This document shows, piece by piece, positions 1 through 64,000 of a DNA stretch of 64,000 bases (position 1 is its first letter; the number at the start of each line of letters is the position of its first letter). The DNA comes from Thermasporomyces composti. GTDB lineage: Bacteria; Actinomycetota; Actinomycetes; Propionibacteriales; Actinopolymorphaceae. The stretch covers positions 2,790,001 through 2,854,000 of the forward strand of contig NZ_QTUC01000001.1 of assembly GCF_003386795.1 (NCBI RefSeq), written 5' to 3'. The notes under the pieces are model-generated. The model did not search any database. It saw only the letters and a program-made list of their open reading frames with translations, and was not told the DNA's origin. A program made the position numbers and the translations under genes.

Positions 1-114
1 GTCGGGTGACGGTGCCGCGGGTCGGCCGAGTGGCCCGGTCAGTGCGGACAGCGCATCCAGCTGACCACCGGGCGCGGGCGGATGGTGGGACGAGACGCGG
101 GAAATGGGCACCGT

Positions 115-519
115 GTGACGTTCACCGAGGTGATGAGCTGGGCCGCCCGAGGTTTCGACGGGCTCGGAGTCGTCGTCCTCCTCGTCGGTCTGGTGTGGTC
201 TCTCGTGCTTGCGGCGCGCATCTGGCGGCGCAGTGGGGAAGGCCGACAGGGGTATCACGCGCTCCGGGAATCCTTCGGTGGCGTGCTTCTCCTCGCCGTG
301 GAGATCCTGGTGGCGGCCGACCTGATCAGGACCGTCGCCGTCGCGCCGACGCTCGAGAACGTGGCGGGCCTGGGGCTGGTCGTGGTGATCCGGACCCTGC
401 TCAGCTTCTCGCTCCAGATCGAGATGGAAGGCGTGGTTCCGTGGCGGCGTGGCCTGACCGGCGGGCTCGGCCGGGCGACGGCGCGGGCGAACCCGCCCCT
501 GGAGCCGCCACCTGGGTGA
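115..519 (+). CDS. DUF1622 family integral membrane protein
   Basis: Small hydrophobic protein of about 134 residues. After a short amphipathic N-terminus (TEVMSWAARGFDGLG) comes a long hydrophobic helix (VVVLLVGLVWSLVLAARIW), then a basic loop and two further hydrophobic segments (GVLLLAVEILVAADLIRTV and GLVVVIRTLLSFSLQIEMEG). This pattern and the closing FSLQIEMEG motif match the DUF1622 family, whose function is unknown. An in-frame ATG lies at 82, but the GTG at 115 starts directly at the family-like N-terminus, so I prefer it; no clear ribosome binding site separates the two. It stands alone, facing a minus-strand DUF5302 gene 9 bp after its stop. Family call fairly sure, role unknown. 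Confidence 0.72.
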   Translation: MTFTEVMSWAARGFDGLGVVVLLVGLVWSLVLAARIWRRSGEGRQGYHALRESFGGVLLLAVEILVAADLIRTVAVAPTLENVAGLGLVVVIRTLLSFSLQIEMEGVVPWRRGLTGGLGRATARANPPLEPPPG

Positions 520-528
520 GGCGGGCGC

Positions 529-774
529 TCAGCTCCCCCTCTTGCGTCGGAACTCACGGCGAGCGCGCGCCGGGCCGGCGCCTTCTCGCAGCTTCGGCTC
601 GGCGTAGCTGGCACCGCCAGCGAGATGCCGTGCCTGGTGGTGCCGCTGCTTACGTTGGAGAGTCTCCAGGAACTTGCGGCGTACCTCGTCATCCTCCACG
701 CCGCGCGCGGCGTCCGGTGTCTCAGGCCCGCCCGTCCTGCTGGGCTCGTGGGTGTCGTGATCCTGGCCGACCAT
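529..774 (-). CDS. DUF5302 domain small protein
   Basis: An 81-residue, highly charged protein. The middle ([19 protein letters not shown]) and the C-terminus ([15 protein letters not shown]) look like the actinobacterial DUF5302 family: a short acidic head, a K/R-rich helix starting RRKF, and a terminal REFRRK tail. Function unknown; no signal peptide or membrane segment. It lies between two plus-strand genes and converges on the DUF1622 gene, so it has its own promoter within 775-927, the stretch it shares with divergent ctaD. The call rests on recognised motifs, not on a search. Its composition (many charged residues, few Leu or Val) differs from the surrounding shadow frames, which supports it being real. 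Confidence 0.68.
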
Positions 775-927
775 GGGTGCAGCCTGTCATGCGCAGCGGG
801 GCGGAGGCGAGCTTTCCCGGGGTTTGTGTCGTGCCGAGCGTGCGTCAAGCCTGTCGGACACCGCGTTTGGTGCGGCGAGGCGCGGGGAGTCTTCTCTCAT
901 CGACAGCGGCGTGCTCGACGGCCGCGC

Positions 928-2664
928 ATGCCGTCGGCGACCAGTTGGGGGACCTCGGTGGCCACACTGCGCACGGAGACAGCGGCACAGCCGGGTGAGC
1001 GCCCACGCCCGCGACACGCCCGAGGCCGGGCCATCGTCCGGTGGATAACGACGACCGACCACAAGCTCATCGGCCAGCTCTACCTCGCCACCTCGTTCGT
1101 CTTCTTCCTGCTCGCCGGCTTGATGGCCATGTTCATGCGCGCCGAGCTGGCGGTTCCCGGCCTCCAGCTGTTCGGCTCCGACCGAGGGCCGGAGATCTAC
1201 AACGAGCTGTTCACCATGCACGGCACGATCATGCTGCTCCTGTTCGCGACACCGCTGTTCGTCGGCTTCGCGAACGTCATCATGCCGTTGCAGATCGGCG
1301 CGCCGGACGTGGCGTTCCCGCGCCTGAACATGCTGAGCTACTGGATGTTCCTGTTCGGCGGGCTCATCGTGATGGGTGGCTTCCTCACGCCGCACGGCCC
1401 GGCGTCCTTCGGCTGGACCGCGTACCCGACGCTCAGCGAAGCGCGACACTCGTCCTACATCGGCGCGGACCTGTGGGTCATGGGGCTCTACCTGGCGGGT
1501 CTCGGCACGATCCTCGGCGGTGTCAACTTCGTCACGACGATCTTCTGCATGCGGGCGCCGGGCATGACGATGTTCCGGATGCCGATCTTCACCTGGAACA
1601 CGCTGCTCACCAGTGTGATGGTCCTGCTCGCGTTCCCGATCCTCGCGGGCGCCTTGGTCATGCTCGAGGCGGACCGACGGCTCGGCACGCACATCTACGA
1701 CGCCGCGCACGGCGGGCCCATCCTGTATCAGCACCTGTTCTGGTTCTTCGGCCACCCCGAGGTCTACATCATCGCGCTGCCCTTCTTCGGCATCATCACC
1801 GAGATCATCCCGGTCTTCAGTCGCAAGCCCCTCTTCGGCTACGTCGGCATGGTGGTGGCCACCATCGCCATCGCGCTGCTCTCGATGGCCGTGTGGGCGC
1901 ACCACATGTTCGTGACCGGGGCCGTCAACCTGCCGTTCTTCTCGCTCATGACGTTCCTGATCGCGGTGCCCACGGGCATCAAGTTCTTCAACTGGATCGG
2001 GACCATGTGGGGAGGATCGCTCACCTTCGAGACACCCATGCTGTGGGCGCTCGGCTTCCTCGTGACCTTCCTCTTCGGCGGGCTGACCGGTATCGTCCTG
2101 GCGTCGCCCCCCATGGACTTCCACGTCAGCGACACCTACTTCGTCGTCGGCCACTTCCACTACACCGTCTTCGGCACGGTGGTGTTCGCGATGTTCGCGG
2201 GCTTCTACTTCTGGTGGCCGAAGATGACCGGTCGAATGCTGAGCGAGCGCCTCGGCAAGATCCACTTCTGGACGCTGTTCGTCGGCTTCCACACCACGTT
2301 CTTCGTCCAGCACATCCTCGGCGCGGAGGGAATGCCCCGCCGCTACGCCGACTACCTGCACACCGATGGCTGGACGGTGCTCAACATGGTCTCGACCGTG
2401 GGCGCGTTCCTGCTGGGGCTGTCGACGCTGCCGTTCCTGCTCAACGTCATCCAAGCGCGGCGCGGTCCTCTCGTGCGGGTCGACGACCCGTGGGGTTGGG
2501 GCCGGTCCCTGGAGTGGGCCACCTCCTGCCCGCCACCCCGGCACAACTTCACGTCGATCCCGCTGATCCGCTCCGACAGCCCCACCTTCGACATGCATCA
2601 CCCCGAGATCACCAGGCTGGAGATGGACCGGTACGGAACGCGTCGAGTTCCGGAGCAGCGCTAA
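928..2664 (+). CDS. ctaD: aa3-type cytochrome c oxidase subunit I
   Basis: Catalytic membrane subunit of the haem-copper oxidase that reduces O2 to water and pumps protons. About 578 residues, the usual length, with twelve or so hydrophobic helices. Visible ligands: low-spin haem His98 (MHGTIM), CuB His276 in GHPEVY with the cross-linking Tyr280, CuB His325-His326, and the haem a3/haem a pair His409 and His411 (GHFHYT). The D-channel motif [11 protein letters not shown] and the K-channel Lys352 (PTGIKFFNW) mark a type A1 enzyme. The ATG at 928 gives the normal short cytosolic head ([14 protein letters not shown] follows); the frame stays open upstream to 625, but that is too long for the family. 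No ctaC, ctaE or ctaF is adjacent, so it is a detached or second copy. Confidence 0.96.
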
Positions 2665-3093
2665 CTCTCGCCCGGAGCGTTGGCGCTGTCTGTGCCCGCC
2701 TGAGACTCGCCTAGCGGTAGTGGCGCGCACGCGCCGGACGGAACCGAGAGCCCACCGTCAGTCCGTGGCGTCGTGGCCGGCTCGGGGTGAGCGGTGGTGA
2801 GCCGAGTCCGCAGCGGCTGACGGGACGGGGCGCGCCGGAGCGCCAGCGCGGGCCTCAGCGATCAGGCTTCCGTCAAGGTGTTCTTGCTCTGTGGCCGGTG
2901 ACACGCATGCGACCGCTCATGACGCCTTGTACGCAAGGGGATCCGCCGCTGGCCAGTGCACCCGGCTTCCCGAACGACGCGACATGTCGGACCCCCGAAA
3001 GTTGTCGGGAAACAGGATCTTACGTGCTTTGTCGTTTGCAACCGGCGGTAATGCGGCAATACAGAGGCAAGGGCGAATCACGGGGAGGAACGG
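2665..3093. other. 429-bp intergenic stretch, no gene seen
   Basis: Between ctaD and the ribbon-helix-helix gene. The open frames here have codon use and composition of shadow frames (Arg/Pro/Gly-rich, no motifs). The last 90 bases are clearly less GC-rich than the flanks, as expected for a promoter region of the downstream gene, and end in a good ribosome binding site (GGGGAGGAACGG) directly before the ATG at 3094. I cannot assign -35/-10 boxes with confidence and see no ctaD terminator. Confidence 0.4.
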
Positions 3094-3399
3094 ATGGATC
3101 AACAGTACCCGCCGACGGCTTCACCGAGGGTGGAGGTTGGCCCCGAGTCCGCCGGCGCGCCGGGTGTCATCCCTGTCCAGCGTGTGGACCCGGTCCAGCG
3201 AGTGGAGACGCAGTCCCGCGGCGGCGTCACCAAGCAGGGACGTGGGCGTCCGTCACTCGGAGGTCAGGGTCGCTCGCCACAGGTGACCTTCCGCGCGCCG
3301 CCTGCGCTGCGGGCCGCGGCGGAGGAGCGCGCCGCCCGGGACGGCAAGACGGTCTCCCAGCTCGCGCGGGAGGCCTTCGAGATGTACCTCCACAGCTGA
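3094..3399 (+). CDS. Ribbon-helix-helix (CopG/Arc-like) DNA-binding protein
   Basis: 101 residues. The first 55 are low-complexity, with a VQRVDPVQRVE repeat and a basic GRGRPSLGG stretch. The last 45 form a ribbon-helix-helix fold: a strand (QVTFRAPPALR), helix A (AAAEERAARDG), a turn, and helix B (KTVSQLAREAFEMYL). Such proteins bind DNA as dimers through the strand and act as repressors or antitoxins. No toxin-like partner follows; the next gene, cydC, is convergent across a shared hairpin. The start is supported by a strong AGGA-type ribosome binding site. The GRGRP element could be an AT-hook-like minor-groove contact. Target unknown; cydDC or its own promoter are guesses. Confidence 0.75.
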   Translation: MDQQYPPTASPRVEVGPESAGAPGVIPVQRVDPVQRVETQSRGGVTKQGRGRPSLGGQGRSPQVTFRAPPALRAAAEERAARDGKTVSQLAREAFEMYLHS

Positions 3400-3431
3400 T
3401 GCGGACGAGCGCCGCGAGGCGGCGCGCCAGA

Positions 3432-3480
3432 CACACCCCCACGAGGTGCGGTCAGTCTCACCGCCCTTCGTGGGGGTGTG
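3432..3480. terminator. Bidirectional hairpin terminator
   Basis: A perfect 13-bp inverted repeat: CACACCCCCACGA at 3432-3444 pairs with TCGTGGGGGTGTG at 3468-3480, with a 23-nt loop. It sits between the stop of the ribbon-helix-helix gene (+) and the end of cydC (-), partly inside the last cydC codons, and can stop transcription from both sides. Confidence 0.75.
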
Positions 3481-5494
3481 ATTCTTGCCCGGTGGTCGGG
3501 AAGGGTGGCGTCAGCGACGAGTGCGTCTGGCGCTGGAGGAACGACATCTGCATCGTGGGAGCGCTCTCACTCGGGGTGTCCTTGGCGGCGGACCGGAGCC
3601 ACATTCGACGGTAGGGGCCCTCGGACTGGATCAGCTTGGTAGGCGCGCCACGTTGGACCACCCGCCCGCCGGCCAGGACGATGATCTCGTCGACGACGCT
3701 CAGACCGGCGAGTCGGTGCGTGACGAGCAGGGTGGTACGTCCCTGCGTGGCGACGAGTAGGTCCCGCATCAGCACTGTGGCGGTGACGTCGTCGACGTGA
3801 GCCGTCGGTTCGTCCAGCAACAGGATCGGCGGGTCGGCGAGCAGCGCGCGGGCCAGAGCGAGCCGCTGGCGCTCCCCGCCGGAGAGCCGGACGCCACGCT
3901 CGCCCACGGGAGTGTCCAGGCCGTGCGGCAGGCGGCACACCCACGCCCACATCCGAACCTTCCGCAACGCCTCCTCCAGCTCCTCGTCGGTGGCGTCGGG
4001 TCGCCCGAGGAGCAGGTTGGCCCGGATCGTGGTGTCGAACATGTGAGCGTCCTGGGTGCAGGCTGTGATGGCCCGGCGTCGCTCGTCGTCCTCCAGGTCG
4101 GCCAGGTCGACGCGCATGTGACCGCGTCCCACCAGCGCGACGCTGCCCGACGCCGGGGGCAGGAAGCCGAGCAGAGCGGCCACCAGCGTGCTCTTCCCGG
4201 CTCCGCTCTCGCCGACGACGGCGATCCGCTGACCGGGGCGCAGCGTCAGGTCGACGTCGTACAAGGTCGGAGCGGTGTTCCCCGGCCATTGGACGGTGAG
4301 CCCTCGGGCCTCCAAGGACAGCGGGCCGATCGGGGCGGGAAGGTGTCCTTCGGTCAGGGCCGGACGCGGCAGCTCCGACAGCGCGCGGAGGCGCGCCACC
4401 GCGCGCATGCCGTGCGCGAGATAGTGCGCCGCCACAGGGAGGGGCGTCGTCACGTCGAACACCGCGAGCGCGGCCAGGGCCAGGACGGGCACCATCGTCG
4501 AGGACAGGCGACCGTCGTCCGCCGCGGCGGCACCGATCAGCAGCTGGCCGACGACGGTGAGACCGGCCGCCAGCGTCGCCAGCGCGGCCGCGGCGCCAGA
4601 GCTGGCCGCCGTACGTCTGGCGATCTCGGTGAGCTCGCGGTCCTCCCGCTCGAGACGGTCCAGCCACCGACCCGTCGCGCGGTGGGCGGCCAGGTCCGCC
4701 AGCCCGCGGAGCACCTCGACGACCGAACGGTTGAGGGCGCCGCGAGCACCGGCCATCCTGCGGTCCGCCCAGCGAGCCGTGAGCCTGCCCACGTACGGCG
4801 CGACGACCCCGCCCACGAAGAGGCCGAGTGCCAAGATCACCGCGGCGGATGGGAGCACGGTGGCGAGCCACGCGGTGGCGGCGACGCTCGTGAGGGCGGC
4901 GACCCCGATCGGAAGGAACGCCCGCACCAGCAGGTCTTGGATGGCTTCGACGTCGCTCACCACGCGGGTGAGGACGTCACCACCGTGGACCCGGCCGAGC
5001 CCGGCGGGTGCGGCCCGCTCGAGGTCGATGTACACCTGGACGCGCGTGCGCGCCATCACCCGGAATGCGGCGTCGTGGCCGACGAGCCGTTCGCAGTACC
5101 GGAGGACGCCTCGGCCCACCCCGAGGACCCGCACCGCGACGATCGCGGCCGTGAGGGCGACGAGTGCCGCTCCTTCCGCCGCGCGGGCGACCAGCCAGGT
5201 GGCGGTGGCGATCAGGGCGACCGCGGTGCAGGACGCCGCGAAGCCGAGCAGGACGCCGGCGAGCACCCGGAGAAGCTCCGGTCGGGCCGTGCGCAGCAGC
5301 CACGCGAGGGAGCTCGGCCCCTTGGTGGTCGCGCGGTGTCCACCCCCCGAGCCGGACGGACCGACGGGGCCGGCCTGGCCGCCGGAGCCCGCGTGGCCGC
5401 GAGAGGTCGACTGGAGGGCACCAGGCTGGCCGGTGCTCGGGTTGCTGCTGGTACTACCGCCGGGTCGCGGCGTGGTCGTCGAGTCGTGCGTCAT
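3458..5494 (-). CDS. cydC: Thiol reductant ABC exporter subunit CydC
   Basis: Half-transporter of the CydDC heterodimer, which exports cysteine and glutathione-type thiols and is needed for maturation of cytochrome bd and c-type cytochromes. About 678 residues: a Gly/Ser-rich head, six transmembrane helices, then an ATPase domain with Walker A (GESGAGKST), signature (LSGGERQRLALARAL) and Walker B (ILLLDEPTAHVD). The ATG at 5494 overlaps the cydD stop as ATGA, so the two are translationally coupled; an in-frame ATG at 5536 would lie inside cydD. The C-terminal tail of about 40 residues after the ATPase is unusual and carries the convergent terminator. No cydAB is in the window. Confidence 0.9.
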   Translation of the reverse strand: MTHDSTTTPRPGGSTSSNPSTGQPGALQSTSRGHAGSGGQAGPVGPSGSGGGHRATTKGPSSLAWLLRTARPELLRVLAGVLLGFAASCTAVALIATATWLVARAAEGAALVALTAAIVAVRVLGVGRGVLRYCERLVGHDAAFRVMARTRVQVYIDLERAAPAGLGRVHGGDVLTRVVSDVEAIQDLLVRAFLPIGVAALTSVAATAWLATVLPSAAVILALGLFVGGVVAPYVGRLTARWADRRMAGARGALNRSVVEVLRGLADLAAHRATGRWLDRLEREDRELTEIARRTAASSGAAAALATLAAGLTVVGQLLIGAAAADDGRLSSTMVPVLALAALAVFDVTTPLPVAAHYLAHGMRAVARLRALSELPRPALTEGHLPAPIGPLSLEARGLTVQWPGNTAPTLYDVDLTLRPGQRIAVVGESGAGKSTLVAALLGFLPPASGSVALVGRGHMRVDLADLEDDERRRAITACTQDAHMFDTTIRANLLLGRPDATDEELEEALRKVRMWAWVCRLPHGLDTPVGERGVRLSGGERQRLALARALLADPPILLLDEPTAHVDDVTATVLMRDLLVATQGRTTLLVTHRLAGLSVVDEIIVLAGGRVVQRGAPTKLIQSEGPYRRMWLRSAAKDTPSESAPTMQMSFLQRQTHSSLTPPFPTTGQESHPHEGR

Positions 5495-7119
5495 GTCGAC
5501 ACCGCCAACTGGTCGAGACGAACCACGTGGTGGCACAGCTGGAGCAGGCCCGGGCGGTGGGTCACCAACACGACGGTCCGGCCAGCCAGCAGGGGAGGAA
5601 GCGCGCGAAGCAGCGCCGCCTCGGTCTCCGGGTCGACTCCCTCGGTGGGTTCGTCGAGGAGCAGCAGCGAGGCATCTCGGAGCAAGGCGCGGGCGAGGGC
5701 GATGCGGCGTCGCTGGCCGGCGGAGAGGCCGATGCCGCGGTCGCCGACCTGCAGCTCCAGGGGCACGTCGACCGCGGCCGCCCGGGCGGCGGCGACGACG
5801 GCGGCGGGGTCGACCGTTGGGTCGTCCAGCGTGATGTTCTGGGCGACCGTTCCGGCGAACAGCACAGGATCCTGGGGCAGCCAGCCGACTCGCTCGCGCC
5901 AGCGTTCGGGGTCCACGGTCGCGAGGTCCACGTCACCCACGAGCACGCGGCCGGCGTCCGGTCGAGCGAAGCCGATGAGGAGCGCCAGCACGGTCGACTT
6001 CCCGGCGCCGCTGGGCGCGACGATGCCGGTCACCCGTCCGGCGGGCAGCTCCAGCGACAGCCGGTCGAGCAAGGGGACCGAGCGGTCAGGGTCGGCGACG
6101 GTGACCTCGTCGAGGCGGATCGAGGCGGACCTCGGGTCGGGCACGGGGCGGCCACCATGCTCCACCGCCAGCGGAGTCGGTTCGTCGAGGATCGCGAACA
6201 CCTGGTCGGCGACGCTCATGCCCTCGACGTTGGCGTGGTAGTGGGCAGCGGCCTGACGGATCGGGTGGTACGCCTCGGGGACGAGGAGCAGCGCGGCGAG
6301 CGCCGCCCGCAGGTCGAGAGTGTCTGCGAGCACGCCGTGCGCCAGCTCGATCGCCACCACGGCGATCGAGCTGGCCGCCAACAGCTCCAGCGCCAGCGAC
6401 GACAGGAACGCCACCCGCATGGTGGACCGGCCCGCGGCGCGTTGCTGGTCGGCGAGCCGGGCGATGGTCTCCACCTGCTCACGGGAGCGACCGAACGCCT
6501 TCAACGTTCCGAGCCCCGACACGACATCGAGGAAGTGGTGGGAGAGGGCCTGGAGGGTACGCCACTGCCGGTCGATCCGACGCCGAGTCGCCCGTCCGAT
6601 GAGCAGCATGGCGAGCGGGACGAGCACGACAGTGACGACCACCACGAGCGCACTGCGGGGATCGGTGCGGAGCAGCGTCACTGCCACGGCCAGCGGGACC
6701 AGCGCGGCGAGCAGCAGCTGCGGCAGGTAGCGGGAGAGGTAGCCGTCCAGTGCGTCGACGCCCTTGGTGACGAGCGTGGCGAGTTCGCCCGTGTGCTCGC
6801 TGGCCAGCCATCGCGGGCCGAGCGCGACGACCTTCCGCAGCACCGTCTGTCTCCACTGCCGCTTGAGCGCGGCCGACGCTCGGTGCGCGACCACCGCCGA
6901 GGCCCACGACACGCCGGCGCGCCCCGCGAGAACCCCGACGAGCGCCACGACCGGGGCGAGCTCGAGCCGCGCTCTCACCGCGTCCACGAGGAGGGTCGCG
7001 AGCAGCCACGCTTGGGCGACGACGAGTCCGGCGTGCACCAGGCCGATGCCCGCCGCCGCCGCGAGATAGGCCCGAACAGGTCGAGCGCGGTGCAGCAGGC
7101 GGACGTCGAGCGGCGGCAT
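5491..7119 (-). CDS. cydD: Thiol reductant ABC exporter subunit CydD
   Basis: Partner of CydC. With the start at 7119 the protein is about 542 residues and opens MPPLDVRLLHRARPVRAYL, like typical CydD N-termini; a GGGGGC sequence just upstream can serve as ribosome binding site. The frame stays open to 7371 with another ATG at 7257, but that adds a Pro/Arg-rich head atypical of the family. Six transmembrane helices precede the ATPase with Walker A (PSGAGKST), the signature variant LSAGQRRRIALARAL (SAGQ instead of SGGQ) and Walker B (LLLLDEPTEGVD). First gene of the cydD-cydC operon. Confidence 0.9.
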   Translation of the reverse strand: MPPLDVRLLHRARPVRAYLAAAAGIGLVHAGLVVAQAWLLATLLVDAVRARLELAPVVALVGVLAGRAGVSWASAVVAHRASAALKRQWRQTVLRKVVALGPRWLASEHTGELATLVTKGVDALDGYLSRYLPQLLLAALVPLAVAVTLLRTDPRSALVVVVTVVLVPLAMLLIGRATRRRIDRQWRTLQALSHHFLDVVSGLGTLKAFGRSREQVETIARLADQQRAAGRSTMRVAFLSSLALELLAASSIAVVAIELAHGVLADTLDLRAALAALLLVPEAYHPIRQAAAHYHANVEGMSVADQVFAILDEPTPLAVEHGGRPVPDPRSASIRLDEVTVADPDRSVPLLDRLSLELPAGRVTGIVAPSGAGKSTVLALLIGFARPDAGRVLVGDVDLATVDPERWRERVGWLPQDPVLFAGTVAQNITLDDPTVDPAAVVAAARAAAVDVPLELQVGDRGIGLSAGQRRRIALARALLRDASLLLLDEPTEGVDPETEAALLRALPPLLAGRTVVLVTHRPGLLQLCHHVVRLDQLAVST

Positions 7120-7342
7120 CAGTTGCCCCCGGGGCGTGGTGGGGTGCAGCGAGGGGCGACGCGGCAGCGGGGCGCCGCGCTCGACCCCGTGGGCGACGGC
7201 GTGGGCACGGCCAGGCTCAACCTCCGGTCCAGGGTTGGGCGGGAAGCTCGCAGACATCTGGCAATAGAGGGTATGGAACACCCGACGGCGTGACGGTCCG
7301 GGTGCGCCGAAGCGCCTCCGTTGGAGGGAGGCGGAGCGCCTG

Positions 7343-7374
7343 AGCGTCGAGGCACGGAAGCGTCGAGGCACGGA
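7343..7374. repeat. 16-bp perfect tandem duplication
   Basis: The 16-mer AGCGTCGAGGCACGGA occurs at 7343-7358 and again immediately at 7359-7374, in the 279-bp gap between cydD and the small gene at 7399. It lies upstream of cydD on its strand, so it could sit in the cydD promoter region. No other content is seen in this gap apart from the open upstream extension of the cydD frame. Confidence 0.7.
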
Positions 7375-7398
7375 GAGGCCCCTCGTCGGTGCCCGCGG

Positions 7399-7752
7399 TC
7401 ACGCCGTTCTCGAGCCACCCTCCTCGTGCCCGGTGCGGCGGTCCGCCGATGCTCGCGGCGTGCCCGAGGCCTGCGGTGTCTGTGAGGCTTCCCGCGCCCG
7501 GCGGCTTCCATCGGTGGGCTCGTCGTCGGGAAGCCGGCCACGAGAGGCCGGGTGCTCCACCAAGGCCAGCACCCGGTTGGCCATGAAGCGGGCCGTGCGG
7601 ACCGGCGTCCCGCCGCGGGTCACCTCGGTGACCTCGACGATGCCCCGTCCGGTGGTGATCTCGACCCGCCGGCCCTGTCGAGTCGCGACGACGTCGTAGG
7701 TGCGGGTCTCGCCGCCCGCGTCGATGACGATCTCGACCCGGTCGCCCTTCAT
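7399..7752 (-). CDS. Small hypothetical protein downstream of eis-like gene
   Basis: 117 residues. The first 65 look folded and beta-rich (KGDRVEIVIDAGGETRTYDV, RRVEITTGRGIVEVTEV, PVRTARFMANRVLALVEHP); the rest is a disordered, charged Ser/Arg/Thr tail. I do not recognise the family. The N-terminal half has alternating hydrophobic beta strands and sensible codon use, which argues for a real gene. It follows the Eis-like gene by 114 bp on the same strand and may be the last gene of an AraC-Eis-hypothetical transcription unit. No signal peptide or membrane segment. Confidence 0.6.
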   Translation of the reverse strand: MKGDRVEIVIDAGGETRTYDVVATRQGRRVEITTGRGIVEVTEVTRGGTPVRTARFMANRVLALVEHPASRGRLPDDEPTDGSRRAREASQTPQASGTPRASADRRTGHEEGGSRTA

Positions 7753-7866
7753 TCCTCGATGGTCGTGGACGCGACGACCGACGTCCAGGGCGAGGGAGAG
7801 CCGGCGGGACGACCGAACGGCCCGGCTCGGACGTTTCGGAGCGCTCGGGAGGAACGGGCGGCTCGG

Positions 7867-9132
7867 CTAGAAGCTCGCGTACAGGTAGGGCGTGGCCGCC
7901 GGGAAGAGCGTCCGCAGCGTCTGAGCCGTCGCGGCGTCCATGGTTCCGTAACCGCGGAGGTGAATCTCGGTCGGGTCGAGGACGCCGTACACGAGGGCGG
8001 CCAACCCGTGAGAGGTGAGCGTCGCGGTCGGCGTTCCGCCTGAGCGGACCTCCAACGAACCGGTGGAGCCGTCGAACGTCCACGTCCCCGCGACGAACGG
8101 GTCGTCGACGACCTCGACCGTGGCGCGGGCCGCGCCGACGCGGAGGCCGGCCAGGCCTGGAACCGAGAGCACGCGTCCCATGGGCGCGGAGTGCAACGGA
8201 CCCGCCACCTTGGTCTCGTCGGTGTAGCGGATGTCGACGTACCACAGGTCCGGACGCTCGTCCGGCGGCAGCTCGAGGGTGAACGCCGCGTGTTGGTCGT
8301 GGTGCCGGGCGAGCCACCGCAGCAGCAGCATGCGGCCCAGCGGACCACGTGTGAGCAGTTGGTGCCCTTCGAAGTCCTTGCCCAGGCCGTGGCTGCGGTA
8401 GAGCAGGACGCCGACGACCTCGCCGTCGTGGCGGGCCAAGGCGACCCAGCGGTCGTCCTTGCTCCGGTACCGCGCCATGGCCTCGGGGGAGTACAGCGAG
8501 AAGCCGTGCCGCTCGAGCAGCAGGTGCTCGAGCGCCTGGCGGAACTCGTCGAGCGCTTCGCCGATTCGGTGGAGGGTCACCTCGCCGGGGATCGCGTCGG
8601 CGCGAAGGAGCCGGTCCAGCCCGTCGGGGAACAGCCGGATGCGGCGAGGCATGGGGAAGCCGACGTAGCCGAACCGCTCGTAGAACGACGGTCGGAACGG
8701 GTACAGCGTGCTGACCACGTGCCCGGCGTCCCGCATCGTCTCGTGGAGCTGGGTGAGCAGGGTGCGAATGTGTCCACGCCGTCGCGCCGCGGGGTGGGTC
8801 GCCACACCGCTCACCCCCATCATGGGGAGGATCACGCCGCGGACGTTCTGCCGCATGGGGATGCCCACGACCACGGCGGACGGCTCGGCGCCGTCGAAGG
8901 CGACGAGCCGTACCTTGTCGTCCTCCTCCTCGGCGGGTGCCGCTGGCTCGTCGCTGGTGGGGACGGTGGGCGTCGTGCCGAAGGCGTACGCCTGCAACGG
9001 CTCGACGGTGGTCGCCGCTTCCGCGCGACTGACGCGTCGGATGGTCGGCGGGGTGGGGGCATCTCCCGACGGGGACTCGTCAGCGCCTCCGGCTACACCG
9101 GTCGCGTCGAGGTGAGGCTCGATCGTGTCCAC
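7867..9132 (-). CDS. Eis-like GNAT N-acetyltransferase with SCP2-type C-terminal domain
   Basis: 421 residues, close to the usual length of Eis proteins (about 400), which are acetyl-CoA dependent amine acetyltransferases; M. tuberculosis Eis inactivates aminoglycosides. An N-terminal GNAT domain has the acetyl-CoA loop region GVATHPAARRRGHIRTLL, then a second GNAT-like region with FYERFGYVGFPMPRRIRLF, and a C-terminal sterol-carrier-like domain (ATLTSHGLAALVYGVLDPTEIHLRG). The protein ends in an aromatic Phe carboxylate (PYLYASF), as in Eis, where the terminal carboxylate takes part in catalysis. The GTG start at 9132 overlaps the end of the AraC gene by 40 bp; a TAGAGT box six bases upstream could also allow leaderless expression. 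Natural substrate unknown. Confidence 0.85.
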   Translation of the reverse strand: MDTIEPHLDATGVAGGADESPSGDAPTPPTIRRVSRAEAATTVEPLQAYAFGTTPTVPTSDEPAAPAEEEDDKVRLVAFDGAEPSAVVVGIPMRQNVRGVILPMMGVSGVATHPAARRRGHIRTLLTQLHETMRDAGHVVSTLYPFRPSFYERFGYVGFPMPRRIRLFPDGLDRLLRADAIPGEVTLHRIGEALDEFRQALEHLLLERHGFSLYSPEAMARYRSKDDRWVALARHDGEVVGVLLYRSHGLGKDFEGHQLLTRGPLGRMLLLRWLARHHDQHAAFTLELPPDERPDLWYVDIRYTDETKVAGPLHSAPMGRVLSVPGLAGLRVGAARATVEVVDDPFVAGTWTFDGSTGSLEVRSGGTPTATLTSHGLAALVYGVLDPTEIHLRGYGTMDAATAQTLRTLFPAATPYLYASF

Positions 9133-10094
9133 GCGTCGACTCTAGGGCCTACCGTCCCCACCTTGCCTGTCGCGGGCGGCGCGGCCGATCCGGCGGCACG
9201 CTGCCGATAGCCGGCGACACGCTGCCGATAGTCCGTCGGGGTCAGTCCCACGAGCGCGCGGAAGCGTCGCGCGAAGTACGTGGGGTCGGGCCAGCCCACG
9301 AGGGCGCCGACGCGGGCGACCGGAAGGCTCGTCCCCGCCAAGAGCTCGGCCGCCTTCTCGGCGCGCACCCGGGCGAGGTAGGCGATCGGAGGCAGCCCGA
9401 GGTGGCGACGGAAGAGACGGGTGAGGTACGCCGGGTCCAGATGGACGAGGGTCGCGGCCTCCTCCAGGGTCCACGGATGCGCTGGAGCGGCCTGGAAGCG
9501 TGCCACCACCGTCGACACCGCCGGATGCGGGGGAGTACGCCGCGGCGCCCCGTTGGCCGGCGCACTGTCCGGTGTCCGAGCGAGCCGGCCGAGGACGGTG
9601 AGGAGGTGGCCGAGGAGGAGAACGCGCTGGTGGGGCTCGTCGGCCAGGCGTCGTCCCAGGACGTCGATCGCGGTCACTGCTTCGTCGGCGTCCCGGCCAC
9701 TGATCGACGTCCAGAAGACGCCCTGACGTCCGTTGCCCGCGCTTCCCAAGAGCTCTCGTAGACCGGGGTCGTCGCGCAGCATGGCGAGGTCGGTGCCCAA
9801 CGCGACAGGCGACAGGCAGGTGTTGGCGACGACGAGTCGGCGACACGACGCGAAGCCATGCCAGGCGCCTGGACGAAGGACGATCACGGTGCCACGACGA
9901 AGCGGTATGCGACCTTGTGCGGACACGTGGACGCCCGACCCGCCGCCCACGACGGCGATCTCGACGAAGTCGTGCGCGTGGATCTCGCTGTCGCCGTCGA
10001 GCTCGTGGACACCGGCGTGGATGGGGAGGGCCGCCAGCGTGAACAGGTCGTGCTCGCGGTAGACCGGGGCGGGCACGTCGGGCGCGACGCCCAT
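9093..10094 (-). CDS. AraC family transcriptional regulator
   Basis: 333 residues. The N-terminal half is a cupin-like sensor (IHAHDFVEIAVVGGGSGVHV, then VIVLRPGAWHGF). The C-terminal 100 residues carry two helix-turn-helix motifs: WTLEEAATLVHLDPAYLTRLF and LPVARVGALVGWPDPTYFARRF, ending in the conserved GLTPTDYRQRV. The layout is that of AraC activators sensing small sugars or related ligands. Directly afterwards YRQRVAGYRQRAAG repeats a short unit. It lies divergently from the phytanoyl-CoA dioxygenase-like gene (177 bp apart) and just upstream of the Eis-like gene, so both are natural targets. Ligand unknown. Confidence 0.88.
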   Translation of the reverse strand: MGVAPDVPAPVYREHDLFTLAALPIHAGVHELDGDSEIHAHDFVEIAVVGGGSGVHVSAQGRIPLRRGTVIVLRPGAWHGFASCRRLVVANTCLSPVALGTDLAMLRDDPGLRELLGSAGNGRQGVFWTSISGRDADEAVTAIDVLGRRLADEPHQRVLLLGHLLTVLGRLARTPDSAPANGAPRRTPPHPAVSTVVARFQAAPAHPWTLEEAATLVHLDPAYLTRLFRRHLGLPPIAYLARVRAEKAAELLAGTSLPVARVGALVGWPDPTYFARRFRALVGLTPTDYRQRVAGYRQRAAGSAAPPATGKVGTVGPRVDAWTRSSLTSTRPV

Positions 10095-10217
10095 GTCAGG
10101 ATCGTACGACCGTCGGTCGACATCGCCCTAGCTCCCGGCCGGCCTTGGCCGCGACTCTCGAAGCGTCGAGGCTCGCCCCGCCCAGAGCGGCTCAGCGTCA
10201 GGTGGGTCGAGATCGCT

Positions 10218-10264
10218 GACGCGGAGCCCATCGACGCGGAAGGACAGTCGTTGACGCGGAAGGA
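10218..10264 (+). repeat. Repeated GACGCGGA units before the dioxygenase gene
   Basis: GACGCGGA appears at 10218, 10233 and 10253; the last two copies extend to the 12-mer GACGCGGAAGGA. The final copy supplies the ribosome binding site (GGAAGGAG) of the gene at 10271. Either a duplication of the leader or a spaced regulator site for the divergent AraC protein; the spacing (15 and 20 bp) is irregular. Confidence 0.5.
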
Positions 10265-10270
10265 GTCGCC

Positions 10271-11062
10271 ATGACGGTGGCAGAGGCAGTCACGTGGCGC
10301 CGCGACGTTGACTCATCGGGGACGATCCCGGACGAGCTCGTCGAGGCGTATCGGAGGGACGGGTTCGTCCGCGTCCGCGGAATCCTCGAGCCCGACGAGG
10401 TGGAGCGTTTCCGTCAGGCGGCGCAGGCCTACCTGGAGGCGCACCGCGCGGAGGACTACTCACGTCACTCGGTGTTCACCCAGCTGGTGAACGTCTGGCA
10501 GCACGACGAGGTGCTCCGGGAGCTGACCCTGCACCCGCGTCTGGCGCGGGTGGCCGAGCAGCTGGCCGGTGTGCGCCTGCGGATCTGGCACGACCACATG
10601 CTGGTGAAGGAGCCGCACAACAACGTCGCCACGCACTTCCACCAGGACCGGCCGTACTGGCCGCACACGGGTGAAACGCTGTCGCTGTCGGCGTGGGTGG
10701 CGCTCGTCGACGTCCCACCCGAGCGCGGCTGCATGTCGTTCCTGCCGGGCACCCACGGTCTCACCGGGTACCGGCCTCAGGACCTCCACGACGAGGAGGA
10801 CCTGTTCCGTGTCAACCCGGAGTTGCGTTGGCACCCACGGGTGACGATTCCGCTCCGTGCGGGTGACTGCACCTTCCACTCCAGCTACACCGGCCACATG
10901 GCCCTCCCCAATACGACGAGCATGGCCCGGCTGGCGTTCGTGATCGCCTACATGGACGCCGACACCACCTACTCCGGGGCGCCGCACGTCGTGACTGACC
11001 CGCTCGGTCTGCGGCCCGGTGATCGGCTCGATGGTGAGGCCTTCCCTCGTCCGCTGGACTGA
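10271..11062 (+). CDS. Phytanoyl-CoA dioxygenase (PhyH) family Fe(II)/2-oxoglutarate oxygenase
   Basis: 263 residues with the double-stranded beta-helix pattern of the family. Metal ligands are visible as His124 and Asp126 (HFHQD) and the distal His in GDCTFHSSYTGHMALPN (most likely His209); the 2-oxoglutarate-binding arginine is probably Arg220 in SMARLAF. These enzymes hydroxylate or halogenate small molecules; the acidic and Trp/Tyr-rich pocket (DRPYWPHTGE) suggests a polar substrate rather than an acyl-CoA. The start is supported by GGAAGGAG eight bases upstream. It is divergent from an AraC regulator, so expression is probably substrate-induced. It ends before a strong hairpin. Substrate unknown. 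Confidence 0.86.
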   Translation: MTVAEAVTWRRDVDSSGTIPDELVEAYRRDGFVRVRGILEPDEVERFRQAAQAYLEAHRAEDYSRHSVFTQLVNVWQHDEVLRELTLHPRLARVAEQLAGVRLRIWHDHMLVKEPHNNVATHFHQDRPYWPHTGETLSLSAWVALVDVPPERGCMSFLPGTHGLTGYRPQDLHDEEDLFRVNPELRWHPRVTIPLRAGDCTFHSSYTGHMALPNTTSMARLAFVIAYMDADTTYSGAPHVVTDPLGLRPGDRLDGEAFPRPLD

Positions 11063-11094
11063 GCTCCTCACGCGGACGACGTGAGACACGGCAG

Positions 11095-11137
11095 CGGTCA
11101 CGCGTGGCGCGCTCCTCCGCTCGGCCACGCGTGACCG
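11095..11137 (+). terminator. Hairpin terminator after the PhyH-like gene
   Basis: A perfect 14-bp inverted repeat, CGGTCACGCGTGGC at 11095-11108 and GCCACGCGTGACCG at 11124-11137, with a 15-nt loop. It lies 33 bp after the stop of the dioxygenase gene and before the next plus-strand gene. No T-run follows, as is common in GC-rich actinomycetes. Confidence 0.7.
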
Positions 11138-11188
11138 CCCGTCGCGAGACCCTGACCGGCGCGCCGCCTCCTTGAGACAATCGGCTCG

Positions 11189-12004
11189 ATGCCGGATCTC
11201 ATTGCGCTCCTCACCGACTACGGCACCCGCGACGGCTTCGCGGCCGTGTGCCACGGCGTCATCGCCCAGGCCGCGCCGGAAGCCCGGGTGATCGACATCA
11301 GCCACGACGTCCCACCCCAAGACGTCCGGCACGGTGCCAGGGTGCTCGCCCGGGTGGTGCCGTACTTCCCGCCCGCGATCTACCTCGCCGTGGTCGACCC
11401 AGGGGTTGGGACCGCGCGACGCGGGCTCGCCCTGCGGGCCGGCCACAGTCTCTTGGTCGGACCGGACAACGGCCTGCTCATCCCCGCTGCGCGCGCGCTC
11501 GGCGGGGTGACCGAGGCGTACGCGCTCACCAACGTCGCGTTGTGGCTGCCCGACGTCGACCGGACCTTCCACGGTCGGGACGTCTTCGCGCCGGTCGCGG
11601 CGTACCTGGCGCGTGGCGGCCCGTTGAAGGAGGTGGGCGAGCCGGTCGACGTCGACAGCCTCGCCCAGCTGCCGACGCCGCTGTGCCAGGTGACGGGTGA
11701 CGCGGTGACCTGCGAGGTCACCTATGTCGATCGGTACGGCAACGTGCAACTGGCGGGCGGGGAGAGCGAGGTCGAGCTGGTCCGCGACTGGGCCGGGCAG
11801 GGCCGGATCGGCGTCGAGGCTGGTGAGGTCCAGGACGACGCGACGGTGGCGTCCACCTTCGGCGACGTCGCCGACGGCGAACTGCTCGTCTACCAGGACT
11901 CCGACGGCCGCCTCGCGCTCGCGGTCAACAACGGTGATGCGGCGCGACGGCTGCGCGCGGTGCCGGGCGACCTGGTGACACTGCGGCCGGTGGAGGCGCG
12001 CTGA
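11189..12004 (+). CDS. SAM hydrolase / SAM-dependent chlorinase-fluorinase family (DUF62)
   Basis: 271 residues, the normal size. The family contains the fluorinase FlA and chlorinase SalL, but the common form hydrolyses S-adenosylmethionine to adenosine and methionine with hydroxide. Motifs: LLTDYGTRDGF near the N-terminus, HDVPPQDV, VVDPGVGTARRG with Asp and Arg, and TFHGRDVFAP with His, giving the Asp-Arg-His set typical of the hydroxide-using enzymes rather than the halogenases. The C-terminal domain (VTYVDRYGNVQLA) is the usual beta barrel. It stands between two hairpin-bounded units and converges with ppa 27 bp further on. Physiological role in actinomycetes is unclear. Confidence 0.88.
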   Translation: MPDLIALLTDYGTRDGFAAVCHGVIAQAAPEARVIDISHDVPPQDVRHGARVLARVVPYFPPAIYLAVVDPGVGTARRGLALRAGHSLLVGPDNGLLIPAARALGGVTEAYALTNVALWLPDVDRTFHGRDVFAPVAAYLARGGPLKEVGEPVDVDSLAQLPTPLCQVTGDAVTCEVTYVDRYGNVQLAGGESEVELVRDWAGQGRIGVEAGEVQDDATVASTFGDVADGELLVYQDSDGRLALAVNNGDAARRLRAVPGDLVTLRPVEAR

Positions 12005-12031
12005 CCTCGCGGCGGTTTCCGGGTACTCCGG

Positions 12032-12526
12032 TCAGCCGGGCTGGTGCGCCGCGCGGAACCGTTCCTGGGAGGCGCGGATCTCCGCCTCGGCTTCCGCCCG
12101 ACCGACCCAGCGCGCACCCTCGACGGACTTGCCGGGCTCGAGCACCTTGTAGACCTCGAAGAAGTGGCGGATCTCCAAGAGCTGGAACTCCGGCAGGTCC
12201 TCGACATCCTGGACGTGGCTCATCCGCACGTCGGTGCTCTGGACGCAGAGCACCTTGTCGTCGGGGCCCTTTTCGTCGCGCATCCGGAACATCCCGATCG
12301 CCCGGGCGCGGACCAGGCAGCCGGGGAACGTGGGCTCCTCGAGGAGGACGAGAGCGTCCAGCGGGTCCTCGTCCTGGCCGAGCGTGCCCTCGATGAAGCC
12401 GTAGTCGGCCGGGTAGAGCGTGGCGGTGAACAGCGTGCGGTCGAGCCGGATCCGGCCCGTCGCGTGGTCCATCTCGTACTTGTTGCGCTGCCCCTTGGGG
12501 ATCTCGATCGTGACGTCGACGTCCAC
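12032..12526 (-). CDS. ppa: Inorganic pyrophosphatase (family I)
   Basis: 164 residues, the standard length for the soluble Mg-dependent enzyme that hydrolyses pyrophosphate and drives biosynthetic reactions. Signature residues: [11 protein letters not shown] (substrate-binding Lys and Glu), [25 protein letters not shown] with the metal-binding DxDPLD Asp cluster, and the C-terminal [20 protein letters not shown]. Monocistronic, divergent from dacB across 155 bp, as in many actinomycetes. The ATG at 12526 begins directly at the conserved DVTIEIPKG, so the start is secure. Confidence 0.96.
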
Positions 12527-12681
12527 GGCCGCCCCTCTCCTCGGCCTACCGCTCCAGTCTGCACCCGAGCGCGTGCCCTGCGTAGCGCGGCCGTTCAGTG
12601 ACGGAGGAGGGGTGCGGGACGTCCCGCTGGCCCCTTAGGGTCCCGTCTCACCGGGTACGGCTTACTCCGGGGGGATTGACG

Positions 12682-14355
12682 ATGACGCGAGGTCTACGGG
12701 GGGACGACGCCTGGACGTCCGATGACCGGAAGGTCGGCTGGACACGAGCGGATGACCGGTCCGCTGGTCACGTTCACGCGAGTCGCCGGAACCCCCGGGA
12801 CGAGCACCCTCGGGACCACCACGGGGGACGCCGGCCGCCCGGTCACCGGCGCCTCACGAGGCCGCGGCGAGTGCTCAGCAGGCGACGACAAACCGGGCGA
12901 CGACAAGCCGGAAGGGTGAGCCTCACGGTCGCGCTGGCGCTGCTCGTGGCCTTCGCCGTCGTCGGCCTCGGCGCTGCCGTCGTCCTCACCAACGGGGTCC
13001 TGGCGGGAGCCGAGAGAACCGCCAAGGAGCCCGCGGCCACCGCGCCGACGAAGGCGACCTCCCGCCCGACGCCGTCCCCGACCCCCACGGTCGAGCGGTT
13101 GGCCGGTCCGGTCCTGCCGGTACGCGACGCGGCCACGCTTCCCACGAAGGAAGGCCTGGCCGCCGCCCTCGGGCCGATCCTCGCCTCACCCGACCTCGGC
13201 TCTCATGTCTCGGTGGCCGTTCGCGACGTCGCGACCGGCCGGCTCCTGTACGGCAAGGACCCGCACGGCGCCTACATCCCGGCGTCCACGACGAAGATCC
13301 TCACCTGCGTGGCGGCCTTGGCCGCCCTGGGACCCGACCACCGCTTCGAGACCAAGGTCGTCACCGGCAGCGCACCGGACCAGATCGTGCTCGTCGGCGG
13401 CGGCGACCCCTTCCTGGCCACCGAGGCGGCGAGGAAGCGGGCCACCGGTTCCAAGGCCTACCCTGTCCCGGCCACGATCGAGCAGCTCGCCGCCGAGACC
13501 GCGAAGCAGTTGCGCGTCGCCGGCACCAAGCGGGTGCGGGTCCTCGTCGACGACACCCTCTTCCGCGACCGGTCGAGCCCCACCTGGGAGAGCCAGTACA
13601 TCCCGACCGGTGTGGTGTCGCCGCTGTCCGCGCTGTGGGTGAACGAGGCGAAGCTGTCGTGGCCGTCCTGGCAGCCGCGGGCCAAGGACCCCGCGCTCAA
13701 CGCGGCGGACGCCTTCATCGAGGCCTTGCGGGAGGCCGGTATCGCCACCGTGGGCGAGCCGGCCAGGGGACGCGCGCCGGCCCAGGCCCGCGTGATCGCC
13801 TCCATTCAGTCGCCGCGACTCGACGCGATCGTGGAGCGGGTGATCCGCATCAGCGACAACGATGGGGCGGAGGTGCTCGCGCACCACGTCGCGCTCGCCG
13901 AGGGGAAGCCGGCGACGTTCGAGGGAGCCGCTGCCGCGGTGAAGGCGGTGCTGGGTCGGCTCGGCGTCCGAAGCCTCGAGGAGATCCAGCTCTACGACGG
14001 CAGCGGGCTGTCCCGCGACGGTCGGCTCAGCGCCAACGTCCTCACCGAGACCATCGTGGTGGCCGCGAGTCCGGAGCATCCCGAGCTGCGGGCCGTGCTG
14101 ACCGGTCTTCCGGTGGCTGGGTACGACGGAAGCCTGGAGAAGCGCTTCTACCACGACCCGTCCGACCCCGGGGTCGGCATCGTGCGCGCCAAGACCGGGA
14201 CCTTGAGCGGTGTGTCGTCGCTCGCCGGAGTCGTCACGACCAGGGACGGCGCCGTCCTGGCTTTCGCCCTCATGACCGACAAGGCCACGACCGGCGACCC
14301 GCGCCCACCACTCGACGAGCTCGCAGCGGCGCTCGCGGAGTGCGGCTGCCGCTGA
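12682..14355 (+). CDS. dacB: D-alanyl-D-alanine carboxypeptidase/endopeptidase, PBP4 class
   Basis: About 557 residues. A basic, disordered cytosolic head of about 75 residues precedes one membrane helix (VSLTVALALLVAFAVVGLGAAVVL), a Thr/Pro-rich linker, and a class C penicillin-binding domain. The active-site motifs are all present: SxxK with Ser202 and Lys205 (ASTTK), SxN with Ser391 (SDN), and KTG at Lys504. It trims or cleaves peptidoglycan peptides outside the membrane and should bind beta-lactams. The start at 12682 follows GGGGGGATTGACG; an upstream ATG at 12598 lies over the divergent ppa promoter and is less likely. First gene before the peptidase-tilS-hpt-ftsH run. Confidence 0.92.
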   Translation: MTRGLRGDDAWTSDDRKVGWTRADDRSAGHVHASRRNPRDEHPRDHHGGRRPPGHRRLTRPRRVLSRRRQTGRRQAGRVSLTVALALLVAFAVVGLGAAVVLTNGVLAGAERTAKEPAATAPTKATSRPTPSPTPTVERLAGPVLPVRDAATLPTKEGLAAALGPILASPDLGSHVSVAVRDVATGRLLYGKDPHGAYIPASTTKILTCVAALAALGPDHRFETKVVTGSAPDQIVLVGGGDPFLATEAARKRATGSKAYPVPATIEQLAAETAKQLRVAGTKRVRVLVDDTLFRDRSSPTWESQYIPTGVVSPLSALWVNEAKLSWPSWQPRAKDPALNAADAFIEALREAGIATVGEPARGRAPAQARVIASIQSPRLDAIVERVIRISDNDGAEVLAHHVALAEGKPATFEGAAAAVKAVLGRLGVRSLEEIQLYDGSGLSRDGRLSANVLTETIVVAASPEHPELRAVLTGLPVAGYDGSLEKRFYHDPSDPGVGIVRAKTGTLSGVSSLAGVVTTRDGAVLAFALMTDKATTGDPRPPLDELAAALAECGCR

Positions 14356-14398
14356 CGGGCTGTCGCTCACGGCGCCCTTGGGCCGTCGACCAGCGTGA

Positions 14399-14429
14399 CG
14401 GGCCAGGCCTGCGGGGTGGACCTGGCCCG
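14399..14429 (+). terminator. Possible hairpin terminator after dacB
   Basis: A 9-bp inverted repeat, CGGGCCAGG at 14399-14407 with CCTGGCCCG at 14421-14429, loop of 13 nt, 44 bp after the dacB stop. No T-run. Moderate support only. Confidence 0.4.
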
Positions 14430-14515
14430 ATTCGCCCGGTGCGGCCGATAAGGCCGGGCGCCCGCCTGTTCCCATCGGTCGGAGCACCACCGGTATGACC
14501 GCGTACGGTGGGGGC

Positions 14516-15682
14516 ATGAGCGAAACCGCCGCAGCCCAGGGCGGCGACGACGTCATGGTCGACTGGGACGTCGCCCGCGCCACCGCGTTCCGGCTCCTAC
14601 GACCGGGTCCCGACGTCACCGTGGAGGAGGCCCGCGAAGCAGTCGCCGAGCTCCGGGAGTTCGCCACGAAGGCGGAGGAGCACGTCCGGGCCTACACCGG
14701 TCTGCACGCCGCCGGCGGACGGGCCCCTGTCCTCGTCGTCGACCGGAAGGGCTGGGTCCAGGCCAACCTGGACGCCTTCCGCGGGGTGTTGCGTCCGCTG
14801 ACGACCAAGCTCGCGGCCAAGCGTGGGGCCCCCGTCTCGTCCCCGCTGGCGAGTGTCGGTCCTCGGCTCACCGGGGTGGAGGCCGGTGCGCTCCTGGCGT
14901 TCCTGTCCACCAAGGTGCTGGGACAGTTCGATCCGTTCTGGGCGGACGCCGCCTCGGTACCGAGTCCGCGGACGAGCGCGGAGCTGGACGGCGGGTCGGC
15001 CGGTGAGCCGGGCCCGTCCGTGAACGGCCCTGGCGCGGTGGGTCGGTTGCTCCTCGTGGCCCCCAACGTCGTCCACGTGGAGCGTGAGCTGGAGGTCAAT
15101 CCCCGGGACTTCCGGCTGTGGGTGTGCCTTCACGAGGAGACCCACCGAGTGCAGTTCACCGCTGTCCCCTGGTTGCGGGACCACCTGCGCGGTGAGATCG
15201 AGAGCTTCCTGAACCACACCGACCTCGACCCGACGGTCATGCTGTCCCAGCTCCGCCAGGTGGTGGAGCAGGTCGGCCGCATCGGTCGCGGCGACGAGGA
15301 GGTGTCGATTCTCGACCTGCTGCAGACGCCTGCCCAGCGGGAGATCCTCGACCGGCTCACCGCCGTGATGTCCTTGCTCGAGGGACACGCCGACGTCGTC
15401 ATGGACGGCGTGGGTCCTGAAGTGGTCCCGAGCGTCGCGACCATCCGGGAGCGCTTCCAGCGGCGCCGCGGCGGCGGATCCTGGCTCGACCAGTTCCTCA
15501 AGCGGATCCTGGGGTTGGACGCCAAGCTGCGCCAGTACCGCGACGGTGCGGCCTTCGTGCGAGCGGTGGTCGCCGACGTCGGCCAGGAGGGGTTCAATCA
15601 GGTCTGGGCCTCGCCCGACCATCTGCCGACACGGGGCGAGATCACCAACCCGCGCGCCTGGGTGCGCCGGGTGCACGGCTAG
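14516..15682 (+). CDS. Zinc-dependent metallopeptidase of the DUF2342 / F420-associated type
   Basis: About 388 residues. The zinc motif HEETH (His206, Glu207, His210; CLHEETHRVQF) is followed some 80 residues later by LEGHADVVMD, whose Glu289 is the likely third ligand. This matches the actinobacterial zinc-dependent metalloprotease family annotated as coenzyme F420 biosynthesis-associated, whose substrate is not established. It is mostly helical without a signal peptide, so probably cytosolic. The ATG at 14516 has a GGTGGGGG ribosome binding site; an ATG seven codons upstream (14495) does not. It sits between dacB and tilS, the conserved actinomycete order, 35 bp before tilS and probably in one transcript with it. 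Confidence 0.88.
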   Translation: MSETAAAQGGDDVMVDWDVARATAFRLLRPGPDVTVEEAREAVAELREFATKAEEHVRAYTGLHAAGGRAPVLVVDRKGWVQANLDAFRGVLRPLTTKLAAKRGAPVSSPLASVGPRLTGVEAGALLAFLSTKVLGQFDPFWADAASVPSPRTSAELDGGSAGEPGPSVNGPGAVGRLLLVAPNVVHVERELEVNPRDFRLWVCLHEETHRVQFTAVPWLRDHLRGEIESFLNHTDLDPTVMLSQLRQVVEQVGRIGRGDEEVSILDLLQTPAQREILDRLTAVMSLLEGHADVVMDGVGPEVVPSVATIRERFQRRRGGGSWLDQFLKRILGLDAKLRQYRDGAAFVRAVVADVGQEGFNQVWASPDHLPTRGEITNPRAWVRRVHG

Positions 15683-15717
15683 GCCGGGTGCGCGGCTAGG
15701 AGGTCCGGCGAGGGGGT

Positions 15718-16845
15718 GTGACGGAGCTGGGACCACATCCCGCGGTGGCGGCGGTCCGGGCCGCGGTCCGGGCCGCGCTGGCTGACTTGGAACCTGGTGA
15801 CCGGGTCCTCGTCGCCTGCTCCGGGGGCGCCGACTCGACGGCGCTCGCGGCCGCGACCGCCTTCGAGGCCAGGCGGCGCGGATGGCAGGCCGGCGGCATC
15901 ACCGTCGACCACGGTCTCCAGCCCGGCTCGGCCGAGCACGCGGAGCGAGTCGCCGCGCTGCTGCGCGAGCTGGGCCTGTCGCCGGTCGAGATCGCGACGG
16001 TCTCGGTGAGCGGGGCCGGCGGGCCTGAGGCCGCCGCGCGCCGGGCGCGGTACGCCGCGCTCGACGCCGCGGCGAGTCGCCACGCCGCGCGGACGATCCT
16101 GCTCGGACACACCCGCGACGACCAGGCCGAGACGGTCCTGCTGGGCCTGGCCCGCGGCTCGGGCGCCCGTTCCCTCGCGGGCATGCCCGCCCAGTCCGCC
16201 GACGGGCGGTATCGCCGTCCTCTGCTCACCTTGGACCGGTCGGTCACCCGGGAGGCCTGTGCCGCGGCGGGCCTGCCGGTCTGGGAGGACCCGCACAACG
16301 ACGACCCCACCTATACGCGGGTCCGGGTTCGCCAGCGCGTTCTCCCGGTGCTCGAACGGGAGCTCGGCCCGGGCGTCGCGGCGGCGCTGGCGCGGACGGC
16401 CGACCTGTTGCGGGCCGACGCGGATGCGCTCGACCTCTGGGCCGACCAGGCGTACGCCGAGTGCGTCGTCGGCCCGGAGTCCGACAGCACCCGGGTCGTC
16501 CTCGAGGTGGCCCGGCTCGCATCCCTCCCCGCCGCTGTGCGTCGCCGCGTGCTGCGTCGGGCGGCACGACGGGCCGGCAGCCCCGCGACCGACCTGTTCG
16601 CCTACCACGTCACGGCGGTCGAGGCGCTCGTCACCGACTGGCGTGGCCAGGCGTGGATCGACCTGCCAGGCCGAGTCCGAGTGGGCCGGCGCGAGGGCAG
16701 GCTGTGGTTCGTCCGGACGGCGACGGCCGCCGACGACGCGAGCAAGGACCAGGTCATGAGCGCCCGCGTGACCGATGGCCGGGTGACCGGGAACGGCGAG
16801 GCCTCCGGGGATGGCGTCGGTGCTTCGCCGCCCCACTCGCGGTGA
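15718..16845 (+). CDS. tilS: tRNA(Ile)-lysidine synthetase
   Basis: 375 residues. ATP-dependent enzyme that attaches lysine to C34 of the CAU-anticodon tRNA(Ile), changing its codon from AUG to AUA; essential in most bacteria. The PP-loop motif SGGADS spans residues 35-40, followed by [19 protein letters not shown] and [15 protein letters not shown]; the C-terminal half carries the usual helical region. A charged tail of about 30 residues ([20 protein letters not shown]) is poorly conserved. GTG start at 15718 with AGGAGG upstream. The stop overlaps a 13-bp direct repeat (CGGTGACCCCCGA, twice). Confidence 0.95.
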
Positions 16846-17138
16846 CCCCCGAGCGGTGACCCCCGATTGGTGATAGAGCCTTCCAGCGACGTCGCCTTCG
16901 AGGCGGTCGGGTAGCCGGGCGGGGGCTCGCTCGGCAGGGTGGGCGAACGCGTCCACGTCGCTTGTGGCACGCTTGGAGCCGTTCCTCCCCGAGACGTCGG
17001 GTCAGGAACGACTCTGCCGTCGGGCCCGTGGTCGGCCTTTGCCGCAGATGGTGAGCCGTGGTCTCCTCGCCGACTGGCCGCCGTCGTCGCCAGGGTCCGG
17101 TCGCCTGTCCTGCCCACCCGAGACACGCTGGAGCGTCG

Positions 17139-17699
17139 GTGAATCCCGACCAGATCAGCCACGACCTGAAGAGCATCCTCCTCACCGAGGAGCAGATCCA
17201 GGCGAAGATCCGCGAGCTCGCGGCCGAGGTCGAGAAGGACTACGAAGGGCGCGACCTGCTCCTGGTCGGCGTCCTCAAGGGCGCGATCATGGTCATGGCG
17301 GACTTCGCCCGCGCCCTGAACCGCCACGTCGAGATGGACTGGGTCGCGTACTCCTCCTACGGCTCAGGGACGCGGTCGTCCGGTGTCGTCCGCATCCTCA
17401 AAGACCTCGACACCGACATCACCGACCGTCACGTCCTCATCGTGGAGGACATCGTCGACACCGGCCTGACCCTGTCGTGGCTGGTGGCCAACCTCCGCTC
17501 GCGCGGTCCGGCGTCGGTCGAGATCTGCACGTTGCTCCGTAAGCCCGAAGCCACGCGCATGTCCGTGCCGGTGAAGTACGTCGGGTTCGACATCCCGGAC
17601 GAGTTCGTGGTCGGATATGGCCTTGATTACGCCGAGAAGTACCGCAACCTACGGTGTGTGGGCACGCTCGCGCCGCACGTCTACCAGACGTCGGGCTGA
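17139..17699 (+). CDS. hpt: Hypoxanthine(-guanine) phosphoribosyltransferase
   Basis: 186 residues. Salvages hypoxanthine and guanine with PRPP to IMP and GMP. The PRPP-binding loop IVEDIVDTG occupies residues 101-109; [17 protein letters not shown] (residues 42-58) and [22 protein letters not shown] close to the C-terminus are typical of bacterial Hpt. The GTG at 17139 (after GGAG) gives the family-like N-terminus; the frame stays open to 17058 but adds an Arg/Pro-rich head. Gene order tilS-hpt-ftsH is conserved in many bacteria. The 293-bp gap before it holds no convincing gene and probably carries the promoter. Confidence 0.95.
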
Positions 17700-17981
17700 G
17701 CCACGGTCCTCTCGCCCGCTCTGGGGGCATCCGGGCGACTCCGTCCGCGGGAACACCGCGGTCGGGCCGCGTCGTTCCGTCATTGAGAGACGTGGGCTCG
17801 AGGCACGCCGCTGCCGCACCGGCCGGACGTCCGGTGTACCGTCGTAATCTCCCCACGTCGTGGGGAGAGAGCGGCACGGTGATCGCTCGAGCAACCGAAG
17901 TTGTCCTGGTGAGCCGTAACGCCTGTGGCTGGCGATGGCGGGGTGGATGAGCAGGAGGGACGGGGCCGAAGTCCCGGGAGC

Positions 17982-20012
<2,031 letters not shown>

Positions 20013-20029
20013 GACGGTACGAAGAACAG

Positions 20030-20716
20030 ATGTCCTGCGACGGTGACACCCACCGGGAGGGCCAGGTCTCGAACGGCTCCGTCCACGTGGACGACGTCGA
20101 CGAGGCGTTGACGTCGGGATCGGCCGACCTGTTCGAGGCCACCCAGGCACGCCCGTACGACTCTGAACGCGTCGAGCGGGCGATCCGTGAGCTGCTCTAT
20201 GCCATCGGAGAGGACCCGGATCGGCCCGGCTTGAAGGACACGCCCGCCCGGGTCGCCAGGGCGTACGCCGAGATGTTCGCCGGGCTCCGGATGAGCCCGG
20301 AAGCGGTGCTGTCCACCACTTTCGATCTCGGCCACGACGAGATGGTGCTCGTCAAGGACATCGAGGTCTGGTCGGTTTGCGAGCACCACCTGGTGCCCTT
20401 CACCGGCGCTGCTCACATCGGATACATCCCGAACACCGAGGGCCAGATCACCGGGCTGTCCAAGCTCGCGCGGCTGGTGGACGTCTTCGCCAAGCGGCCC
20501 CAGGTGCAGGAGCGGCTGACGACGCAGATCGCCGACGCGCTGGTGCGCATCCTCAAGCCGCGCGGTGTCATCGTCGTCGTTGAGTGCGAGCACTTGTGCA
20601 TGACCATGCGCGGGGTCCGGAAGCCGGGAGCCAAGACCGTGACCTCCGCTGTTCGTGGTCAGCTGCGCGACCCGGCCACGCGTGCCGAGGCGATGAGCCT
20701 CATCATCGGCGCCTGA
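20030..20716 (+). CDS. folE: GTP cyclohydrolase I
   Basis: 228 residues. Converts GTP to 7,8-dihydroneopterin triphosphate, the first step of folate synthesis. Zinc ligands are Cys117 and His120 (VCEHHLVPF) and Cys190 ([10 protein letters not shown]); the substrate loop [33 protein letters not shown] is intact (residues 132-164). The N-terminal 40 residues are a variable acidic extension. ATG at 20030; upstream frame runs into ftsH. It completes the pathway with folP, folB and folK further along, separated by the DUF2795 and esterase genes. Confidence 0.96.
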
Positions 20717-20816
20717 GTCGTCCGGAGCGCCTGGGCTCGGAGGGGCAGCCGCTGGGATCCGGGGGAAGGCCTCGAGCTTCTGGTCCGGAGAAGGCGTTCG
20801 GGTCCGAAGACCACAG

Positions 20817-20846
20817 CGCCGTGGCGACCAGGAGGCCACCACGGCG
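20817..20846. terminator. Weak hairpin between folE and DUF2795 gene
   Basis: An 8-bp inverted repeat CGCCGTGG / CCACGGCG with a 14-nt loop, in the 196-bp convergent gap between folE (+) and the DUF2795 gene (-). It could act as terminator for either, but the stem is short. Confidence 0.35.
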
Positions 20847-20912
20847 TCGTGACGAGGACTGAGTGGACGAAAGGACGGATGCGAAGGAAGACGACGTCAG
20901 GTTGTCACGGGG

Positions 20913-21176
20913 TCAGAGTCCGACCGGCACGTCTGCCATGTGAACCCAGAGTTGACGCTGGTGCACGTAGGTGCGCTCCGGCAGCTGCTCCAGAAGCGCG
21001 ATGACTTCGGGACGGGCGCCTTGCGCGCGGGCTGTCGCGACCAACGTCTGGCGGGTCGCCGGTCCGTTGGCGAAGGCGTCGTCGAGAACGTCAAGGATTT
21101 CCACTCGGGTGACGGGCTTGGGGGACGCGACATCGTGGGCGGGGGTTGGAGCGATGTCGGCGGCAGCGGGGCCCAT
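20913..21176 (-). CDS. DUF2795 domain protein
   Basis: 87 residues. The C-terminal 65 (PVTRVEILDVLDDAFANGPATRQTLVATARAQGARPEVIALLEQLP) fit the helical DUF2795 family, often found as small stand-alone actinobacterial proteins of unknown role; the end (ERTYVHQRQLWVHM) would be the last strand. The ATG at 21176 is preceded by AAAGGAGTGTC, a strong ribosome binding site; the longer frame to 21245 is not needed. Monocistronic, convergent with folE. Function unknown. Confidence 0.78.
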   Translation of the reverse strand: MGPAAADIAPTPAHDVASPKPVTRVEILDVLDDAFANGPATRQTLVATARAQGARPEVIALLEQLPERTYVHQRQLWVHMADVPVGL

Positions 21177-21424
21177 GACACTCCTTTCTGTGCGAGGCCG
21201 ACGGTCTCTCCGGCGGCCGGTCGAGGGCTGATGACCCATCCCCACAGGTTCAACGGTTCACCAGTCAGCAGGCTACGGCCAGTAACGGCACATTCGCCGG
21301 CACTCTGGGAAAACTGTGGGCGAGAATTCGCCGAACGTATGAGGTCGCCCCTGTGCGCCGCCCAGCCGTGGTGCCGGGGCACGCGCTCGACCGTCGGGAG
21401 CTGCGTCGTTTCGGGGTGAATCCA

Positions 21425-22651
21425 CTACCGGAGCGCCGAGAGCAGGAGCGGAAGCGACCGTTTGAACTCCCGCTCCCAGTAGGGCCAGGAGTGGGTTCCG
21501 GCCCCGTAGAAGTTCGTCACCAGACGCTTCGCGCCCAGGTCCCGTAGCCGCTGGGCCAGCAGCAGGTTCTCCTGCTCCAGGAGCGTCTCCAGGGCGCTGG
21601 TCCGGTCAGGTGGGTCGAGTGGGCCCGCGTCGCCGTTGCCGCAGGAGAGGTAGACCGGGATGGTCCGGAGCCGCGTGGCGAGGTCGACCGGGTTGTGGGC
21701 GGCCCAGACATGGGCCTGAGCGATCGGATCGCCCCAGAGAGCCAGCGGGTCGTCGACGTATCGGCTGGCGATGTCGAGAACGAGGTCAGAGGCGCCGGGG
21801 GTGTGGACTGTGTCCACGACGCCGCTGTAGGACGCCGCGGCGCGGAACATGCCCGGGTGGCGAGCGGCGTACGACAGGGCTCCGAACCCGCCCATCGACA
21901 AGCCGGCGACGACACGACGGTGGCTGGCGCCGTAGTGACGCTCCACGATCGAGCGCACCTCGCGGAGGTGGAAGGTCTCCCACGCCGGCGGGCCGCCGTG
22001 CCCGTCGTTCCACCAGTCGCTGTAGAAGCCGGCGTTACCCGCCTCTGGCATGACGACGAGGACGTCTCGCAACGCGGGGATCGAGGTGATGTCCGCCAGG
22101 GTGGTCCAGCTGGTGTAGTCGCCGCAGCAGCCGTGCAGCAGGTAGAGGACGGGCCAGCGCTGGCCAGGTCGGCGTTCCCGCCAGCCGTCTGGGATCAGCA
22201 GCCGGACCTTGGCCGTGGTGCCGAGGGCGGGGGACTGGATGGTGAGGTCGAGCTGGCGAGACGCGACCCATTCCTCCGCCACCACGCGGGCACGGCCCAC
22301 GCGGGACGCGTCGGCCGGCTCGCCGCTCGGCGGCGTGGCCGCACGGGCGGGCTGCGTCACGCCCAGCAGGCCGGCGATGAGCAGGAGGACCAGCAGCCCA
22401 ACGGCGAGGATGCTCCGCCGTGAGGCGGGTTCGCGTGTCGCGGTCCGCGACCCGGCGACGACGGCGGCTGCCGCCGGGTGATGGGGGGTTGGGCGTGGTG
22501 GGCTGGGAGGGTCGGGGGCGACGAGGCGCCCGCGGGCAGGAAGACCACCGAACGAAAGACCACCGGATGAAAGAATGGCGCCGGTGCGGGTTGAGCCTGA
22601 GACCGTCGGGTGATGTCGCGGAAGGCGGCGGATGACGCGGACACGGCGCAT
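21425..22651 (-). CDS. Secreted or membrane-anchored alpha/beta hydrolase (antigen 85/esterase D-like)
   Basis: 408 residues as started at 22651. An unusually long Pro/Arg-rich head (about 75 residues) precedes one hydrophobic segment (ILAVGLLVLLLIAGLLG) ending in QPARA, like a signal peptide or anchor. The hydrolase domain has the oxyanion region VLYLLHGCCGDYTSW, nucleophile elbow GLSMGGFGAL and terminal His in GAGTHSWPYWER. This matches the esterase family of antigen 85 mycolyltransferases and related putative esterases. The ATG at 22651 has a good GGAGG site five bases upstream, so the long head is probably real, although no methionine lies nearer the membrane segment. Substrate unknown. 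Confidence 0.8.
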   Translation of the reverse strand: MRRVRVIRRLPRHHPTVSGSTRTGAILSSGGLSFGGLPARGRLVAPDPPSPPRPTPHHPAAAAVVAGSRTATREPASRRSILAVGLLVLLLIAGLLGVTQPARAATPPSGEPADASRVGRARVVAEEWVASRQLDLTIQSPALGTTAKVRLLIPDGWRERRPGQRWPVLYLLHGCCGDYTSWTTLADITSIPALRDVLVVMPEAGNAGFYSDWWNDGHGGPPAWETFHLREVRSIVERHYGASHRRVVAGLSMGGFGALSYAARHPGMFRAAASYSGVVDTVHTPGASDLVLDIASRYVDDPLALWGDPIAQAHVWAAHNPVDLATRLRTIPVYLSCGNGDAGPLDPPDRTSALETLLEQENLLLAQRLRDLGAKRLVTNFYGAGTHSWPYWEREFKRSLPLLLSALR

Positions 22652-23030
22652 GCGAACCTCCGGTGCCGACGGTCCCGGTACGATCCGCCTCCCCGCGGGT
22701 CAGCGTCGCCCACGCGGGTGTCGAGTGGCGCACGACGACGGGCCGCTCGACGGGCTAGCGGCTGGAGGCTGGCACGCGAGGAAGGCGTTCCTGGTCAGCC
22801 TTGGGTCACTGATCAGCCCTCGTGGCCAGTGACGATCGTCGAGCGTCGGTGGCGCGTCAAGGCGGTTGGCCGCCCGATGACGCGACGGATCCGGAATCGG
22901 CCGGACCTCCGGGGAGCGGGCCAGAGGGGACTGGGGTCGACGGAGCACGTGGTCTGGCGCTGGCACGGCGACGGCGGACAGGCGGACCGCCGGTCAGAGC
23001 AACCGCCCTGGGGAGAAGGGACATCGGACT
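22652..23030. other. 379-bp divergent intergenic region
   Basis: Lies between the minus-strand esterase and folP. Open frames here are Arg/Pro-rich shadow frames without motifs. The end carries the folP ribosome binding site (GGGAGAAGGG). No gene is supported; promoters for both neighbours are expected. Confidence 0.35.
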
Positions 23031-23921
23031 GTGCAGGGTGTACCGACGCGGTATCTCGCCGGGTTTCCCACGCCCGAACGCGCGCTGGTCATGGGTGTGC
23101 TCAACGTCACGCCGGATTCCTTCTCCGACGGCGGCCAGTGGTTCGAGCCGGACCGTGCGATCGCTCACGGCGCCGAGCTGCTCGCGGAGGGGGCCGACCT
23201 CGTCGACGTCGGTGGTGAGTCGACGCGCCCGGGTGCGCAGCGGCCGTCGGAGGAGGAAGAGCTGCGTCGCGTCCTCCCCGTGGTCCGGGCCCTCGCGGCC
23301 GACGGCGCGCTCGTGTCGATCGACACCATGCGGGCGAATGTCGCACGTGCCGCGGTCGACGCGGGGGCGGTCATGGTCAACGACGTCTCGGGTGGTCTCG
23401 CCGACCCGGAGATGCTGCCTTTCGTGGCCTCGGCTGGAGTCGGCTACATCTGCATGCACTGGCGAGGGCATTCCGACCAGATGCAGTCGCGGGCGGTGTA
23501 CACCGACGTGGTGGCCGAGGTGCTCGCCGAGCTTCAGGCGCGCGTGGAGGCCGCCCTCGCGGCCGGGATCGCGCCGGATCGGATCGCGATCGATCCCGGT
23601 CTGGGTTTCGCCAAGACGGGAGAGCACAACTGGGCGCTGCTCGGTGCGCTCGACCGGTTCACCGCGCTCGGCTATCCCGTCCTCGTCGCGGCGTCCCGTA
23701 AGACCTTTCTCGGCACTCTGCTGGCCGACCCGGCGACCGGCCAGCCTCGCCGCACCCTCGAGCGCGACGACGCCTCGGCCGCGCTGGCCGCGCTGGCCGC
23801 TCGGGCCGGCGCCTGGTGCATCCGCGCGCATGCGGTCCGGCCCACGCTCGACGCGGTCAAGGTGGCGGCGCGGTTCGCTGCGGCCGAGCGCGCCGCGGCC
23901 CAGGCTGAGGTCGACGGGTGA
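23031..23921 (+). CDS. folP: Dihydropteroate synthase
   Basis: 296 residues. Joins p-aminobenzoate to dihydropterin pyrophosphate; the sulfonamide target. Signature VMGVLNVTPDSFSDGGQW near residue 22, LVDVGGESTRPGAQ near residue 60, VSIDTMRANVA and VMVNDVSGG, then DPGLGFAKTGEHNW and LVAASRKTFLG, all in order of the TIM barrel. The GTG at 23031 is preceded by GGGAGAAGGG. Not directly joined to folB (232 bp gap), so folBK may have their own promoter. Full length with no missing loop. Confidence 0.95.
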   Translation: MQGVPTRYLAGFPTPERALVMGVLNVTPDSFSDGGQWFEPDRAIAHGAELLAEGADLVDVGGESTRPGAQRPSEEEELRRVLPVVRALAADGALVSIDTMRANVARAAVDAGAVMVNDVSGGLADPEMLPFVASAGVGYICMHWRGHSDQMQSRAVYTDVVAEVLAELQARVEAALAAGIAPDRIAIDPGLGFAKTGEHNWALLGALDRFTALGYPVLVAASRKTFLGTLLADPATGQPRRTLERDDASAALAALAARAGAWCIRAHAVRPTLDAVKVAARFAAAERAAAQAEVDG

Positions 23922-24153
23922 CAAATCGGCCAAGCCGGCGTGGTCTGTGGGTGAAACCTGTCGACCCGGTCCCGTGGTCGCGGGTGCCTCGAATAAGGTG
24001 TGGCGCCCAACCTGTTGAAGACCGCGTGAGACGGGCGATGGGGACAGGGGGGAAGTCCTGCGCCCAGGCGGTAAAGGGGTCCTTGGTTGCGGGCCCGCCC
24101 AAGGCCGCAGGTACTGTCGTGCAGGGGTTGAACGTCAGGGAAGGAGGGCGCCG

Positions 24154-24516
24154 TTGACGGACCGGATCACGATTCGGGGGCTCCGGGTGTTCGGCCACCA
24201 CGGCGTCCACCCGGAGGAACGTTCCCTTGGCCAGACGTTCGTCGTCGACCTCGTGGTGGGCACTGACACGCGCGAGGCCGCGCGGACGGACGATCTCGCC
24301 GCGACCGTCGATTACTCCTCGTTGGTCGACCAGGTGGTCGCGGCCGTGGCCAAGGACCCAGTGAACTTGATCGAGACGGTGGCACAGCGTGTCGCCGATC
24401 TGTGCCTCGACCAGCCCGGTGTGTCGGAGGTCGAGGTGACTGTCCACAAACCGCAGGCGCCAGTCGGCGTACCGCTCGACGACGTCGCCGTCACTATCCA
24501 CCGGAGCCGTACGTGA
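24154..24516 (+). CDS. folB: Dihydroneopterin aldolase
   Basis: 120 residues, the usual size. Converts dihydroneopterin to 6-hydroxymethyl-dihydropterin and glycolaldehyde. Motifs: ITIRGLRVFGHHGVHPEER, TVDYSSLVDQV (catalytic Tyr region), LIETVAQRVADLCL with the pterin-binding Glu, and VHKPQAPVG with the catalytic Lys. TTG start at 24154 with AAGGAGGG upstream. The stop overlaps the folK start as GTGA, so expression is coupled. Confidence 0.93.
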   Translation: MTDRITIRGLRVFGHHGVHPEERSLGQTFVVDLVVGTDTREAARTDDLAATVDYSSLVDQVVAAVAKDPVNLIETVAQRVADLCLDQPGVSEVEVTVHKPQAPVGVPLDDVAVTIHRSRT

Positions 24517-25079
24517 CAGAGACGCCCAACCCGCACATCATCGACGCCGACACCTTGACTGGCGGTCTGCGCCCGATCAGGCGCGTGGTCATCGCGCTGG
24601 GCAGCAACCTGGGCGATCGGGCGGCCACCCTCCAAGGAGCTTTGAACGCGCTCGCGGACACTCCCGGAGTGGACATCGTGGGTGTGTCGCCGGTCTACGA
24701 GACCGCTCCAGTCGACGCTCCGGAGGGGTCCCCCAAGTTCCTCAACGCCGTGGTCGTCGCCGACTCCACACTCCACGCGCGGACGCTGCTGGAGCGTGCG
24801 CTCGCGATCGAGGACGCCTTTGGTCGGGTGCGTACCACGCCGGGCGCGCCACGGACGCTCGACGTCGACCTTCTGGTGGTCGGTGACAAGGTGATCCACG
24901 AGGACGATTTCGTGCTGCCGCATCCCCGGGCGCACGAGCGCGCGTTCGTGCTCGTGCCGTGGGCCCAGGTCGACCCTGATGGCGTGATCCCGGGGCGTGG
25001 CCGGGTCGGGGACTTGGTCCGCTCGGTCGACACCACCTCGGTCACCCGTGTCGCCGACCTCGAACTCAGGCTCGAGTGA
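24513..25079 (+). CDS. folK: 6-hydroxymethyl-7,8-dihydropterin pyrophosphokinase
   Basis: 188 residues. Transfers pyrophosphate from ATP to hydroxymethyl-dihydropterin, giving the FolP substrate. Signature IALGSNLGDRAATLQGAL, VSPVYETAPVDAPEGSPKFLN, FGRVRTTPGAPRTLDVDLLVV (metal-binding DVDLL) and LPHPRAHERAFVLVP are intact. GTG at 24513 overlaps folB by four bases and the stop overlaps the DUF3180 start by four bases, so three genes are translated as a chain. Confidence 0.94.
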   Translation: MTETPNPHIIDADTLTGGLRPIRRVVIALGSNLGDRAATLQGALNALADTPGVDIVGVSPVYETAPVDAPEGSPKFLNAVVVADSTLHARTLLERALAIEDAFGRVRTTPGAPRTLDVDLLVVGDKVIHEDDFVLPHPRAHERAFVLVPWAQVDPDGVIPGRGRVGDLVRSVDTTSVTRVADLELRLE

Positions 25080-25564
25080 GGCCGGTGCGCACGACCCGAG
25101 CGAGGACTCTCGTCGTCCTGTTCCTCCTGGGGGCGGCGGTCGGCTGGAGCGGCGCCGCCATCCTCCAGGCGGCCGGTCTGGGGGTCAGCCGGACGCCCTG
25201 GTCGGCCGCGGGCGGTCTGGTGTTCTTCGCTGCGCTGCTCGGGTCTGGCGCGTGGTACATGTACGACCGGGTGCACCGCAAGCGCCGCCGAGTCGACAGT
25301 CTCACCGCCGTTCGCCTGCTCGCTCTCGCCAAGGCGAGCGCCTTGGTGGGCTCCCTGGTTGCTGGGGTCTACGCCGGTGTGGCGCTGCGCTTCCTACCTG
25401 ACGCGGGCGTCCCGCACATCCGGGACCGAATCATCCGAGCCGCGATCACCGCGGGGTCCGCACTGCTCGTCATGGCCGCGGGGCTGCTGCTGGAGCGGGC
25501 CTGCAAGGTACCCCGGGGGCCGGAGGACGACGACAGCGGTGTGGCGGGTGACGCCGGACCCTGA
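25076..25564 (+). CDS. DUF3180 family membrane protein
   Basis: 162 residues with four hydrophobic helices: TLVVLFLLGAAVGWSGAAIL, AGGLVFFAALLGSGAWYMY, LAKASALVGSLVAGVYAGVAL and AGSALLVMAAGLLLERAC, plus a conserved positively charged loop (RVHRKRRRVDSLTAVRLLALAKAS). This matches DUF3180, almost always found after folK in actinomycetes; its role is unknown. The start could be GTG 25076 (overlapping folK) or GTG 25085. The acidic C-terminal tail is variable. Confidence 0.86.
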   Translation: MRPVRTTRARTLVVLFLLGAAVGWSGAAILQAAGLGVSRTPWSAAGGLVFFAALLGSGAWYMYDRVHRKRRRVDSLTAVRLLALAKASALVGSLVAGVYAGVALRFLPDAGVPHIRDRIIRAAITAGSALLVMAAGLLLERACKVPRGPEDDDSGVAGDAGP

Positions 25565-25760
25565 GCCTCCCGCGGCCGGAGCGATGGCAGCGCCTCCACG
25601 CCGGGGCGTGGTCGCTCACCGTGCTGATCGGCGTGTCGCCGGTGTTTGTGTCCGACCTTGGGTCAAACTTCCTGTATCGCTGCCGGTACTCTGCGTAAGC
25701 GACTCTCCGAAGAACCGGAAGGTCTGGCGGAATCTGGACAACAGCCCATAGCCTCTGCGC

Positions 25761-26600
25761 ATGGCTCGTAGCGGCGATCACCGGATCCGTCACCTTGCCC
25801 GTTGGGTGGCCACGCCTCTCCTCATGCTGGCGGGCGCCCTGGTCGCTTTCGCCGTGTACGAACGCGAGGTCTCCCTCCTGATCACCGCGGCGGTGGGTGC
25901 CCTCGCGGCTGGTGTCATCGCGGTCGTCGTCTTCGACATCGAGCTCATTCGGGCTCGGCGCGCCCACGGTGCCGACCGGGTGGCGCAGGCGCGGGCCTAC
26001 GCCGCGATGTACGCCGCGCACGTGCGCGTGATGGCGGAGGGCTTCGCCCTCGCTGAGCAGCGGCGACGGGCCGCGGAGGAGCAGGCGAGCGAGCAGGCGT
26101 CGCCCGACGAGTCGACGACCGAGGCGTCCACGGAGAGCACCTCCCCGAGCGTCGCGAGCCAACTGGAGCCGGTGGTCCTGGCGATGGCGACCGCAGGCAT
26201 GGCCGAGGACGCGGCGACCGGTAGGCCGTCGGAGGCCGACCCGGCCGACCAGGCGGCCACCTCTCGACCGACCCTCGTCGAGCCGAGCCACCCGCGTCTC
26301 GTCGAAGCCGAGGCGACGTCCGCGGCCGAGGTGGGTGTGCCGGACACCGATCCCGAGCCGGTCGCCAGGCGCGAGGACGAGACCGAGCACGTGGCGATTC
26401 CGATCCGGATGCCCGTCGCCGCGGACGACGACGATGCGGCCGACCTCTGGGACACCTTCGACGCTCCCACTGTCGTCGACCTCATGGCCTGGGAGGTGCG
26501 TGCGCGTCTCGCCGCCGAGGAGGAGCGGGAGCGTCAGGCGCGGTCCACGGGCGGCGCGGAGCCGACGAACGAGTCGCCCGCGAGCGCGGCCGGCGCGTGA
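25761..26600 (+). CDS. Hypothetical protein with two N-terminal membrane helices and acidic tail
   Basis: 279 residues, unrecognised. Two adjacent membrane helices (ATPLLMLAGALVAFAVY and LITAAVGALAAGVIAVVVF) are followed by a helical, Ala/Arg-rich cytosolic stretch (VAQARAYAAMYAAHVRVMAEGFALAEQRRRAAEEQ), probably a coiled coil, then about 110 residues of acidic, Ser/Thr-rich disorder, and a more ordered C-terminal helix (DLWDTFDAPTVVDLMAWEVRARLAAEEERERQ). The C-terminal helix looks like a docking segment. Starts at ATG 25761, 196 bp after the DUF3180 gene, so possibly its own unit. The gene converges with nuoD. Confidence 0.72.
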   Translation: MARSGDHRIRHLARWVATPLLMLAGALVAFAVYEREVSLLITAAVGALAAGVIAVVVFDIELIRARRAHGADRVAQARAYAAMYAAHVRVMAEGFALAEQRRRAAEEQASEQASPDESTTEASTESTSPSVASQLEPVVLAMATAGMAEDAATGRPSEADPADQAATSRPTLVEPSHPRLVEAEATSAAEVGVPDTDPEPVARREDETEHVAIPIRMPVAADDDDAADLWDTFDAPTVVDLMAWEVRARLAAEEERERQARSTGGAEPTNESPASAAGA

Positions 26601-26668
26601 GGCGCTCGATCGCCGCTTCTCGAGCGACCTGTCGCGGGTCGATCGCTCGCGAGGTCTCGAACGCCTTG

Positions 26669-26702
26669 ACTTGTCGATGTCGCCCTACTTGTCGATGTCG
26701 CC
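26669..26702. repeat. 16-bp tandem duplication at the nuoD 3' end
   Basis: ACTTGTCGATGTCGCC occurs at 26669-26684 and 26687-26702. The second copy holds the last codons of nuoD (GDID-Lys, read on the minus strand); the first lies just after the stop, so the end of the gene has been duplicated beyond the stop codon. Confidence 0.6.
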
Positions 26703-27902
26703 GACGACGAAGAACATCGACCCGAGGATGGCCACGAGGTCGGCGACGACGCAGCCGGCCACCAGCCTCGGCAGGACGGCGATGTTGTTGAACGACGGCG
26801 AGCGCAGCTTGAGCCGCCAGGGTGTCTTCTCACCACGCGACACCAAGAAGTACCCGTTGATCCCGAGCGGGCTCTCCGTCCAGCAGTAGGTGTGACCTTC
26901 CGGCACCTTGAGGATCTTGGGAAGCCGGACGTTGACCGGGCCTGGGGGCAAGGAGCGGAGCCGGTCGACACACGCCTCGGCCAGGTCCAAGGAGACGTGC
27001 ACCTGCTCGCGGAGGACGCTGAATCGGGCGAAGCAGTCGCCGTCCGTGTGCGTCACCACGCGACCTGGCTGGCCGGGAGCGAACAGCTCACCGTAGGCGA
27101 GGTAGGGCTCGTCTCGACGCAGGTCCATGTCGACGCCCGACGCGCGAGCGATGGGGCCGGAGACCCCGTAGGCGTGGATGACCTCGGGAGACAGCACGCC
27201 GACGCCGCGTGTCCTGGCCTGGAACGTCTCGTTGTCGAAGATCAGGTCCTCCAGCTCGGGTAGGCGCCGTCGGCAGGCCGCGATCGCCGCCGAGACGCGA
27301 TCGAGCCAGCCGGCCGGCAGGTCCTCCTTCAGGCCGCCCACCCGGTTGAACATGTAGTGCATCCGCCCGCCGGAGACCTCTTCCATGACCTGTTGGAGCG
27401 TCTCCCGCTCGCGGAAGGCGTAGAACATCGGCGTGATCGCGCCGAGCTCGAGCGGATAGCTGCCGAGGAACATCAGGTGATTGAGCACACGGTTGAGCTC
27501 GGCCAGCAGCGTCCGCGCCCAGACGGCGCGCGCCGGCACCTCCAGACCGAGCATCCGCTCCACGGCCAGGACCACGCCCAGCTCGTTGGCGAACGCGGAG
27601 AGCCAGTCGTGGCGGTTGGCCAGCATGATGATCTGGCGGTAGTCGCGGACCTCGAAGAGCTTCTCCGCGCCTCGGTGCATGTAGCCCACGATCGGCTCGC
27701 AGGCGACGATGCGTTCGCCGTCGAGCGTGAGGCGTAGTCGCAGGACGCCGTGCGTGGCGGGGTGCTGCGGTCCGATATTGAGCACCATGTCCTGGGTGGC
27801 CAACTCCTCGCCGCCGCCCCGCTCGTAGGAGTCGGACACCGGGGGGAGGCCCGCCGCGCCCGCCCCGAGACTCACGATCCGCTCCGACGTCACGTGGACC
27901 AT
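26685..27902 (-). CDS. Orphan NADH-quinone oxidoreductase subunit D (49-kDa subunit)
   Basis: 405 residues. Subunit D of complex I lines the quinone cavity with subunit B and descends from the NiFe-hydrogenase large subunit. Family signatures: [16 protein letters not shown] with the quinone-binding His, [12 protein letters not shown] (Arg77, equivalent to bovine NDUFS2 Arg85), [19 protein letters not shown], and the terminal [25 protein letters not shown]. The N-terminus is variable (about 35 residues). No other nuo gene is nearby, so this is a second or detached NuoD of the type seen alone in some actinomycetes. It is divergent from the PH-domain gene across only 36 bp and close to a MidA-type methyltransferase gene. 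Which complex it joins is not visible here. Confidence 0.9.
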
Positions 27903-27920
27903 GCTCGCACAGGGTCACTC

Positions 27921-27928
27921 GATATAGC
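27921..27928. promoter_or_regulatory. Candidate shared -10 box for two divergent genes
   Basis: The 36-bp gap between nuoD (-) and the PH-domain gene (+) contains GATATAGC. Read on the plus strand it offers TATAGC about 11 bases before the ATG at 27939; read on the minus strand, TATATC about 18 bases before the nuoD ATG. Neither start has a clear ribosome binding site, which fits leaderless or near-leaderless transcripts from one symmetric element. Inference from sequence only. Confidence 0.4.
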
Positions 27929-27938
27929 CTCCCTGCTC

Positions 27939-28427
27939 ATGGACAGCTTGTTCGCGCCACCAGGCCAGCGGTGGCAGACCGTCTCGCCCCAGCTTCGCGC
28001 GCTTCGGCGGCTGATCCTCTCGGTGGTGCTCGGGGTCGTCGGCCCGCTGTCCGCGGTTCTCGCTGGCGTCCTCGTCGCGTGGTGGTTGGCGGTCGTGGTC
28101 CTGGCGGTGGCTGTCGTCGTCTTCGCGTGGGGCTGGTGGCTGATCGACCGCAACTGGCGTTCCTGGGGGTACGCCGAACGCGGAGACGACCTCCTGGTGA
28201 CGCACGGCGTGCTGTTCCGGCGGCTCGTCGTCGTCCCGTACGGGCGGATGCAGTTCGTCGACGTGACCGCCGGACCCCTGGAGCGCAGGTTCGGTATCGC
28301 CAAGGTCCAGTTGCACACCGCCACGCCGGCCACCGAGGCCGACATCCCAGGGCTGACGGCGGCGGAGGCCGCGGGTCTGCGGGACCGCTTGGCGGCGTTG
28401 GGCGAGGCGCGGGCGGCGGGTCTATGA
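27939..28427 (+). CDS. bPH2 (DUF304) membrane protein, YdbS-like
   Basis: 162 residues. Two adjacent membrane helices (LILSVVLGVVGPLSAVLAGVLV and LAVVVLAVAVVVFAWGWW) precede a bacterial pleckstrin-homology domain of the DUF304 type: WGYAERGDDLLVTHGVLFRRLVVVPYGRMQFVDVTAGPLERRFG, with the characteristic GRMQ.VDVTAGPLERRFGIAKVQL signature. Members pair with a larger bPH2 protein (YdbT) in many Gram-positives; their role in membrane or cell-wall stress is poorly defined. The next gene overlaps by ATGA. Divergent from nuoD. Confidence 0.86.
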   Translation: MDSLFAPPGQRWQTVSPQLRALRRLILSVVLGVVGPLSAVLAGVLVAWWLAVVVLAVAVVVFAWGWWLIDRNWRSWGYAERGDDLLVTHGVLFRRLVVVPYGRMQFVDVTAGPLERRFGIAKVQLHTATPATEADIPGLTAAEAAGLRDRLAALGEARAAGL

Positions 28428-29827
28428 CGGCGATGGTGGGACCAACCCAGGGGCCAGAACCCCACCAGGAGCCTGGTCGGGACGACGATCCCCAAGGCCG
28501 AGAGCCGGGTCACGGATTCGGCTCCGACGCCACCGAACTGCGGCGGCTCCATCCGGTCACCCCGTTCCTCAAGGGGTGGAAGTTCGTCGCGGTCCTCGTG
28601 GCGATCGTCGGCCAGCAGTCCTTTCGAGGCACCACGCTCCGCGTTCTGGTCGCGGAGCTGGCCGGCGTTCTCGTCTTCGGGCTGGTCCTGGGCGCCTGCT
28701 CCTGGTGGTTCACCAAGTACCGGATCGAGGGCGAGGACCTACGCGTCGACAGCGGCATCCTCTTCCGACGTTCCCGGCGCGTCCGGATCGATCGGTTGCA
28801 AGCGGTCGACATCGTTCGACCCGTCGTCGCGCGCTTGCTGGGTGTCGCCGAGCTGCGCCTGGAGGTGGCGGGTGGCGCGCAGACCGAGGCGCCGCTGGCC
28901 TACCTCTCCGAGCACCACGCCCAGCGTCTGCGGGCCGAGCTGCTCGCTCGAGCCGCCGGGCTCGCGGCCGACACCCCCGAGGCGCCGGAGCGCCAGCTCG
29001 TCGCGGTCCCACCGAGCACCCTGCTCGCCTCGACGATCATCAGCGCGCCGTTCCTCGTGGCCGCGCTGGGCTTCGTGGTCGTGGCCGTGACGACGAGCTT
29101 CGTTCAGCAGATCGCCGGGGTGGCGCTCCTCGTGCCGTGGGCCCTGGGCGGGGTGGGGGTGGTGTGGCGTCAGTTCGTCAGCGAGTACGGCTTCTCGGTG
29201 AGCGAGTCACCCGACGGTCTCCGGATCCGCAAAGGCCTCCTCGACACCTGGGCACAGACCGTCCCACCGGGGCGGGTCCAGGCGGTCGAGATCGAGCAAC
29301 AGCTGTTGTGGCGGCCGAAGGGATGGGTGAAGCTCACGGTCAACGTCGCCGGATACGCCGGACGGAACACCGAAGGCCCCACGTCGTCCACCTTGCTTCC
29401 CGTGGCGCCCTGGCCGGTGGCGCGGGCGTTGCTCCAGCGGGTGTTACCGGACGTCGACGTCGACCGCGTGCCACGGGTGTCCGCGCCCCGGCGAGCCCGG
29501 TGGCTGCGGCCGATCGGCTGGCGCTTCCTCCGGTACGGCAGCGACGAGAAGGTGTTCGTCTCCGAGGTGGGCTGGCTCACCCGGCGGATTGCGGTCGTTC
29601 CGCACGCCAAGATGCAAAGCGTCCGGATCACCCAGGGACCCCTCCAGCGCGCGCTGCGCTTGGCGACCGTCCACGTCGACACGCCCGTCGGCCCCGTCGA
29701 CGCGGTCGCGTTGCACAGGTCGAGTGACGAGGCGCGACACATCGCCGAGGCGCAGGCCGAGCTGGCCCGGCACGCTCGGAAGCTCGCTGGGCCCGAACGC
29801 TGGATGCGCCCGCCCGATTCGCCGTGA
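28424..29827 (+). CDS. bPH2 (DUF304) tandem-domain membrane protein, YdbT-like
   Basis: 467 residues. A hydrophilic acidic head, then membrane pair 1 (VAVLVAIVGQQSF.., LAGVLVFGLVLGACSWW) with a PH domain (RRVRIDRLQAVDIVRPVVARLLG), membrane pair 2 (ASTIISAPFLVAALGFVVV, IAGVALLVPWALGGVGVV) with a second PH domain (PGRVQAVEIEQQLLWRPKG), and a C-terminal third PH-like repeat (HAKMQSVRITQGPLQRALRL). This is the YdbT layout. ATG at 28424 overlaps the stop of the YdbS-like gene by four bases, so the two act together. It ends exactly where the convergent MidA-type gene ends. Confidence 0.86.
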   Translation: MTAMVGPTQGPEPHQEPGRDDDPQGREPGHGFGSDATELRRLHPVTPFLKGWKFVAVLVAIVGQQSFRGTTLRVLVAELAGVLVFGLVLGACSWWFTKYRIEGEDLRVDSGILFRRSRRVRIDRLQAVDIVRPVVARLLGVAELRLEVAGGAQTEAPLAYLSEHHAQRLRAELLARAAGLAADTPEAPERQLVAVPPSTLLASTIISAPFLVAALGFVVVAVTTSFVQQIAGVALLVPWALGGVGVVWRQFVSEYGFSVSESPDGLRIRKGLLDTWAQTVPPGRVQAVEIEQQLLWRPKGWVKLTVNVAGYAGRNTEGPTSSTLLPVAPWPVARALLQRVLPDVDVDRVPRVSAPRRARWLRPIGWRFLRYGSDEKVFVSEVGWLTRRIAVVPHAKMQSVRITQGPLQRALRLATVHVDTPVGPVDAVALHRSSDEARHIAEAQAELARHARKLAGPERWMRPPDSP

Positions 29828-30850
29828 TCACCTATCGCCGGGACGGGCTGGGCTCGAAGGGTGGACACGACGACGCGCGGCGCGGCACAGCTCGGCCGGC
29901 GGGTCGACGTCGCGGGCCTGGAGCACCCACCAGAACCCGCCGAGCCCACCGGCGTCCACCAGCTCCGAGGCCTCGCAGCTGCGGGCCAGCGCCGCGAGGT
30001 ACCCACGCGGGTCGGTGTGCGCGAGGGCGTGGGGCGGACGTGCGGCGCTCACCCCGAGCGCGCGGAGCGCGTCTCGCTGCCGGGTGACCAGGGTGGACTG
30101 GGCGCCCGCGCACTCGCCCGCGTGAGCCACCGCGTCCACCGCGACGTGGCTGGTGATGTCGCACGACGTGTCCGGGACGGGAGAGACGACGCGACCGGAC
30201 CGGTACGCGGTCAGGGTCCCCCGCCAGGGCCGCTCCTCGCGCAGGTGGCCGTAGTCGATGGCGACGGCGACACCGTGCCGGAGCCGGCGCACGACGTCAG
30301 CCCACGCGTCGTCACGAGGCCACCCGATCTCGCCTCGGCTCCCGGGAGGCGCGTCGGCGAGCGGCCACCACTCGTCCAGCCAGGCCGCGTCACGTCCGGT
30401 CACCGGCGGCCCGAGTCGTTCGTTCCCCGTCGCGACGTCGACCTCCACGATCCGGGCGGTACCGTGCGGATCGACCTCGGCGACGTCGACGGGGACGTTG
30501 TCGAGCCACTCGTTGGCGACGATCAGCGCGTCGACGTCGTGGGGCACGGTGTCGGTCCAGGTCGCCGCCGCGGGGACGGTCGAGGGCCGGTCGGCCAGCT
30601 CCACGCCGACGAGGGTGAGATCAGGCGCCAGGTCGTGCAGCGCGGCCAGGAGCTCGCCCCGGCCGGCGCCGACGTCGACCACCGTCGTGAGCCCCGTGGA
30701 CCGGGCCAGGCGGAGCAGAGCGGCCGCGAACTGCGTGGACACGTGAACCGAGGTGCGGAAGTGCTCCGCCGGTGCCTGGGTGCGGAAGAAGCCGTCCGGC
30801 CCGTAGAGCGCCTCGGTGGTCGCCTCGCGCCAGGTTCGCCAGCGTGCCAT
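29828..30850 (-). CDS. MidA/NDUFAF7-like SAM-dependent methyltransferase
   Basis: 340 residues. The N-terminus ALYGPDGFFRTQAPAEHFRTSVHVS is the family-specific entry, followed by the SAM loop VVDVGAGRGELLAAL, LVGVELADRP, an IVANEWLDNVPVDV segment (the ANE.LD motif) and VAVAIDYGHLREERP. The eukaryotic member NDUFAF7 (MidA) dimethylates Arg85 of complex I subunit NDUFS2, which is NuoD; here an orphan NuoD with the equivalent arginine lies 2 kb away, on the same strand. Bacterial members are otherwise uncharacterised. Convergent with the YdbT-like gene and divergent from the sensor kinase across 153 bp. Confidence 0.85.
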   Translation of the reverse strand: MARWRTWREATTEALYGPDGFFRTQAPAEHFRTSVHVSTQFAAALLRLARSTGLTTVVDVGAGRGELLAALHDLAPDLTLVGVELADRPSTVPAAATWTDTVPHDVDALIVANEWLDNVPVDVAEVDPHGTARIVEVDVATGNERLGPPVTGRDAAWLDEWWPLADAPPGSRGEIGWPRDDAWADVVRRLRHGVAVAIDYGHLREERPWRGTLTAYRSGRVVSPVPDTSCDITSHVAVDAVAHAGECAGAQSTLVTRQRDALRALGVSAARPPHALAHTDPRGYLAALARSCEASELVDAGGLGGFWWVLQARDVDPPAELCRAARRRVHPSSPARPGDR

Positions 30851-31003
30851 GTGCGCGACTGTAGGCCGGGCCGGCTGGTGTCGCGGGAGCCAGATGTCCC
30901 TCTCCGCGGAGGAAGTTCCGGCCGTACCTCAATGTCTGCCGTGGCTGGCCGGGCGTGCGGGGCGTCTCCTCCCGGACGTGGACCGGACGTAGCCTCTGAT
31001 GTC

Positions 31004-32236
31004 GTGCCGCAGCGCAGGGTCTACGAGTGGTTGCGCCGTCGTCCGCTGATCGTCGACGGCGCGATCGTCGCCCTGCTCCTGGTGATCCTGCTGCCTGAGA
31101 CCGCGGCGGCGAGCGCGGACCCCGGCCCTGCTGGCACCGTCCTGGGTGTCGCGCAGCTCGTGCCGCTGGTGTGGCGGCGCCGTCATCCGGTGCGGGTCTT
31201 CACCGTGGTCTCCCTCGTGTGCCTGGCCCAGGTGATCCTGCTCGACGTGCCGCTGCCCGCCAACGCCGGCTTCCTGCTCGCCCTGTACGCCGTCAGCGCC
31301 TACGCGCATGGTCGCGTGCGTCTCGCGGCCTTGGCGGTCGGCTTCCTCGGCGCGGCGCTGGGTCCGCTGGACTGGCTGGCGTGGAGCGAGCTCTTCGACC
31401 ATCCGGAGTACTTCGCCAGGTTCTTCGTCGTCCTGGCCGCGTTCGTCGCTCTCACCTGGACGTTGGGTGACCTCATGCGTACGCGGCGTGCCTACGTCGC
31501 GGAGCTGGAAGAACGCGCGCGGCGTCTCGAGGTGGAGCGCGACCAGCAGGCGCGGCTCGCGCGAGCCGCCGAGCGGGCCCGCATCGCGCGCGAGCTGCAC
31601 GATGTCGTGGCGCACTCCCTCTCGATCGTGGTGGCCCAAGCCGACGGCGGCCTCTACGCGGGGGAGAAGGATCCGAACGCGGCTCGCTCTGCCCTGGCGA
31701 CCATCGGCGTGACCGGTCGCCAGGCGCTCGCCGAGATGCGGCGACTGCTCGGGGTGCTGCACTCCGGGGGCGACGCGGCCGACCTGGCGCCGCAACCCGG
31801 CCTTGCGCAGCTTCCCGAGCTCGTCGCCCAGGTCCGTGCCTCGGGACTGCCTGTCGAGCTGGTCCTCGAGGAGCCGAAGTTCGAGATCAGCAGCGGTGCC
31901 GAGCTGGTCGTCTTCCGCATCGTCCAGGAGGCCTTGACGAACACGATCCGGCACGCCGGCCCAGGCGCTCGCGCACGGGTCGAGGTGACCTACGGTGCGG
32001 ACACCGTGCGGGTTTGCGTGTCCGACGACGGGCGGGGCGCCGCCGCGACGAGCGACGGTCAGGGCCGGGGCATCCACGGCATGCGGGAAAGGGTCGCCGT
32101 CTACGGCGGTACCCTCAGTGTCGGTCCGCGAGCTGGCGGAGGTTTCCAGGTCGTCGCCGAGCTGCCGCTGGGTGAGAACGCCGCCACCGCGGGGCAGTCG
32201 AGCGGCGCCGGGGAGGCAAGCGACGGGGGAGGGTAG
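31004..32236 (+). CDS. NarL-type sensor histidine kinase (HisKA_3)
   Basis: About 410 residues. Four membrane helices at the N-terminus (IVDGAIVALLLVILL, VLGVAQLVPLVW, VFTVVSLVCLAQVILL, FFVVLAAFVALTWTL) with almost no extracytoplasmic loop, then a coiled-coil linker and the dimerisation box ERARIARELHDVVAHSLSIVV with phosphoacceptor His199. The ATP lid has N-box IVQEALTNTIRHAG and G-box DDGRGAAATSDGQGRGIHGMRERV. GTG start at 31004 chosen as the first start before the hydrophobic region. The stop directly abuts the regulator start. Such kinases usually sense membrane or cell-wall perturbation and drive the ABC exporter downstream. Confidence 0.92.
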   Translation: MPQRRVYEWLRRRPLIVDGAIVALLLVILLPETAAASADPGPAGTVLGVAQLVPLVWRRRHPVRVFTVVSLVCLAQVILLDVPLPANAGFLLALYAVSAYAHGRVRLAALAVGFLGAALGPLDWLAWSELFDHPEYFARFFVVLAAFVALTWTLGDLMRTRRAYVAELEERARRLEVERDQQARLARAAERARIARELHDVVAHSLSIVVAQADGGLYAGEKDPNAARSALATIGVTGRQALAEMRRLLGVLHSGGDAADLAPQPGLAQLPELVAQVRASGLPVELVLEEPKFEISSGAELVVFRIVQEALTNTIRHAGPGARARVEVTYGADTVRVCVSDDGRGAAATSDGQGRGIHGMRERVAVYGGTLSVGPRAGGGFQVVAELPLGENAATAGQSSGAGEASDGGG

Positions 32237-32902
32237 GTGTCGGATCGCATCCGTGTGTTCCTGGCCGACGACCAGCAGCTCGTCCGTGCCGGATTCGCCA
32301 TGGTCGTGGGTGCCCAAGCCGACATGGAGGTCGTCGGCGAGGCCGGTGACGGCGTCGAGGCGGTGGAGAAGCTGGCAGCGGTCCGGGCGGACGTGGTCCT
32401 CATGGACGTGCGCATGCCGCGCATGGACGGCGTCGAGGCCACTCGGCGCATCCTGGCCAGCGGGGCGGACGCGCCTCGCGTCGTGGTGTTGACGACGTTC
32501 GACTTGGACGAGTACGCCTACGCCGCCCTGCGCGCGGGTGCGGCGGCGTTCCTGCTCAAGGACGCACCGCCGACCGACCTGCTCTCAGCGATCCGTTCCG
32601 TGTACCGTGGTGACGCCGTGGTGGCGCCCAGCACCACCCGTCGGCTGCTGGAACGCTTTCTCCCCCACCTCTCCGAGGAGCCGTCGGACGGCCGGGTCGA
32701 GATGCTCACCGAGCGGGAGCGACAGGTCCTCCTCGAGGTGGCGCGAGGGTTCTCCAACCAGGAGATCGCCGAACGGCTCTACCTCTCCGAGGCGACGGTC
32801 AAGACCCACGTGGGCCGCATCCTCGCCAAGCTGGGCTTGCGTGACCGCGTCCAGATGGTGGTCTTCGCCTACGAGAGCGGCCTGGTACGCGCTTCGCGCT
32901 GA
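32237..32902 (+). CDS. NarL/LuxR-family response regulator
   Basis: 221 residues. Receiver domain with Asp10, Asp11 and the phospho-acceptor Asp57 (VLMDVRMPRMDG), Thr/Lys switch residues in VLTTFDLDEYAYAALRAGAAAFLLKDAPP; C-terminal LuxR helix-turn-helix LTEREQ-like region (LTERERQVLLEVARGFSNQEIAERLYLSEATVKTHVGRILAKLGL). GTG start immediately after the kinase stop. Likely activates the ABC genes 330 bp downstream, where three CCCTGAGTC copies lie. Confidence 0.93.
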   Translation: MSDRIRVFLADDQQLVRAGFAMVVGAQADMEVVGEAGDGVEAVEKLAAVRADVVLMDVRMPRMDGVEATRRILASGADAPRVVVLTTFDLDEYAYAALRAGAAAFLLKDAPPTDLLSAIRSVYRGDAVVAPSTTRRLLERFLPHLSEEPSDGRVEMLTERERQVLLEVARGFSNQEIAERLYLSEATVKTHVGRILAKLGLRDRVQMVVFAYESGLVRASR

Positions 32903-32976
32903 TCCTCTGGGAGGCGGGTCGCTCGCGCCTCCAACCGTCGTCCGTGGTGGCGGAGCCGTCGGCGCGTCGGTGACAT

Positions 32977-33014
32977 CCCTGAGTCTCCCCTGAGTCTGTC
33001 CTCGTCCCTGAGTC
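32977..33014. promoter_or_regulatory. Three direct copies of CCCTGAGTC
   Basis: The 9-mer occurs at 32977-32985, 32988-32996 and 33006-33014 (steps of 11 and 18 bp) in the 329-bp gap between the response regulator and the ABC ATPase gene. Repeats near a helical turn apart in front of a two-component-controlled exporter are plausible regulator sites. No -10/-35 could be assigned confidently; the rest of the gap shows no gene. Confidence 0.5.
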
Positions 33015-33231
33015 GGTCCACGGAGTGGCGCCGTCCCCCCTGGGGCGGACGGAGGACGCCGACCCTGGCGGTAGCAGAGGGTGAGGAAGAGTCACCGCTG
33101 GACGGACGCGTCCTCCCGTCCTCGCTTCCTAGGGTGTGCTTGCCCAACGGTGTGGACTCCGCGAGCCGCGGGAGCGACCGCGCCGACGAGTCCGACGACT
33201 GTCCTTCGCGTCGTGATGTAAGGAGCGCAGC

Positions 33232-33981
33232 ATGCCTGCCATACCGGCCACCTCTGTACGCATGGCGGCGAGCGCCGTCGACCTCGTCAAGGTCTACGGC
33301 TCTGGGCCGACCGCCGTTCGCGCCCTCGACGGGGTGACCGTGGGATTCGAGGCCGCGCGGTTCACGGCGATCATGGGGCCCTCCGGTTCAGGCAAGTCGA
33401 CCCTCATGCACTGCCTGGCTGGCCTGGACTCCGTGACCTCGGGAACGGTGCGGATCGGCGACACAGACCTCAGCAGCTTGTCGGATCGCGAGCTCACCCG
33501 GCTGCGTCGGGACCGAGTGGGCTTCGTGTTCCAGGCGTTCAACCTGATGCCGACGTTGACCGCCAAGCAGAACATCCTGCTGCCGCTCGAGCTCGCGGGG
33601 CGCAAGCCCGACCAGGCGTGGTTCACCACCCTCGTCGACGTCCTCGGCCTGGCCGACCGGCTGAACCACCGACCCGCGGAGATGTCGGGCGGGCAGCAGC
33701 AGCGGGTGGCGCTCGCCCGAGCGCTCGTGACCCGACCGGAAGTCGTCTTCGCCGACGAACCGACGGGCAACCTCGACTCGCGGACGGGGGCGGAGGTGCT
33801 GTCGTTCCTGCGGACGTCGGTCCGTGAGTTCGGCCAGACCATCGTCATGGTGACGCACGATCCGGTAGCCGCCTCGTACGCGGAGCGGGTCGTCCTCGTC
33901 GCGGATGGGAAGGTCGTGGGCGAGATCGCCCAGCCGACACCGGACTCGGTCCTCGACGCGATGCGGAAGCTGGGGGCCTGA
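33232..33981 (+). CDS. MacB/LolD-type ABC transporter ATP-binding protein
   Basis: 249 residues. ATPase of the MacB/FtsX exporter group: Walker A GPSGSGKS at residues 49-56, Q-loop FVFQAFNLMPTLTAKQNILLP, signature MSGGQQQRVALARAL, Walker B VVFADEPTGNLD and the His switch MVTHD. ATG start with AAGGAG five to ten bases upstream. The final base of the gene overlaps the first base of the permease ATG. Likely target of the upstream two-component system; substrate may be an antimicrobial peptide or lipid-II-binding drug, inferred from context only. Confidence 0.94.
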   Translation: MPAIPATSVRMAASAVDLVKVYGSGPTAVRALDGVTVGFEAARFTAIMGPSGSGKSTLMHCLAGLDSVTSGTVRIGDTDLSSLSDRELTRLRRDRVGFVFQAFNLMPTLTAKQNILLPLELAGRKPDQAWFTTLVDVLGLADRLNHRPAEMSGGQQQRVALARALVTRPEVVFADEPTGNLDSRTGAEVLSFLRTSVREFGQTIVMVTHDPVAASYAERVVLVADGKVVGEIAQPTPDSVLDAMRKLGA

Positions 33982-36485
33982 TGACGGGGCAGCTGACACT
34001 CGCCAACCTCCGGTCGCACACCGCCCGCTACGTCGCGGGCGGAATCGCGATCGTGCTGGGCGTCGCGTTCATCACCGCGGCCATGCTCGTGTCGGGGTCC
34101 ACGCGCGCCGCCTTGGCGCGGGCCGTCGGGGCGCAGTACGACCAGGCGGACGTGGTCTTGCTCAGCGACAGCTTCATTTCGTCCGACGTGGTTCGCCAGG
34201 TCAGGGGCCTGGACTCGGTCGAGGCCGCCTCCGGCGTCGCGGCGACGGGTCTCGGTGTCGTCTATCCCGACTCCAGGCAGCCGACGTGGGTAGGCGCCCG
34301 GAGCCTTCCCGTCGATCCCGACCTGCGCTGGCACAAGCTGACCGAAGGTCGCCTGCCGCGCACCGCCGATGAGGTCGCCGTCTCGGAGCTGGTCGCGGCG
34401 GACCGGAACCTTCGGCCAGGCTCCGTCCTGCGCGCTGAGTCGAGCGCCAGCCCATCGGGGGATGCCGACCAGGCTCTGACCACGCTCCGAGTGGTCGGCA
34501 TTGTGGCCCGGGACTCGCTCCCGCCGAGCGCCGCGCTCGTGGTGACCGAGGACTGGATCATCGGCTGGCGGGGCAGCGCGCAGTACAACGAGGTTCTGGT
34601 CAAAGCCGCCCCCGGTGCTGACGTGCCCCAGCTCCTCGCGGATGTTCGCGCGGTGGCCGGGTCCGGCGCGACCGTGCGGACCGTCGAGGCACACGTCGAC
34701 GCGACGGTCGAGGGGCTGACCGGCGGCGTCAACGTCCTTGGCGCGTTCCTCCTCGGCTTCGCGGCGATCGCGGTCTTCGTCGCGACCCTGGTCGTGGCCA
34801 ACACGTTCACGATCCTGCTCGCCCAGCGCACCCGCGAGCTCGCGCTGCTCCGTTGCGTGGGAGCGCAGCGCGGTCAGGTGCGCAGGTCCGTGCTCGGCGA
34901 GTCGGCCGTTCTCGGCCTCGTCGCGTCCGCGGTCGGTGTGGCGGTGGGTGCCGGCCTGGCGGCCGTCGCGGTGGTCCTGCTCGAGCGGACCAACACCGCT
35001 GTCGTGATGGGAATCCAGCTCGACCCGGTCTCCGTGCTGGTTCCCATCGGTGTCGGCCTGCTCACCACGGTGGTCGCCGCCTTCGTCCCGGCCCGACGGG
35101 CCACCCGCGTGCCACCCCTGGCCGCGTTGCGACCCGAGCTCGCGATTCGAGTGCGCTCCCGGGGTGGGCTTCTCCGGCTGTGCTTGGCGCTGCTCCTGGT
35201 CCTCGCCGGCGTCGGGTTGATCGCCGCGGGTTTGGGGGCCGAGGACATCACGGTCGGGATGCTGCTCGGGGTCGCCGGAGGTGCGCTCTCCTTCCTCGGC
35301 GTCCTCCTCAGCGGGCGGTTCCTGGTTCCCGTGCTGGTCCGGTTGCTCGGCCTGGTCGTCGGCCGAGGCGTGCCGGGACGTCTCTCGGTCGCCAACGCGG
35401 TCCGCAACCCGGGACGAACGGCGGCGACCGCGGGCGCCCTCCTCGTGGGAGTCACCCTGATCTCCCTCATGAACGTGGGTGCCGCGTCGGTCGAGCGCAC
35501 GATCAACACCTGGCTGGACGATCAGTACCCGCTCGACCTGGCCGCCGAGATCGGTGGCTCGGCCGGGATCTCCGCCCAGACGGTCGACGCGGTCCGCGAC
35601 GTCGAGGGTGTGCAGGAGGTGGCGGTCCTGCGTGCGGCACAGGTCCAGACCGACGGTCCGGCCGGACCGGTGGACCGCGAGGCGTTCGGGGTCGATCCGG
35701 AGGTCGCGTCGTCGGTGCTCCGCGAGCCGAGCGTGGTCCGCGACCTGCGTGACGGCGTCGCCGTCATGGGCCCGAGCTTCGCGGATGGGCTGGGTGTCGA
35801 GGAGGGGGACACCGTCCAGCTCCGAGGCGAGAACGACGCGACCGTCACAGTCCAGGCGCGGATCGTCAAGTCGGATGCGACGCCGGATCTCCTGCTCACG
35901 GCTCGCGACCTGGAGCGACTCGCGCCCGACGCACCGACCGCGATGGTGTGGGCCCGGCTCGCGGACGGTGTGACTGAGCAGACCGTGATCTCCCGGGTCG
36001 AGGACGCGCTCGCGGATGCCGAGACCGTCCAGCTCTTCGGAGGTGCTCCAGAGCGAGCGTTCTACAACCAGGTACTCACCGTCATGCTCCTGATCGCCAC
36101 GGGTCTGCTGGGCATCGCGGTCCTCATCGCCTTGGTCGGCGTGGGCAACACCTTGAGCCTCTCGGTGATCGAGCGGACGCGCGAGCAGGCGTTGCTCCGT
36201 GCTCTCGGACTCACCCGTGGGCAGCTGCGCGGGATGCTGGCGCTGGAGGCCGTGCTCATCGCCGGCGCCGCGGTGGTCCTCGGTCTCGCGCTGGGGATCG
36301 GGTACGGAATCGCGGGGACGACGGTGCTACTGGACCTCGCGACCGAGAACGTCGAGTACGCGATCCCGGTGGAGCGCCTGCTCCTCGTGGCGGTGGTCGC
36401 CCTTCTCGCCGGTCTCGTCGCGTCGCTGCTGCCGGCTCGACGCGCGGTACGAGTGCCACCCGCCTCCGCGCTCGCGGACGAGTGA
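33981..36485 (+). CDS. FtsX-like ABC transporter permease
   Basis: 834 residues. Two FtsX modules. An N-terminal membrane helix (YVAGGIAIVLGVAFITAAMLV), a large extracytoplasmic domain, then three helices around residues 250-380 with the loop ELALLRCVGAQRGQVRRSVLGE; central helices around 390-460; second large extracytoplasmic domain; and C-terminal helices with EQALLRALGLTRGQLRGMLALE. The repeated LLRxLGxxRGQ motif is the hallmark of the type VII family, which transmits mechanical force rather than moving substrate through a channel. One-base overlap with the ATPase gene; ends before a 16-bp hairpin. Confidence 0.92.
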   Translation: MTGQLTLANLRSHTARYVAGGIAIVLGVAFITAAMLVSGSTRAALARAVGAQYDQADVVLLSDSFISSDVVRQVRGLDSVEAASGVAATGLGVVYPDSRQPTWVGARSLPVDPDLRWHKLTEGRLPRTADEVAVSELVAADRNLRPGSVLRAESSASPSGDADQALTTLRVVGIVARDSLPPSAALVVTEDWIIGWRGSAQYNEVLVKAAPGADVPQLLADVRAVAGSGATVRTVEAHVDATVEGLTGGVNVLGAFLLGFAAIAVFVATLVVANTFTILLAQRTRELALLRCVGAQRGQVRRSVLGESAVLGLVASAVGVAVGAGLAAVAVVLLERTNTAVVMGIQLDPVSVLVPIGVGLLTTVVAAFVPARRATRVPPLAALRPELAIRVRSRGGLLRLCLALLLVLAGVGLIAAGLGAEDITVGMLLGVAGGALSFLGVLLSGRFLVPVLVRLLGLVVGRGVPGRLSVANAVRNPGRTAATAGALLVGVTLISLMNVGAASVERTINTWLDDQYPLDLAAEIGGSAGISAQTVDAVRDVEGVQEVAVLRAAQVQTDGPAGPVDREAFGVDPEVASSVLREPSVVRDLRDGVAVMGPSFADGLGVEEGDTVQLRGENDATVTVQARIVKSDATPDLLLTARDLERLAPDAPTAMVWARLADGVTEQTVISRVEDALADAETVQLFGGAPERAFYNQVLTVMLLIATGLLGIAVLIALVGVGNTLSLSVIERTREQALLRALGLTRGQLRGMLALEAVLIAGAAVVLGLALGIGYGIAGTTVLLDLATENVEYAIPVERLLLVAVVALLAGLVASLLPARRAVRVPPASALADE

Positions 36486-36499
36486 CGGGTCGCACCTCG

Positions 36500-36540
36500 C
36501 ACCACGGCCGCCACGCCGAGGGGACGTGGCGGCCGTGGTG
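36500..36540. terminator. Strong bidirectional terminator
   Basis: A perfect 16-bp inverted repeat, CACCACGGCCGCCACG at 36500-36515 and its complement at 36525-36540, loop of nine bases. It sits 15 bp after the permease stop and 15 bp before the end of the convergent DUF1707 gene. Confidence 0.85.
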
Positions 36541-36555
36541 TGTTCCACGGCTGGA

Positions 36556-37227
36556 TCAGCCGAAGATCGCCGCGAGGACGAACCACACAGCGACGAACGC
36601 CAGCTCCAGGTAGCCGAGGACCATACCCGTGACGGCGAGTCCCGTGCCGTCGCCACTCGTCCGTCGGATCCGACCGAGGGCCAGGTGTCCCGTCACGATC
36701 GCGGGCACGGCGGTCATCCCGCTGGTGCACAGTCCGAGCAGAGCGCAGCCGATCGAGACCTTCGCCAGTGGCTCAGTGGCGCGCACGGGGGCGGGCACGT
36801 AGGTCGACCAGGGGTTCGTGAGGGGAGCGGGCGGTGCTCCCATGCCCCCGTCGCCGAGCCGTATCGGCTGTGTCGGATGGGTTCGGAGCGGCTCGAGACG
36901 AGAGGTGCTCGATGTTTGGTCCAGCCTCGAGGTCTGGCCCAGTCTCGGCGTTCGGTCCAGCCACGACGTCTGGCCGGGCAGGGCGATGGGCGGGCGGATC
37001 GGGAGCGACGGCCCCGCCGGGGGCGTGTGGAAGGGGAGTGGTCCGACCGGTAGGTCGGCGATCAGCTCGTGGAGCTCGCCGTACGTACGCGAGCGCATCA
37101 CTGCGTCCAACCGCTCGCGGTGTTCGTTCCAGTCCAGTCGCCCCTCCGCGACGGCGGCCTTGAGTACGTCAGCGGCGCGCTCCCGATCAGCGTCGGACGC
37201 CCGCATGGACTCCCAGTCGGTGCTCAT
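36556..37227 (-). CDS. DUF1707-DUF4190 membrane protein, paralogue 1
   Basis: 223 residues. N-terminal DUF1707 (SMRASDADRERAADVLKAAVAEGRLDWNEHRERLDAVMRSRTYGELHELIADLP), a Pro-rich linker, then two DUF4190-type membrane helices (LAKVSIGCALLGLCTSG..IVTGHLALGRIRRTSGDG..LAVTGMVLGYLELAFVAVWFVLAAIFG). DUF1707 is a short, SHOCT-like helical domain thought to mediate oligomerisation. The linker holds a degenerate repeat (TSWLDRTPRLGQTSRLDQTSSTSRL) absent from the sister gene. The ATG at 37227 follows GCAGGGGGTGAG; the frame is open to 37365. The tandem neighbour at 37490 is a clear paralogue. Confidence 0.85.
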   Translation of the reverse strand: MSTDWESMRASDADRERAADVLKAAVAEGRLDWNEHRERLDAVMRSRTYGELHELIADLPVGPLPFHTPPAGPSLPIRPPIALPGQTSWLDRTPRLGQTSRLDQTSSTSRLEPLRTHPTQPIRLGDGGMGAPPAPLTNPWSTYVPAPVRATEPLAKVSIGCALLGLCTSGMTAVPAIVTGHLALGRIRRTSGDGTGLAVTGMVLGYLELAFVAVWFVLAAIFG

Positions 37228-37489
37228 CTCACCCCCTGCGGGTGAACCGGTCCGCCGCGCGGCGAGGAGCGCCACACGCCCTCTCCTGCCATTGTGCAGG
37301 GCATCTCGACGTCCGGCCGGGCTCTGCGTGGGCTCACTCGTCGGGAGACTCTCGTGGTCGGACATACCCGACGTCGAGGTCGGCGACTCGGGCGTGGAAC
37401 GCCCCGCGAATGTGGGGGATAGGTCCCGAAAGTCCCGTAGGAGGGAGACGGGTCAGAAGGGGCCTGTCCGCCGGGCGGCTGGTCGGCGG

Positions 37490-37999
37490 CTAGAGCGCGG
37501 CGGCGAGAAAGACGAACATGAGCCAGAGCAGGGAGAAGCCCGTGACCACGTACCCGAAGATCAGGCCTGCGATCGCCATGCCCCGGCCCGCGTCTCCGGA
37601 CTTCGCGATCCGGGCCAGGGCCAGGTGGCCGGTGATGATCGCCGGCACGCTCGTCACGGAGCACAGGAATGGTGACAGCGCGCCGAGGATGAGGGACGCC
37701 TTCGCGAGCGGTTCGGTTTCCCGCACCGGGACGGGTCGATAGGTCGCCCAGGGGTTGACGGCCGGCACCACCGGCCCGGACGTGGGGGAAGAGGCAGCGG
37801 GCAGCGGGGTCGGCCCGGAGGGCAGGTCGGACACGAGCGCTTGCAGCTCGCCGTAGGTTTTCGCGCGCAGCGCCTGGTCGAGCCGACGCTGGTACTCCCC
37901 CCAGTCCAGACGACCCTCGGCGTGAGCGGCCTTGAGCACGTCCGCGGTCCGCTCCCGATCGGCGTTGGACGCTCGCATCGAGTGCCAGTTGCTGGTCAC
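37490..37999 (-). CDS. DUF1707-DUF4190 membrane protein, paralogue 2
   Basis: 169 residues, same order of domains as the gene at 36556: DUF1707 (MRASNADRERTADVLKAAHAEGRLDWGEYQRRLDQALRAKTYGELQALVSDLP) and DUF4190 (ASLILGALSPFLCSVTSVPAIITGHLALARIAKSGDAGRGMAIAGLIFGYVV). The linker is much shorter. The GTG at 37999 follows GGGGAGAAGCCG; an ATG at 38059 adds a head without motif. First gene of the pair in transcription order; 262 bp separate the two, so two promoters are possible. Confidence 0.85.
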   Translation of the reverse strand: MTSNWHSMRASNADRERTADVLKAAHAEGRLDWGEYQRRLDQALRAKTYGELQALVSDLPSGPTPLPAASSPTSGPVVPAVNPWATYRPVPVRETEPLAKASLILGALSPFLCSVTSVPAIITGHLALARIAKSGDAGRGMAIAGLIFGYVVTGFSLLWLMFVFLAAAL

Positions 38000-38222
38000 C
38001 GGCTTCTCCCCTCTTGTCCGCCCCGCGGTGAGAACACTCGAGGCGTCCACGTCGCGCATGGCCCGACTGCGAGTTCCATTGTGTCCCGGCTGGTCATCCG
38101 CGGTCCCGGCCGCCTGAGACCCGACGGGTGTGGACCCGTTCGACGCGCGACCCGCGAGTACGCTGACATGCCGGATTGGCGGGCGTCAGGGCCCGGGCAC
38201 CGGTAGGGAAAGGCGGCACTGC

Positions 38223-39011
38223 GTGCTTCTCGCGGTCGACGTCGGCAACACGCACTCGACGCTGGGACTGTTCGACGGCGCCACTCTGGTCCAGCACTGG
38301 CGGGTCGCCACCGACGACCGCAGGACCGCCGACGAGCTCGCAGTCTTGCTCGACGGTCTCCTCGCCGGTCACGGTGGCCGCGCCGGCGTGAGCGGCGTCG
38401 CCGTCTGCTCGACGGTGCCGGCCGTTCTGCACGAGATGCGGGAGATGCTGCGTCGCTACTACGGCCGGGTTCCCGGGCTCATCGTGGAGCCGGGCGTCCG
38501 GACTGGCGTTCCGGTGCTCATGGACAACCCGCGCGAGGTGGGAGCGGACCGCATCGTCAACGCGCTCGCTGTCACCCACCTGGTCGATGGCACGCGCATC
38601 GTCGTCGACTTCGGCACCGCGACGACGGTCGACGTCGTGAGCGCACGTGGGGAGTACCTCGGCGGGGCGATCGCGCCCGGTATCGAGATCTCCCTGGAGG
38701 CACTCGGCCAGCGGGGAGCCCAGCTCCGCCGGGTCGAGCTGCTGCGACCGCGGACGGTGATCGCCAAGAACACGGTCGAGGCCTTGCAGTCGGGGGCGAT
38801 CTTCGGGTTCGCCGGCCAAGTCGACGGTCTGGTTGAGCGAATGGTCGCCGAGCTGGGGGTGGACCGGTCCACGGTCACCGTGGTCGCGACCGGCGGGCTC
38901 GCACCCCTGGTGATCGACGAGTGTCGCTCGATCGACCGGCACGAGCCGTGGCTGACCTTGCATGGGTTGCGGCTGGTCTACGAACGCAACAACGCGACCA
39001 CGCGCTCGTGA
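38223..39011 (+). CDS. coaX: Type III pantothenate kinase
   Basis: 262 residues. Catalyses the first step of coenzyme A synthesis; the type III enzyme is not inhibited by CoA. The ATP-binding DVGNTHSTLGLF opens the protein, then VCSTVPAVL, GADRIVNALAVTHL (substrate-site), VDFGTATTVDVVS and GAIAPGIEISLEAL in order. GTG at 38223 is preceded by GGGAAAGGC; this puts the conserved LLAVDVGNT immediately after the start. Order coaX-lysS-lsr2-clpC matches other actinomycetes, though two minus-strand genes intervene before lysS. Confidence 0.95.
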   Translation: MLLAVDVGNTHSTLGLFDGATLVQHWRVATDDRRTADELAVLLDGLLAGHGGRAGVSGVAVCSTVPAVLHEMREMLRRYYGRVPGLIVEPGVRTGVPVLMDNPREVGADRIVNALAVTHLVDGTRIVVDFGTATTVDVVSARGEYLGGAIAPGIEISLEALGQRGAQLRRVELLRPRTVIAKNTVEALQSGAIFGFAGQVDGLVERMVAELGVDRSTVTVVATGGLAPLVIDECRSIDRHEPWLTLHGLRLVYERNNATTRS

Positions 39012-39028
39012 GCGCGCGCTCCCGGCGT

Positions 39029-39346
39029 TCACGCCTCGACCGGCAGATGGTGCCAGTGTGACCGTTCGAGAGCTCGAAGGGCAGGTCGGCTCAGCGCCGA
39101 CAGATCCACCTCGAACCGGCCCTCCCCGTAGCGCTCGAGGTTCAGGAGGAAGCACAGCCCGGCTCGCCCCATCGTGGTGACGTCGCGGGCGTCGACGACC
39201 ACGCGGTCGAGGTCGTTGATCTCTTCGAGGAGCGCAATCTCGCGGAGTGCCGCGCGCAGGTCGTGCTCCATGGCGTCGTCGATATCGCCACGCAGGAAGA
39301 CCACGATCTCGTGACTGCCCCGATCGACCACCTCGACGTCACGCAC
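39029..39346 (-). CDS. STAS-domain protein lacking the usual phospho-serine
   Basis: 105 residues, one STAS domain as in anti-sigma factor antagonists: a first strand pair (VEVVDRGSHEIVVFLRGDIDDAMEHDLRAALREI), VVVDARDVTTMGRAGLCFLLNLER and a short tail. In SpoIIAA-type proteins the loop reads D-S-S-G and the first or second Ser is phosphorylated; here it reads T-M-G-R-A-G, so the canonical phospho-site is missing. No anti-sigma kinase or sigma factor is nearby. Convergent with coaX across 17 bp and separated from the GDPD gene by 183 bp. Confidence 0.72.
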   Translation of the reverse strand: MRDVEVVDRGSHEIVVFLRGDIDDAMEHDLRAALREIALLEEINDLDRVVVDARDVTTMGRAGLCFLLNLERYGEGRFEVDLSALSRPALRALERSHWHHLPVEA

Positions 39347-39529
39347 CCTGATCGCCTCCTCGATGGCGGGCTGCCGCCGACGTGGCTGGAGTCGGACGAG
39401 TTCCTACCCCGGACCGATGGAGCGTCGAGCGACTGCTCGCTCACCCTGAGGCTGACCACCGAAATCCGCCCAGGCCAAGAGGGCGAAATGCTCCTGGATC
39501 CCGGTCCGAAGACCGGAGATCTGGAAGAG

Positions 39530-40258
39530 TCAGACCTGCCTCGCCAGCCGCCCGGAAAGCAGTGCTTTGACCTCGGGGTTGCGGTCGCAGGCATTCCGCA
39601 GCAAGCCCGGGACATCGGAGGTGACGCCGTCCGCACCGGACCGAAGGGCGTGGAGCAGCCGCTCGGTGTCGTTGACCGGCCAGCCCATGATCTGGAGGTG
39701 GGATCGATGTCCGAGATCGACGACCTCGGCGTCAAGTGCGCCGATGCCAAAGCACAGCACCTGGACGCCCATCGACCGGGCGAGGTCGACGTACTCCCGC
39801 GGTGCTTTGGAGGAGATGAGGCCGGTGCGAAGGCCGGGAAGCAGCGTGAGCGCCTGCCGAATCACCTCGACGGAGAAGGAGGTGACCGTCACCCGGTCGA
39901 GGAGGCGTCGATCACGAATCACGTCGACGGCGACAGGCAAGGCCTCCGGTGCCTTGATCTCGGCCTGGATAGGGACGTCGACCGCGTCGAGGACCTCGTG
40001 AAACGTCGGGACGTGCTCACCGTCGCCGGCGTCGAGCTCACGAATCTCCGCGAGCGTCATCCGCGCCACCTCGCCGCGTCCATTGGTGGTCCTCGCGACG
40101 TCACCGTCGTGAAGAATCACCAGGTGGCCGTCCGCGCTGAGGCGCAGGTCGAGTTCGATGGCGTCGGCGCCGTCCTCGACGGCTCGACGAAAGGATCGGA
40201 GGGTGTTCTCGGGCTCCAAGCCCATGGCTCCGCGGTGCCCGACGAGCGTAAACGTCAC
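39530..40258 (-). CDS. Glycerophosphodiester phosphodiesterase
   Basis: 242 residues. TIM-barrel hydrolase that splits glycerophosphodiesters to glycerol-3-phosphate and an alcohol. Key motifs: HRGAMGLEPENTLRSF (catalytic His/Arg and metal-binding Glu), DAIELDLRLSADGHLVILHDGDVARTTNG (metal Glu/Asp and second catalytic His), QAEIKAPEAL with the metal-binding Glu, and GWPVNDTERLLHALRSGADGVTSDVP near the end. No signal peptide, so cytosolic. GTG start at 40258, divergent from lysS across 213 bp. Confidence 0.92.
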   Translation of the reverse strand: MTFTLVGHRGAMGLEPENTLRSFRRAVEDGADAIELDLRLSADGHLVILHDGDVARTTNGRGEVARMTLAEIRELDAGDGEHVPTFHEVLDAVDVPIQAEIKAPEALPVAVDVIRDRRLLDRVTVTSFSVEVIRQALTLLPGLRTGLISSKAPREYVDLARSMGVQVLCFGIGALDAEVVDLGHRSHLQIMGWPVNDTERLLHALRSGADGVTSDVPGLLRNACDRNPEVKALLSGRLARQV

Positions 40259-40455
40259 GTGGCCCTACCTCTTCGAGACGACGGTACGTTTCGACCAGTG
40301 ACGACCCTCTCATAACGGGAGCGTTCTCATCCGCAGGGCACGCGCGGTGCGGTCCGGTTGGCCGACCACGGACTGAGCTGCTCCGGCGGTCCGACTCCAG
40401 CACGGGCTCTCGCTCTCGAGCTCGACCCCCAATATGGGTTCCGTTCGAGCTATCC

Positions 40456-40471
40456 CATAATGTGGTGAGCC
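40456..40471 (+). promoter_or_regulatory. Candidate -10 box for lysS (leaderless or near-leaderless)
   Basis: CATAAT at 40456-40461, in an AT-richer pocket (TATCCCATAATGTGG), ends ten bases before the lysS ATG at 40472. A start point seven bases past it would place transcription at or a couple of bases before the start codon. GGTGAG lies there too and could act as a short ribosome binding site. Not mapped. Confidence 0.4.
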
Positions 40472-41983
40472 ATGACCGAGACATCCCCGCCTGATCGCGC
40501 CGTGACCGATGATCTCCCCGAGCAGGTGCGGATTAGGCACGAGAAGCGCGCTCGCCTCCTCGAGCGGGGGATCGATCCCTATCCGGTCTCGGTCCCACGG
40601 ACCCATTCCATCGCCGAGGTTCGCGCCGCCTACGGTGAGCTTCCGCCCGACTACTCCACCGGGCGGATGGTGACGATCGTTGGGCGTGTCATCTTCAACA
40701 GAATTACCGGCAAGCTGTGCTTTGCGCGCCTCCGCGACGGTGACGGATCGGAGATCCAGGCGATGATCTCCCTCGACCGGGTGGGTGAGGAGGCGCTCGC
40801 CGACTGGAAGTCGTTCGTTGACATCGGAGACCTCATCGGGGTCGAGGGCGAGGTCGTCACCAGCCGGCGGGGCGAGTTGTCCGTCGCCGCCACCCGCTGG
40901 TTCATGGTCTCCAAGGCGCTGCGTCCACTCCCGGTGGAGCACAAGGAGCTCTCGGAGGAGTCACGGGTTCGCCAGCGCTACCTCGACCTCATTCACCGAC
41001 CGGAGGCCAGACGGCTCCTGCTCGCGCGGTCGACGGTGACCAACTCCCTACGCCAAACGCTGACCGCACGTGGCTTCGTCGAGGTGGAGACCCCGATCCT
41101 CCAGGCCGTCCACGGTGGGGCAGCGGCCCGGCCGTTCACCACTCACCTCCACGCGTTCGGTCGTGACTACTACCTGCGCATCGCGGTCGAGCTCTATCTC
41201 AAGCGGCTTCTCGTCGGCGGTGTGCACCGGGTCTTCGAGATCGGTCGGAATTTCCGGAACGAGGGCGTGGATTCCACCCACTCGCCGGAGTTCACCATGC
41301 TGGAGGCCTATCAAGCCTTCGGCGACTACCACTCGATGGCCGAGCTGGTTCGGGCGCTCGTGCTCGACGCGGCGCAGGCGTTGGGATCGACGGTCGTTCC
41401 CGACGGTCGCGGTGGTGAGGTCGACCTGGCGGGCGAGTGGCGATGGCTGCCCGTCCATGAAGCGGTTTCGGCGCGGCTCGGCGAGGAGATCACGCCCGAT
41501 ACCCCCGCCGAGCGGTTGCGTGAGTACGCCGAGCGGTTCGAGGTGGCGTTGAAGCCGGACTGGTCGGCTGGCGAGATCGTCCTCGAGCTGTTCGAGAAGC
41601 TCGTCGAGCACACCATCGTGGAGCCAACATTTGTCTGCGACTATCCGGTGGATGTGCGCCCCTTGGCCCGGCGGCACCGCAAGGACCCTCGGCTCGCCGA
41701 GGCCTTCGATCTCATCGTGGCCGGTGTGGAGCTGGCGCCGGCCTATTCCGAGCTCACCGACCCGGTCGACCAGCGGGCCAGGCTCGTGCAGCAGTCGGTT
41801 CGGGCAGCCGGGGGCGATCCCGAGGCGATGCAGCTCGACGAGGACTTTCTCCGGGCGTTGGAATACGGCATGCCGCCGACCGGTGGTTTGGGTTTGGGAA
41901 TCGACCGACTGGTGATGCTCCTGACCGGAGTGCGCTCCATTCGTGAGACGATCCTCTTCCCGCTCGTGAAGCCGGAGGGATGA
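40472..41983 (+). CDS. lysS: Lysyl-tRNA synthetase, class II
   Basis: 503 residues. Charges tRNA(Lys). An N-terminal OB-fold anticodon-binding domain (VTIVGRVIFNRITGKLCFARLRDGDG) precedes the class II catalytic core with motif 2 (RNFRNEGVDSTHSPEFTMLEAY) and motif 3 (GLGLGIDRLVMLL). The sequence VETPILQAVHGGAAARPFTTHLHAFGRDYYLRIAVELYLKR marks motif 1 and the lysine pocket. Full length with no split. Neighbouring lsr2 is 186 bp downstream. Confidence 0.96.
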   Translation: MTETSPPDRAVTDDLPEQVRIRHEKRARLLERGIDPYPVSVPRTHSIAEVRAAYGELPPDYSTGRMVTIVGRVIFNRITGKLCFARLRDGDGSEIQAMISLDRVGEEALADWKSFVDIGDLIGVEGEVVTSRRGELSVAATRWFMVSKALRPLPVEHKELSEESRVRQRYLDLIHRPEARRLLLARSTVTNSLRQTLTARGFVEVETPILQAVHGGAAARPFTTHLHAFGRDYYLRIAVELYLKRLLVGGVHRVFEIGRNFRNEGVDSTHSPEFTMLEAYQAFGDYHSMAELVRALVLDAAQALGSTVVPDGRGGEVDLAGEWRWLPVHEAVSARLGEEITPDTPAERLREYAERFEVALKPDWSAGEIVLELFEKLVEHTIVEPTFVCDYPVDVRPLARRHRKDPRLAEAFDLIVAGVELAPAYSELTDPVDQRARLVQQSVRAAGGDPEAMQLDEDFLRALEYGMPPTGGLGLGIDRLVMLLTGVRSIRETILFPLVKPEG

Positions 41984-42169
41984 GCCGTGCGCCGAGCGCG
42001 TCAGTCTAGGTGTTGGACGTGACGTGGTGGGCATCACGTCGAAAGTGACGGACCAGCCGAGGTTGGTGCCGCATCGCTTGGGTACAAGCAGATATTCTAT
42101 GTTTGCCGAGAAGCTTGAATTGCCACTATTGTTGTGGGCATCGCCTCATATGTGAGAAGGGGACTTGCA

Positions 42170-42511
42170 GTGGCGACGAAGACCTCCGTGGTTCTCATCG
42201 ACGACATCGATGGCTCTGAGGCTGACGAGACCATCAGGTTCGCCCTGGATGGTGTGTCTTACGAAATCGACCTGTCGAGCAAGAATTCCACCAAGCTGCG
42301 GAACGCGTTGGCGCCTTACGTCGAGGCGGCTCGGCGGGTCGGTGGTCGTGCGGTTCGTGGGCGTGCCGCCAAGACCGCGCGTGGTGCGGCGTCCCGCAAG
42401 CCTGAGACGGCTGAGATTCGCGCCTGGGCGCGGGAGCAGGGTTACGACGTGAGCGACCGTGGTCGCATTCCGTCCGAGATCATCGAGGCGTACAAGAAGG
42501 CACGTCGGTGA
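42170..42511 (+). CDS. lsr2: Lsr2 nucleoid-associated xenogeneic silencer
   Basis: 113 residues, the standard size. N-terminal dimerisation domain (ATKTSVVLIDDIDGSEADETIRFALDGVSYEIDLS, residues 2-37) and a C-terminal DNA-binding domain ending in the AT-hook-like Arg97-Gly98-Arg99 (DVSDRGRIPSEIIEAYKKA). It silences AT-rich, often foreign DNA. GTG at 42170 follows GAAGGGGA; the frame opens at 42134 but starts in the AT-rich leader. The upstream 186 bp is markedly AT-richer than the flanks, as expected if Lsr2 autoregulates. Confidence 0.96.
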   Translation: MATKTSVVLIDDIDGSEADETIRFALDGVSYEIDLSSKNSTKLRNALAPYVEAARRVGGRAVRGRAAKTARGAASRKPETAEIRAWAREQGYDVSDRGRIPSEIIEAYKKARR

Positions 42512-42557
42512 TCGGACGCTCGCGAACCGTGGCGGTCTCTCTCGCTTCCTGATGTGT

Positions 42558-42587
42558 GGCTCCCGGTGCCCTTCGGCGCCGGGAGCC
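42558..42587 (+). terminator. Terminator of lsr2
   Basis: 13-bp stem, GGCTCCCGGTGCC at 42558-42570 with GGCGCCGGGAGCC at 42575-42587 and a CTTC tetraloop; one G-U pair. Followed by CAAATCTGTAATT. Confidence 0.8.
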
Positions 42588-43394
42588 CAAATCTGTAATT
42601 CGTCGCAATGTGCCCGGCTCCGACCGACCTTCACGAAATGTCTCGTGCGAGGTGTCGCCGAGCGGAAGCCACCGTTGACGACGATCCACTGGGAGCGGGC
42701 GAGGTGAGCACGGCCTCCCGTCCCGGTTCTGGGCCCGACCTCGTGGGGAGGCGAGGGGCCGTGACCGGGATAGCAGCCATGGCGCGCGCCACGTCAGCGC
42801 GGCGGGGACGTTCCGGGCGGTCGGCGCGATTCCGACGTTCGCGACCCCTGCGTGAGCGAGACCCCGGATGCGGTGACGTCCGGTCTCAGCAGACAGCGGG
42901 TGGTGCTCGCCCACACTCGCCAGCTCGCCGGGGGCGGTGGGGTGGGCGGTGCGGAGCGAACGATAGGCCGGAGAAGCGTGCCGTGGACGGTCGTCCGCGC
43001 CGCTCTCGGCCGGTCCGTGAGCGGTCAGGGCTCGCGGCCACGCTGCGTGTCCGATGCACTCACGGTGACCGGTCCTCGGGGTCAGGCTCGAGGGTCTCGC
43101 GTTGGACCCACAGCCAGATGGTGTCCGTTTTGATACTTTCGTCCCGAATTATCAGGGGTACTCCAGGCGCTCCGGGCGTTCGCTGGCGGCGTAACGCCTC
43201 GATCTCGGCCCGCTTCGGGAACAGAGTAGAAGTCCCAGCAGTTGCATCGTCACGTACTGTTTACTGACCGCATCTCATTGATCTCAGCCTGAGACCTAGT
43301 GGGATCGGGGTGGGTCGTGAGCGGCGACTAGCATGAAACGCAGGGGCCGGGGCTCGCCCGACCCTGAGCCGTCTCCAGCCCGGGGAGCGAAGCA
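42588..43394. other. 807-bp region upstream of clpC without a convincing gene
   Basis: The longest non-coding stretch of the window. Frames here translate to Arg/Ser/Gly-rich shadow sequences without motifs. The base composition shifts: GC-rich to about 43100, then an AT-richer segment (TTTTGATACTTTCGTCCCGAATTATCAGG and TTTACTGACC) typical of a promoter. A ClgR-like box lies at 43178. Part of it may be a 5' leader of clpC; an RNA element is not excluded. Confidence 0.45.
43178..43191. promoter_or_regulatory. Candidate ClgR operator upstream of clpC
   Basis: GTTCGC-TGGCG-GCG fits the GTTCGC-N5-GCG motif I recall for the Streptomyces activator ClgR, which controls clp and lon genes. It lies 204 bp before the clpC ATG in the AT-richer part of the long leader. 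Confidence 0.5.
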
Positions 43395-45899
<2,505 letters not shown>

Positions 45900-45931
45900 G
45901 GCCGCAGGACGTCGGCCAGGCGGACCTGATC

Positions 45932-45964
45932 GAGGGCCACCATGGGGCTCCCATGGTGGCCCTC
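45932..45964 (+). terminator. Terminator of clpC
   Basis: Perfect 15-bp stem, GAGGGCCACCATGGG at 45932-45946 and its complement at 45950-45964, with a three-base loop; 33 bp after the clpC stop and followed by GGCTTTG. Confidence 0.85.
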
Positions 45965-46024
45965 GGCTTTGCCGATGTCTTGCCGATGTTCTGCTGATGC
46001 CTGCCGATGCCACTGCCCGTGCCA

Positions 46025-46058
46025 GCGTCGCGGGCGCTTCGCGGAACGCCCGCGACGC
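46025..46058. terminator. Second hairpin after clpC
   Basis: 12-bp inverted repeat GCGTCGCGGGCG / CGCCCGCGACGC with a 10-nt loop. It lies between the clpC terminator and the 26-bp repeat array and could terminate the minus-strand gene at 46150. Confidence 0.55.
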
Positions 46059-46142
46059 TCGGCGTACGCCTGACCCGCGCTCACTCGGCGTACGCCTGAC
46101 CCGCGCTCACTCGGCGTACGCCTGGCCCGCGCTCACTCGGCG
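46058..46142. repeat. 26-bp tandem repeat, three full copies plus a fragment
   Basis: Units at 46058-46083, 46084-46109 and 46110-46135, then 7 bases of a fourth. Copies 1 and 2 are identical; copy 3 has one change (CCTGAC to CCTGGC). Each unit carries the perfect 10-bp palindrome GGCGTACGCC. The array lies in the convergent gap after clpC, next to the end of the gene at 46150. Confidence 0.85.
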
Positions 46143-46149
46143 AGAGCGG

Positions 46150-46716
46150 TCAAGCTCCGACCGCCCGCCGCTTGCCAGCGGCGAAGTGGTTCATGGCGGC
46201 CTCGACATCCTCGATGGTCCCGTCGAGGTAGTGCAGCCGACACAGCCGCCAACATCTGCCGGAGGGGATCCACAGCGACTGATCGGCGCCTTGACCGGCG
46301 TCGGGGACGTGGTCGTGAGGCCACACGATCAGGCTGGGGCTGGCGGAGTCCGTGAAACGGCCCATGCCCCACTCTCCGATCCCCCAGCTCTTGACGTCGG
46401 TCCAGGGGATGGCGAACCGGTGTCCGGACACGGACACGTCCAGCCCGTTCTCGCCGATGCGTAGCGTGACCGGACGGAGCCAGGTCATCAGGCCGTACGC
46501 CATGACGCCGCCGAGGAGCAGGCTCAGGATGATCAGGATGGCGCCCGCGCCGACATTGCCCACGTTCCACAGCACGACGCCGACGACGAAGAGGCCGAGG
46601 GTGAGGAGAAGTCCTCGCCAGATCGCCGAACGCCGTCGAGGGCCCGGACCGAACGTCGTACGGATGGGCTGGTCCAACTTGATCCGCCTTCCATCTCGTG
46701 AGCGCGAGTTGTCCAC
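46150..46716 (-). CDS. Hypothetical PH-like membrane protein
   Basis: 188 residues. Two membrane helices (GLLLTLGLFVVGVVLWNVGNVG and AGAILIILSLLLGGVMAYGLM) are followed by a beta-rich soluble domain (VTLRIGENGLDVSVSGHRFAIPWTDVKSWGIGEW), the kind of pattern seen in small bacterial PH-like proteins. The C-terminus (IPSGRCWRLCRLHYLDGTIEDVEAAMNHFAAGKRR) has two cysteines. I do not recognise the family. Minus strand, convergent with clpC, divergent from the 77-residue gene by 136 bp. A promoter is likely in 46717-46852. Confidence 0.72.
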   Translation of the reverse strand: MDNSRSRDGRRIKLDQPIRTTFGPGPRRRSAIWRGLLLTLGLFVVGVVLWNVGNVGAGAILIILSLLLGGVMAYGLMTWLRPVTLRIGENGLDVSVSGHRFAIPWTDVKSWGIGEWGMGRFTDSASPSLIVWPHDHVPDAGQGADQSLWIPSGRCWRLCRLHYLDGTIEDVEAAMNHFAAGKRRAVGA

Positions 46717-46852
46717 AGCCTAGGTAGATCGTCCTATCTTCGACCAGTCGTCCTTGTTAGTGTGATCTGAGTTCTGGGCTGGTGTCCCCCCGAGAAGGGC
46801 ACCTCGGCGGCGGTGTCATGTCGGCGGACGTGACACCGGGATCGGAGGCGCT

Positions 46853-47086
46853 ATGCCAGAGATCAATGGGCCGGAGATCGTTCGTGGCGCCAAGGAGCTC
46901 ATCGCCCCGGAAGGGCCCTATGACTGCATCGTGACCGCCAAGCAAGCGATCGCGGACGCCAAGCTGGACTGGCTGGACTTCGGCGTCATCGACATCGCCG
47001 GCGTCCGAGGGACCGACCTGCGCCTGCCGAACACCGGCAATCCGCTGCGCGACGCTCAGGAGCTGCTGCGGCGATTCGGAGGGTAG
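46853..47086 (+). CDS. Small conserved-looking hypothetical protein
   Basis: 77 residues: MPEINGPEIVRGAKELIAP, then an amphipathic middle (YDCIVTAKQAIADAKLDWLDFGVIDIAGVRG) and a helical end (NPLRDAQELLRRFGG). A GGAGG ribosome binding site precedes the ATG at 46853 and codon use is normal, so it is probably a real gene. No known motif; no signal peptide. Its 3' end overlaps mutY by 31 bp in convergent orientation. Confidence 0.65.
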   Translation: MPEINGPEIVRGAKELIAPEGPYDCIVTAKQAIADAKLDWLDFGVIDIAGVRGTDLRLPNTGNPLRDAQELLRRFGG

Positions 47087-48078
47087 CCCTCGTCGGGACT
47101 GGTCGCGGCGAGGCGCCTCGCCCCCGCTCGCTCCGGACGTCGCTCGGCCACCATCCGGCCCTGCGGCAGGCGGTAGCGGTCGTGGTCGAGCGGCTCGACG
47201 AGCCCGTCGGCGACGAGGCTGTCGAGGGCGCGTTCCCGCTGTACGGCGTCGGGCCAGACCGCCTCCAACTGGGCCCGCGGGACCGGGTCCCGCGCCTCTC
47301 GAAGCACGCGCAACAGCCGTCCGCGGCACTGTCGGTCGGTCCCCTCGTAGAGCTGTCGACGGCGTGGCGGACCGTCGTAGGCGGGTCGGCCGGCGAGCCG
47401 CCAGGCGCAGTGCCTGGCGATTGGGCAGACGTCACAGCGCGGATTGGACGCTGTGCACACCAACGCACCGATCTCCATGACCGCGACCGACCAGCGGGGG
47501 GCGAGGGCAGGGTCGTCGGGCAGCAACGCCTCCGCGGCGCGCCGCTCGGCGGCCGTGAGCGTGGGCGGCGGATACTCGCGGCCGTCAAGCAGCCGCGCGA
47601 GGACTCTGCGGACGTTCGTGTCCAGCACCGCGTGCCGCTGTCCGAAGGCGAACGACGCCACCGCGGCGGCCGTGTAGGAGCCCACGCCCGGCAGGGCCAG
47701 GAGGTCCTCGTAGGCGGAGGGAACCTGGCCGTCGTGGCGCTCGACCATGGCGACCGCGGCGGCGTGCAGACGGAGCGCACGTCGGGGGTAGCCCAGCCGA
47801 CCCCACTGCCGGACGGCCTCCCCTGGCGGGTCGGCGGCCAGCGCCGCGGGAGCCGGCCAGCGGGCCAGCCAGGCCTCGTAGGCGGGGAGCACGCGACGAA
47901 CCGGGGTCTGCTGGAGCATGACCTCGCTGACCAGCACACCCCACGGCGTCGTTCCGGGACGGCGCCAGGGCAGATCGCGCGCGTGGCCGGCGTACCAGGT
48001 GAGGACGGGGCCGTGCAGCGATGAACCCGGTAGCGACGGGGCCGGTAGCGATGGGGTCGGCGGCGATGAGGTCGGCAT
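47056..48078 (-). CDS. mutY: A/G-specific adenine glycosylase
   Basis: 340 residues. Removes adenine mispaired with 8-oxoguanine. Catalytic Glu52 (SEVMLQQTPV), helix-hairpin-helix LPGVGSYTA near residues 128-136, Asp152 (LDTNVRR), and the 4Fe-4S loop Cys207-x6-Cys214-x2-Cys217-x5-Cys223. The C-terminal part is short and lacks a clear NUDIX-like 8-oxoG recognition domain, replaced by a winged-helix-like segment (RGRLLRVLREARDPVPRAQLEAVWPDAVQRERALDSLVADGLV), as in many actinobacteria. The N-terminal 20 residues are a Ser/Pro/Leu repeat from short DNA repeats, so the true start may be further in. Confidence 0.93.
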   Translation of the reverse strand: MPTSSPPTPSLPAPSLPGSSLHGPVLTWYAGHARDLPWRRPGTTPWGVLVSEVMLQQTPVRRVLPAYEAWLARWPAPAALAADPPGEAVRQWGRLGYPRRALRLHAAAVAMVERHDGQVPSAYEDLLALPGVGSYTAAAVASFAFGQRHAVLDTNVRRVLARLLDGREYPPPTLTAAERRAAEALLPDDPALAPRWSVAVMEIGALVCTASNPRCDVCPIARHCAWRLAGRPAYDGPPRRRQLYEGTDRQCRGRLLRVLREARDPVPRAQLEAVWPDAVQRERALDSLVADGLVEPLDHDRYRLPQGRMVAERRPERAGARRLAATSPDEGYPPNRRSSS

Positions 48079-48236
48079 GGCGGTCTGATCCTCGCATCGT
48101 CCCTTCGCGCACGCCGACGGGGGACCGGCCCAGGGCGTCAGGACGCGGGGGGTCGGCCGGTCTTCGTCGGTGATGATGTCCGGTCCTCCGGCGTGGGACC
48201 GCAGCGTCCCGCGGTGGGCTTACTACCCTCCCGATC

Positions 48237-49013
48237 ATGAGGGGCCTGCTGCGGCCGGTCGGGCCATTGCCGGCATCCGTCTACTGGGTGCGCCGGTTGG
48301 TGCTGCTCGCCGCCGTCGGACTCGTGATCTACCTGGCGGTGAGCTTGCTGCGGCCGGATGAGCCGGAGACGTCCTCACAGGCCTCCCCTCGCCCGTCGTC
48401 CTCGCGGACGCCGGCCGCGCTCATCACACCGACGAACGAACCGACCGGCGGTGTGGTGTCCCGCCGGCACCGGTCGAGCGGCGGCGGTGGTGGATCAGGA
48501 TCCAGCGACCAGGCCACGGAGCGAACCTCGGGCGCGGCCCGTGGATCCAACGCGAAGGAACCCGCGCCGGTCGGGACGAGCCCAGAGGGAGCGGAACGAT
48601 CGACGAGACGGTCACCTGGCCAGCCGGAGGACTGCTGGAGCGACCAGATCCGGGTGGCCATGGACCTCGAGAAGGACTCGCTCGCGGCGGGCCAGCCGCT
48701 GGCGATCACGCTTCGCCTCGACCAGACCGCGCCCAGGCCCTGTCGGCTGACGATCGGACCCGAGACCTTGCGACTTCGGATCACGTCGGGGTCCGACCTC
48801 ATCTGGGATAGCGAGCAGTGTCCCGCGGCTCTGCCCCGCGGGCCGGTCGTCCTCGAGCCTGGGACGACGAGCAGTCTGGTCGTGACCTGGCCCGGTCGGC
48901 GGTCCGCGCACGGCTGCCCGTCGGACACGGCGACGGCGCTGCCCGGCTACTACCACGCGTGGGCGACCGTGGCCGGCGTCGACCACGGTCATGTCCGCTT
49001 CCGGCTGACCTGA
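48237..49013 (+). CDS. Membrane-anchored hypothetical protein with beta-sandwich C-terminus
   Basis: 258 residues, unrecognised. One N-terminal membrane helix (LVLLAAVGLVIYLAVSLLR), a Ser/Gly/Arg-rich linker (including a GGGGGSGSS run), and a folded C-terminal domain from about residue 130 (CWSDQIRVAMDLEKDSLAAGQPLAITLRL, then ...GPVVLEPGTTSSLVVTWPGRRSAHGC...PGYYHAWATVAGVDHGHVRFRLT), which looks like a beta-sandwich with four cysteines likely forming disulfides outside the cell. The ATG at 48237 is the likely start. Divergent from mutY across 158 bp. Possibly an extracytoplasmic adaptor; not assigned. Confidence 0.7.
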   Translation: MRGLLRPVGPLPASVYWVRRLVLLAAVGLVIYLAVSLLRPDEPETSSQASPRPSSSRTPAALITPTNEPTGGVVSRRHRSSGGGGGSGSSDQATERTSGAARGSNAKEPAPVGTSPEGAERSTRRSPGQPEDCWSDQIRVAMDLEKDSLAAGQPLAITLRLDQTAPRPCRLTIGPETLRLRITSGSDLIWDSEQCPAALPRGPVVLEPGTTSSLVVTWPGRRSAHGCPSDTATALPGYYHAWATVAGVDHGHVRFRLT

Positions 49014-49248
49014 CGGCGGTTCCCGGTCGCCTCCGCCCGCGCGGCGACGTCTTTGACGTGCTCGATCGCGAGCTCGCGGAGCAGAGTCACCCGCGCCGGG
49101 ACGACACGCGGTGCTGACACGACCGAGGGACGGGCGCTAGCGTTTCCCCGCGGACTGCGTGAATCGGACCGCGAGAACTCGTTTTCGAACACCTACGCGC
49201 AGCTGGCTCGGTGGCGGCACGAGCCGGTAGCGGAACGGAGCGCACGCC

Positions 49249-50403
49249 ATGAGCGACCTGGCGATCGGTGTGATCGGATACGGCCTGCGAGGCAGCCTCG
49301 CCAAGCACGCGCACCACCCCGGGGAGGGGTCGCGGGTGGTGGCGCTGTACGACCCGGACCCCGCTGCGCACGAGAGGTTCCGCGCCGACTTCGGTGCAGA
49401 CGTCCACGTCGGCGACGACCTGGAGGCCTTCCTCCGTCTTGGTCTGGATGCGGTCTTCGTGCTGAGCCCGGACCACATGCACGAGGAGCACGCGGTCACC
49501 CTCCTGGAGGCGGGCATCGCCGTCTACCTGGAGAAGCCGATGGCGATCACCACCGAGGGCTGCGACCGGGTGCTCCGGGTCGCCCAGAAGACGGGCGGAC
49601 GCCTGTATCTGGGGCACAACATGCGTCACATGCCGTTCGTCCGGGAGATGAAGCGGCTGATCGACTCCGGCGCCATCGGCGAGCCCAAGGTGGCGTGGTG
49701 TCGACACTTCGTCGGGCACGGCGGTGACTTCTACTTCGCCGACTGGCACGCCGAGCGTCGCTACGCCACCAGCCTGCTGCTGCAGAAGGGTGCCCATGAC
49801 ATCGACGTCCTGCACTGGCTGTGCGGCTCCTACTCGCGCGACGTCACCGGCATGGGTGACCGTCTGGTCTACGACGTCGACCAGGCGGGGGAGGAGGCGC
49901 CGTGGTGGCAGCGTCGCTCACTCGACCGTTGGCCACCGAAGTCGCTCACCGGGCTCAACCCGCGCATGGACGTCGAGGACGTCTCGATGATCCTGATGCG
50001 ACTGGAGAACGGGATTCTGGCGTCGTACCAGCAGTGCCACTTCACCCCGGACTACTGGCGCAACTACACGATCATCGGCACCGAGGGGCGAATCGAGAAC
50101 TTCGGGAACGGTGAGCCGGGCACCGTCATCCGGATATGGAACCGCCGACACAACTACGACGCGGAAGGCGACGTGGTGGTGCCGATCGAGCCGGAGACGG
50201 GCGGTCACGGGGGTGCCGACCCGCGGATCGTCGCCGAGTTCCTGCGCTACGTGCGCTCCGGTGGCGCGACTGAGACCTCGCCGATCGCCGCGCGGTACGC
50301 CGTCGCGACCGGCTGCGCGGGCGCGGAGTCACTCCGGGCGGGTGGCACCCCCGTCCGCGTCCCGGAGGCCGACCCGGCGGTCGTGGCGTACTTCGAGGGG
50401 TAA
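49249..50403 (+). CDS. Gfo/Idh/MocA family NAD(P)-dependent oxidoreductase
   Basis: 384 residues. Rossmann loop GVIGYGLRG at residues 7-15, DAVFVLSPDHMHEEHAV, catalytic-site EKPMAITTEG, and the C-terminal alpha/beta domain with MDVEDVSMILMRLENGILASYQQCHF. These enzymes oxidise or epimerise sugars, cyclitols and derivatives. GTG-rich neighbourhood; ATG start at 49249 after ACGGAGCG. It faces the minus-strand disA gene and lies upstream of the GH78 gene beyond it, so a joint sugar pathway with the rhamnosidase is plausible but the genes are not co-transcribed. Confidence 0.88.
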   Translation: MSDLAIGVIGYGLRGSLAKHAHHPGEGSRVVALYDPDPAAHERFRADFGADVHVGDDLEAFLRLGLDAVFVLSPDHMHEEHAVTLLEAGIAVYLEKPMAITTEGCDRVLRVAQKTGGRLYLGHNMRHMPFVREMKRLIDSGAIGEPKVAWCRHFVGHGGDFYFADWHAERRYATSLLLQKGAHDIDVLHWLCGSYSRDVTGMGDRLVYDVDQAGEEAPWWQRRSLDRWPPKSLTGLNPRMDVEDVSMILMRLENGILASYQQCHFTPDYWRNYTIIGTEGRIENFGNGEPGTVIRIWNRRHNYDAEGDVVVPIEPETGGHGGADPRIVAEFLRYVRSGGATETSPIAARYAVATGCAGAESLRAGGTPVRVPEADPAVVAYFEG

Positions 50404-50522
50404 GGCCCGAGGGGTCAGCCGTCGAGGGGCCAACAGTCAAGGGGTCGTCAAGGAGTACGGTGGCGGCCCCCTTGGGTCGCGACGGCCGGCCAAGACCAGG
50501 CGGCCCAGGCGAGCACCGCAGC

Positions 50523-51611
50523 TCAGACGTACCGTTCGAGGATGCTCGACTCGGCGAGCCGCGACAGACCCTCGCGGACCGATCGGGCGCGCTGTTCGCC
50601 GACACCCCCGACCGCTTGCAGGTCGTCGACGCTCGCGGCGAGGAGCTTCTGCAGGCTTCCGAAGTGCTCGACGAGTCGGTCGATCACGGCGTTGGGCAGG
50701 CGAGGCACCTTCGCCAGGAGCCGGTAGCCACGAGGGCTGACAGCCGCGTCCAACGCGTCGCCGCTGTGGCCGAGCGCCCTGGCGACAGCGCCGAGGTCGA
50801 GCAGGTCCGTAGCGGAGAGGGAGTCGAGCTCCTCGAGCGCCTCCCGGACGTCCTTGGCCCGGCGGCCCGGCGTTGGTGCCGGGAGGTAGTCGCGGACGAT
50901 CAGCTCTCGCTCCGGTTCGACGCCCGCGACCAGCTCGTCGAGCTGGAGCGCGAGGAGACGACCGTCGACCCCCAGCTCGACCACGTAGCCCTGGATCTCG
51001 TTGGCGATCCGGCGCACCATCTCGAGGCGCTGAGCGACCTGCGCGACGTCACGCACCGTCACCAGATCCTCGATCTCCAACGCCGACAAGGTGCCCGAGA
51101 CCTCGTCCAGCCGCAGCTTGTAGCGCTCGAGGGTGGCGAGCGCCTGGTTCGCCCGCGACAGGATCTGGCTGGTGTCCTCCAGGACATACCGGATGTTGTC
51201 GACGTAGAGGCCGATGATCCGCATCGATTGCGACACGGAGATCACCGGGAAGCCGGTCTGCTTGGCGATCCGCTCGGCGGTGCGGTGGCGGGTGCCCGTC
51301 TCCTCCGTGGGGATGGACGGGTCCGGCATCAAGTGGACGGCGGCACGGAGGATCCGGGTGCAGTCGCGGTCGACGATGATGGCGCCGTCCATCTTCGCCA
51401 GTTCCCGCAGACCGGTGGCTGTGAACTCCACGTCGAGCTGGAAGCCGCCGGTGCACAGTGACTCCACCGTACGGTCGTAACCAAGCACGATGAGCGCGCC
51501 CGTGCGTCCGCGAAGCACCCGCTCCAGCCCGTCACGGAGCGGCGTCCCGGGCGCTACCAGGGCGAGCGTCGCCCGAAGCTTGGCGTCCGAGCTCTTGTCA
51601 CTAGCAGCCAC
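50523..51611 (-). CDS. disA: Diadenylate cyclase, DNA integrity scanning protein DisA
   Basis: 362 residues. Makes c-di-AMP while scanning DNA for damage. N-terminal DAC domain with DGA at residues 75-77 and RHR at 108-110 (GTRHRTAER), the two catalytic motifs; helical spine; C-terminal helix-hairpin-helix domain ([43 protein letters not shown]). Start at 51611. In most actinobacteria disA directly follows radA; here a plus-strand GH78 gene of 2.7 kb separates them, although both keep the same orientation. Confidence 0.95.
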
Positions 51612-51861
51612 GACACTCCTGGTTTCCTCAGGCCTGCTCGCGTCAGTTTACGGGCCTGGCGTGTCGCGATTCCTCCCACCATGCGGGCGCAGGCACACGT
51701 CGGCCCTCGTCTTGTTTCGACGCCGAGCAATCAGAAATGGATCATGACGTCCGCGAGGTGACCGGTAGTGGACACAGCGATGCCGAGCGTGGGCGCTGTG
51801 ATGGGCGCGCGGCGATCCTGGAGCGCGACATCGCGATCCACGGACCAGGAGGACGTCAGCG

Positions 51862-54522
51862 ATGACCGCTGCCCTCGTTCCCTACCGGCTGCGCACCGAG
51901 TACGCCGACGAACCTCTCGGCGTCGACGAGCCCGCACCGCGGTTCTCGTGGCTGCTGAGCGTCCGCCTCCCAGCCTCCGACGGGCAAGGGTCGGGCGAGC
52001 TCGACGCCGCCGCGGCACGCCAGTCGGCGTACCAGGTCATCGTGGCCAGGGACGTGGAGAGACTGCGGGCCGGTCAGGGCGATGTGTGGGACTCCGGACG
52101 CGTCGACTCCGACCAGACCAACCAGGTGGAGTACGCGGGTGCGCCGCTGCGGTCGGCCACTCGGTACGTCTGGGCGGTGCGCGTCTGGGACGGCGCCGGA
52201 CGGCTCTCCGACTGGTCCGAACCCGCCTCGTTCGAGACGGGCCTGCTCGGCGAGGACGATTGGGGCGGCGCGCGATGGATCGGGCACCCCGCCGGCCGGG
52301 ACGGCGACGCCCACGCGCCGGTGCCCCCGTCGCCGCTGCTGCGGACAACGTTCACGCTGCCAGCCGGGCAGGTGACGCGGGCCCGGCTGTACGTGAGCGG
52401 ACTCGGGTACGGCGAGTACTTCCTCGACGGGCAGCGGGTCGGCCGCGCGGTGCTGGACCCGGCGCCCACCGCGTACCACGCGACGGTCCTGTACTCGACA
52501 TACGACGTGACAGACCTCCTGCGGGGCGAGGGCACGACACACGCGCTCGCGGCGGCGTTGGGCCGCGGCCGGTACGGCGAGCCGACGCCCAACGTCTGGT
52601 ACTGGGAGAAGGCTCCGTGGTGGGACCATCCCGCGCTGCTCGCTCAGCTGGTGATCTGGTACGCCGACGGGCGGATCGAGCGCGTCGTGAGCGACGAGAC
52701 CTGGCGGTGCGTCGACGGACCGACGCGTGCCGATTCGCTCTACGCGGGTGAGGAGTACGACGCTCGCCACGAGCAGCCGGGGTGGACCCGAGCTGACTTC
52801 GACGACAGCGCCTGGGTGCGCGCGGTGGCAGTCCGGCCGCCCGGTGGCGTGCTGCGCTCGCAGCAGGTGGAGCAGATCGAGCCGGTGGCGGAGATCGCAC
52901 CGGTGAGTCTGACCGAGCCGGCTCCCGGAGTGTTCGTCTTCGATCTCGGGCAGCAGCTCGCCGGATGGGCGCGGCTACGGCTGTCCGGCCCGGCCGGCAC
53001 GCGGGTCCGCATTCGCTACGGGGAGCGGCTGCGCCCCGACGGGACGGTCGACATCGAGCAGCGGCTGATCTACCGCGACATCCAGACCGACCACTACGTC
53101 CTGCGCGGGGGCGACGTCGAGGTCTACCAGCCGCGCTTCTCCTACAAGGGTTTCCAGTACGTCCAGGTCGACGGTCACCCGAGTCGACCGACGCTGGAAG
53201 ACCTGCGTGGGGTCGTCGTCCACACCGCGGTCGCCTCGACCGGCGAGTTCGACTGCGACGACGAGGTGGTCAATCGGCTGCACGCCGGGACCAGGTGGGC
53301 GGTGCTGAACAACCTCCATGGCATCCCGACGGACACGCCGGTGTTCGAGAAGAACGGGTGGACCGGTGACGCACACCTGACCGCTGCGGTCGCGGCGTAC
53401 AACTTCCACATGCCGCGCCTGTACACCAAGTGGTTGCGGGACTGGGTGGATGCGCAGCTCCCGAACGGCGCGTTCCCGCCGATCGTCCCGACCAGCGGCT
53501 GGGGCTATCCCGGCGACCCCAACGCGGCGATCGTGGGACCGATCCCCGCCTGGGACGTGGCGTACGTCGAGATCCCGTGGGTGATGTACCGCTTCTACGG
53601 CGACGAGCGGGTGCTCGCCCGTCACTACGACGGGGCGCGGCGCTACCTGGACTACCTCGTCGACGGGTTCTTGGAGGACGACGTCGTCCTGGTCGGGCTC
53701 GGCGACTACCTCCCACCCGGTGTCGGCGGCGTCCCGCCGGAGGGCCCGGGCGTGTACGAGACGGCGTACACCTACCGGTTCGTCCAGCTGCTCCGCGAGT
53801 TCGCGACCGTCCTCGACAAGCGAGCCGACCTCGCCGGCTACGACGAGCTGATGTCTCGACTGCGGGACGGCTTCAACCGCGCGTTCTTCGACCCAGCGAC
53901 CGCGACGTATCACGGTGAACGCCCGACGGGGTACCGGCAGTCCGCCAACGTGGTGGCGCTGGCGTTCGGGCTCGCCCCGGAGGAGGTTCGGCAGGCTGTC
54001 CTTGACAACCTTGTGGCCGACATCCACGCGCGACAGGATCACCTTGACACCGGGGTGATCGGGACGAAGTTCTTGTTCCCACTGCTCACCCGGCACGGCC
54101 TGGTGGATCTCGCCTACACGGTGGCGACCCAGCGCACCTACCCGGGCTACGGGTTCTGGCTGGAGCAGGGCGCGACCGCGCTGTACGAGCACTGGCAGGC
54201 CGACTCCCGGTCACGGGACCATCACTTCTTCGGGCACATCGACCAGTGGTTCATCGAGGACCTCGCCGGTGTCGCACCGGCCGCACCGGGCTTCGCGCGG
54301 GTGCGGGTACGACCGGTGCCGCCGCGTGCCCTCGGGCGGGCGAGGGTCGCGCTCGACACCGTCCGCGGACGGGTCGCCTCCTCCTGGCGTCGGGTCGACG
54401 ACGGCTTCGAGGTCCGGGTGGAGCTGCCCCCGGGCGTGACCGCGGAGGTGCACGTGCCGCAACCCACCGGGGACTACGTCGTCCAGCACTGCGGGCCGGG
54501 GACGCACACCTTCCGCTCGTGA
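51862..54522 (+). CDS. Alpha-L-rhamnosidase, GH78
   Basis: 886 residues with the full GH78 layout: N-terminal carbohydrate-binding-like beta domains (PRFSWLLSV, WDSGRVDSDQTNQVEYAGAPL, RYVWAVRVWD), the family bacterial domain, an (alpha/alpha)6 barrel and a C-terminal beta domain (IDQWFIEDLAGVAPAAPGFARVRVRP). Candidate catalytic residues Asp491, Glu496, Asp503 and Glu768 keep the spacing of the well-studied RhaB enzyme, but the usual TDCPQRD loop reads TDTPVFEKNGWTGDA. No signal peptide, so it acts in the cytosol on imported rhamnosides. Monocistronic between divergent or convergent minus-strand genes (disA, radA). Confidence 0.93.
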   Translation: MTAALVPYRLRTEYADEPLGVDEPAPRFSWLLSVRLPASDGQGSGELDAAAARQSAYQVIVARDVERLRAGQGDVWDSGRVDSDQTNQVEYAGAPLRSATRYVWAVRVWDGAGRLSDWSEPASFETGLLGEDDWGGARWIGHPAGRDGDAHAPVPPSPLLRTTFTLPAGQVTRARLYVSGLGYGEYFLDGQRVGRAVLDPAPTAYHATVLYSTYDVTDLLRGEGTTHALAAALGRGRYGEPTPNVWYWEKAPWWDHPALLAQLVIWYADGRIERVVSDETWRCVDGPTRADSLYAGEEYDARHEQPGWTRADFDDSAWVRAVAVRPPGGVLRSQQVEQIEPVAEIAPVSLTEPAPGVFVFDLGQQLAGWARLRLSGPAGTRVRIRYGERLRPDGTVDIEQRLIYRDIQTDHYVLRGGDVEVYQPRFSYKGFQYVQVDGHPSRPTLEDLRGVVVHTAVASTGEFDCDDEVVNRLHAGTRWAVLNNLHGIPTDTPVFEKNGWTGDAHLTAAVAAYNFHMPRLYTKWLRDWVDAQLPNGAFPPIVPTSGWGYPGDPNAAIVGPIPAWDVAYVEIPWVMYRFYGDERVLARHYDGARRYLDYLVDGFLEDDVVLVGLGDYLPPGVGGVPPEGPGVYETAYTYRFVQLLREFATVLDKRADLAGYDELMSRLRDGFNRAFFDPATATYHGERPTGYRQSANVVALAFGLAPEEVRQAVLDNLVADIHARQDHLDTGVIGTKFLFPLLTRHGLVDLAYTVATQRTYPGYGFWLEQGATALYEHWQADSRSRDHHFFGHIDQWFIEDLAGVAPAAPGFARVRVRPVPPRALGRARVALDTVRGRVASSWRRVDDGFEVRVELPPGVTAEVHVPQPTGDYVVQHCGPGTHTFRS

Positions 54523-54610
54523 CCGGTGGGCGGCCTCGGGACGTCGGCGACGACGCGCTGGCAGCGCTCGTGGCGACGGCAGCGTCGCCGACGGCGCGGC
54601 CCGGGCGAGG

Positions 54611-56026
54611 TCAGCGTGCCTCCGCCTCGCGGTGTGGAAGGCTCACGACGTTCCCGAGCCGGACCGCGGCGTGGAGCGCCTCCCCGATGCTGGCGACCTC
54701 CCGGACGTGCACGCCGGAGGGTGGCGTGCCGCTGTGCGGCGGCACCAGCGCCTCGGTGAAGCCGAGCCGGGCGGCCTCGGTGAGCCGCCGTTGGATACCG
54801 GTCACTGGTCGCAGGTCGCCCGCGAGCCCGACCTCGCCGAGGGCCACGAGACGGGACGGCAACGGCTGGTCGGTGGCGGAGCTGGCGATGGCCAGGGCGA
54901 CGGCGAGGTCTGAGGCCGGTTCGCGCAGCCGGACGCCGCCCACCGTCGCCGCGTAGACGTCGTCCTTCCCCAGCCGCAGCAGCCGGGCGCGGCGTTGGAG
55001 CACGGCGAGGATCATGGCCAGCCGGCTGGAGTCGAGCCCGGATGTCGCGCGGCGTGGAGTGGCCAGGGCGGACGGGGCGACGAGGGCTTGCACCTCGGCC
55101 AGCAGCGGGCGCTGACCCTCGAGGGTGACGGTGACGCAGCTGCCCGACACCGGCTCGGGGCGTCGGGTGAGGAACAGCCCGCTCGGGTCGGGGAGGCTGA
55201 CCAGGCCGCCGTCGGCGAAGTCGAAGCAGCCGACCTCGTCGGTGGGACCGAAGCGGTTCTTGACCGCGCGGACCATCCGGAGGCGGGAGCTGCGATCTCC
55301 TTCGAAGTGGAGGACGACGTCGACGAGGTGCTCCAGCACCCGTGGGCCGGCGATCGAGCCGTCCTTGGTGACGTGGCCCACCATGATCGTGGCGATACCA
55401 CGTTCCTTGGCCACCCGGATGAGTGCCGCGGCGACCTCTCGAACCTGTGTCACACCGCCCGCCACCCCCTCGACCTCACTGGACGCCACGGTCTGCACGG
55501 AGTCGAGCACGAGGAGGTCAGGCCGCACCGCGTCGATGTGGCCGAGGACAGCGGACAAGTCGGTCTCGGCCGCGAGGTAGAGCCGCGACGTCATCGCGTT
55601 GACGCGCTCGGCGCGGAGCCGGACTTGCGCCGCCGACTCCTCGCCGGAGACGTAGAGGCTGCGACCGCCGGCGCGGGCCCGTTCCGCGGCGACCTCGAGG
55701 AGCAGGGTGGACTTGCCCACGCCCGGTTCACCGGCGACCAGGACGACGGCCCCCTGGACGAGGCCACCGCCCAACACTCGGTCGAGCTCACCGATCCCCG
55801 TGGGTTCGGCCCGCGCCGCCTCCACGTCGATCTCGTCGATCGGTACGGCGGGTTGGCTCACGGGCCCCGGGGAGGTGACAGCCGCCGGGCGGGCGAGACC
55901 GACCTCCTCGACGGTGCCCCAGGCTTGGCACTCGCCGCACCGACCGACCCACCGCACGGTCTGCCATCCACACTCGACACAGCGGTAGGCGGGCTTGCGC
56001 GACCGAGAGGTGGTTGCCTTGGCCAT
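54611..56026 (-). CDS. radA: DNA repair protein RadA (Sms)
   Basis: About 471 residues. Branch-migration ATPase in recombination. C4 zinc finger Cys16-x2-Cys19...Cys30-x2-Cys33, RecA-like core with Walker A GEPGVGKST at residues 99-107, LVLDSVQTV, the RadA-specific KNRFG motif (VKNRFGPTDE), and a C-terminal Lon-like peptidase fold (DVYAATVGGVRLREPASDLAVALAIASS). The start at 56026 skips a three-codon head. Separated from disA by the GH78 gene on the other strand. Confidence 0.95.
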   Translation of the reverse strand: MAKATTSRSRKPAYRCVECGWQTVRWVGRCGECQAWGTVEEVGLARPAAVTSPGPVSQPAVPIDEIDVEAARAEPTGIGELDRVLGGGLVQGAVVLVAGEPGVGKSTLLLEVAAERARAGGRSLYVSGEESAAQVRLRAERVNAMTSRLYLAAETDLSAVLGHIDAVRPDLLVLDSVQTVASSEVEGVAGGVTQVREVAAALIRVAKERGIATIMVGHVTKDGSIAGPRVLEHLVDVVLHFEGDRSSRLRMVRAVKNRFGPTDEVGCFDFADGGLVSLPDPSGLFLTRRPEPVSGSCVTVTLEGQRPLLAEVQALVAPSALATPRRATSGLDSSRLAMILAVLQRRARLLRLGKDDVYAATVGGVRLREPASDLAVALAIASSATDQPLPSRLVALGEVGLAGDLRPVTGIQRRLTEAARLGFTEALVPPHSGTPPSGVHVREVASIGEALHAAVRLGNVVSLPHREAEAR

Positions 56027-56102
56027 GGCCGACAACCTTAGGGCCTCCCGCCGACATCGCGATCAGCCTCGCCGAAGCCGAGCCGACGGTCGGCGTCACG
56101 GG

Positions 56103-56801
56103 TCAAAAAAGCCGCCACCACAGGTTGACGGCGTAGTCCACCTCGAGCCCGTCGTGCTCGACGAGGATGCGCTCCGCCACGGCGGGAGGGAACTCGATCC
56201 GGACCACCGCTTCGAAGTCCTCCCGCCGCTCGAAGCGCCACCGGATGTCGAGAGAGTCCCGCGCGTACCCCTGCCGAGCCCAGAAGCGCTCGACGCGGTC
56301 GGGGTCATACGAGGGGAAGGCCTGGCGGAACCAGCGACCGAAGCTGCTGCGCGTGGCGTCGTTGTCGATGATGAACGCCGCCCCGCCGCGGCGCACCACC
56401 CGCCGGATCTCGGCCAGTCCGGGCTCGCAGCCGGGGCCGAAGAAGTACGCCCAGCGGGCGTGGACGACGTCGACCGACGCGTCCGGCAGCGGCAGCGCTT
56501 GGGCCACGCCTTGGCGAACCTCCACCGTGGGGAGTCGCGCGCACCGTCGGCGGGCGTACTCCACGAGCCGGCCGTGCGGTTCGACGCCGACGACGTGAGC
56601 GGCCAGGGCCGCGAACCGGGGGAGGTGGAACCCCGTGCCGCAGCCGATGTCGAGGACGCGCGCACCAGCCCACGGGCGTCGCCGATGCATCGCCGCCTCG
56701 ATGACCCGGTCGGGGTCGGCGGCCCGATTCTCCAGCTCGTAGCGATCTGGGTGGTTCCAGATGTTGGGGCTCGGCCGGGCCCCTTGCGCGATGAGCGGCA
56801 C
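56103..56801 (-). CDS. Class I SAM-dependent methyltransferase
   Basis: About 232 residues. SAM-binding VLDIGCGTGFHLPRFAA (motif I), VVGVEPHGRLVEYARRRC, QALPLPDASVDVVHARWAYFF (motif post I), GGAAFIIDNDATRSSFGRWFRQ. The C-terminus (VEHDGLEVDYAVNLWWRLF) resembles the type with WDYGVNLW-like ends found in many actinobacteria. Small-molecule acceptor unknown. The GTG at 56801 is chosen because the frame above it becomes Arg/Pro-rich and shadows the next gene; a TACCCT box precedes it and no clear ribosome binding site is seen, so leaderless start is possible. Confidence 0.78.
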   Translation of the reverse strand: MPLIAQGARPSPNIWNHPDRYELENRAADPDRVIEAAMHRRRPWAGARVLDIGCGTGFHLPRFAALAAHVVGVEPHGRLVEYARRRCARLPTVEVRQGVAQALPLPDASVDVVHARWAYFFGPGCEPGLAEIRRVVRRGGAAFIIDNDATRSSFGRWFRQAFPSYDPDRVERFWARQGYARDSLDIRWRFERREDFEAVVRIEFPPAVAERILVEHDGLEVDYAVNLWWRLF

Positions 56802-56842
56802 GACGCTGAGGGTAGCGGCGCCGCGCGTCCCAGCCGGGCCGG

Positions 56843-57655
56843 CTATCTGATCAGGCGAGCCCGGCCGGTCGAGGTGCGGCGCCGACCCGTGGTGGTCTTG
56901 GTCGAGGCCCGCCGGGCCGGGTCGGCGGGGTGGCGGGTCAACCGCTGACGCGCAGCCAGGTGCGCCTCGCAGTGCTTGACCAGCTCGGCGTAGGCGGCCT
57001 CGCCCATCAGCTCCACCAGCTCGCGCCGGGCGGACAGATACAGGGGCTCGCGGGCGGTGTGCGCCTCGGTGTTGCCTGTGCAGTACCACTCGAAGTCGTG
57101 GCCACCAGGCCCCCACGCCCGACGGTCGTACTCGGTGATCGTCACCTCCAGGTACGACGTTCCGTCGGTGCGCTCGACCTCGCGGTAGAGCCGACGGATC
57201 GGCACCTGCCAACAGACGTCGGGCTTGGTCTCGACGGGGTGGACGCCCACGCGGAGGGCGTGGATGTGGAGGGCGCAGCCAGTGCCGCCCGGCCACCCGG
57301 GCTCGTTGTGGAAGATGCACGCGCCGTTGACGACGCGGGTCTTCCGCTCACCCTCCTCGTCCACGTCGATCCAGCCGTTCTTGCGCCCTTCGGCCCGGTT
57401 CTGCCAGTCCTCAGCGGTGAGCTGCTTGACCCAGCGCCGGACGCGGCGTTCGTCCTCTTTGCCCGCGAAATGCGCGCCGAGCTGGCAGCACCCGGCGTCA
57501 GCGCGTTCCGTTATGATCCCCGGACAGCCGTTGTTGAACAGACAGTTCCAGCGCGACGTCAACCAGGTCAGATCGACACGGAACACCTGGTTGGCGTCGG
57601 CGGGATCGATGAACTCCACCCAGGCGCGCGGGAAGTCGAGCGGTACCTCAGGCAC
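56843..57655 (-). CDS. Cys-rich conserved-looking protein of unknown function
   Basis: About 270 residues. The ordered core runs from [38 protein letters not shown] to about residue 235, followed by a basic Lys/Arg/Thr tail. Cysteines cluster in [54 protein letters not shown] and YCTGNTEAH, with several His, which suggests a metal or Fe-S site (similar in style to YkgJ-type proteins). I cannot assign a family. GTG at 57655 with a TAGGGT box about seven bases upstream (leaderless) is the likely start; the longer frame to 57847 is Arg/Pro-rich. Head-to-head with ppx across 277 bp. Confidence 0.75.
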
Positions 57656-57932
57656 TCTCGCAACCCTATGTGGCGGGCGCGGCCGATGGTGCTTGACCCG
57701 CCGGACCGTCGGGCGGATCAAGCGAGCCGAGCAGTTGAGCCGACGCCGTGGAGCGTCCCGCGGGTCGCACTGTGTCCGGCGTCGGGCGGCCTGTGGAGAC
57801 ATCGCTCCGCGCCTCACACCCGAGGAGAGATGCTGCACGAGGCGCAAGGCCGCGAGACGTCATGTCGGCATCAGCTGCGTCCGGCCACGCTTCGTCGGGG
57901 ACCGGCGGGCGTCCAGCGGGTAGCGTCGAACC

Positions 57933-58874
57933 ATGCGGCTCGGCGTGCTCGACGTGGGCTCCAACACGGTGCACCTGCTCATCGTCGACGCGCAACCCGG
58001 CGCTCCCCCTCTCCCGGCCTTCTCCCACAAGACCGAGCTCCGGCTCGCCGAGCACCTGGACGAGGTGGGCGCTCTCACCTACGCCGGCACGCGGATGCTG
58101 GCGACCAGCGTCCGTCAGGCCCTGGAGATCGCCGAGCGCGAAGGGTGCGAGACGGTGGTGTCGTTCGCGACCTCGGCGATCCGAGACGCCACGAATGCCG
58201 AGGACGTCCTGCGCTCCATCGCGGCCACGGCCGGCGTCCACCTCACCGTCTTGTCCGGCGAGCAGGAGGCGCGGTTGACCTTCCTCGCGGTCAGACGGTG
58301 GTTCGGCTGGTCGTCACGGCGGCTCCTCGTCCTCGACATCGGCGGCGGGTCACTCGAGCTGGCTATCGGCGACAACGAGGATCCAGACGCGGCCCTGTCG
58401 CTGCCGCTCGGCGCCGGCCGGCTGACCCGAGAGTGGCTCACCTCCGACCCGCCCCCGGCGGAGGACGTCGCGGCGCTGTCCCGGCACGTCAGGTCCGTGA
58501 TCGAACGCGAAGCCGACGTGATCCGACGCCACCGCGAGCCAGACCGTGTGGTGGGCACGTCCAAGACCTTTCGGCAGCTGGCGCGGATCTGCGGCGCCGC
58601 GCCGTCGGCGGCGGGACCGTACGCGCGGCGCACCATGACCCTCGACAGCCTTCGGGCATGGCTGCCCTCACTCGCGGCGATGACGGCCGCGGAGCGGGCC
58701 GTGCTGCCGGGCGTCTCGCCGACGCGGGCCCCTCAGCTGCTCGCCGGCGCGGTCGTCGCCCAGGCCGCGATGGAGGTCCTCGACGTCCACGAGCTCGAGC
58801 TGTGTCCGTGGGCTCTCCGTGAAGGTGTCATACTCCGGCACTTGGACACGATGCGCTCGGAGGCATTCGAGTGA
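57933..58874 (+). CDS. ppx: Exopolyphosphatase / guanosine pentaphosphatase (Ppx/GppA)
   Basis: 313 residues. Sugar-kinase/actin fold that hydrolyses terminal phosphates of polyphosphate or pppGpp: [17 protein letters not shown] at the start, [31 protein letters not shown] and [16 protein letters not shown], all family motifs. Length is the short single-domain type of actinobacterial Ppx1. It overlaps the next gene by four bases (GTGA), tying polyphosphate or stringent-response chemistry to the kinase cluster. Confidence 0.92.
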
Positions 58875-59854
58875 ACGACGACGACCATTCACCCGGCGTT
58901 CGCCTGGCCGTCGATGGCGGCCAAACCAAGCTCGTCATGGCGACCGTGGAGGGCCACGGAGATCAGGCTCGCGTGGGCGCCCAGGTGCTGGTCCCTGGCT
59001 TCCAGTGGACCGCCGGCATGGACCCGGTCGAGCAGCAGTGCGACCGGGTGGTCGCCGCGTGGGAGGAGCTGGGTCGGCCCGGACCGGTGGAGGTCATCGC
59101 CCTCGGTCTGGCCGGCGGGGCCTCCGACCGAGACAGCCGACAGCGTCTCGCGCCACTCGTCGCCGAGCGGCTCGGCGCCCGTCGGGTGCTGTTGACCGGG
59201 GATGACGTGACCACCCACCTCGGCGTCCTGGGCGGAGATGTGGGCGTCGTGGTGGCGGCGGGGACAGGGGTGGCGTGCCTCGCGGTGACGCCGCAGGGTG
59301 AACTGCTCAACGTCGATGGGCTTGGTTACCTCTTCGGCGACGCCGGCGGTGGATTCTCCCTGGGCCTCGCGGGGCTGCGCGCCGCCCTCGCCGGTTACGA
59401 GGGACGCGGTGCGCCCACCGCACTCACCGCTCGTGCGGAGGAACGTGTTGGACGGCCGCTCCGGGACGCGGTGAAGCGGTGGTATCGCCGACCGACGCTG
59501 GTGGCCGACGTCGCCTCGTTCGCCGCCGAGGTGACCGAGGCGGCGAAGGACGACGCCGTGGCGAGGGTGCTGTGCCAGGCGGCGGGGGAGGAGCTCGCCG
59601 TGAGCGTCACCGCCGCGGTGCGGCGGGGCTTCCCGGGAGCCGGAGACCGGACTGTCCCGGTGTCGTGGGCCGGCGGGCTGCTCCGAGCCCCGATCATCTT
59701 CGAGGCGTTCGCCTCCGGTCTCAGCCAGCTCTGCCCATCCGCCGACCTTCGCGAGCCGCAGGGCGACTCGCTCAGCGGCGCCGTCCGGCTGGCGAGCGGG
59801 GTGGACGTCCCCCATCTGGCCAACGTCGTCGTGCACCCGGCGTTGTCCGGCTGA
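58871..59854 (+). CDS. BadF/BadG/BcrA-type kinase, likely N-acetylglucosamine kinase
   Basis: 327 residues. ATP-grasp-free actin-like kinase: phosphate-1 loop [35 protein letters not shown]-type middle, phosphate-2 region [17 protein letters not shown] and [22 protein letters not shown], typical of the BadF family that includes GlcNAc kinases. GTG at 58871 overlaps ppx as GTGA. The SIS protein 168 bp downstream of it would act on the sugar phosphate product. Sugar specificity is inferred from context, not motif. Confidence 0.78.
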
Positions 59855-59859
59855 CTGTG

Positions 59860-59932
59860 GTCGCTGGCAGGAGTCACTGTCAGGAGTCACTGTCAGGGGG
59901 GTCACTGGCAGGCTGGCGCCGTCGCTGTCAGG
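59860..59932. repeat. Five copies of a 12-mer GTCRCTGKCAGG
   Basis: Copies start at 59860, 59873, 59886, 59901 and 59921, two identical (GTCACTGTCAGG) and three differing at the R or K position. They fill most of the gap between the kinase and the SIS gene, with steps of 13, 13, 15 and 20 bp. Possible regulator iterons or an expanded simple repeat. Confidence 0.75.
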
Positions 59933-60021
59933 CGGACGTCGCCGCTGCGATGGCTCCCTGACCGGAACGAGACCCAGACCGCTGTCGCTCACGCGGCGAG
60001 GAGACGAGGAAGGAGGGCGGT

Positions 60022-60804
60022 GTGACCCAGAACGAGGCCGCGCCCATCGACCAGCCCACCCTCGACGACGCGGTACGCGTCCTGCGCGGGGCGTTCGAGC
60101 GGGTGGTGGAGACGCAGCGGGACGCCATCGCGGCCGCCGCGGATCTCATCGCCGCTGCCATCCCCGAAGGGGGGATCATCCAGGTCTTCGGGACCGGCCA
60201 CAGCAGAGCGCTCGCGATGGAGATCGCCGGCCGAGCCGGGGGCCTGGTCTGCGCCAACATGCTGGCCATCAAGGACCTGGTGTTCCTGGGCGGCGAGGAT
60301 CCTGCTTCCCTTCTCGACCCGCTCGCCGAGCGGGACCCGAGCCTGGCGGCGCGGGTGCTCGCCCTGCACGAGATCCACCCACGGGATGTGTTCGTGATCG
60401 TCTCCAACTCTGGAGGCAACGGCTCCGTGGTCGAGATGGCGCGGCTGGTCAAGGAACGCGGCCACCCCGTCGTCGCCGTCACGTCGCTGCAGCACAGCCG
60501 GGCGATCACCTCCCGCCACCCCTCGGGGCTCCGGCTGTTCGAGCTCGCCGACATCGTGATCGACAACGGCGCTGTCCGGGGTGACGCCGAGCTCGAGCTG
60601 TCCGGTGGCGTCTCGATCTGCCCGACCTCCTCACTGACCGGCGCGCTCATCGCCCAGATGCTGACCGTCGAGGTGTGTGGGCGGCTGCTCGCGGCTGGGC
60701 ACCAGCCACCGGTCTACGTGTCGGCGAACGTGCCCGAGGGCGACGCCCACAACGACCGGATGCGGGAGCGCTACGGCGCCCGAGTCACGCTGAGTGAGCC
60801 GTAA
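60022..60804 (+). CDS. SIS-domain protein, UPF0309/NagS-like
   Basis: 260 residues. SIS fold binding phosphosugars: IQVFGTGHSRALAMEIAGRAGG, VFVIVSNSGGNGSVVEMARL (the SNSGxN phosphosugar loop), VVAVTSLQHSRAI, and SICPTSSLTGALIAQMLTVEV. Length and the HSRAITSRHPSGLRLFELADIVIDNGA stretch match the UPF0309 family, which contains S. coelicolor SCO4393 (NagS), recalled as a GlcNAc-6-phosphate dehydratase. GTG start at 60022. Directly upstream is the BadF kinase; downstream an isomerase, so the three may form one amino-sugar route. Confidence 0.82.
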   Translation: MTQNEAAPIDQPTLDDAVRVLRGAFERVVETQRDAIAAAADLIAAAIPEGGIIQVFGTGHSRALAMEIAGRAGGLVCANMLAIKDLVFLGGEDPASLLDPLAERDPSLAARVLALHEIHPRDVFVIVSNSGGNGSVVEMARLVKERGHPVVAVTSLQHSRAITSRHPSGLRLFELADIVIDNGAVRGDAELELSGGVSICPTSSLTGALIAQMLTVEVCGRLLAAGHQPPVYVSANVPEGDAHNDRMRERYGARVTLSEP

Positions 60805-60912
60805 GGTACGAATGTGGGAGGTGTCGAGGCCGACGGCACCGGCTCGCGCCGTACCCTGGACGCCGTGCACGGTGCCGCCAACACGCACGTCCGAGGCAAG
60901 GGTGTCGTTCGG

Positions 60913-61752
60913 GTGCCCAATGCCCCAATCGCCCTGTCGACGGCGTCGGTGTACCCCGAGTCGACGGCGACAGCGTTCGAGCTGGCCGCCCGCCTCGGCT
61001 ACGACGGGGTCGAGGTCATGGTGGGCACCGATCCCCTGAGCCAGGACGTGGAGGCCCTGCGCCGGCTCAGCGAGTACCACCAGATGCCGATCGTGTCGAT
61101 CCACGCCCCGACGTTGCTCATCACCCAGCGGGTCTGGGGCACCGACCCGTGGGGCAAGCTGGATCGCGGCGCCGAGGCCGCGAAGGCGCTGGGCGCGAAG
61201 GTCGTCGTCGTGCACCCGCCGTTCCGTTGGCAGCGCGACTACGCCCGTCAGTTCGTGGCGGGAGTCGCCAAGCGCGCGGAGGAGACCGGGATCACCTTCG
61301 CGGTCGAGAACATGTACCCATGGAAGGCGGCCGGTCAGGGCCTGCAGGCGTACCTGCCGGGGTGGGACCCCCGTGATTTCGACTACGCGGCGGTGACGCT
61401 CGACCTCTCCCACACGGCGACGGCCGGTGTCGACGCCTACGAGATGGCGTACGACCTTGGCGACCGGCTCGCCCACGTGCACCTGGCGGACGGCAACGGA
61501 TCGATCAAGGACGAGCACCTGGTGCCTGGTCGTGGTAACCAGCGATGCGCCGATGTGCTGGAGTTGCTGGCCCGCCGTGGCTTCACCGGCGCCATCGTGC
61601 TCGAGGTCAACACCCGACGCGCGGCCAGCCGCTCGGAGCGAGAAGCCGACCTCGCCGAAGCCCTCGCCTTCGCGCGGCTCCACTTCGCCGCACCCGTGGT
61701 GCCGGCGTACACCGTCGCCTCCGACGGCACCATCGAGGCGGTCGGTCAGTAG
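60913..61752 (+). CDS. Sugar phosphate isomerase/epimerase (AP endonuclease-2-type TIM barrel)
   Basis: About 279 residues from GTG 60913 (alternatives GTG 60865 with a TACCCT box, or 60814). TIM-barrel features: [107 protein letters not shown] and [10 protein letters not shown]. The Glu, Asp and His residues of these segments form the metal site. The family isomerises or epimerises sugars; this subtype is common after ppx in actinomycetes. It is on the same strand as the kinase and SIS genes. Confidence 0.88.
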
Positions 61753-62051
61753 GCCGCGCGCAAGACCTCCCACCCACCTCTCGTAGCGCTGCCTCTCGCA
61801 GCCCCTCGTGGTCCCGCGGCGCTCTGCGCCTCGGCGCGACGGGAAGACGGACCCGGTCCTGGTTGAGTCGAGCCCTGCCACCGGACGGTCGCGGCCGCTG
61901 TCCGGTTCTCACCGTCATCCCGCCCTTGATCGGGCGCTCGTTGTCCTTCACCCTGAACGGGACGATTTGACCCGTTACCGGATTTGTCGTCCGCTCCCTG
62001 GCGGAAGGTCCTGGTGCGGGGGTCTGCCCGGCCGGCGTGAAGGGGGCCGAG

Positions 62052-62891
62052 ATGGGCGGGGTCCGACGTCGCCTCGTTCGATTAGCGTTCGTCCTCGGCC
62101 TGGTCAGCCTCTGGTTCCCCGTGGCCGCCGCGCCGGCGCACGCCGACGCGCTTCGCTACGTGGCTCTGGGCGACTCGTACTCGTCCGGCGTGGGCACCCG
62201 CTCCTACTACTCGGACGGCACCGACTGCAAGCGGTCGCCCTACGCCTATCCAGTGCTGGTGGCCACGCGGCTAGGCGCGGCGCTGTCCTTCGCCGCCTGC
62301 TCGGGCGCCACGGTCGCCGACGTGCGTGACAAACAGCTCGCCGGCCTCGACGCGGCGACGAATCTGGTGACCGTCTCGGTCGGCGGCAATGACGCGGGCT
62401 GGGCCTCGGTTCTCTTCCGGTGCGCTCAGCCGTGGCCGACGACCTGTTGGGACGAGATCGAGTCGGCGAACGGCTTCATCCGCGATGTCCTCCCCGGCCG
62501 ACTGGACTCGCTGTTCACGGCGATCCGTGCGGCCGCGCCGACGGCCCACGTCATCGTGGTCGGCTACCCGCGACTCTTCAACGGCGAGGAGTGCAACCTC
62601 GCCGCTCGGATCAGCCCAGGCGAGCAGGCCGAGCTCAACGCGAGCGCCGACCTGCTGGCCGCGACGATCGGCGGTCGGGCGCGCGCGCATGGGTTCGACT
62701 TCGTCGACGCCCGTCCCGCGTTCACCGGGCACTCGGTCTGCGACGACGTCGAGTGGATCAACGGACTGTCCAACCCGATCGGCGAGTCCTACCACCCGAA
62801 CCGTCTCGGCCAAGCGGGCTACGCCGACCTCGTCGCAGCGGCGGCTGGCGTCCGTGCTTCCCAGACGTCGTCACCGAACCGCAAGGAATGA
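62052..62891 (+). CDS. Secreted SGNH-type esterase/lipase
   Basis: 279 residues. Signal peptide at the N-terminus (RLVRLAFVLGLVSLWFPVAAAPAHA), then the GDSYSSG nucleophile block (Ser42), the GGNDAG block and SYHPN near the C-terminus with the catalytic His. Six cysteines probably form disulfides, as in Streptomyces extracellular esterases. The ATG at 62052 follows AAGGGGGCCGAG; a GTG at 62037 is possible. The following phoD gene starts 91 bp downstream. Substrate (phospholipid, acyl ester) not decided. Confidence 0.9.
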   Translation: MGGVRRRLVRLAFVLGLVSLWFPVAAAPAHADALRYVALGDSYSSGVGTRSYYSDGTDCKRSPYAYPVLVATRLGAALSFAACSGATVADVRDKQLAGLDAATNLVTVSVGGNDAGWASVLFRCAQPWPTTCWDEIESANGFIRDVLPGRLDSLFTAIRAAAPTAHVIVVGYPRLFNGEECNLAARISPGEQAELNASADLLAATIGGRARAHGFDFVDARPAFTGHSVCDDVEWINGLSNPIGESYHPNRLGQAGYADLVAAAAGVRASQTSSPNRKE

Positions 62892-62982
62892 CGGATCCAC
62901 GGAATGACAGGGCACGTCAGGCATCCCCCACGAGCGGCCGGTGCCGCACGAACGTGCCCTCGCTAAGGACAGGAGGACGGAC

Positions 62983-64000
62983 ATGGTGTCGACGACCGCG
63001 CTCCGGCGAATCCTCGGTCGGCGAGACGTCCTCTCCGGTCTGGCCGGCCTGGGCCTGTTCGCGGCCGGTTTCTCCCACGCTCCGGTGTGGGCGGAGCCGC
63101 GCCTACGCGAGGACCCGTTCACGCTGGGCGTCGCGTCGGGTGATCCGCATCCCGACGGAGTCGTCTTGTGGACCCGTCTCGCGCCAGAGCCGCTCGCCCT
63201 CGACGGCCACGGCGGCATGCCGAACCTGGCGGTTCCCGTCCGGTGGGAGGTCGCGCTCGACGAGCGGTTCCGGCGAGTCGTCCAGCGTGGCGAGGTCCTC
63301 GCCGTGCCGGAGCTCGCCCACGCGGTCCACGTCGAGGTGCGTGGCCTGCGTCCGAACTGGACGTACTTCTATCGCTTCCGCGCTGGACGGTTCGTGAGCC
63401 CGGTGGGCCGAACGAAGACCGCGCCCGCTCCGGGTACGCCGCTCACGACGCTGCGCGTCGGCGTCGCGTCGTGCCAGGTGTGGTGGGGCGGCTTCTACAC
63501 CGCCTACCGCCACATGAGCGACGACGACCTCGCCGTCGTCCTGCACCTGGGCGACTACATCTACGAGAACACGATCCCGGCCGACGGCCTGCACCGCAAG
63601 GTCACCTTGCCCACGGAGATCCGTACGGAACCGTGGACGTTGACCGAGTACCGGTTGCGGTACGCGCTCTTCCGGACCGACCCGGACCTGCAGGCGGCGC
63701 ACGCCGCGCTCCCGTTCGTGGTCACCTGGGACGACCACGAGGTCGACGACAACTGGGCTGGAGACTTCTCGCGCGACCTCGACGTGGATCCCGCGACGTT
63801 CCGGCAGCGCCGGGCGGCGGCTGCCCAGGCCTACTACGAGCACCTGCCGCTCCGTCTGCCCCAGAAGCCGAACGGAGCCGACATCCGGCTGTACCGCCGC
63901 CTCACCTACGGCGACCTGGTGACCGTCCACGTTCTCGACGAGCGCTCCTATCGCGACGACCAGGCCTGTGGGGACGGCCAGCAGGAGGACTGCGCGGAAC
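62983..64000 (+). CDS. phoD: PhoD family alkaline phosphatase/phosphodiesterase, 3' end cut by the window
   Basis: The reading frame runs off the end of the window after 339 codons without a stop. A strong AGGAGGA ribosome binding site precedes the ATG at 62983. A twin-arginine-like leader (LGRRDVLSGLAGLGLFAAGF) suggests Tat export of a folded metalloenzyme. Family marks follow: PFTLGVASGDPHPDGVVLWTRLAP, VGVASCQVWWGGFYTAYRHM, LHLGDYIYE and VVTWDDHEVDDNWAGDF, the last with metal ligands. PhoD releases phosphate from phosphodiesters and is usually induced by phosphate limitation. Confidence 0.93.
   Translation, partial: MVSTTALRRILGRRDVLSGLAGLGLFAAGFSHAPVWAEPRLREDPFTLGVASGDPHPDGVVLWTRLAPEPLALDGHGGMPNLAVPVRWEVALDERFRRVVQRGEVLAVPELAHAVHVEVRGLRPNWTYFYRFRAGRFVSPVGRTKTAPAPGTPLTTLRVGVASCQVWWGGFYTAYRHMSDDDLAVVLHLGDYIYENTIPADGLHRKVTLPTEIRTEPWTLTEYRLRYALFRTDPDLQAAHAALPFVVTWDDHEVDDNWAGDFSRDLDVDPATFRQRRAAAAQAYYEHLPLRLPQKPNGADIRLYRRLTYGDLVTVHVLDERSYRDDQACGDGQQEDCAE

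Follow-up and report, generated by a model that had tools for sequence, protein, structure and literature searches.

A MidA-family methyltransferase gene linked to the NuoD of an apparent second, simpler complex I in actinomycetes

Genes at the locus

The window analysed here is a 64,000-nucleotide stretch of the Thermasporomyces composti genome that carries a gene for a complex I D (49 kDa) subunit, nuoD2 (26685..27902, minus strand), as a 405-residue open reading frame. In domain profile searches its product matches PF00346 (E 1.3e-70) and clears the cut-off of the NCBIfam NuoD model PRK06075 (375.8 bits against 360), with a score below the cut-off of TIGR01962 (383 against 459.35); the full-length NuoD family match together with PF00346 identifies it as a complex I D subunit, which we assign to a second complex I (Nuo2). 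The first-pass annotation had also considered a hydrogenase-like module, an option we discarded: the large subunit of [NiFe] hydrogenases requires two CxxC metal-binding motifs, and NuoD2 contains no CxxC.

Upstream on the same strand, across a gap of 1,925 bp, lies midA (29828..30850, minus strand; 340 residues), predicted to encode a SAM-dependent protein arginine methyltransferase of the MidA/NDUFAF7 family—the neighbour that had been placed about 2 kb from NuoD at first pass. Its product matches PF02636 (E 2.1e-18; 67.2 bits against a curated cut-off of 23.3), and this is the single match in the whole 4.37 Mb, one-contig genome. Between midA and nuoD2, the opposite strand carries two genes that overlap. 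The first (27939..28427, plus strand) encodes a small protein that looks PH-like by eye and is divergent from nuoD2, the two ATG codons being 37 bp apart; the second (28424..29827, plus strand) encodes a bacterial PH domain (bPH_2) protein with PF03703 in three stretches (E 3.1e-40).

The AF2 model of MidA has a pLDDT of 94.9, and its best six PDB matches (4g67, 4f3n, two chains of 1zkd, 5ztz, and 5zu0; TMq 0.67-0.80) are all COG1565/MidA proteins, while the next 44 rows listed score 0.39 or less; the predicted fold is thus that of the solved COG1565/MidA proteins, not that of other class I methyltransferases. Two of these entries, 5ztz and 5zu0, are the structures from the MidA structure paper. 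Residues G61-x-G63-x-G65, E114, D117, D199-Y200, and T233 are conserved in 46 to 53 of 53 aligned sequences; the GxGxG, E..D, and DY residues among them are presumably SAM-binding.

Two complex I gene sets and a reciprocal Arg/Thr switch

The earlier description of a NuoD without other nuo genes holds for the surroundings but not for the genome. A complete nuoA-N operon with its own NuoD (NuoD1) lies about 87 kb from the window NuoD (L005/L006), and a second nuo operon (L067), about 115 kb away, carries A2, B2, C2, H2, I2, J2, K2, L2, M2, and N2 and lacks D, E, F, and G; second copies of the B, H, and antiporter genes were found in the genome, and a 2-oxoacid:ferredoxin oxidoreductase of the KorAB type adjoins the operon. 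D2 lies in the window, and with it the L067 genes make up an 11-subunit set without E, F, and G. NuoD2 is not a D subunit of the canonical actinomycete type—it is HRG-type and encoded outside the nuoA-N operon, and NuoD1 of L005 fits the HTG type that goes with an Arg-type NuoB; the two are 35.7% identical over residues 33-404. The window NuoD appears to be the displaced, missing D subunit of a second, simpler complex I.

The site at which methylation is predicted is Arg77 (codon 27672..27674, minus strand), which aligns with human NDUFS2 Arg85 and Yarrowia R121; it sits in YMHRGAEK, bearing out the claim of a target arginine in an HRGTEK-like segment. Read from alignment columns, this residue is Arg in 47/47 NuoD2 and Thr in 46/46 NuoD1 sequences. 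The partner subunit shows the reciprocal pattern: NuoB1 has Arg (45/45) and NuoB2 has Thr (54/54 rows from 50 genomes). According to an extract of PMC8042128, Thermus Nqo6 R83 and Yarrowia NDUFS2 R121 occupy overlapping space. Because of this reciprocal switch, and because D is absent from the nuo2 operon, NuoD2 most likely pairs with NuoB2, as far as sequence comparison can indicate.

The switch bears directly on another idea, in which NuoD2 would be exchanged for NuoD1 in the canonical 14-subunit complex I as an alternative D subunit. Both D genes do occur in one genome, and an exchange of NuoL with NuoL2 and of NuoM with NuoM2 has been proposed for Streptomyces (a proposal repeated in PMC8388888); however, pairing NuoD2 with NuoB1 would crowd two arginines into a space that takes one, and pairing NuoD1 with NuoB2 would leave that space without any. 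Apart from E, F, and G, the one gene missing from the nuo2 operon is D, and NuoD1 rows form a separate group in the tree. We consider such swapping highly improbable, and a role of NuoD2 as a spare for the canonical enzyme was rejected on the switch residues. The first-pass annotation had foreseen that a complete nuo operon elsewhere might supply the true methylation substrate; the operon is present, but because Thr occupies the site in its NuoD, it offers MidA no residue to modify there.

Searches of individual genomes found PF02636 in Caulobacter—like Paracoccus an alphaproteobacterium—and not in the E. coli control genome. The D-subunit arginine is methylated in Paracoccus (PMC3750175, in extract), and E. 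coli NuoD has the arginine in unmethylated form (PMC8042128, in extract). HR-type NuoDs occur without PF02636 in three genomes (G036, G020, and G067), and the NuoD2 arginine is kept in three neighbourhoods without MidA (L043, L044, and L045); the arginine thus does not require MidA, and the former observation means that its conservation alone proves little.

A second substitution lies in the quinone site. Trp100 (codon 27603..27605, minus strand) stands where Thermus Nqo4 (Y87) and Yarrowia (Y144) have the quinone-ligating Tyr, with Trp in 47/47 NuoD2 and Tyr in 46/46 NuoD1 sequences in the alignment columns. The quinone-ligating His (Nqo4 H38) is kept at NuoD2 residue 51; the conserved Trp leaves it uncertain what quinone chemistry Nuo2 performs.

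Linkage of nuoD2 and midA across Actinomycetes

The co-occurrence analysis proposed at first pass found the two genes together: among 148 Actinomycetes genomes, 59 have NuoD2 and MidA, 8 NuoD2 only, 5 MidA only, and 76 neither, where genomes are counted as independent and phylogeny is ignored. Divergent MidAs escape the PF02636 search of six-frame genomes—G265 and G165 are scored as NuoD2 only though tblastn shows a MidA next door—and the table stands uncorrected for these two. Counted by family, again as independent units, 23/40 have both genes, 12 neither, 2 NuoD2 only, and 3 MidA only. The genes share a contig in 53 of the 59 two-gene genomes, with a median gap of 2,207 bp between matches, and this 148-genome comparison rules out chance proximity. 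The concern that the methyltransferase might be conserved without this NuoD applies to 5 of the 64 MidA-bearing genomes of the class; in two MidA-bearing genomes, G207 (94% complete) and G214 (73% complete), searches found neither NuoD2 nor a second NuoB.

We take the evidence for linkage from the 148 genomes only. The 40 neighbourhoods examined were hand-picked, 35 of them because the two genes lie near each other on a single contig, and their 37/40 is not independent evidence. Among named-genome loci of close relatives, 71/80 have MidA upstream on the same strand, in favour of the reading proposed below; these 80 loci were found with the patterns MHRGAEKL and NRHDWL[SA]A, which favour Arg and Trp by design, and those residues were not counted there.

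MidA might instead methylate something else, with midA and nuoD2 held together by conserved housekeeping synteny that includes folK, DUF3180, and PH genes. Genes for folK and DUF3180 were indeed found downstream in the window by domain profile search, a PF03703-type match occurs in 15/40 of the examined neighbourhoods, and in G207 and G214 a MidA was found but no NuoD2; among the 80 close-relative loci, order and strand are constant wherever MidA is found. Over the whole class, however, spacing ranges from 133 to 10,939 bp and orientation varies (the two genes converge in L017 and L021 and run in the same direction in the window), and the family counts given above speak against mere synteny. 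The link also recurs in other classes and other contexts—in three genomes MidA lies within 10 kb of a nuo2 operon whose genes include this type of NuoD. We regard the synteny explanation as unlikely.

Proposed role of MidA and comparison with known systems

The reading we favour, and think probable from comparative genomics, is that NuoD2 is the D subunit of an 11-subunit Nuo2 and that MidA is a dedicated Nuo2 maturation enzyme that dimethylates Arg77; that MidA modifies one arginine of NuoD2, in the way known for its human relative in mitochondria, is very probably the case. Nuo2 would comprise A, B, C, D, H, I, J, K, L, M, and N without the NADH-oxidising E/F/G module, with D2 encoded apart; dimethylation of Arg77 would lead to the building of cluster N2, and ferredoxin would be the presumed electron donor. 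The canonical complex I would solve the same problem with NuoB1 Arg and NuoD1 Thr, and so would have no need of MidA. The original proposal of NDUFAF7-type methylation of this NuoD for a specialised complex I thus gains strong comparative-genomic support, from linkage, co-occurrence, and the Arg/Thr switch with NuoB, once its hydrogenase-like option is set aside. Outside Actinomycetes, 16/16 additional genomes with MidA carry a NuoD of the Arg type, which also favours this reading.

MidA could also serve NuoD2 or Nuo2 otherwise than through Arg77, by modifying another residue or as a non-catalytic chaperone; the support for a MidA-NuoD2 relation is linkage rather than chemistry, and MidA persists where Nuo2 is reduced. 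In contrast, MidA retains the SAM-site glycines and conserved acidic residues, residue 77 is invariantly Arg in NuoD2, and the family's characterised activity is methylation of this very residue (PMC3829151; review PMC9006661; both in extract). We judge such a role distinctly unlikely.

The reduced form occurs in one Actinomycetes lineage, where Nuo2 appears to consist of no more than NuoB-C-I and NuoD2, having lost its membrane subunits while MidA is usually kept, among genomes partly picked for divergence. MidA is retained although the membrane arm seems lost there, and so its role cannot lie in "complex I assembly" alone. A tentative extension of the favoured reading, which we hold possible but doubtful, is that quinone reduction has ceased to be the function of Nuo2, or at least its main one. 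Nuo2 may then be a 2-oxoacid/ferredoxin-linked oxidoreductase with NuoB-C-D2-I as its core module, and the pocket that once took quinone (Trp for Tyr, with a MidA-methylated Arg by N2) would serve another electron acceptor; the lineage without a membrane arm may have a soluble, MidA-matured NuoBCDI enzyme. If so, this form would separate the N2/NuoD site from proton pumping altogether. Matches listed in the open-licence PMC literature include no description of a membrane-less NuoBCDI enzyme, which does not prove absence; in extracts of papers that use the word nuoBCDI, the subject is gene arrangement or the Q-module of the usual complexes, and the word also appears in PMC10662307.

If the favoured reading is true, many actinomycetes hold two complexes per cell, one with a methylatable Arg and a dedicated MidA and one with the NuoB Arg and no need of MidA—a built-in control—and MidA could be deleted without affecting the main complex I. 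Its likely role would then reach beyond proteobacteria and mitochondria, the setting given in the title of the structure paper. The mechanisms by which arginine dimethylation acts in complex I assembly or catalysis are described as unconfirmed in an extract of PMC8042128. Among matches listed in the open-licence PMC literature no paper links MidA to actinobacterial NuoD2, and absence is not thereby proven.

The closest likeness is to mitochondrial NDUFAF7/MidA and NDUFS2 Arg85, which share with our locus a PF02636/COG1565 enzyme and, in the D subunit, an Arg at the HRGxE position. Here, however, the system is bacterial, its D subunit is assigned to a second complex that lacks an NADH module and stands beside a canonical D with Thr, enzyme and substrate genes adjoin, Trp replaces the quinone Tyr, and methylation is predicted from genes. 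Cyanobacterial NDH-1 is an 11-subunit complex I-like enzyme without the NADH-oxidising module. Other such enzymes, for example that of Desulfitobacterium (PMC11238625, in extract), likewise lack the module; unlike in the 11-subunit enzymes, D is here encoded apart, MidA is linked to D, KorAB lies beside the operon, and Trp stands for the quinone Tyr. Streptomyces nuo2 is likewise a second cluster without E, F, and G, with nuoD2 elsewhere, and the extracts of PMC3765725 and PMC8388888 that describe it make no mention of a methyltransferase link, an Arg/Thr switch, or a reduced form. Finally, the intersubunit Arg/Thr switch between Thermus and Yarrowia (PMC8042128, in extract) uses the same two positions; here a single genome holds both states, divided between two parallel complexes, of which one is accompanied by the MidA gene.

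A probable displaced D subunit and its surroundings

The window encodes a NuoD of 405 aa (nuoD2, 26685-27902, minus strand), identified by sequence and profile matches, and a MidA/NDUFAF7-family methyltransferase of 340 aa (midA, 29828-30850, minus strand), identified by a profile match to PF02636. Two genes on the opposite strand stand between them: a small gene (27939-28427), whose start lies 37 bp from that of nuoD2, and a bPH_2 gene (28424-29827) that overlaps the small gene and ends abutting midA; the bPH_2 gene has a match near NuoD2 in 15 of 40 NuoD2 neighbourhoods. Downstream of nuoD2 are folK (HPPK) and DUF3180 genes on the plus strand. At 33232-36485 the gene of an ABC transporter ATPase precedes that of an 834-aa FtsX-like permease.

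The first-pass annotation took this NuoD to stand without other nuo genes, which holds for its surroundings and fails for the genome. The window covers C1:2790001-2854000 of a genome of 4.37 Mb in one contig. In that genome a PF00346 search found two NuoD genes: the window gene, which it matched as two pieces, and another at 2.907 Mb. The latter belongs to a nuoA-N operon that is complete and whose first gene stands 87 kb away from nuoD2. A PF01058 search placed a second NuoB at 2.934 Mb, and the 20 kb around it (L067) carry nuoA2, B2, C2, H2, I2, J2, K2, L2, M2 and N2 on a single strand; nuoD is absent from this 20 kb cluster, with C2 running directly into H2, and nuoE, nuoF and nuoG were not found in it. 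NuoH has two genes in the genome (PF00146), and PF00361 matches fall in both nuo operons. Because the genome holds this D-less nuo2 cluster, the most fitting reading of the window NuoD is that it supplies the D lacking from an 11-subunit complex I (Nuo2), from whose other genes it is displaced by about 115 kb. The split itself is already known, since a nuo2 operon with nuoD2 apart is reported for Streptomyces in portions of PMC3765725 and PMC8388888.

The Arg/Thr switch and its predicted modifier

As described in passages of PMC8042128, the Thermus D subunit has Thr and the B subunit Arg83, the Yarrowia D subunit has dimethyl-Arg121 and the B subunit Thr, and these arginines occupy overlapping positions next to cluster N2. 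These switch positions were read from aligned NuoD and NuoB frames, taking every such frame in the loci then collected. The NuoD2 site is Arg in 47/47 sequences and the NuoB2 site Thr in 54/54 rows (50 distinct genomes); canonical NuoD1 has Thr in 46/46 and NuoB1 Arg in 45/45, and all four N2 cysteines are kept in every NuoB row. The canonical rows include 20 genomes in which NuoD2 was not found (L109-L128) and 20 with NuoD2 (L129-L148, of which L130 yielded no NuoB row); both switch states therefore occur together in one genome. By these residues NuoD2 would fit NuoB2, not NuoB1, and canonical NuoD has no arginine at the switch site for MidA to modify. The HRG arginine of the window NuoD is residue 77, counted from ATG, as first annotated.

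A predicted model of MidA (P0003; METHYLTRANSFERASE), made from 25 sequences, has a pLDDT of 94.9 and matches the solved COG1565/MidA proteins 4g67, 4f3n, 1zkd, 5ztz and 5zu0 (TMq 0.67-0.80), with all other structures among the matches listed at 0.39 or below. Across 53 sequences, the MidA glycine motif, E114, D117, the D199-Y200 pair and T233 are each conserved in 46 to 53. Human NDUFAF7 dimethylates Arg85 of NDUFS2, which assembly requires (excerpts of PMC3829151), and the same arginine modification is found in Paracoccus and Pichia (excerpts of PMC3750175). We infer that MidA methylates Arg77 before or during the joining of NuoD2 to NuoB2, and that the methylated side chain would thereby pack beside N2. 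The electron source is probably ferredoxin, reduced by a KorAB-type enzyme encoded next to nuo2. A KorA/KorB-like 2-oxoacid:ferredoxin oxidoreductase pair lies at L067:2901-6304, divergent from the adjoining nuo2, and KorA shares a stretch with NuoB2 in 27/51 in-class loci (26/47 genomes), many of these loci extending just 1.5 kb upstream; such a pair is the likely ferredoxin source for Nuo2.

Distribution of MidA and Arg-type NuoD

Among 148 genomes of the class, a search with P0001 found NuoD2 in at least 67 (matches that score as NuoD2 does, with E up to 9.4e-77; two genomes, G234 and G166, counted from fragments), and PF02636 was found in 64. Among the matches listed, and ignoring kinship, 59 genomes have both genes, 8 only NuoD2, 5 only MidA and 76 neither; by family (n = 40), on the same terms, the counts are 23, 2, 3 and 12. 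The two genes share a contig in 53 of the 59, with 133-10,939 bp between matches (median 2,207), and the other six are fragmented assemblies with the genes on different contigs. NuoD2 is without a PF02636 match in G161, G165, G220, G234, G253, G264, G265 and G274; in G165 and G265, MidA nonetheless adjoins NuoD2 by tblastn. MidA is without NuoD2, among the matches listed, in five genomes: G160 and G245, with NuoB2 present; G168 (80% complete), with one canonical-strength NuoB and two weaker matches of at most 99 bits; and G207 and G214 (94% and 73% complete), with a single NuoB only.

MidA occurs in 37 of 40 collected NuoD2 neighbourhoods and is absent from L043, L044 and L045; 35 of the 40 had been picked because both genes had already been seen close. 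In close relatives (80 named-genome loci, including Kribbella, Nonomuraea, Actinomadura, Planotetraspora, Streptosporangium, Janibacter and Aeromicrobium), 71 loci have MidA upstream of NuoD2 and in the same orientation; in the nine loci without it, the DNA upstream reaches no further than 4.98 kb. In G173, two large NuoL/NuoM-like antiporter-type frames lie directly 3' of nuoD2 on the same strand (L019:1575-6593).

An evenly drawn phylum sample has PF02636 in 49/149 genomes, 43 of them outside the class, and in at least 21 of these 43, judged by eye, the contig with PF02636 also carries a non-canonical NuoD no more than about 21 kb away. In L050, L051 and L066 the PF02636 gene is less than 10 kb from a nuo2 operon with its own D (A, B, C, D, H, I, K, L, M and N in all three, J in two). 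The NuoD collected from 16/16 further PF02636-bearing outside-class genomes, the non-canonical one where two copies existed, has HR at the switch site; in G001 the canonical copy carries Thr there. HR-type NuoD also occurs in three genomes without PF02636 (G036, G020, G067), and MidA thus accompanies Arg-type NuoD, with Arg possible without MidA. E. coli, a control of the PF02636 searches, gave no match, and its NuoD has the arginine unmethylated (passages of PMC8042128), which fits this pattern.

Reduced clusters, the quinone site and known systems

Divergent lineages supplied 17 loci (L149-L157, L159-L166; genomes G157, G165, G161, G172, G188, G230, G217, G203, G242, G175, G264, G233, G274, G204, G189, G253 and G199) in which no nuo2 genes other than B2-C2-I2 were found. 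None of them yielded a membrane-subunit gene of nuo2, but six of the loci are short and extend just 0.7 to 1.9 kb or so past I2, and subunits as small as A, J and K may have escaped notice. L158, a canonical locus, is not among the 17, and L165 also contains the end of a canonical NuoN. Across 31 NuoD2-bearing genomes searched with PF00146, NuoH2 is full-length in seven, a fragment in one (G062) and not found in 23, which include G199 (no NuoH at all, 78% complete), G161, G205 and G233 (also below 80%), and G157 and G165, which have extra, weaker matches. The NuoD2 of 18 such genomes form one tree group (support 83/92), for which long branches advise caution; the reduced locus is seen in 14, only NuoH2 absence in four (G159, G179, G194, G246), and MidA still adjoins NuoD2 in 15. 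Read literally, these data describe a membrane-less NuoB-C-D2-I enzyme that retains MidA, and the second nuo cluster of these lineages possibly encodes a soluble NuoBCDI enzyme. In G062, L167:2259-4960 has NuoB2/C2/I2, a NuoA2 that matches weakly and, of NuoH2, just a fragment (PF00146 positions 140-192); this cluster seems to be decaying.

The quinone headgroup ligand, Y87 in Thermus and Y144 in Yarrowia (passages of PMC8042128), aligns with Tyr in 46/46 NuoD1 and Trp in 47/47 NuoD2 (window 27603-27605, L007-L051, L066), and the Thermus His169 position is Asn in NuoD1 and His in NuoD2. Both this quinone-site difference and the reduced clusters depart from an ordinary complex I. Some other-class genomes with MidA (G002, G018, G029, G033) have Arg-type NuoD with Tyr, and the Trp is therefore not tied to MidA.

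Among the matches listed in the literature search, no paper joins MidA to actinobacterial NuoD2, shows a cell with the two states of the switch side by side or describes a NuoBCDI form reduced in this way. The nuo2/nuoD2 split, the chemistry of MidA and the Thermus/Yarrowia switch are already in print.
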